Source: Deltaproteobacteria bacterium | GTDB lineage: Bacteria; Desulfobacterota_D; UBA1144; Nemesobacterales; UBA2774 | DNA length: 33,850 nucleotides | Assembly: GCA_029262255.1 (NCBI GenBank) | Contig: JAJCZT010000025.1 | Location: 1-33,850, forward strand | Reading direction: 5' to 3' | Part shown: piece after piece, positions 1 through 33,850 of the stretch | Layout of the letters: each line of letters opens with the position of its first letter | How positions within the stretch are numbered: the first letter of the stretch is position 1 | Notes under the pieces: model-generated | Database searches by the model: none | Seen by the model: only the letters and a program-made list of their open reading frames with translations | What the model was told of the DNA's origin: nothing | Program-made: the position numbers and the translations under genes

Positions 1-1820
<1,820 letters not shown>

Positions 1821-1978
1821 TTGTTTCCATTCTTTAGTATGCACTTTCGTCAAATCTGAAATATCTAAAAGTTTAGGATATCTATATATAAAATCCTGGA
1901 GTTCTCCGTGTTGGTAACGATTCGGCCGGTTCTCTACATAACGTGATTTCAAGCCATTAATATGATTGAGGGAGCTTA

Positions 1979-3043
1979 TCAGCCCATATAGCCGTAGTGC
2001 TGTAACACCAGGATCGCTATGCTGATAACGATAAGATTTACGATGGCCAGAGGGAAAAGTACTTTCCATCCGAGATTCATAACCTGATCATAACGGAAGC
2101 GTGGCAGGGTGAATCTGACCCAGATAAAAAAGAACAAGAACGCAAATACCTTGCCTACAAAAACAATTGGAGGCAGGTACCAGTACGTGTCGATATCAAC
2201 ACCAAACCAGCCGCCGAACGGTAGCGGATACCACCCGCCGAAGAATAGCGCCACAATCAGACACGACATAACAAGCATGTGCGTGTACTCAGCCATAAAG
2301 AACATTGCGAACTTCATACTGCTATATTCAGTATGGTATCCAGCCACAATCTCTGGCTCAGCCTCGGGCATATCAAAAGGAAGCCTGTTGGTCTCTGCAA
2401 AAACTGCGGCAAGAAAGACAATAAAGCCCAGTATTTGAGGAAAAACGAACCAATAGTGTTGCTGCGCTTCGATAATATCATCAAGCCTCAGTGACCCCGT
2501 CCAGGCAATTACTCCCAGTATGGAAATACCCATAGCAAGCTCATAGCTCACCATCTGCGCCGCACCCCTAAGACCGCCAAGGAATGAGTACTTGCTGTTG
2601 GATGCCCAGCCGCCCAGTACAATTCCGTAAACGCTCAATGAGCCTATTGCCAGTACGTATAGAATCCCGACATTTAAGTCGGCGATTTGGAGCTTCACAA
2701 ATATAGGATCTTGAAGCAGCCCAAAAAGGGTTGTCTCAAAACCTCTGCCTATCGGGATTACCGCGAGAGCAATTATTGCCGTGACAAGTGAAAATGCGGG
2801 CGCTGCTATATATATGTATTTGTTAGCGTCTTTAGGAATTATATCTTCTTTGAATATAAACTTTACGCCGTCGGCCAGGGGTTGGAGAAGACCAAACGGA
2901 CCTACGCGGTTTGGTCCTATTCTATCCTGAATAAATGCGCTTACCCGTCTCTCAGCAAATGTTAAATATGCAACAAGCGTGAGAACCGCGAAAAGAACCA
3001 GCACGATTTTTATTACTGCTATTCCTAATTCAGCCCAAATCAT
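1979..3043 (-). CDS. nuoH: NADH-quinone oxidoreductase subunit H
   Basis: 354 aa membrane protein; AERRVSAFIQDRIGPNRVGPFGLLQPLADGVKFIFKED, FAETNRLPFDMPEAEPEIVAGYHTEYSSMKFAMFF motifs diagnostic of NuoH. Confidence 0.97.
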   Translation of the reverse strand: MIWAELGIAVIKIVLVLFAVLTLVAYLTFAERRVSAFIQDRIGPNRVGPFGLLQPLADGVKFIFKEDIIPKDANKYIYIAAPAFSLVTAIIALAVIPIGRGFETTLFGLLQDPIFVKLQIADLNVGILYVLAIGSLSVYGIVLGGWASNSKYSFLGGLRGAAQMVSYELAMGISILGVIAWTGSLRLDDIIEAQQHYWFVFPQILGFIVFLAAVFAETNRLPFDMPEAEPEIVAGYHTEYSSMKFAMFFMAEYTHMLVMSCLIVALFFGGWYPLPFGGWFGVDIDTYWYLPPIVFVGKVFAFLFFFIWVRFTLPRFRYDQVMNLGWKVLFPLAIVNLIVISIAILVLQHYGYMG

Positions 3044-3066
3044 AGTTAGTCTCTTTGTATGTAGCC

Positions 3067-4665
3067 TTAGTCGGTTGTGCTTATCCCAAGAGTGCCGATG
3101 TTATCATAATTTATTCCTTCGTAAGCGGGTATATTCCGGGCTATATCCAGCATAATCTGCGAAGGATCGTCATAGCTAAAACTTTGTTCCTGCAACCTTC
3201 TTCCCAAAAGGGTCAATATTTCCCAATCGGGCTTTGCTGTTCCCGGCGGTTCAATAACCTGCTTTACCCTTTGAACCCTTCCCCGGTCATTTGTAAAGGT
3301 GCCTTCTTTTTCATACGCGCTCGCGCCCGGGAGTATCGCATTAGCTAACCTGGCGGTCTCAGTGAGTTTGTAGTCCTGTACAACGAGAAGTGATAGTTCC
3401 AAAAGAGCTTCTTTAAGTCTTTCCCTGTCCTTCTCCAAAACGTGATCAAATAAATCAAGTCCCGCAACATAAAGAACCTTCACTTTCCCATTCAAAATGG
3501 AATCTATTACTTCTAAAACATGGTTTGATCCATATGGGACACCCATATCCTTAACACCTCTACTGTTGGGGTAAGGGTCTGAGCTTAGTAACCCATGAAG
3601 TTTTAAATCGTTAATCAATCCTATGTTGCCCGCGATCTTACTTGTCTTTATAGTCTGGGTTATTTTCTTTAGGAGATATAGTTCTTCGTTGGTAAGTGTT
3701 GGAGATCCTAAGAACGCTATGGATTCCGGGGATTGGTTTGCCGCCTCTGTAATCTCACTACTTACAAAATCTATCGCCTGGTCCCACTGGGAAAGCTTAA
3801 AGCCCTCACCGTTTCTTAGTATCGGGTCCTTGAGGCGAGTGTCTCCTTCTTGGATATTCTTGAAATCGTAGCGTCCCCTATCACATATCCAATGCTCGTT
3901 TACATCCATATTCGTTTTGGGCCTCACCCTTGAGACCTTGCCTTTTCTGGGGTCAACCCCTACGGTTATATTACAGCCGTTACTGCACAGAGAACATACC
4001 GTGTCGGTAAATTTCCAGTACCAGACTCTTTCTTCATGAAGTGTGTCTTTATTAAGCAGAGCCCCCACAGGACATAGATCAGTAACATTACCTGCGAGTT
4101 CGTTGTCCAAATCTTTGCCTGGGAAGACTACAATTTTTTTCCTAAAGCCGCGTCCGCTAAACCCGAGTTCCCTGGTTTTGGTAACTTCATCAGTGAACCT
4201 AACGCACCTTGTGCACATTATGCAGCGGTTTGGATCATAAATTATTTTCTCACTAAGATAGTACTTCTTTCTGACTTTTTTCTCTTCCGGACCCTCAAAC
4301 CTGCTATATTCCGGTCCGTGTTGTACAGTTGTAAGCTGAAGCGGACATTCTCCCCCCTTATCGCATATTGGGCAGTCCAGCGGGTGATTTATTAAAGTGA
4401 ATTCGACAGTAGCCTTGCGGGCTTTTACCGCTCTATCGGAGTTTGTTTTAACTATCAGCCCATCGCGAACGTAGGTATTGCAGGCGGGCATGACCTTGGG
4501 AACTCCCTCTACTTCGACCAGGCATTGTCTGCACTGGGCGACCACGCTAAGGGCGGGATGGTAACAAAAATGAGGAATATCTATACCAATCCTGGACGCT
4601 GCTTGAATTAGATTCAGACCGTTTTCAACTTCTATTTCCTTTCCGTCTATTGTGAGTTTTGGCAT
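3067..4665 (-). CDS. nuoG: NADH-quinone oxidoreductase subunit G (compact, 532 aa)
   Basis: N-terminal 2Fe-2S ferredoxin motif (CYHPALSVVAQCRQCLVEVEG), HPLDCPICDKGGECPLQ, CIMCTRCVRF, CSLCSNGCNITVG, then a shortened molybdopterin-oxidoreductase-like region. Confidence 0.93.
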   Translation of the reverse strand: MPKLTIDGKEIEVENGLNLIQAASRIGIDIPHFCYHPALSVVAQCRQCLVEVEGVPKVMPACNTYVRDGLIVKTNSDRAVKARKATVEFTLINHPLDCPICDKGGECPLQLTTVQHGPEYSRFEGPEEKKVRKKYYLSEKIIYDPNRCIMCTRCVRFTDEVTKTRELGFSGRGFRKKIVVFPGKDLDNELAGNVTDLCPVGALLNKDTLHEERVWYWKFTDTVCSLCSNGCNITVGVDPRKGKVSRVRPKTNMDVNEHWICDRGRYDFKNIQEGDTRLKDPILRNGEGFKLSQWDQAIDFVSSEITEAANQSPESIAFLGSPTLTNEELYLLKKITQTIKTSKIAGNIGLINDLKLHGLLSSDPYPNSRGVKDMGVPYGSNHVLEVIDSILNGKVKVLYVAGLDLFDHVLEKDRERLKEALLELSLLVVQDYKLTETARLANAILPGASAYEKEGTFTNDRGRVQRVKQVIEPPGTAKPDWEILTLLGRRLQEQSFSYDDPSQIMLDIARNIPAYEGINYDNIGTLGISTTD

Positions 4666-4920
4666 AGAGAATATCTACAAAATCGAAAGCTTCAAAAATA
4701 GTATCTGACCATTATTGTATTAGCAAGTTAAAGAGGTTACGCGTTGGTCTTTTGAGATTTAAAATTAGACTCTTAATATAACGTTACGTATTAAATGGCG
4801 GATTAATTTTCTGCAAAAAACGGTGATTTTCGGGATACTTACGCCGAAAATGGATTAAGCGAAGCATTTCTCTCCAAGATGTTGTTTGTATGGGTTGTGT
4901 TATACTTGAATCATAAGAAT

Positions 4921-7900
4921 ATGCGCTCAAAAGTACTTAAACCCATAGGAATATTTCTTCTAATTTTAGCCCTCTTGGTAGGTCTGACATTTTTTGTCGT
5001 CCAATCCAGTTTTTTTAAGCAATTTTTGAGGGTCACAACAAACGCAATTGTTAGCTCTCTTACTAACCAGGGCTTTATAATTGGCAGCATCGAGGGGGAC
5101 TTCCTGAGAGGGATTATACTCCGGGACGTTTCCTTTGAGATTGAGGGTCAGCCCTTCATCGAATCAGATGAAATATTTATTGATTATTCCCTGCCGCTTT
5201 TACTAGACAGCTCTATGTTGTTTAGCAAAGTCATCCCCCTTGATGAAGTATCCATAACGGGGCTTCAAATCCACCTTGTTCATAACGAGGACCGTACCTG
5301 GAATTTTGAAAAGCTCGGCGCTTGGGAAGAAGAGAAGGATAGAGAAGAGTCACCACAATGGAATGTCTTTATTCAGAACGCAATTTTGACTCAAGCCAAA
5401 ATCAGGATTGACGATCGTGTTAAAAAGGAAGTAACGGACCTCAAATCAGACAAGATAGATCTCACCATTAAGATGTTTAAGATAGATGAGAAGATTGAAA
5501 TCGAATTAAGAAAAAGTAACTTGGGGATTTTATTTCAAGATACCGATAGCGATATTTTGTACTTGGACGACATCTCGGGCAGGGCGACTTATACAAAGGG
5601 AAAGGGAGTAGACAAATTCGATGTAAAGCGTTTGGATTTTCATTCCGGAGATGCTGAGATTGCTGTAAAAGGGGTAGCGACAAATCTGAAACATCCCGAA
5701 TTTACTCTTAAAGCTACTGCTGAGAACTTTGGTTTGGATGAAAGTATTGGCAATATCAATATGGAGTTAGTTGCCGATGGCGATTATGAAAACTATCAAT
5801 ATTTACGAGCTAAGGGGAAACTTAAACTTGTAGATTCAACCTTAAGAGGAGAGGGGTTGCGGGGCGCAATTGATGTTATAAATGTTGATGGCCCAGATAT
5901 AGTGCTAAAGGGAGGAACACTAAATACAGATTTTGGCAGCGCCTCGTTTGCGGGCAATTTAGATTTGGGGGAGATACTGGCCGAGGGTGCAAATAACAAA
6001 CTCGATATTAACTTCACAATTGATTCTTTGCAGGCTTCACGAGTTTTTGAGATGGTAGAACGGGGTAGTGTGCTGGAAGAAGACGTGAGTTTAGAAGAAC
6101 GGGTAAATTCAATTCTCGATGCAAATTTAAACTCCACATTTAATATAAGGGGAGATTGGAGTAAGCACCGCAATTTGCAAGCACAGCTTGATTTAGCCAG
6201 TCTAAGCCTTACGGGAAGTGATGTAGGGGAGCTAAGAGTAAGCGGTCCAATACAGATAACCGGCTCTAAAGTGGATTATGATCTTAATACAAGTTTTATT
6301 AAAACGGACCTGGCCTTTTTACTAAAGGATGAACATTACAAGAGCAGTATTAATTCAAACCTTCAATTAAAAGGTTCTATTCCTTTCGAAGGGGACTTTT
6401 TAGATGGTTTTGAGGGCTCCATACAAGGCGAGATTTTGCCATCTACCCTATCGGGGCTCGATATAAAACAGGGTGAAGTTAAGGCTTCCTACAATGAGAG
6501 GATACTCAGAATACAATCTCTTTTTGTTGACTCGGATTTATTAACTCTTACGGCATCCGGAAGCTTTAGCAATGAGGGGTCTAGAGGGATTAAATATGAT
6601 GCTGATATTAGAGACCTTAGCGTATTGTCTAATTTTATAGACGATTTTGATGTTAAAGGCTTCCTTAAACTAAGCGGTAGTTTAAAAGGTGATTTTACCA
6701 GACCCAGAATAATTCTCAGTGCCAAAGGGTCTGAGGTCGCCGATAATAAAGAAAGTTTTCTAATTCAGGAGATAGATCTTTCCGGAGATAGCTTCTTGAG
6801 TTTTCAGGACCCCAGGCTCCATATTAAAGGAACTTTAAGGGGCGCTGAAATTAATGGCAAGAGGATTAAGTCCGCAACTTTCCAAGCTGACAGCAAGGGT
6901 GAATTAATAGATGGAAGCCTTAGCATATTGGGGGCGTTTAATTCCAGGTACAAAATGGATTTCAGGCTCACCGAGCTAAATGAAAATGAGACGAAGCTGG
7001 AAATAAGTAGAATCAACCTCAATTTTCAAAAAGAGGTTCTCAAGAATAAGACCCCTGTTTACCTCTCGGTTTTCAAAGACAAAATAAGCATAAGCTCTTT
7101 TAATCTCTATCATAAAGATAACTATATTGTTGGAGCCGCTGATCTGGGTTTTGACGGCAGTCTTGATGGATCTTTAGAACTGAAAAAGTTAAACTTGGAA
7201 GATGTCTCTCAGCTGCTAAACCTGTTTTTCCCCTTAAAAGGGCAGCTTACAGGCAATATAGATTTAGATACCTCCCTTAAATACCCCGATATAAAAACCA
7301 ATCTTAGTGCAAAGAACCTGGAGTTTGTGAATTTTACAAGCGATGAGCTTATTCTAAATCTTCTAGTTTCTAAAAGCGGTGTAGATTTTGACCTCAATGT
7401 AACCGATAAGTCTCAAAAGATTCTTACAGCATCTGGAAAAGCAAATATAGACCTTAGTTCCCCGGATTTGGCGAATGCTTATAAGCAAGCGACTATCGAT
7501 GTGAGTGTCAAATCCGACGGCGTTGACATCAGTCCGCTTGCCGCATTTAATCCCGAGCTTGAGAAAATAGACGGGAAGTTAAAGATTGATGTAAGTGCTT
7601 TCGGCACTGGAGAGAATCCTAATGTGGCAGGCAAAATTGAGGTCGAAGACGTTAAACTCGATTTGTTTTCTCTACGTAATGAAGTAGAAATCCCTTATGC
7701 TGTTATCGATCTGGATGGAAATTATGGGCTTTTGCAGCCTGCAATCATAGATTCCGGAGAGGGGGAGGGTCTTTTTGAAGGGAAAATAGACCTGCGCGAT
7801 CTGTCTTATACGGGCAAGGGTACGATGAAAGGGTTTTTAGTGAAATCAAATCCTGATGATGTTACAGCAAACCTCGATGGTGAGTTAGATGTTAAAGGTC

Positions 7901-8835
7901 AGGGTTTTAAGGCGTTTATAGATGGAAGCATTTCGGCAAAAAATGTAAAGGCTATTGTTCCCGAGAAGCCGGTAAAATACATTGAGAATATACAATTTGT
8001 TGATGATAGAAACATTCAGGCTGAAGTATTTCTTTTCACCGGTAAGGGCCCGGTGGACTACTTTATTGAATATATTGCAATGGATATTGATGTTGATGTA
8101 CCAAATGATTCCTGGATTAAGGGAAGTGGAGCTAGTATTGAAGTGGAGGGGAAGCTTACGGTTAAGAAAAATTATGGAGAGATGTACATTGTAGGTGGCA
8201 ATATTGATGTCGTCAGGGGTGATTACCACTTTTTGGGAAAACTCTTTAATATTGAAAGCGGCACTGTCAGTTTTCGAGGCAAAGAGATTGTAGACCCCTT
8301 TTTGGATGTCACGGCTTTGTATGAAGTATCCCGTATTAAAATCTATATTAACATTACAGGTACGGCAGAGAAGCCCAAAATACAGCTTTCAAGTGACCCG
8401 CCGCTCGATGAAAATGAGATTGTTTCTTATTTAGTCTTTGGCACCTCATCGGAAAATCTTTCAACAGATTCTAGGGTATCCTTTCAAGAAAAAGCCGGCG
8501 AAGTATTGGGTACTATGGCAGTGGGGGAATTAAGGGAGATGCTCGGAGAAGAGTTTGCTTTGGATGTGATAACGATAAAAGGCGGACAAGCCGGATTTAA
8601 AGATACGCACGTTGAAGTAGGAAAGTATATTACTCAAGACTTGTATGTCGGCTATGAGCGCTTTTCCTATGAACGTTTTTACTATGAACGCTATTTCTTC
8701 AGCCCCGGACTCCCTTCGTCGATTGTAACGGCAAATAGGGCTGTAATAGAATACAGGCTTTTTGATTTCTTAACCCTGGAAAGTGATATTGGGGAAGAGT
8801 CTGGAGCTGATATCTTCTTTAACTTTGATTATTGA
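4921..8835 (+). CDS. tamB: TamB/DUF490-family translocation and assembly module protein (AsmA-like superfamily)
   Basis: About 1300 aa beta-rich protein with one N-terminal TM anchor (PIGIFLLILALLVGLTFFVV). C-terminal DUF490 motifs: GGNIDVVRGDYHFLGKLFNIESGTVSFRG, PPLDENEIVSYLVFG, EVGKYITQDLYVGYERF, DFLTLESDIGEESGADIFF. The ORF extends to 4879; ATG 4921 is the likelier start because a TATACT box lies just upstream. Confidence 0.88.
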   Translation: MRSKVLKPIGIFLLILALLVGLTFFVVQSSFFKQFLRVTTNAIVSSLTNQGFIIGSIEGDFLRGIILRDVSFEIEGQPFIESDEIFIDYSLPLLLDSSMLFSKVIPLDEVSITGLQIHLVHNEDRTWNFEKLGAWEEEKDREESPQWNVFIQNAILTQAKIRIDDRVKKEVTDLKSDKIDLTIKMFKIDEKIEIELRKSNLGILFQDTDSDILYLDDISGRATYTKGKGVDKFDVKRLDFHSGDAEIAVKGVATNLKHPEFTLKATAENFGLDESIGNINMELVADGDYENYQYLRAKGKLKLVDSTLRGEGLRGAIDVINVDGPDIVLKGGTLNTDFGSASFAGNLDLGEILAEGANNKLDINFTIDSLQASRVFEMVERGSVLEEDVSLEERVNSILDANLNSTFNIRGDWSKHRNLQAQLDLASLSLTGSDVGELRVSGPIQITGSKVDYDLNTSFIKTDLAFLLKDEHYKSSINSNLQLKGSIPFEGDFLDGFEGSIQGEILPSTLSGLDIKQGEVKASYNERILRIQSLFVDSDLLTLTASGSFSNEGSRGIKYDADIRDLSVLSNFIDDFDVKGFLKLSGSLKGDFTRPRIILSAKGSEVADNKESFLIQEIDLSGDSFLSFQDPRLHIKGTLRGAEINGKRIKSATFQADSKGELIDGSLSILGAFNSRYKMDFRLTELNENETKLEISRINLNFQKEVLKNKTPVYLSVFKDKISISSFNLYHKDNYIVGAADLGFDGSLDGSLELKKLNLEDVSQLLNLFFPLKGQLTGNIDLDTSLKYPDIKTNLSAKNLEFVNFTSDELILNLLVSKSGVDFDLNVTDKSQKILTASGKANIDLSSPDLANAYKQATIDVSVKSDGVDISPLAAFNPELEKIDGKLKIDVSAFGTGENPNVAGKIEVEDVKLDLFSLRNEVEIPYAVIDLDGNYGLLQPAIIDSGEGEGLFEGKIDLRDLSYTGKGTMKGFLVKSNPDDVTANLDGELDVKGQGFKAFIDGSISAKNVKAIVPEKPVKYIENIQFVDDRNIQAEVFLFTGKGPVDYFIEYIAMDIDVDVPNDSWIKGSGASIEVEGKLTVKKNYGEMYIVGGNIDVVRGDYHFLGKLFNIESGTVSFRGKEIVDPFLDVTALYEVSRIKIYINITGTAEKPKIQLSSDPPLDENEIVSYLVFGTSSENLSTDSRVSFQEKAGEVLGTMAVGELREMLGEEFALDVITIKGGQAGFKDTHVEVGKYITQDLYVGYERFSYERFYYERYFFSPGLPSSIVTANRAVIEYRLFDFLTLESDIGEESGADIFFNFDY

Positions 8836-8891
8836 CCTCCCTCGTAGAAAAAAATACAAAGACAATTCATTATATTAGTGTTCAGCAAAAT

Positions 8892-9260
8892 CTATGGTAT
8901 AGGTAGAAAACACTCGAATTCTTGATTCAGATCAGAATCTATCAATGTACTGAACTCAAGCCTTCCAAGAGGTGTGATATCTGTAAAATCAGTTATTTCC
9001 TCAGACATTCTATCTCTGCACCGCAGAAAGTCGCACTCTATTACCTCACAATCAAAATTTCTTATATTCAATGCAATAGTATCATCCAGATTGTCTACGT
9101 TTCTGCAGGACCAAGGTTTGCAGAAAGTTGGACCTATAGTTTCTGCTGGACAGGTTGATTCCAGGAGATTAACTCTACCTGGACTGCATGGACCATCATC
9201 ATCACAGCTCACCATCAATAATGGTATCAATAAAAACATCACTACTATAATCTTTGCCAT
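8892..9260 (-). CDS. small Cys-rich putative lipoprotein, unknown function
   Basis: 122 aa; MAKIIVVMFLLIPLLMVSC lipobox-type signal, then CDDDG; eight further Cys in the mature part; GAGG-type SD upstream of the ATG. Confidence 0.65.
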   Translation of the reverse strand: MAKIIVVMFLLIPLLMVSCDDDGPCSPGRVNLLESTCPAETIGPTFCKPWSCRNVDNLDDTIALNIRNFDCEVIECDFLRCRDRMSEEITDFTDITPLGRLEFSTLIDSDLNQEFECFLPIP

Positions 9261-9424
9261 CTTAGCCTCTCCCTCACTAATGATTTGCTCGTTTAAAGTA
9301 TAGAATATAAATAATTTCTTTGCAATTAGTTTAAAATAGTGATCTATTTGAGATTCAAAAAAGTAGTTAGATTAATTAATGTTTTTTGTGTCCGGCGATG
9401 TTAAGTGTTTATCTGAAGACTATA

Positions 9425-10609
9425 CTATTTATTCAGAAATCTTCTGATACCCCGTACAGCCTGCATAATGCGTTTTTCGTTTTCTACTAACGCGAACCTT
9501 ACGGACCCCTCACCGTAATTTCCAAACCCTATTCCGGGCGAGACGGCAACTTTAGCTTCCTCAATTAAGAGCTTTGAGAACTCGAGTGACCCCATGCTCT
9601 TAAAATCCCGGGGTATTTCTCCCCACACAAACATAGTGCCTTTGGGTTTTGGGATATTCCATCCTGCCCTGTTAAGTCCTTCTACTAATCTGTCCCTTCT
9701 TAACTTGTAAAGGTCTCTAATCTCGCCCACGCAGTCCTGAGGGCCGTTTAGAGCGGATATGGCAGCTACCTGAACGGGCGCGAATATTCCATAGTCCATG
9801 TAACTTTTAATTCGTTTCAGCGCCGATACAATCTTTTCATTCCCTACCATAAATCCCACCCGCCACCCGGGCATATTGTAGCTTTTGGATAGTGAGTAAA
9901 ATTCGACCCCCACTTCTTTAGCCCCAGGGATCTGAAGAAAGCTGGGAGCCTCGTATCCGTCATAGCAAAGCTCTGCATAAGCTAGATCATGAACCACTAT
10001 AAGTCCCGATTCTTTCGCAAGCTCGTATATGCTCTTAAAGAAATCAATATCAACTACCTCGGTTGTGGGGTTGTTAGGGAAAGAAATCATAAGAACCTTT
10101 GGCTTGGGCCATATTTCCTTAACCACTTTTTTAATCGATTCTATCAGCTCTGTACCGCCAGAGAGTTCCACGCTCTGAACATCACCTCTTGAGATGATCA
10201 CGGAATATATATGAATCGGGTAAGCGGGATTGGGCACGATCACCGTATCTCCCGGTGAGAGTATTGATAGCATCAGGTGAGAGATACCCTCTTTTGATCC
10301 TATTGTAACTACAGCTTCGGTGTCAGGGTTGAGGTCAACATTATATTTTCTTTTATACCAGTCGCACACAGCCAACCGTAATTTTGGTATGCCGGCAGAG
10401 GCCGAATACCGATGTGATCTTGGGTCACTGGCAGCTTCAATCAGCTTCTTAACTATGTGCTCAGGGGTTGGTTGATCCGGATTACCCATCCCTAGATCGA
10501 TAATATCTTCCCCCTTAGCTCTAGCTTTGGTTTTAAGCTCGTTAACTATATTAAAGACATAGGGGGGGAGCCGTCTTATAAGTGAGAATTCGTCTGGTGA
10601 ATGTGGCAT
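9425..10609 (-). CDS. alaC: pyridoxal-phosphate aminotransferase, class I/II, AlaC (YfdZ)-like
   Basis: [92 protein letters not shown] (PLP Lys), [24 protein letters not shown]. Confidence 0.88.
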
Positions 10610-10642
10610 CGAAGTTCCTTTTTGTTTAGGGATAATATATTC

Positions 10643-10667
10643 TAATCCTTGACAATCTCAAGGATTA
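10643..10667. repeat. perfect 10-bp inverted repeat, 5-nt spacer, between divergent alaC-like and rlpA genes
   Basis: TAATCCTTGA caatc TCAAGGATTA read directly. Confidence 0.8.
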
Positions 10668-10706
10668 TCAGCCAAAATATTTCATTATATAGAAAATACG
10701 GGGTTG

Positions 10707-11096
10707 ATGAATATCAAATTTATTGTACTTGTCTTAATTTTAAGTTTTTTCTTTCCATTATCAAGTGATTCTCTTGAGCATTCTCCTCAATATGGAAATG
10801 CCTCCTGGTACGGTGGTGCTTTCCAAGGCAGAAAAACAGCTAGCGGTGAGCGTTTTGATATGCATAGTTTTACCGGAGCTCATAAAAAATTACCTTTCGG
10901 AACAATTATCAGGGTTACAAATCTACGAAACGGTAAAGAAGTTTTTATTAGAGTGAATGATCGCGGCCCATTCGTAAAAGGACGGATAATTGACCTTTCA
11001 CATGCTGCCGCCAAAGCTATTAATTTCAATAATAAAGGGGTTATTAGGGTCAGGATTGAAGTTCTCTCTTTGCCTGGTAGTCCAACTTCAGGCTGA
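10707..11096 (+). CDS. rlpA: RlpA-like double-psi beta-barrel protein, short form without SPOR domain
   Basis: Signal peptide, then [70 protein letters not shown]. Start taken at ATG 10707 (track uses TTG 10704). Confidence 0.85.
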
Positions 11097-11153
11097 ATCT
11101 AATATCTCCGTGTTCTTTGGAAGATAGTGACCGTGTGTTAAAATCCAATCAAT

Positions 11154-11825
11154 ATGAATATTAGAGCGCTTCTGTTATTATTTCTCCTTCCTATTGTTTT
11201 CTCGTGCGGGAAAAAGGGGGTTACTCCATATCCTGCTCATCAAGAACCTCCCTCTCAAGGATTTGTAACTGAAGGCTCCACACAAATAGGTCTTGCTTCC
11301 TGGTATGGTCTAGAAGAGCACAACAACTATGCCGCGAGCGGCGAGCGCTTCAGTAAGCATGCGTATACCGCAGCGCATAAAACTCTGCCCATGGGCACTG
11401 TAGTAAGAGTGACCAATTTAGAAAATGGAAGAGACGTTATTGTAAAGATAAACGACAGAGGGCCATTTGTGGGAGACCGCATAATTGATCTGTCTCATGC
11501 ACCCGCTAAATCGGTTGATATGATTCAAAAAGGGGTGGTTAAAGTAAAAGTTGAGGTTGTCTCGACCCCGTCCACAAGAAGCTCTAACTATTTTGACCCG
11601 GAATATACTGTTCAGGTAGCATCATACCGCGACAATGCAAATGCGAGTATTCTAAAAAGGAAGCTCGATATTGAGTACAGTGATGTCAGAGTTGAATCAG
11701 TCAAGGTTAAGGGAGACACTTATTACAGGGTCCGAGTGGGGCGCTATTCCGGCAAACGGGATGCTGAAAAGGCAGCTTCTAGACTCAGAAAAAAGGGCTA
11801 TACGACAAGGGTCATTCTCGAGTAG
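11154..11825 (+). CDS. rlpA: RlpA-like septal ring lipoprotein, DPBB domain plus C-terminal SPOR domain
   Basis: Lipobox [47 protein letters not shown]-terminal YTVQVASYRDNANASILKRKL...YYRVRVGRYSGKRDAEKAASRLRKKGY SPOR signature. Confidence 0.92.
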   Translation: MNIRALLLLFLLPIVFSCGKKGVTPYPAHQEPPSQGFVTEGSTQIGLASWYGLEEHNNYAASGERFSKHAYTAAHKTLPMGTVVRVTNLENGRDVIVKINDRGPFVGDRIIDLSHAPAKSVDMIQKGVVKVKVEVVSTPSTRSSNYFDPEYTVQVASYRDNANASILKRKLDIEYSDVRVESVKVKGDTYYRVRVGRYSGKRDAEKAASRLRKKGYTTRVILE

Positions 11826-11855
11826 TTAAAGATTGATTTTAAGAGGGCGCATAAT

Positions 11856-12722
11856 ATGAATCATTTTGTTAAATCACACGGACTTGGAAATGACTATTTT
11901 GTAATGGATCAATCTGAATTATCATTTGATCTCACACCAGAAGTTATACAACTGCTTTGTCACAGAAACTACGGTATAGGATCTGACGGCATACTTCTTT
12001 TGGTCCCGTCTGATAAAGCTGATTTCGGGCTCAGAATATTAAATCCTGACGGCAGCGAAGCTGAGAAAAGCGGAAACGGTCTCAGAATTTTTGCCAAATA
12101 CCTTTTTGAGCACGGGCATACAGAAGAGGAAGTATTTAAAATCGATACCCTTGGCGGGGTAGTTACAGCAGAGCTTGAAACAACTGAAGGCATAGTCCCC
12201 TTTGTGACGGTAGAGATGGGGGAGGCTACTTTTCAAAGTAATTTAATCCCTGTAGCAGGGGAGCAGAGAGAGGTAGTTGATGAAGAAATAAATGTAGACG
12301 GAGAGCCTCTTAAAATTACAGCAGTTTCAGTCGGAAATCCCCACTGTGTGGTTTTTGTTGACGAGCTTGACGAAGGATATCTCAGAATACTGGGTCCTTT
12401 GCTCGAGACCCACAAACTCTTTCCAAACCGTATTAACGTTCAGCTTGCAAAACCCCTCTCCCGAGACAGGGTTCAAATACTTATCTGGGAGCGCGGCGCT
12501 GGTTACACGCTCGCCTCGGGCAGCAGCTCTTGTGCTGTAGCCTCGGCATGCGTAAAAAATGGTTTGACCGACGGCAATGTTACTGTTTCTATGCCTGGGG
12601 GCGAGCTCGATATTCATATTAGAGATGATTGGTCGATTAAAATGAGGGGAGCTGTGGAAGAAGTGGCTGAAGGCACATTGAGCATAGACCTACTTAAAAG
12701 AATAGAGAAGATCACCGGTTAA
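11856..12722 (+). CDS. dapF: DapF-family protein (diaminopimelate epimerase fold) with Ser at both catalytic Cys positions
   Basis: KSHGLGNDYFVMD, GIGSDGILLL, LRILNPDGSEAEKSGNGLRIFAKY, VSVGNPHCVVFVD, FPNRINVQLA, WERGAGYTLASGSSSCAVAS. Family assignment is clear; exact activity is uncertain because the active-site Cys are replaced. Confidence 0.85.
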   Translation: MNHFVKSHGLGNDYFVMDQSELSFDLTPEVIQLLCHRNYGIGSDGILLLVPSDKADFGLRILNPDGSEAEKSGNGLRIFAKYLFEHGHTEEEVFKIDTLGGVVTAELETTEGIVPFVTVEMGEATFQSNLIPVAGEQREVVDEEINVDGEPLKITAVSVGNPHCVVFVDELDEGYLRILGPLLETHKLFPNRINVQLAKPLSRDRVQILIWERGAGYTLASGSSSCAVASACVKNGLTDGNVTVSMPGGELDIHIRDDWSIKMRGAVEEVAEGTLSIDLLKRIEKITG

Positions 12723-12764
12723 GATTTATATTCGTTTGTCCCGTAACGGAAACATTTTAAAATT

Positions 12765-14015
12765 ATGGAAAAGTTATTAATATCAGCTGATACAATTCTT
12801 CCTGTTTCCTCTGACCCTATAAAGGACGGCGCCTTAGTTGTTTCGGGCGGAAAAATCGAAGACATAGGAAATGCCTCCGTACTCAGAGGGAAGTATAGAA
12901 GAGTAAAGGAGCATAGTTTAGGCAGCGGCACTCTTCTTCCGGGGTTTATAAATGCGCATACTCATCTTGAGCTTGGCTGGATCAAAAAAAAGGTCGGCAA
13001 CTTTAAGGGTTTTACCTCATGGCTTCAGCAGATAATAAAGGCAAAAAAAGAAGGCGTTACAAATCAGGAAATACAAGAGTCGGTGGCGGATGGAATTAAA
13101 GCGCAGATTGAGAGCGGCGTAACTACAGTTGGGGAAATTTCATCATACGGCGGTCTGGATATCCCGATATTAAAGCACTCAGGCCTTAGAACAATACTCT
13201 TTAGAGAGGCGGTCGATAGTAAAGAAGGTATGATGGATTTTGATACATTTAAGACATCATCTCTTTATGAAGAAAGGCTCTTTCCTCACGCACCTTACTC
13301 CTGCAGTCCTGGCCTGCTCGAGAAAACGCTTAATTCTCATAGGAAAAGTAATAGACCCCTGGGTATCCATCTTGCTGAAAGTAAAGAAGAGATCGAATTT
13401 GTAAATAGAAAAGCAAATGCTATTGAGAATGAAATATTTCCTCTGATAGATAAAAAATCCTTTAAGCGTAAAAAGGCCGATACCCCATTTGGGTATTTAA
13501 AGAGCATGGGGTTCTTTGATCACGGCGGGGTAACAACAGTTCATATGGTTCAGGTGAGTTCTGAGGAAATTAAGGAGATAGAAAATCTGGACATAGGAAT
13601 TGTATTATGTCCGAGAAGCAATTTGTTCCTCCAAGTCGGTATTCCTCCGCTTAGAGAATACTCCAGGCTTAAAAGGGTCGGTGTAGGCACTGACGGTCTG
13701 TCCAGTAACTACAACCTCGACTTCTTTGAAGAGCTCAGGGTTCTTCACCTTCTCTACTCGGAGGCCTTAGGAAGAGAAGCATCATATGAGACAATTTATT
13801 CGGCTACACTTGGTGGGGCCGGAGCTCTGTTTCTGGAGGACAGAATCGGCAGCATAGAGATAGGAAAAGAGGCCGATCTCATATTCCTTAACTCTAAAGA
13901 CGATTTCAACAATCCCTATCTATCCGTTGTCTCCTCTACTAATGAGAATCTGGAGCTTGTAATGGTCAGGGGAAATATTCTGTATTCCAAAAAAACTATC
14001 TCTTCAAAGAATTAA
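12765..14015 (+). CDS. TrzA/ATZ-type amidohydrolase, candidate aminodeoxyfutalosine deaminase (MqnF-like)
   Basis: GFINAHTHLELGW (HxH), GIHLAESKEE, TTVHMVQVSSEE, CPRSNLFLQVG, GVGTDGLSSNYNLDFFEEL metal and active-site motifs. MqnF role suggested by mqnA/mqnD in the same window. Confidence 0.72.
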   Translation: MEKLLISADTILPVSSDPIKDGALVVSGGKIEDIGNASVLRGKYRRVKEHSLGSGTLLPGFINAHTHLELGWIKKKVGNFKGFTSWLQQIIKAKKEGVTNQEIQESVADGIKAQIESGVTTVGEISSYGGLDIPILKHSGLRTILFREAVDSKEGMMDFDTFKTSSLYEERLFPHAPYSCSPGLLEKTLNSHRKSNRPLGIHLAESKEEIEFVNRKANAIENEIFPLIDKKSFKRKKADTPFGYLKSMGFFDHGGVTTVHMVQVSSEEIKEIENLDIGIVLCPRSNLFLQVGIPPLREYSRLKRVGVGTDGLSSNYNLDFFEELRVLHLLYSEALGREASYETIYSATLGGAGALFLEDRIGSIEIGKEADLIFLNSKDDFNNPYLSVVSSTNENLELVMVRGNILYSKKTISSKN

Positions 14016-14016
14016 G

Positions 14017-15075
14017 ATGCCCGCAAAATTAAGTAAAGTTTTCGTCTATGGAACCCTTCTCCAGGGTGAGCTCAGAAGCCATTTTCTGAACGATTGTAGA
14101 TTACTAAAAACTCTAGACATCCCCGGGGCCCTATACGATACAAAAAGAGGCTATCCGGCTGCGGTATTTGACCGGCGGTCTCGGAACAAAGTAGCGGGGG
14201 AGCTCTATATTATGGGGAATCCGGGCAACAAATTAAAAGAACTTGATGCGGTAGAAGATGTGGATTCAGGGCTTTTTAAAAAAGTGATTTTAAAACATAA
14301 CGGTGAGGAATTTATTTCTTACGAGCCGGGTTCTCTACTGGAAGAATGCGTCAATCCTATAAATCAAATTGAGACGGGAAGCTGGAGGAGGTATTCGTCT
14401 CTATGTTTTAATGACCCGATTGGATTTGGATTAAAGTTTGAGGACCGTCAGAAGTATCTATACAGAGAGTCCTCAACTTCTGATTCTGAAGGTTCTATCT
14501 ATATCCCCGGAGATTTGCCGGTACTTGTTACGGCCCCCCACGCCTCGGTACACAAAAGAATGGGTAAGTTGAAACGCCAGGAGTTCTATACGGGCGCTCT
14601 ATCCGTGATGCTGCACTCCCTTACTGGCTGTCATACCCTTTATTCAAACAGGCTTATGGAATCTGATCCTAACTATTATGACGATTCTCCTTTTAAGACG
14701 AGACTAAGTGAGATAGCAAAAAAAAATGACATTAAATGTCTGATTGATCTGCACGGCACATCTCCCGAGAGGGGAGATGACATTTATCCCGGAGCGGGGG
14801 TCGATAAAGAGTTTTTGTTAGGACAGGATAATTACTTAGATGAGCTTGAACGCGCTGCGGCGTTAAACGAAATATCTATTGGAGGGCTGGACGTATTTCC
14901 CGCCGCAAGACAGATGACGGTAACTAAATATGCAGCTAGAAAGTTAGCAGTTCCCGCAGTCCAGCTTGAAATTAACCGGCAATTAAGAGAGCCTGAGAAG
15001 AGCCCTGCTGATTTTGTAAAGCTTGTTAAGTTCTTAAAAGGGTTTATTGAGAATCTATCCTATCTGCTCAGCTAG
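14017..15075 (+). CDS. two-domain protein: N-terminal gamma-glutamylcyclotransferase (GGCT/AIG2)-like and C-terminal N-formylglutamate-amidohydrolase-like
   Basis: N-terminus KVFVYGTLLQGELRSHFL...GALYDTKRGYPAAVFD...GELYIMG...LKELDAVEDVDSGLFKKV (GGCT). C-terminus LPVLVTAPHASVHKR...SDPNYYDDSPFKTRLSEI...CLIDLHGTSPERGDDI...AVPAVQLEINRQLR (FGase-like). Confidence 0.75.
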   Translation: MPAKLSKVFVYGTLLQGELRSHFLNDCRLLKTLDIPGALYDTKRGYPAAVFDRRSRNKVAGELYIMGNPGNKLKELDAVEDVDSGLFKKVILKHNGEEFISYEPGSLLEECVNPINQIETGSWRRYSSLCFNDPIGFGLKFEDRQKYLYRESSTSDSEGSIYIPGDLPVLVTAPHASVHKRMGKLKRQEFYTGALSVMLHSLTGCHTLYSNRLMESDPNYYDDSPFKTRLSEIAKKNDIKCLIDLHGTSPERGDDIYPGAGVDKEFLLGQDNYLDELERAAALNEISIGGLDVFPAARQMTVTKYAARKLAVPAVQLEINRQLREPEKSPADFVKLVKFLKGFIENLSYLLS

Positions 15076-17910
15076 AACCTGGGCTATGTGTTTTGTTTTC
15101 TTGTCGGAAAAATGTTCAATCTGATGTCCGCAGGAAACGCCCGATACGGCTATTACCGTATCAGAAGATGTTTTTCCAATAGCGGGTAATAAGCGGTCCT
15201 CAGCTATAGTTTGGGACACTTTGTAGTGCTCGCTTTCATAACCAAAACTCCCCGCCATCCCGCAGCAGCCGGCTCCGCTCTCTGTCACTTTACATCCGGA
15301 AATGGAAAGGACTTCTACTGCTGATTCGTTTCCGATCAAAGAGCTTTGATGGCAGTGCCCGTGATAAAATACGCTTGGACCATCGTGTTTCCAGTCAATT
15401 TTGAGCTCACCGGATTTATCTAGTTTCAACAAGAATTCATCAAGTACGTACGAGTTCTCAGATAGAATTCCGGCGTCTTCATTTTCTGGCAATAGATCGA
15501 GATATTCATCTCTAAAAGTGAGAATACAGCTAGGCTCCGTTCCCACTACCGGAATCCCCTCCTTAACATAGGGCGCCAGGAGCGAGACATTTTTTAACGC
15601 CCTTTTCCGGGCCGGTTCAATCATCCCTTTACTTAGCATCGGCCGCCCACAGCAGACTCTATTTGCAACGAGTATTACGTCCATACCTGCCGCTTCAAGT
15701 AATTTTACCGCTGCCTTCCCAACCTCAGGATAATAGTAAGTCGCCCAGGTGTCATGAAAATAGATGACCCTATTATTTCTAGTGTTATCAGTAGGTTTCG
15801 GTCTATTGTTAAACCAGTTTGTAAATGTTTTATTTGATAATTTCGGTAATGATCGTTGTGGGCAAACCCCTAATTTAGATAGAAGCTTCTTAGAGAGGTT
15901 GTTATTTATCGCAAGGTTTGATATGGACGCTATAGGTGAGGTAAGTCGGCTCGTCTCATGCACATATCCGAACAAGCGGTCACGAGCGGAAAATCCATGC
16001 TCCCTGTGGTAATGGGCCAGAAATTCAAGCTTCATTTTGGCTGCATCTACACTTGAAGGGCACTCGCTCTTACACGCTTTACACGAAAGACAAAGATCAA
16101 AAACCCCATACATCTCACGGCTTGTTAACGCATCTTTTGCCAACGTCCCCGACACCACCGCTCTAAGCACATTAGCTCGCGCCCTTGTCGTATCCCTTTC
16201 ATCTTTTGTAGCCGTATAAGACGGGCACATAATCCCTTCCCCGAGTTTCCGGCACACTCCCTGTCCGCTGCACATCTCCACGGCTCCGGTAAATCCATTA
16301 TCCTTGGACCAGTCTAAATAAGTTTCGATTACCTGTGGTCGATAGGACTCTCCAAAGCGCAGGTTCTTATCAACCGCGGGCGCATCCACAACCTTTCCGG
16401 GATTGAAAATCCCCTCGGGATCAAATGCGGCTTTAAGCTCTTTCATCGCTCCATACAGGCCTTTTCCAAAGAGACGCTCATTGAGGTAGCTTCTCTGAAG
16501 CCCGTCCCCGTGCTCGCCGCTCATTACCCCGCCGTATCTTAGCGCTAGTTTAAAAGTTTGCTCGGTTAGCTCCTCCATTATCTTGATCCCGTCTTGGGAT
16601 TTTAAATTAACCAGAGGCCTTACGTGTAGGCACCCGGCGCTCGCATGCCCGTAGAAGCCCGCTTTTGTCCCCAGGCGTTTAATTAAATCCGTGATATCAG
16701 CTACATAGCTTGGAAGATTATCTACAGGTACGGAAACATCCTCGATGCATGGAATAGGTTTATACTCATCCCTTTTACTCATGAGTAGCCCAAGCCCCGC
16801 TCTCCTCACTCCCCATACGTCTGCTTGCGCTTCCGGGGAGAGAGCATAGCTTGTGGGACAATTAATATTCTTAGTGAGTAGATGTGAATTTAGATCCCTA
16901 GTTTTCTTCTCAACTTCAGATTCCGTCTCTCCATAGAATTCCACTACCAAAATTGTCTCCGGGTCTCCGTCAATAAATGTAAGCATAGGGGAATAAGACG
17001 TGCTTGCCCTTGTAAGCTCAATCAGCATACTGTCGATAAGCTCTATTGCCGAAGGGTTCATCTCTAATATTTCAGGTACCGCTTCCATGGCGCTAACCAT
17101 AGTGTCAAACTGAAGAATCGCTAGTCCCGTGTGAGATGGTCTCTCCACTAATTTGAGCGTGAACTCTGTTGCCAGACCCAGAGTGCCTTCAGAGCCTGCT
17201 AGAAGCTTTGCAGCGTTAAAGGGCTGATCTAAAAAATAGTTCAGGCTGTACCCCGAGGCCCTCCGCCAGTGTTTTGGGAAATCATTTTTTATCAGCGGGG
17301 AATACTTTTCTTTGAGCGTCTTGAGTTTTTTGTAGAGGTTATTGCCGCTGCCGGTACCGTTAAGCTCTACGGGTTCCCCTTTGTTCAGAAGTAATCGGCA
17401 GGCGGCTACATTGTCTCCTGCCATTCCGTATAGAATAGAATGCGCTCCTGTTGCGTTATTTCCTACTACTCCCCCAATTGTGGCTATCCTGGCTGAAGAA
17501 GGGTCGGGGCCGAACATTAGTCCACGGGGCTTTAACTCTCGATTGAGCTGCTCCAGAAACATTCCTGACTGAACGCGTACCGTTTTTTCCTCGGTATTAA
17601 CTTCTAAAATTTCATTTAGGTATTTAGAGAGATCGATAATTAAAGCGTGGCCTACCGCCTGACCCGCGAGACTCGATCCGCTTCCCCTGGGCAAGATTGC
17701 CACCCCGTAGTCAGACGCGATTTCAAGAGTTTTGGAGACATCTTCAACGTTTCGTGGAATCACTACACCTACCGGCTCAATCTGATAGTTGCTTGCGTCA
17801 GTGCTGTATAGAGTTTTGCTGATGTTATCAAAACGGACTTCACCCTTTAGCTTTTTATTCAGCGATGCTTCCAGGTCGAGAGAAAGAGAGTCTTTTAAAG
17901 TTTCCGTCAT
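15055..17910 (-). CDS. FAD-linked oxidase/Fe-S oxidoreductase fusion (GlcD + GlpC-type; YdiJ / D-2-hydroxyacid dehydrogenase-like)
   Basis: 951 aa; FAD PP-loop LPRGSGSSLAGQAVGHALIIDLSKYL, GGVVGNNATGAHSILYG, LAGSEGTLGLATEFTLKL, GVMSGEHGDGLQRSYL; 4Fe-4S CLSCKACKSECPSSVD; CCG motifs VCCGRPMLSKG and GAGCCGMAGSFGYE. Confidence 0.9.
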   Translation of the reverse strand: MTETLKDSLSLDLEASLNKKLKGEVRFDNISKTLYSTDASNYQIEPVGVVIPRNVEDVSKTLEIASDYGVAILPRGSGSSLAGQAVGHALIIDLSKYLNEILEVNTEEKTVRVQSGMFLEQLNRELKPRGLMFGPDPSSARIATIGGVVGNNATGAHSILYGMAGDNVAACRLLLNKGEPVELNGTGSGNNLYKKLKTLKEKYSPLIKNDFPKHWRRASGYSLNYFLDQPFNAAKLLAGSEGTLGLATEFTLKLVERPSHTGLAILQFDTMVSAMEAVPEILEMNPSAIELIDSMLIELTRASTSYSPMLTFIDGDPETILVVEFYGETESEVEKKTRDLNSHLLTKNINCPTSYALSPEAQADVWGVRRAGLGLLMSKRDEYKPIPCIEDVSVPVDNLPSYVADITDLIKRLGTKAGFYGHASAGCLHVRPLVNLKSQDGIKIMEELTEQTFKLALRYGGVMSGEHGDGLQRSYLNERLFGKGLYGAMKELKAAFDPEGIFNPGKVVDAPAVDKNLRFGESYRPQVIETYLDWSKDNGFTGAVEMCSGQGVCRKLGEGIMCPSYTATKDERDTTRARANVLRAVVSGTLAKDALTSREMYGVFDLCLSCKACKSECPSSVDAAKMKLEFLAHYHREHGFSARDRLFGYVHETSRLTSPIASISNLAINNNLSKKLLSKLGVCPQRSLPKLSNKTFTNWFNNRPKPTDNTRNNRVIYFHDTWATYYYPEVGKAAVKLLEAAGMDVILVANRVCCGRPMLSKGMIEPARKRALKNVSLLAPYVKEGIPVVGTEPSCILTFRDEYLDLLPENEDAGILSENSYVLDEFLLKLDKSGELKIDWKHDGPSVFYHGHCHQSSLIGNESAVEVLSISGCKVTESGAGCCGMAGSFGYESEHYKVSQTIAEDRLLPAIGKTSSDTVIAVSGVSCGHQIEHFSDKKTKHIAQVLAEQIG

Positions 17911-18017
17911 TTGAGGAATTAGTATAACTTGTGATCCATATCCTAATCCAATTGAGATAAAGGAATTAGATTTTTATTCTCTCTAACTACTCTCTATACC
18001 GCACACCCTGCTAATTT

Positions 18018-18057
18018 GTCATTCTGAGCGCACACAATGTGTGCAGTCGAAGAATCT
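18018..18057. repeat. intergenic palindromic element (GTCATTCTGA-type), copy 1
   Basis: gtcattctgagc GCACACA a TGTGTGC agtcgaagaatct; 7-bp perfect stem 18030-18036/18038-18044. Confidence 0.75.
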
Positions 18058-18069
18058 TTCTTTTTAATC

Positions 18070-18114
18070 CCTTCCCCCTAGAGGGGGGAAGGTTAGGATG
18101 GGGGTGGTTGTTAT
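18070..18114. repeat. C/G-rich hairpin plus GGGGGTGGTTGTTATT module, copy 1
   Basis: CCTTCCCCC tagag GGGGGAAGG followed by ttaggatgggggtggttgttatt; related sequence at 33080-33116. Confidence 0.65.
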
Positions 18115-18319
18115 TCAGCGTGGGGGTGAAAACACCCGCTCACACTGAGTCTCTCGAAGGGTGAAATCCCTCCTCATGCATCGTGAAAACCCGGCTTGAT
18201 AAAAGGGAGCAGTACATCCCGGTCAATTATAGACTTTAATAAAAGTTGGGTATCATAAGGTGTTTAAAAATTCGTCTTTAATTATCCAAGAATAAAATAG
18301 TTGGGCCCGCAGGTTTAAA

Positions 18320-18979
18320 ATGAAATTTGTAATTGTTCCTGTAAAAGATTTATCTAAAGCCAAGGAAAGACTTTCCTCCCTCTTGCCTCAGCATGAAAGG
18401 ACGGCTCTTGCCTATGCAATGCTTGAGGACGTGCTCACGGCTCTTAAAGAGTGTAGGCTCGCAGACCGCAAGCTCATAGTCACACTCGACGCTAAAGCTA
18501 TAGAGATAGCTAAAGCTCTGGGAATAGAAGTAATCCTGGAGACGGAGCAAAACGGCGAGAGTGCATCAGTGGACTATGCTTCTCAAATTTGCAAAGAAAT
18601 GGGAGCTGCCTCAGTCCTGGTAATTCCGGGAGATGCCCCTCTTATTACTTCAGATGATATAGATTTTATTTTGGAAAGAGAGAAGGACGCCCCTTCTATA
18701 ATTTTTGTCCCTGCAAGAGATGCGCTAGGAACTAATGCAATTTTCAGAAAGCCTCCTGACGTTATTTCCTCTATGTTTGGAGACGACAGCTTTAATAAAC
18801 ATATGAATGAAGCTGATAAAAATAATATCTCCTATGAAAGTTACGATAATCCAAGAATTGGTCTAGACATTGACCGCCCGGAAGATTTAAAACAATTTAT
18901 ATCTCAAAAAAGCAATACCAAGACTTACGGTGAGCTTGTAAGATTAAATATTCTTGAGAAGATTAAGGAGTATAGCTAA
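18320..18979 (+). CDS. cofC: 2-phospho-L-lactate guanylyltransferase-like protein (CofC/FbiD)
   Basis: MKFVIVPVKDLSKAKERLSSLLPQHERTALAYAMLEDVLTAL, VLVIPGDAPLITSDDIDFIL, RDALGTNAIFRKPPDVISSMFGDDSFNKHMNEA, GLDIDRPEDLKQF: CofC signatures. Confidence 0.88.
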   Translation: MKFVIVPVKDLSKAKERLSSLLPQHERTALAYAMLEDVLTALKECRLADRKLIVTLDAKAIEIAKALGIEVILETEQNGESASVDYASQICKEMGAASVLVIPGDAPLITSDDIDFILEREKDAPSIIFVPARDALGTNAIFRKPPDVISSMFGDDSFNKHMNEADKNNISYESYDNPRIGLDIDRPEDLKQFISQKSNTKTYGELVRLNILEKIKEYS

Positions 18980-18981
18980 TT

Positions 18982-20415
18982 TTAGTAGTCTAAATTTACG
19001 ACCATAAGTTTTAATTCCGTCATTTCTTCAATGGCGTGACTGAGTCCTTCTTTTCCTACCCCAGAGTCCTTAACGCCGCCGTAAGGCATGTTCTCTACCC
19101 TAAAGCTCGGGTAATCGTTTACTATTACGCCCCCTACCTGAAGAGCGTGATATGCTTTAAACGCCTTTTTCATATCTTTTGTAAACACTCCGGCCTGAAG
19201 TCCATAACGTGAGTCATTAACCCTCTCCAGAGCTTCGTCAAAATCCTTATACGGCTCTATGTGTACCACGGGCCCGAATATTTCCTGACAGCTTACTTTC
19301 GAGTTATGAGACACCCCGGTCAAAACAGTCGGCTCTATTAATTTGCCGTCCCTTTTTCCTCCGGTTAAAAGCTCAGCCCCATTTTCAAGAGCCTCATCTA
19401 TCCAGCTCATAATCCTGTCAGCGGAATCATTATCTATTACGGGTCCTACGTCAGTGTCCTCAAGCATGGGGTCGCCCAGTTTTAATTTTTTGGTCTCATT
19501 TATGAAATTGTCCAGGAATTTATCGAAGATCTTTTCGTGAACATACATTCTTTGAACGGATATACAGCTTTGCCCGGCCTGGTAAAAAGCCCCCCAAGCG
19601 TTTCTGCTTGCCGCAAAGTCCAGATCAGGCGGGTCCTCGTCTATTATAGTGGCCGCGTTTCCACCCAGCTCCAGCGTCACTTTTTTCTTAGAATATTTCT
19701 TCATTAATTCCCAGCCTATCTCGTCACTTCCGGTAAATGAGATTTTCCTTATTAGCGCGTCTTCGATTACAGGCTCTATTTGTGCGCCGGGCAGCGGCAG
19801 TATGTTAAGAGCGCCTTCGGGAAGGCCCGCCTCAAGCGCCACCTCTCCCAGCATTAGTGCCGATATTGGAGTCTGAGACGCTGGTTTTAAGATCATTGTA
19901 TTAGCTGAGGCAATGGCTGGGGCCACTTTATGAGCTACAAGATTGAGCGGGAAGTTAAAGGGGGATATCCCCATTATAACGCCTAAAGGAAAACGGCGGG
20001 TTAGGCCAAACTTTTCTTCATTTCCAGGGACAATATCTATTGGTAGAAGCTCGCCGCTTGAAAACCTATTTGCTTCTTGCGCTGCAATCGAGAAGGTGGC
20101 TATAGCTCTCTGTACTTCAACTCTCGCGGTTTTTAGAGGCTTGCCGCCTTCCTGTACAAGTGTCTTCGCAAATTCCTCTTTTCTTTTATCGATTCCCTCT
20201 ACTATGTTTTTTAAAATTCCGCTTCTTTCGTGACTTGGACCGTGTCTGAATTTTTCAAATGCGACCTGGGCGTGCTGGATAGATTCCTTTGCCCTATCAA
20301 GATCGGGAATATTTATGAGCCCCACAACTTTACTGTTATAAGGGTTTATTATCTCCCGTTTGTTCTCGCTTTTGAGCCATTTCCCGTTTACTAAATAACC
20401 GTATTCTTTTGTCAT
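18982..20415 (-). CDS. NAD(P)-dependent aldehyde dehydrogenase
   Basis: GISPFNFPLNLVAHKVAPAIASANTMILKPASQTP, FTGSDEIGWELMKKYSKKKVTLELGGNAATII, GQSCISVQRMYVHE catalytic Cys, CQEIFGPVVHI. Confidence 0.93.
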   Translation of the reverse strand: MTKEYGYLVNGKWLKSENKREIINPYNSKVVGLINIPDLDRAKESIQHAQVAFEKFRHGPSHERSGILKNIVEGIDKRKEEFAKTLVQEGGKPLKTARVEVQRAIATFSIAAQEANRFSSGELLPIDIVPGNEEKFGLTRRFPLGVIMGISPFNFPLNLVAHKVAPAIASANTMILKPASQTPISALMLGEVALEAGLPEGALNILPLPGAQIEPVIEDALIRKISFTGSDEIGWELMKKYSKKKVTLELGGNAATIIDEDPPDLDFAASRNAWGAFYQAGQSCISVQRMYVHEKIFDKFLDNFINETKKLKLGDPMLEDTDVGPVIDNDSADRIMSWIDEALENGAELLTGGKRDGKLIEPTVLTGVSHNSKVSCQEIFGPVVHIEPYKDFDEALERVNDSRYGLQAGVFTKDMKKAFKAYHALQVGGVIVNDYPSFRVENMPYGGVKDSGVGKEGLSHAIEEMTELKLMVVNLDY

Positions 20416-20435
20416 AGCTAATCTATATTAAAATA

Positions 20436-21272
20436 TTAACCCTCTAATATATCCAAATTCGCTTTCTCTGTAATTATTCCTTTTTGATGCGCTCTGTGGA
20501 ATAGGTACTCCAAAGCAGCTTTACCCTTTTCACCCAAGTCTACCGTAAATTCATTTACGTACATGAGCACAAACTTTTCTCCTACTTCTTGCTCCATTCC
20601 TCTTCCCCACTCCATTGCATATTCAAGAGCTTCATCTTTGTGTGTTAGAGCATACTCAATACTTTCCTTGTGTACCCTGTGAGCTTCTCTCTGAAGGTCT
20701 TCGCCTATATCTCTTCTTACTACATTTAAACCTAATGGAAGGGGCAGGGAGGTCTCCTTTGCCCAGAGTTCCCCTATATCAAAAAATAATTCAAGACCGG
20801 CATCTTTATATGTCAGCTGTCCTTCGTGAATTAACAGACCTGTTTCGATCTCTCCGTTTTGTACCGCAGGCATGATTTCGTCAAATGCCATCTCCACGGG
20901 TATGAACCCGTCTGCAAAAATACAGAGGAGCAAATATGCGGAGGTAAGCATTCCGGGCACCCCGATTCTTTTTCCTTCGAGGTTTTGGATTGGGTCTTTA
21001 GAGACTACAATCGGGCCGTAACCCTCTCCCATACTTGCGCCGCACGACATAATTCTGTAATCGTCCTGCACCTTGAGATACCCGTGTGCCGAGATAGCCG
21101 TTACCTCAAGCTCTTTATTGAGGGCGCGTTTATTAAGTGATTGAATATCTTCTACAACTTGAATGAAATCAATCTTCTCTGAAGTAACCTTCTTTTTGTC
21201 GATAGCATAGAACATAAACGCGTCATCGGCATCAGGGCTATGTCCTAGTTTCATTTGAATTTTGTCTGTCAT
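20436..21272 (-). CDS. mqnD: 1,4-dihydroxy-6-naphthoate synthase (futalosine pathway)
   Basis: LGHSPDADDAFMFYAID, RIMSCGASMGEGYGPIVVSKDP, IGVPGMLTSAYLLLCIF, GLLIHEGQLTYKDAGLELFFDIGELWAKETSLPLPLGLNVV. Confidence 0.95.
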   Translation of the reverse strand: MTDKIQMKLGHSPDADDAFMFYAIDKKKVTSEKIDFIQVVEDIQSLNKRALNKELEVTAISAHGYLKVQDDYRIMSCGASMGEGYGPIVVSKDPIQNLEGKRIGVPGMLTSAYLLLCIFADGFIPVEMAFDEIMPAVQNGEIETGLLIHEGQLTYKDAGLELFFDIGELWAKETSLPLPLGLNVVRRDIGEDLQREAHRVHKESIEYALTHKDEALEYAMEWGRGMEQEVGEKFVLMYVNEFTVDLGEKGKAALEYLFHRAHQKGIITEKANLDILEG

Positions 21273-21291
21273 GTGAATTTCTCCTTGTTTT

Positions 21292-22104
21292 CTACTCTGA
21301 ATAAATATTTAAATCTGAAATCTTCTCCGCTTCGTTCAGTTCTGAGAGTAGTTCGCTGTATTTGATAATCCCTTTTATTTCTTCTGTCCCCAGATCATAT
21401 TTAATCCGGTCTGTTAAATATTTAAGACATACGTCTTTTTCTATTCCTATGTTTTGTGACTCAATCTCAGCTATCTCGTCTACAATCCCCAGACCGTAGT
21501 TTTTTGACTCTATAAGGGCATCCAGATTCTTTCCTAGTATAACACCTTTGTTTACTGCGAAAACCGCATAGACAAACGGAAGTCCCGTCTCAGCTGTCCA
21601 TATATCTCCCAAATCATAGAGCTTATATGGATTATCCGCATCGTAGCATTTCTTAAGCCCCGAATCTCCAATTAACATAGCCCCGTCTACATCGTCTAGG
21701 TAATCCTCCTTATCAATATCTCTTGATAGATAGCTAGGGGATAGTTTGTAGAATAATTCCAGTACAATTTTTAGAAGCGCTGTAGAGCTTTGAGAGCGTT
21801 TATCAACGGCGATTGTTTTTAGTTCTCTTAAATCTGATTTTGAAAGGACAATAACACTGTCCACTTTTCCAACTGATGATATGGAAATTTCAGGGACTAC
21901 TCTGTAGTCCTTTCTCTTAAGGAGCTCCGCAACTGGTATTAGACCCACATCAATTTCTTTATTAAAGAGCTTCAAAGATAATTCTGACGGAGGAGTCTGT
22001 ATAAGATCGAACTCATGACTTACCAGATTATTTTCAAGAGCGTATGTCAAAGGTTTTGCGTTTAAAAACGATACTGAACCCAGTTTTATCAATTTTTTCA
22101 CCAA
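21292..22104 (-). CDS. mqnA: chorismate dehydratase / menaquinone biosynthesis protein MqnA
   Basis: IKLGSVSFLNAKPLTYAL, FDLIQTPPSELSLKLFNKEIDVGLIPVAELL, AMLIGDSGLKKCY, YDLGDIWTAETGLPFVYAVFAV. Confidence 0.92.
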   Translation of the reverse strand: MVKKLIKLGSVSFLNAKPLTYALENNLVSHEFDLIQTPPSELSLKLFNKEIDVGLIPVAELLKRKDYRVVPEISISSVGKVDSVIVLSKSDLRELKTIAVDKRSQSSTALLKIVLELFYKLSPSYLSRDIDKEDYLDDVDGAMLIGDSGLKKCYDADNPYKLYDLGDIWTAETGLPFVYAVFAVNKGVILGKNLDALIESKNYGLGIVDEIAEIESQNIGIEKDVCLKYLTDRIKYDLGTEEIKGIIKYSELLSELNEAEKISDLNIYSE

Positions 22105-22191
22105 ACAAAGAAGTCCTAAATTAGCTAAAGTCTATAAATTTTTCATATGGGGTATTTTTGAAAAGATATAGGTTACCCGAAATTAATATTC

Positions 22192-23241
22192 TTAAAATGC
22201 GCTTATATCTCCTTGCCATCTTCTGGGTAAAAATATCTTTTCATAAAGGGTAATAGCATATGAGTCCGTCATAGAGGCTATGAAATCGCATACCGCACGC
22301 TCTGTGGTCTCTCCCTCTCTTGGGTCTTTATTATAGAGCACTCTAAATTCATCCTGGTTTTCACAACAGTATTCATATAGTTCTTTTATTACCTTTTGCG
22401 CCTTAACAAAATTGTTTTTGATTTTCTCATTCATATAGACCGTATTGAAAAGGTAACTTCTCAATTCCATCATGGCTTCTTCAATCTCTGTGCTTACTAC
22501 TACCTTTTTTTCTCCCAGATTTATAGTTTCAAAAATTATATCCGTGACCATTCTATTTATTCTCTCGGAATTAGTCTCTCCCAAGGTCCTGATACATTCC
22601 CTAGGGACGTCCTCAATTGTTATAATTCCCGATCGGACGGCATCGTCCAGATCATGGTTAGCGTATGCTACCAAATCCGAGATCCTTACAACCTGCCCTT
22701 CCATGGTTTCCGCTCTATATTTGGGATTGTCTATAGCTCCCATGCCTTTTGAGTGCTTGGCAATTCCGTCCCTTACTTCATAGGTAAGGTTCAATCCCTC
22801 GCCGTCTTTCTCCAGAACATCAACCACCCGAAGGCTGTGTATTACGTGCTTGAACCCGCCGGGAAATATTTCGTTTAGAGCGTCCTCTCCGGCATGCCCA
22901 AACGGTGTGTGCCCAAGATCATGTCCTAGCGCTATCGCTTCGGTCAGGTCTTCATTTAATCTTAGCGCCTTAGAAATCGTTCTTGCGATTTGAGCTACTT
23001 CAATTACGTGTGTGAGCCTCGTTCTATAGTGATCATCAGTCGGGGAGAGAAATACCTGCGTCTTGTGTTTCATCCTTCTAAATGATTTTGAGTGTATGAC
23101 TCTGTCTCTGTCCCTTTGAAAGTCGGTTCGAATAGTGCACTGCTCCTCAGGTCTCATCCTTCCCTTTGTCTCAGAACTGAGTTTTGCAAGAGCAGACAAT
23201 GTCTCCCTTTCTACTTCTTCAAGCTGTTCTCTTATGGTCAA
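22192..23241 (-). CDS. dgt: deoxyguanosinetriphosphate triphosphohydrolase-like HD protein
   Basis: RTDFQRDRDRVIHSKSFRRMKHKTQVFLSPTDDHYRTRLTHVIEVAQIARTI...ALGHDLGHTPFGHAGE HD motif. Confidence 0.93.
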   Translation of the reverse strand: MTIREQLEEVERETLSALAKLSSETKGRMRPEEQCTIRTDFQRDRDRVIHSKSFRRMKHKTQVFLSPTDDHYRTRLTHVIEVAQIARTISKALRLNEDLTEAIALGHDLGHTPFGHAGEDALNEIFPGGFKHVIHSLRVVDVLEKDGEGLNLTYEVRDGIAKHSKGMGAIDNPKYRAETMEGQVVRISDLVAYANHDLDDAVRSGIITIEDVPRECIRTLGETNSERINRMVTDIIFETINLGEKKVVVSTEIEEAMMELRSYLFNTVYMNEKIKNNFVKAQKVIKELYEYCCENQDEFRVLYNKDPREGETTERAVCDFIASMTDSYAITLYEKIFLPRRWQGDISAF

Positions 23242-23268
23242 GATTAAGCTCCATTTCTTATAAGCTGA

Positions 23269-24027
23269 TCAAAGTCTTACCGATATGCCGTTTTCGTTTA
23301 GGAAATCTTTAGCTTCTTTAATCGTATATTCTCCGTAGTGAAAAATGGAGGCGACCAGTACTGCGTCCGCTTCCCCAAGCTTTACTCCATCAGCTAGGTG
23401 CTCCAGGGTGCCAGCCCCGCCTGAGGCGATAATGGGAATTTTTAAATTACGAGAGATCGTTTTAGTCAGAGGTAAATCATATCCTGATTTTGTTCCGTCT
23501 TTATCCATACTGGTAAGAAGAATCTCCCCCGCGCCGTATTCCTCCATTTTTTGGGCCCACTCTACAGCGTCTATTCCGGTAGGGTTTCTTCCGCCGTGGG
23601 TGAAAACTTCCCATTTGTTCTCACCTGTACTTCTGGCGTCTATGGCTACAACGATGCACTGGCTTCCGAACTTGTCCGCCGCTTGTCTTACAAAATCAGG
23701 GTTTTTCACAGCGGCTGTGTTTATTGAGACTTTATCGGCCCCCGCGAGCAGCATCTGTCTCACGTCATCTAGCGTTCTAACGCCTCCGCCTACGGTAAGT
23801 GGAACAAATACCTGTCCCGCTGTGCGCTCCACTACATCAATCATAGTTTTTCTTTCTTCATTAGAAGCGGTTATATCCAAGAAGCAGACTTCATCAGCCC
23901 CCTCATCGCTGTACTTCTTTGCGATCTCGACCGGGTCCCCCGCATCACGTAGATTGACGAAATTCACTCCTTTGACAACTCTTCCGTCCTTTACATCCAA
24001 GCATGGAATTATTCTTTTAGATAACAT
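23269..24027 (-). CDS. hisF: imidazole glycerol phosphate synthase subunit HisF
   Basis: [84 protein letters not shown]. Confidence 0.97.
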
Positions 24028-24028
24028 A

Positions 24029-24751
24029 TCAAGAGTACCTTTTTATCGCCTCTTTTAGATTAATACTACCGGTATAAATCGACTTCCCTAGTATAGCTCC
24101 ATATAAGCCTAAATGCTCAATCGAAGACAGCTTCTCAAGGTCTTCCATCGTAGCTATTCCGCCTGAGGCGATTACCGGGATCGGAGATTTGTTTATAAAT
24201 TCGCGTGCGCTCTCTATATTGATCCCTTCCATCGTTCCGTCACGGTCAATATTAGTATTAAGTACCACCGACACACCGGCGTCATGTAGATTCTCAAGCA
24301 CTTCATCGGTACTTTGGTCTATTACCTCTGTCCAGCCTTTAACGGCTATTCTCCCGTTTTTCGTATCGATTCCAACTGCTATCTCATCCGGAAATTCCCT
24401 GCACGCTTCTCTTAAAAAATCCCCATCGCTGAAAGCCGCGGTTCCCAGAATCACTCTTTTAACGCCTATTTTTACATATTCTCTTACGGTATCTAAATTT
24501 CTTATCCCTCCGCCGACTTGAACTGGACATGTTACCGAATCTACAATAGATTTAATGACGTCAAAGTTCTTGGGTTTTCCCGAGAATGCGCCGTCAAGGT
24601 CTACCACATGGATCCACTTGGCTCCTGAGTCTTCCCACTCCATAGCAATTTCAGGGGGGTTGTCAGAAAAGACCGTTACCTTTTCCTCCTCCCCTTTAAA
24701 TAGTCTTACGCACTTCCCGTCTTTGAGATCAATAGCTGGGATAATTATCAT
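24029..24751 (-). CDS. hisA: ProFAR isomerase (HisA)
   Basis: [75 protein letters not shown]; starts within a 4-nt overlap of the upstream gene. Confidence 0.96.
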
Positions 24752-25434
24752 CTGTTCTCCATTAGAAATTCACTAAATCTTTGGGCTGCCTTTCTAGCGC
24801 CTTCTTTTGCAAGCTCATCCGCGGAAATCCATTTGCCACCTCTTTTTACAAACTTTTTAATTTCAAACAGGTTGTCAAATAAGGGCTTCTGCGTTTCTGT
24901 AAAATATGTCTCCCATATTACCCTTCCGTCTTTTGTGCTTAGCACCTCTACACTAAAAGTTACGGTAGAGGGAGATTCTATTCCCCACTCTGATCCGCCC
25001 CTTTCTGTGTACTCTGAAACAAATCCTATCATTACCGAGTCTGCGCCCAGAACCCTTCCTACATCAATGGCTATGTCTTTGTAATATAATTTTGGTTTTC
25101 CGGATTTCAACTTAGCGTATTCGGTATCTGATTTTTTCAGAGGCAATATCTCTACATTCCCTATGCCGCTTGTTTGTGAAATGAGAGCGTCGTAAAGCGA
25201 TATAGTCAAAAACCTCTCGTTTATTAGGAGTGCTTCCTCGGATTGTTCTATTGAGAGTTTTTGTTTTGAAGCAAACGGTATCAATGCCATCTTGCCCACA
25301 ATATATTTTATCGGCGCTTGGGCAACTTCGGAGCTATTATTCTCTAGGGCCTCTGCAAATGGTGTTTGATTGTGTGCGAGAACCAACAAAAGGATTAATA
25401 AGCTTATAAGCCTGTATCTACTCGGAAATTTCAT
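24748..25434 (-). CDS. exported protein of unknown function (possibly LpoB/GNA1162/CsgG-like fold)
   Basis: Signal peptide MKFPSRYRLISLLILLLVLAHNQTPFAEA from ATG at 25434 (track ORF starts further upstream at 25521). VGRVLGADSVMIGFVSEYTERGG...VTFSVEVLSTKDGRVIWETYFTETQKPLFDN resembles stress/assembly accessory proteins. Stop overlaps hisA start by 4 nt. Confidence 0.65.
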   Translation of the reverse strand: MKFPSRYRLISLLILLLVLAHNQTPFAEALENNSSEVAQAPIKYIVGKMALIPFASKQKLSIEQSEEALLINERFLTISLYDALISQTSGIGNVEILPLKKSDTEYAKLKSGKPKLYYKDIAIDVGRVLGADSVMIGFVSEYTERGGSEWGIESPSTVTFSVEVLSTKDGRVIWETYFTETQKPLFDNLFEIKKFVKRGGKWISADELAKEGARKAAQRFSEFLMENR

Positions 25435-25524
25435 GTGCCTATAAATATACAGGAATATCGGATTAGAGAAAGCAGCAATTTGCTGTGATTTGAAAAATAG
25501 ATTGTATTGTCGATAATACATCTC

Positions 25525-25929
25525 ATGAACTACTGGCTTGTTAAATCAGAACCCTTTAAATATTCATGGGACGATCTTGTTAAAGACGGCTCTACTTACT
25601 GGGACGGTGTGAGGAACTATCAGGCAAGAAATAATCTTAAAGCAATGAAAAAAGGGGACTTGGTTCTCTATTACCATAGCAACGAGGGGAAGGAAGTCGT
25701 AGGAGTTTCCAGGGTAACAAAGGAGTTTTATCAGGACCCTACGATAGATGATGACAGATGGGTTGTTGTTGATATAGAGCCGGTCAATAAACTAAACAAT
25801 CCCGTTTCACTCGCAGACATAAAAAAAGATAAGCGTCTTCAGAAGGTGCCTCTTATAACTCAAAGCAGACTATCCGTAATGCCCGTTACAAAAAATGATT
25901 TTGATACCATAATTAAAATGGGTAACTAG
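25525..25929 (+). CDS. EVE-domain protein (thymocyte nuclear protein-like)
   Basis: MNYWLVKSEPFKYSWDDLVKDGSTYWDGVRNYQARNNLKAMKKGDLVLYYHSNEGKEVVGVSRV: EVE/PUA-like signature. Start at ATG 25525. Confidence 0.9.
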   Translation: MNYWLVKSEPFKYSWDDLVKDGSTYWDGVRNYQARNNLKAMKKGDLVLYYHSNEGKEVVGVSRVTKEFYQDPTIDDDRWVVVDIEPVNKLNNPVSLADIKKDKRLQKVPLITQSRLSVMPVTKNDFDTIIKMGN

Positions 25930-26034
25930 TCTTTAAAATTGTACTTTTTCCTTTTTTCTTCCCCGATTAAAGGGGGACTAAGGGGGATTTCTCTTTTGTC
26001 TTTCCCGAACGTCTTTGATGGGAGTCCCTTCTTT

Positions 26035-26074
26035 GTCATTATGAGCGCACACATAGTGTGCAGCCGAAGAATCT
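26035..26074. repeat. intergenic palindromic element (GTCATT-type), copy 2
   Basis: gtcattatgagc GCACAC ata GTGTGC agccgaagaatct. Confidence 0.75.
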
Positions 26075-26108
26075 CTCTTTTCTTGTCACTCTGAACCATC
26101 TCGAACCC

Positions 26109-26150
26109 AGTCATCTCCAACGGCGCACATTGTGTGCACGAGAGAGATCT
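26109..26150. repeat. intergenic palindromic element, variant copy 3
   Basis: agtcatctccaacggc GCACA ttg TGTGC acgagagagatct. Confidence 0.6.
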
Positions 26151-26175
26151 TTCTTTGTTTTTAACGTTTTAATCC

Positions 26176-26201
26176 GTCACCCTGAACTTGTTTCAGGGTC
26201 T
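26176..26201. repeat. intergenic palindromic element, variant copy 4
   Basis: gtca CCCTGAA cttgt TTCAGGG tct. Confidence 0.65.
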
Positions 26202-26262
26202 CGTCTTTTCTCCTGCATCCTGCCCTTATTAATTAATCGTAGATTGATGTTATTCTCTTTAT

Positions 26263-26934
26263 ATGAATCTCCATGGGTCACCACAGGACAGCGGTCAGGA
26301 TAAATATGCCCAAACACGCTGGGACATGGTAGAGAACCAGATTGTCTCAAGGGGCATTAAAAACGCCACTGTACTTGATGCGATGCTTAAAGTTAAGAGG
26401 CATTTATTTGTTCCAAAGGATTATATTGATTCTGCCTATATCGACAACCCGATCCCTATAGAAAAAGGACAGACAATTTCCCAGCCCTATATGGTCGCTC
26501 TTATGACTGAGCTCTTAGATCCTCAGCCCGGTAAAAAAATATTAGAAATCGGCACAGGCTCCGGCTACCAGACCGCCGTGCTTGCTGAAACAGGATGTGA
26601 TCTGTATACGGTGGAGATAATTGAAGAAATAGCTGTAACTGCCCGTAAAATCTTAGAAAAGTTAGGATATTCCAATATTAAATACAAAATTGGCGATGGC
26701 TATAAGGGGTGGGAAGAGAATGCTCCTTTTGAGGGCATAATAGTAACAGCGGCGCCCCTTGATATACCTGACAAACTAATGGATCAGCTCTCAATGGGCG
26801 GCAGGATGATTATCCCGGTAGGGGATACATATCAGGATCTCCTTTTGATTGAAAAAACCAATGAAGGGGTTACGAAAAAGAGAGTCACATCTGTTCGTTT
26901 TGTGCCGATGACCGAGAAATCAAACCATACGTAG
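26263..26934 (+). CDS. pcm: protein-L-isoaspartate O-methyltransferase
   Basis: MVENQIVSRGIKNATVLDAMLKVKRHLFVP, PIEKGQTISQPYMVALMTELL, ILEIGTGSGYQTAVLAE, GDGYKGWEENAPFEGIIVTAAPLDIP. Confidence 0.95.
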   Translation: MNLHGSPQDSGQDKYAQTRWDMVENQIVSRGIKNATVLDAMLKVKRHLFVPKDYIDSAYIDNPIPIEKGQTISQPYMVALMTELLDPQPGKKILEIGTGSGYQTAVLAETGCDLYTVEIIEEIAVTARKILEKLGYSNIKYKIGDGYKGWEENAPFEGIIVTAAPLDIPDKLMDQLSMGGRMIIPVGDTYQDLLLIEKTNEGVTKKRVTSVRFVPMTEKSNHT

Positions 26935-27012
26935 CTTTCATATATATGGCTTATAGTCTATAATTAGTTCCTAATTATTGATTTTGATATAAAAACGTTT
27001 TAAACAATTCCC

Positions 27013-28506
27013 ATGGACAACCAAATTTTAATAAATGTAACCTTTAACGAAACCAGAGTTGCCGTTATGGAAAAAGGTTCTGTTGCTGAGCTATATATTG
27101 AGAGAAAGACTACACCACGCATAGTCGGAAATATATATAAAGGTAAAGTGGGAAAAGTCGTCCCGGGGATGCAGGCTGCCTTTATAGATATTGGTATGGA
27201 CAAGGCCGGATTTATCTCGGTCGAAGATGTGCAGGAAGATTCTCTCTATGATTTTTTTCTAGAGAACGAAGAGGAGGATAGCGCTCAATATATTCGTAAA
27301 CAACAAAAAAACCTGATCCAGGACATCTTAAGAGAGGGGCAGCATGTCCTAGTTCAGGTGTTAAAAGAATCTGTTGGAGGCAAAGGGGCAAAGCTGTCGT
27401 CCTATGTTGCCATTCCCGGAAAATATTTGGTGCTGTTAGGAACCCTGGATATAGTCGGTATATCTAGAAAAATTGAAGATAACGAAGAAAGAGAGAGATT
27501 AAGCGAATCTATTAAAAAGCTAAAACCTCAAGGGGCCGGTTTAATTGCAAGAACCGCGAGCGCAGGAGTTTCTGAGGAAGAGCTTGCAAAGGATTTAAAG
27601 GAGCTTCTTTCCATATGGGAAGAAGTCAAGAAAGCGAACGAAGAGAAGAGTGGTCCCTCGTTAATTTATGAAGAGCCCAAACTTTACATTAAAGCCGTTA
27701 GAGATTTTGTTTCGACCGAAGTTACTAAAATCCTCATAGATTCAGATAGCGCGTACAGCGAAGTCACAGACTATTTAAAGCGCAACTTCCCTGATTCTAA
27801 TGTGGATGTGGAGTTGTATAAAGATTCCACCCCCTTGTTTTTAAAATACGGAGTTGAAAATGAGATAAAAAAGATATTTAAGAAAAAGGTTTGGCTTAAA
27901 TCAGGTGGGCATATCATAATTGAGGAAGCGGAAGGGCTGACAGTGGTGGATGTGAATACGGGCAGATATCAAAGCGGCAAAGATCCAGAGGAAACTATCT
28001 ACAACATAAATGTAGAGGCCGCCTTGGAGATAGTGAGACAAATAAGATTAAGAAACCTCGTGGGGATAGTTGTGATGGATTTTATAGACCTTAAAAACCG
28101 CCAGCTGAGAGATGGAGTATCCGAGGTTTTTGTAGAGGCTCTTAAACGCGATAAAGCGAGATCTGTTGTAATCGAAATGTCTTCATTCGGAGTTATCCAA
28201 ATGACGAGGCAGCGCCTGAGAGAAAGTATTTTAAAAGAACTTGCGGAACCCTGTTTTTATTGTGAAGGTACAGGCTATTTGAAATCTATAAGCACTATTT
28301 CTTATGAAATCATTAGGGATATAAAAAAGCGGCTGACTAAACCTGTGAATAAAAAAATCACTGTGCAGGCAAATTCCGTTGTAATTAAGGGCATGCTCGA
28401 TTCAGAAAAAGATAATCTGAAACAGCTCGAGGAGGAATTCGGCATAGAGATTGAATATAAGACGGTAGAAGGAAGAATAGAAAAATATAAGTTAGTAGCG
28501 GAATAA
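27013..28506 (+). CDS. rng: ribonuclease G/E family protein
   Basis: GNIYKGKVGKVVPGMQAAFIDIGMDKAGFI (S1), GGHIIIEEAEGLTVVDVNTGRY, NLVGIVVMDFIDLKNR, MTRQRLRESILKELAEPCFYCEGTGYLKS. Confidence 0.95.
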   Translation: MDNQILINVTFNETRVAVMEKGSVAELYIERKTTPRIVGNIYKGKVGKVVPGMQAAFIDIGMDKAGFISVEDVQEDSLYDFFLENEEEDSAQYIRKQQKNLIQDILREGQHVLVQVLKESVGGKGAKLSSYVAIPGKYLVLLGTLDIVGISRKIEDNEERERLSESIKKLKPQGAGLIARTASAGVSEEELAKDLKELLSIWEEVKKANEEKSGPSLIYEEPKLYIKAVRDFVSTEVTKILIDSDSAYSEVTDYLKRNFPDSNVDVELYKDSTPLFLKYGVENEIKKIFKKKVWLKSGGHIIIEEAEGLTVVDVNTGRYQSGKDPEETIYNINVEAALEIVRQIRLRNLVGIVVMDFIDLKNRQLRDGVSEVFVEALKRDKARSVVIEMSSFGVIQMTRQRLRESILKELAEPCFYCEGTGYLKSISTISYEIIRDIKKRLTKPVNKKITVQANSVVIKGMLDSEKDNLKQLEEEFGIEIEYKTVEGRIEKYKLVAE

Positions 28507-28649
28507 GCTGATTCCTAATGTTTCTTGCAGCTAAAAAATCCCATAAAGCAAGGGTCTATATAATTTGTTAGATTAGCCCGGCCTTGAAATAGATTGAGTT
28601 ATCATTACCCTTAAACTAGATCTGCAAATTCGGATTTAACCATTCTTAC

Positions 28650-29348
28650 ATGTCTAAAGAAAACTCTAAGAGGCATATAAAACTTCTCCTCAAAAACCTT
28701 TGCAAGTATTACCAGGAAGCCGGGGGCAGAATTGACATTCTTGATGATATTGATGCTGAGTTCTATCAAGGCGAGATTGTCGCATTAGTAGGAAAGAGCG
28801 GCTCGGGTAAGACTACGCTGCTCAATCTGATATGCGGCATTGATTCTCCGGATAGCGGTGAAGTTTGGATTGGTGAGACCCTTCTTACGGGTCTTTCAGA
28901 AGATCAGCTAACTTTAATCAGACGAAACCAGGTCGGGATAGTTTTTCAATTCTTCAACCTTATTCCCACTCTAAGCGTAATTGAAAACGTAGCTCTCCCA
29001 AGTGAATTAAATGGAACGGGCAGTCACGAAAGCAGGCTTCGCGCCGAGGAATTGTTGGAAAGAGTTAATCTGGGCGATCGACTAAATTCTTACCCTGACG
29101 TCCTGTCGGGGGGGGAGCAGCAGCGTGTTGCAATAGCGCGGGCTCTTATCAACGATCCGGATTTGATTCTGGCTGATGAGCCTACGGGGAATTTAGACGA
29201 TGAGACTGCAAAAGAAATACTGGACTTACTTCTGAGCGTTGCTCGGGAGGCCGGCAAAACTATGATAATAGCGACTCACAGTTTCGAGATAATAAATTAC
29301 GCAGACCGGGTTTACACAATTCATAACGGCAAACTCTTTCCCGAATAA
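28650..29348 (+). CDS. ABC transporter ATP-binding protein (LolD/MacB-type; AttE/F-like by context)
   Basis: Walker [26 protein letters not shown] signature, [13 protein letters not shown] Walker B. Confidence 0.95.
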
Positions 29349-29371
29349 TTTAATATTGGCGGTTAGTTAAT

Positions 29372-31936
29372 ATGAATTACCCACTTTTCCTAGTCAGTAC
29401 CGGTTATATCAGAAAGCACTTACTCCAGAACCTTCTTTTGGTTGTCGGAATAGCGTTTGGCGTGGCTTTGGTGGTATCGGTAGATATTGCGAATCAAAGC
29501 GCTATCCGCTCATTCACCCTTTCTAAAGAGATGTTATCAAGTAAGAGCACTCATCACATATCAGGCACATACTCAGATTTTGACGAAAAAATATATAAAG
29601 ATCTCAAACTTAACTTGGGTATTCGTAATTTAGCCCCCATTGTCGAGGATTATGTAAATATAGTAGAGCTTGGCGGCAGGGCCGCGCGTCTTGTAGGAGT
29701 TGATTTTTTTGCCGATTTAATTTTTTATGACAGTCAATCGAGTTCTATTACTAACCTTCCTCAGAATATCTTGAGTGAGCTGATGACTAAACCCAATACC
29801 GGGCTAATATCCCGGGATTTAGCTGATGATGCCGGTATTCATACCGGTGATGTTGTAGAACTAAGTTACGGCTCAAGGACTCTCAATATTGAAATTGTGG
29901 GACTACTCAGCTCAAAAGACGATGAGCTTCGAGAGAGTTTGGGAGGACTGCTGATTGCCGACATCTCTACCGCTCAGGAATTACTGGATAAAGTGGGATC
30001 TTTGTCCCGGATCGATTTGTTAATTGATGAAAATACCCCTCAGGGAACCCAGGATCTTGAACGTATAAGGGATCTGCTTCCTGCTGTAGTTGAAATTAAA
30101 AAAAAGGATAACCTCCTGGGTTCTACAGAGAGCATAACCCGGTCGTTTGAGCTTAATCTGACCGCCCTTAGTCTATTAGCTCTTTTCGTCGGGGTTTTTC
30201 TGATCTACAACATAGTTTCATTCTCGGTAATACAGAGGCGCTCAATTATCGGAACACTCAGGTCGATCGGTGTTACCCGCCGCCAAATATTTAAAATGAT
30301 ATTGGTGGAGGCGCTAATAATTGGCATCCTCGGCAGTCTGATCGGCGTCATAGGCGGGATATTATTAGGGCGAGGCATAGTTGAGCTTGTAACCGGCACA
30401 ATAAACGATCTTTATTTTACTCTAACGGTTACAAGCTTCTCAGTCTCTGTGAAAACTATAATTAAAGCAATGTCGGCTGGCATCCTGGCTGTATTAATAG
30501 CAGCCGTTGTTCCCGCATATGAGGCTTCCCGTATTAATCCTATTAATGTTCTTCGCCGCTCTGAGCTTGAGAAGTATTTTGTCAAAACAGTTCCGTTTCT
30601 AACTCTCAGCGGCCTTGTTTTTATTGGTCTTGGTTTTGTTTTAATAATTCTGCCGACAAAGAGTCTCGTACTTAGTCTCATTTCAGTATTCTTAATATTA
30701 TTTGGCGCGTCGCTGATAGTTCCCGTCTGCACGGTTAACTCTATGCGGTTTTTCTCGCTTATCTTAAGCAAGACCTCCGTGATCTGGCGTATGGCTCCCC
30801 GCAATATAATAAGGTCAACGAGCCGCACAGGGGTTGCAATTGCTTCCCTTGCTGTCGCAATTTCTGTGATATTAAGTGTGAGCATTATGATAGGCAGCTT
30901 TCGAAGCACCGTTGTGAGTTGGCTTGATACCGCTCTTACCGCGGACATCTTCATATCGATGCCGTCTCAAAATATCAGCAGTCAGGCGGGACTCGATCAA
31001 GCCTTAAAAAATGAAGTTGAGAATTTCCCGGGGATAGATAGAGTCGCTACAGTAAGGAGGGTTCTATTTCAGAGCCCCGGTTATGGTTCCTTCAGTCTCG
31101 TAGCGGTAACAGAGGATTTAGCTGTAAAAAACCGGAGGTTTATTTGGAATAGAGACGATAATGAGAGGCTCTGGGATCAAATCCAAGACAGTTCCGTGCT
31201 TGTCTCTGAGGTATTTGCATACAGAAACGGTATCAAGCCCGGCCCCGGCAATGTAATTGAACTTCCGACCGACAAAGGGATAAAAGAGTTTGAAATAGCC
31301 GGGGTCTATTACGACTACGGCTCACAAACAGGCGTTGTTCTAATTTCAGATGACTTGTTCCGCTCCTATTGGAATGACGGCAAAATTAACTCCCTGGGTG
31401 TTTATATTTCTCCCGGCCTTGAAGTTGACAAGACAGTGGATGAGCTTAGAGGGTATTTGTCTAAGGACCGCAGTCTCCTTATCAGATCAAATACAGCACT
31501 TAAAAAATCGGCGATAAATACTTTTGATAAGACATTTACCGTTACATCCGCTTTAAGAATCTTAATCGCAATTGTCGCTTTCATAAGCGTACTAAGCTCA
31601 CTCATGGCGCTCCAGTTAGAAAGGGGGCGTGAGTTCGGGGTATTTCGCTCCTTAGGTATGACAGTATCACAGCTTCGAGGGATGGTGTTTTTAGAGAACG
31701 GATTGATTGGTCTTACCGCTGGACTTTTTTCAATACCACTGGGAGTAACCCTCTCATTGATACTTATTTATGTGATCAATCTCCGCTCATTCGGGTGGAC
31801 TCTGGATTTTGTAATAAAGCCTCAATATTTTATAGAAGCCGTTCTGATAGCTTTGGTAGCGGCAATTACAGCAGGGATATATCCGGCATATCGCCTTTCG
31901 AAAGAGAATGTCGGCAGACTTATCAGGGAAGAGTAG
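29372..31936 (+). CDS. ABC transporter permease with two FtsX/MacB-like domains
   Basis: 854 aa; SVIQRRSIIGTLRSIGVTRRQIFKMILVEALIIGILGSLIGVIGG and LERGREFGVFRSLGMTVSQLRGMVFLENGLIGLTAGL duplicated FtsX motifs. Confidence 0.93.
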   Translation: MNYPLFLVSTGYIRKHLLQNLLLVVGIAFGVALVVSVDIANQSAIRSFTLSKEMLSSKSTHHISGTYSDFDEKIYKDLKLNLGIRNLAPIVEDYVNIVELGGRAARLVGVDFFADLIFYDSQSSSITNLPQNILSELMTKPNTGLISRDLADDAGIHTGDVVELSYGSRTLNIEIVGLLSSKDDELRESLGGLLIADISTAQELLDKVGSLSRIDLLIDENTPQGTQDLERIRDLLPAVVEIKKKDNLLGSTESITRSFELNLTALSLLALFVGVFLIYNIVSFSVIQRRSIIGTLRSIGVTRRQIFKMILVEALIIGILGSLIGVIGGILLGRGIVELVTGTINDLYFTLTVTSFSVSVKTIIKAMSAGILAVLIAAVVPAYEASRINPINVLRRSELEKYFVKTVPFLTLSGLVFIGLGFVLIILPTKSLVLSLISVFLILFGASLIVPVCTVNSMRFFSLILSKTSVIWRMAPRNIIRSTSRTGVAIASLAVAISVILSVSIMIGSFRSTVVSWLDTALTADIFISMPSQNISSQAGLDQALKNEVENFPGIDRVATVRRVLFQSPGYGSFSLVAVTEDLAVKNRRFIWNRDDNERLWDQIQDSSVLVSEVFAYRNGIKPGPGNVIELPTDKGIKEFEIAGVYYDYGSQTGVVLISDDLFRSYWNDGKINSLGVYISPGLEVDKTVDELRGYLSKDRSLLIRSNTALKKSAINTFDKTFTVTSALRILIAIVAFISVLSSLMALQLERGREFGVFRSLGMTVSQLRGMVFLENGLIGLTAGLFSIPLGVTLSLILIYVINLRSFGWTLDFVIKPQYFIEAVLIALVAAITAGIYPAYRLSKENVGRLIREE

Positions 31937-31949
31937 GAGACTCTATTTT

Positions 31950-33062
31950 ATGAATTTACGGCAAATAATTTTTGTTATATCTCTGGTGCTTTTGGCGGGG
32001 ATTGCAACTTCTTGCGATGACAATAGAAGCGCTCAAGATGCCGGCAATATTGCCCAATCCCTTTCTGGAAATGATGCCGGCGGATTTAAAAGGGTCCAAA
32101 TGCCCAGAGAATTTAAGTTTCCTCAGGATTTTGGTCCGCATCCGGAATATCAGACCGAGTGGTGGTACTACACTGGAAATCTAACAGATCCTTCGGGGCG
32201 GGATTTCGGCTACCAGCTTACCTTTTTCCGCCGTGCCTTAAGCCCGCATGACATAAAAAGAGAGTCCAATTGGGCTTCAAACCAGATTTATTTTGCCCAC
32301 TTTGCGCTTACCGATATTGAAAACGGCAAATTCTATTCAAGCGAGAGCTGGAGTAGAGGCGCTATGGGGTTGGCTGGCGCTCAAAGCGCCCCGTTTCGGG
32401 TATGGATAGATAATTGGTCTGTCAAAGGGGAGGGCAAAAATTTCACACTTAAAGCAGAGGACAGCTCAGTTTCTATAGACTTATTGCTGCAACCCCTTAA
32501 GCCTACGGTTCTGCAGGGCGATAAGGGTCTTAGTCAAAAGAGCGGGGAGGTGGGTAACGCATCTTACTATTTCTCCCAAACCCGTATTGATAGCTCTGGA
32601 ACAATTTCCATAGATGGACAGAAGTTTGAAGTTGGCGGTCTAAGCTGGCTCGACCGTGAATGGAGCACAAGCGCTCTAGGTGAAGATCAGAAGGGTTGGG
32701 ACTGGTTTTCTCTTCAGCTGGAGGACGGGCGGGAAATTATGCTCTATCAGCTTCGCTTAAAAGACGGCGGAATAGACCCATTTTCTTCAGGCAGTCTGAT
32801 TGGAACGTCGGGTGATGTCACACCGCTTAAAGCAGGCGATTTTGAAATTGAAGTGCTGGATACTTGGAAGAGTCCGAATACGAAAGTTGTGTATCCCTCA
32901 AAATGGCAAATTTCTATTCCTAAACACGATATTGTATTAACGGTAATTCCGCTATTGGGAAACCAGGAGCTCCTGGTCTCATTTACCTATTGGGAGGGTG
33001 CTGTCAAAGTTGTGGGCGACGGTTTGTCAGGTAAGGGCTATGTCGAACTTACGGGCTATTAA
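31950..33062 (+). CDS. AttH/CrtC-type lipocalin-like lipoprotein
   Basis: Signal peptide with IATSC lipobox. FPQDFGPHPEYQTEWWYYTGNLTDPSGRDFGYQLTFFRRAL, GLSWLDREWSTSALGEDQKGWDWFSLQLEDGREIMLYQLR. Start set to ATG 31950, just after the permease stop, not 31908. Confidence 0.9.
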   Translation: MNLRQIIFVISLVLLAGIATSCDDNRSAQDAGNIAQSLSGNDAGGFKRVQMPREFKFPQDFGPHPEYQTEWWYYTGNLTDPSGRDFGYQLTFFRRALSPHDIKRESNWASNQIYFAHFALTDIENGKFYSSESWSRGAMGLAGAQSAPFRVWIDNWSVKGEGKNFTLKAEDSSVSIDLLLQPLKPTVLQGDKGLSQKSGEVGNASYYFSQTRIDSSGTISIDGQKFEVGGLSWLDREWSTSALGEDQKGWDWFSLQLEDGREIMLYQLRLKDGGIDPFSSGSLIGTSGDVTPLKAGDFEIEVLDTWKSPNTKVVYPSKWQISIPKHDIVLTVIPLLGNQELLVSFTYWEGAVKVVGDGLSGKGYVELTGY

Positions 33063-33079
33063 TTTTGAACCATGCGATC

Positions 33080-33138
33080 CCTTCCCCCCAGTGTGAAGGT
33101 GGGGGTGGTTGTCATTCCCGAATGTTTTTATCGGGAAT
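33080..33138. repeat. repeat cluster: GGGGGTGGTTGTCATT module plus palindromic element copy 5
   Basis: cccttccccccagtgtgaaggtgggggtggttgtc ATTCCCGA atgttttta TCGGGAAT. Confidence 0.65.
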
Positions 33139-33277
33139 CCATTTAGTCCCCTCCTTAGAAAAAGAACGGATTCGAGCAAGCGAGGATTCGGTTGCTGTTG
33201 CTTAGAAAGTAAGAGTAAATTAATTGAATCTCTACGCTAATTGAAATTTAATAGTTAGGGAGGATTTGAAGTTTGTC

Positions 33278-33328
33278 GTCACCCTGAACCATGTTCTGAA
33301 CCATGTCCCGGACTACGATCCGGGATCT
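33278..33328. repeat. palindromic element copy 6
   Basis: gtcaccctgaaccatgttctgaaccatg TCCCGGA ctacga TCCGGGA tct; includes a direct repeat CTGAACCATGT. Confidence 0.65.
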
Positions 33329-33465
33329 ATTCAGTATCTATTCGGCGCCTCTCCTTTGCCTTTTCCTTCCTATCGCCGGATCAAATAGCGACTATAAGAC
33401 TATTATCTTATCTGCGGATATGATACAATACTGCTTAATACTGATCCTAAAGGAGGATAGACAAA

Positions 33466-33850
33466 TTGCTATCATTAACTTTTCAGTATTCTAAAAAAGC
33501 TTTGGGGCTTCTCATATTAACACTCTTTATTTTTTCATCATTTCTCTTAACAGCATCAGCTCAGCTTGAGTTGATTGAAAACGGCAGCTTCGAAACCGGG
33601 GACTTCACCGGGTGGACTGTAGTTCAGGAGCCGTTCAGTGGGGGTGATTGGTTTGTTTACGCTGGGAATACTTCTCCGCTAAGTGGCCTTCCAATATTAC
33701 CACCGCCGGACGGCACGTTTGCCGCCACTACAGACCAGGCAGACCCAAGCTCTCAGGTGCTTTTTCAGGATATAGATATCCCCGCCGGAGCCACTGTAGC
33801 GTGCTCGGTTATCGTTTATTATGAAAATCGGGCTGGTGAATTTATAACCG
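33466..33850 (+). CDS. secreted protein, N-terminal part (truncated by window edge); carbohydrate-binding-like NGSFETGDFTGW start
   Basis: AAAGGAGG SD at 33449-33456, TTG start, frame open to the window end: LLSLTFQYSKKALGLLILTLFIFSSFLLTASAQLELIENGSFETGDFTGWTVVQEPFSGGDWFVYAGN... Signal peptide present. Not in the ORF track. Confidence 0.75.
   Translation, partial: MLSLTFQYSKKALGLLILTLFIFSSFLLTASAQLELIENGSFETGDFTGWTVVQEPFSGGDWFVYAGNTSPLSGLPILPPPDGTFAATTDQADPSSQVLFQDIDIPAGATVACSVIVYYENRAGEFIT

Follow-up and report, generated by a model that had tools for sequence, protein, structure and literature searches.

The dapF-type gene and its surroundings

The window (the whole 33,850-nucleotide stretch of DNA analysed here) carries a dapF-type gene on the forward strand (11856-12722), which encodes a protein of 288 residues and is the only DapF homologue in its genome. 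DapF, diaminopimelate (DAP) epimerase, serves cell-wall and lysine synthesis. The protein passes the NCBIfam DapF equivalog profile TIGR00652 with 243.8 bits (cut-off 114.65), and its only Pfam match is PF01678 (195.6 bits). A preliminary description of this DNA had recognized a DapF-family protein with both catalytic cysteines replaced by serine, and both the codons and the alignment to DapF of known structure bear this out. The residue Ser72 (codon AGC, 12069-12071), which follows Lys71 (Lys71-Ser72, AAA AGC, 12066-12071), occupies the position of the first catalytic cysteine (Cys73 of E. coli DapF), and Ser221 (codon TCG, 12516-12518) that of the second (Cys217 of E. coli DapF); both are read in the open reading frame 11856-12722. 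The PROSITE active-site signature PDOC01029, in the Cys-requiring form quoted in PMC8225329, is unmatched, as the window protein reads NPDGSEAEKSGNGLR, with Ser where Cys is required. The pair of catalytic cysteines that approach the substrate from its two sides in DapF is found neither in the window protein nor in any of the 114 members of the clade to which it belongs (114/114), hereafter the Ser-Ser clade.

Directly upstream of dapF sit two tandem RlpA-type genes with the DPBB_1 domain (10704-11096 and 11154-11825, forward strand), the second of which also has a SPOR domain. An amidohydrolase gene (12765-14015, forward strand), nearest to the aminofutalosine deaminase family (209.8 against a cut-off of 320), follows dapF here and in many Dadabacteria loci. 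The next gene (14017-15075, forward strand), also conserved beside dapF in Dadabacteria, encodes a protein of 352 residues whose N-terminal domain is of the GGACT (gamma-glutamylcyclotransferase-like) type and whose C-terminal half by eye resembles N-formylglutamate amidohydrolase. On the reverse strand, a DapL-related aminotransferase gene (9425-10609) scores near alanine transaminase PRK08175 (634.4 against a cut-off of 647); a better DapL of the same genome lies on another contig. No operon is conserved beyond Bacteroidales and Dadabacteria: in Rokubacteria, Aquificota and Nostoc the neighbours are unrelated, a pattern typical of a housekeeping gene.

Distribution and phylogeny of the Ser-Ser clade

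With the window protein as query, a scan of bacterial genomes gave 80 loci, many of them from Candidatus Dadabacteria, to which further Dadabacteria-class relatives were added. As this first set was picked by similarity to the query, further genomes were sampled by the Pfam profile. Among the 231 distinct sequences, 114 have Ser at both catalytic positions and 117 have Cys at both, with no mixed pair, and the alignment shows the two serines in every clade member. A tree calculated after removal of the motif columns places the Ser-Ser sequences on one side of a single branch, on which one change took place (SH-aLRT 96); the SGNG and CGNG homologues, whose comparison by tree had been suggested beforehand, thus separate cleanly. 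A Ser pair fixed in 114 distinct members from many phyla rules out sequencing error, chance or decay, in agreement with the earlier view that the gene is not decaying.

The Ser-Ser clade covers Dadabacteria (including the window's genome), Rokubacteria, NC10/Methylomirabilota, Hydrogenothermaceae, Prolixibacteraceae (including the cultured Sunxiuqinia), Chloroflexota, Planctomycetota, Verrucomicrobiota, Nostocaceae and others. Sampling by Pfam profile yielded 38 Cys-Cys and 13 Ser-Ser forms in 51 genomes of Aquificota. For Chloroflexota, 19 of the 41 sampled genomes have dapF, which is Cys-Cys in 15 and Ser-Ser in four. The 60 Bacteroidia genomes comprise 55 with the Cys-Cys form, three without a match, one with an unclassified fragment and one with the Ser-Ser form, the last being the genome around which the sample was centred. 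Except for a few fragmentary matches, these samples contain a single dapF per genome, and every classified genome of Aquificota and Chloroflexota carries just one of the two forms, Cys or Ser, which are thus mutually exclusive there. Given its scattered taxonomy and single origin, the Ser-Ser clade appears to have spread horizontally and to have displaced the thiol enzyme in several lineages.

In 34 of the 40 named genomes that have it, the Ser-Ser gene is the sole dapF, the six exceptions with another dapF being four cyanobacteria and two metagenome-assembled genomes. Sunxiuqinia elliptica is a cultured organism that has the Ser-Ser form only. No second dapF was found in the window's genome (2.12 Mb, 93% complete), which rules out a hidden canonical copy elsewhere in that assembly, and the Ser-Ser gene is also the only dapF in a Dadabacteria genome assembled as a single contig (G019). 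The preliminary description had proposed to look for a second, Cys-containing dapF, and had added that its absence together with wild-type-level activity would mark the protein as a Ser version of the usual enzyme; the absence is observed, which favours that view. Nostocaceae and related cyanobacteria (G088, G090, G092, G096; loci L065, L069, L074, L079) possess a Ser-Ser dapF beside a canonical Cys-Cys one, and because of these additional copies the clade may include other functions.

Codon usage at the two positions is informative as well. Ser72 is encoded by AGY in 107 members and by TCN in seven, and Ser221 by TCN in 113 and by AGY in one. As a switch between AGY and TCN needs two base changes and the residue is nevertheless still Ser, selection for Ser at positions 72 and 221 would appear to be strong.

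The epimerase step in the host genomes

Analysis of the pathway strongly suggests that these genomes depend on making meso-DAP from LL-DAP. No DAP dehydrogenase (Ddh) scores above its cut-off in any of 53 genomes (0/53), which rules out a bypass by this enzyme. By contrast, LysA exceeds its cut-off in 44 of the 53 genomes and MurE in 24 of 25, and all six MurE genes examined (6/6) have the DNPR motif that marks meso-DAP ligases. The window's genome has DapL (616 bits, over cut-off), LysA and a MurE split across two contigs, and lacks both Ddh and a second dapF. The single-contig Dadabacteria genome repeats this pattern, although its top DapL match falls slightly under the cut-off. Hydrogenothermaceae are chemolithoautotrophs and therefore have to synthesize their own lysine and meso-DAP. 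A substitute from the proline racemase family was ruled out in the window's genome, which has no PF05544 (Pro_racemase) match; the window protein itself does not match this profile, and most of the other genomes tested likewise have no candidate of this family. Altogether, epimerization of LL-DAP by the Ser-Ser protein is strongly implied.

In Bacteroidales, the Ser-Ser dapF adjoins a lysA-type decarboxylase gene, with a DapL of the type TIGR03542 nearby. This decarboxylase (L043:7241-8503 and its equivalents) scores about 284-293 against the TIGR01048 cut-off of 297.9, and it is the best LysA candidate in four genomes (G072, G078, G084, G099).

Structural model and active site

The AlphaFold2 model of the window protein has a pLDDT of 95 and displays a confident DapF two-domain fold. 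Structural similarity search using Foldseek gave DapF structures as top matches, with TM-scores of about 0.85-0.9, the C73S and C217S mutants being among the nearest. In the model, Ser72 and Ser221 immediately precede the helices 73-85 and 222-234, respectively, as the catalytic residues do in DapF.

The DapF of Corynebacterium glutamicum binds DAP via N15, N74, N85, N159, N194, E212, R213 and T223, all of which are essential, being sensitive to alanine substitution (PMC5296763). In the alignment, the Ser-Ser clade has the equivalent residues N12, N63, N74, N161, N194, E212, R213 and S/T223 with little or no variation, and G73 and H163 are likewise conserved. In the window, the DAP recognition subsite comprises Asn63 (12042-12044; E. 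coli Asn64), Asn194 (12435-12437; E. coli Asn190) and the segment Asn161-Pro-His163 (12336-12344), which also includes the active-site histidine (E. coli Asn157 and His159), whereas Glu212-Arg213 (12489-12494; E. coli Glu208-Arg209) corresponds to the residues that bind the amino and the distal carboxyl groups of DAP; these roles were assigned in CgDapF (PMC5296763), and that of the Asn-Pro-His segment also follows PMC5885031. Asn161 is among the residues kept in the Ser-Ser clade, although in Bacteroidia and Aquificota many Cys-Cys enzymes lack it. Judged by its sequence and model, the window protein folds like DapF and is predicted to bind DAP in the same way.

The clade is distinguished by Tyr14, Lys71, Ser72, Ile78, Gln196, Tyr217, Ser221, Ser224 and usually Ser225. 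Position 71 is Lys in 113 of the 114 members and Arg in the remaining one, compared to Met, Phe or Leu and never Lys in Cys-Cys DapF. The clade-specific aromatic residue at position 217 (Tyr217, 12504-12506) is Tyr, Phe or Trp, compared to mostly Glu or Ile, and position 224 (Ser224, 12525-12527), three residues past Ser221, is Ser in all 114 members, compared to Gly in Cys-Cys DapF.

Proposed mechanism and alternative explanations

We propose that the Ser-Ser gene encodes an LL-DAP to meso-DAP epimerase and that its clade, which spread horizontally from a single origin, exchanged the two catalytic cysteines for serines; to this reading we assign a probability of about 70%. The preliminary description had left the choice between a Ser-based epimerase and a neofunctionalized isomerase or dehydratase. 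The former is clearly favoured, because most host genomes have no other dapF, meso-DAP is needed where Ddh is lacking, and the DAP-contact residues are kept; the latter would leave an essential step without an enzyme.

According to the textbook mechanism, a thiol/thiolate pair is indispensable if a DapF-type enzyme is to take a proton of very high pKa from an amino acid, and replacement of Cys by Ser is fatal. Accordingly, single Cys-to-Ser mutants of PddB have less than 0.1% activity (PMC8225329), the same near-loss is reported there for M. tuberculosis DapF, and the activity of HisR is greatly reduced by C67S and by C209S (PMC11602996). Nevertheless, the proline racemase superfamily includes a natural 4-hydroxyproline epimerase in which a Ser/Cys pair supports two-base epimerization, as well as a dehydratase whose catalytic Ser90 is held by Asn93, three positions on (PMC4113996). 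By analogy, we propose that the invariant Ser224, at +3 from Ser221, and Lys71 may tune the two serines.

The simplest account would be a two-base proton transfer in which Ser/Ser replaces Cys/Cys, each catalytic Ser being placed at the N-terminus of a helix. The clade-specific residues would tune this acid-base chemistry, the basicity of Ser72 probably being adjusted by the neighbouring Lys71 and that of Ser221 by Tyr217, Ser224 and usually Ser225. The result would be a thiol-free DapF that several lineages have adopted instead of the thiol enzyme. The full proposal, a thiol-free and cofactor-free epimerase that performs Ser/Ser two-base proton transfer at DAP's unactivated alpha carbon, and that arose once from the Cys/Cys form through linked substitutions before replacing it in several phyla, seems to us probable on balance.

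One alternative is that the clade shifted to another reaction (dehydration, isomerization or a different racemization), while an unrecognized enzyme epimerizes DAP. Loss of both cysteines would be expected to abolish epimerase activity, many clade-specific substitutions lie near the active site, PhzF and t3HypD are examples of altered chemistry on this fold (PMC4113996), and cyanobacteria retain both forms. However, such a shift would mean that an essential enzyme has gone unnoticed in many phyla simultaneously, where neither Ddh in the 53 genomes nor, in the window's genome and most others tested, a proline-racemase-family candidate offers itself. It also fits poorly with the interchange of Cys-Cys and Ser-Ser dapF within Aquificota and Chloroflexota, the full conservation of the DAP recognition site and the adjoining lysA in Bacteroidales. 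We therefore regard it as unlikely.

Alternatively, the protein might be a DAP epimerase in which Lys71 or Cys164, and not the Ser pair, carries out one or both proton transfers. Lys71 is nearly invariant and absent from the Cys-Cys set, as described above, and Cys164, directly after the active-site His163, is present in 113 of the 114 clade members. Yet neither serine varies within the clade, and the two positions change in concert, with no mixed pair among the 231 sequences, and Ser is retained at both sites despite the codon switches. Moreover, Cys164 is not peculiar to the clade, being found in ordinary Cys-Cys enzymes as well (Cys160 of E. coli DapF), and hence is no compensating thiol. 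Relocation of a catalytic Cys was ruled out more generally, since the clade has no thiol of its own, Cys35 and Cys164 both being found in Cys-Cys enzymes too. Such a division of labour is rather improbable. A catalytically dead DapF kept for binding or regulation, for which the binding of RppH by E. coli DapF (PMC4227774) might serve as a model, is very improbable, as the catalytic-site and DAP-contact residues are strictly conserved across many phyla in what is the only dapF and the essential step would go without an enzyme.

If the Ser-Ser protein is a DAP epimerase, a large natural clade with Ser/Ser as its only DapF makes the thiol-pair rule directly testable, and it could reveal the second-shell changes that let Ser do the job of Cys. 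A Ser-Ser enzyme should also escape DapF inhibitors that react with thiols, such as aziDAP, which matters for the design of antibacterials. For annotation, profile libraries class the Ser-Ser members as ordinary DapF.

Comparison with known enzymes

Databases name the clade members DapF; we keep them apart from ordinary DapF, since a check for the defining Cys pair showed that it is missing. The suspicion that they form a poorly characterized subfamily gains substance from the clade of 114 and from a search confined to open-licence papers, which found no description of a natural Ser-Ser DapF, an absence that is no proof, and no characterized precedent for a Ser/Ser pair without any thiol. Most likely, the Ser-Ser protein works as a DAP epimerase and represents an apparently novel version of this enzyme.

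Compared to canonical DapF (TIGR00652; E. coli, H. influenzae, and B. anthracis 2OTN), the Ser-Ser clade shares the fold, the length, the DAP-contact residues and the position of the helix-capping pair, and likewise occurs in genomes with LysA and MurE; it differs in the Ser at both catalytic Cys positions and in Lys71, Tyr14, Tyr217, Ser224 and Ile78. The H. influenzae DapF mutants C73S (PDB 2Q9H) and C217S (PDB 2Q9J) have a matching fold and Ser at one catalytic position; however, they are single laboratory mutants that lack the neighbouring changes, and comparable mutants of relatives are nearly inactive.

The Ser/Cys 4-hydroxyproline 2-epimerase and the Ser/Thr trans-3-hydroxyproline dehydratase (PMC4113996) resemble the Ser-Ser DapF in the two-domain fold and the natural Ser at a catalytic position, but belong to the family PF05544 and act on another substrate. 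The former is an active epimerase that keeps one Cys, whereas the Ser-Ser clade keeps neither. Similarly, HisR, CntK, PddB and the O-ureidoserine racemase DcsC share the DapF-like fold and the two-base mechanism, but they have Cys pairs and act on other substrates, whereas Ser-Ser proteins still have the residues that recognize DAP.
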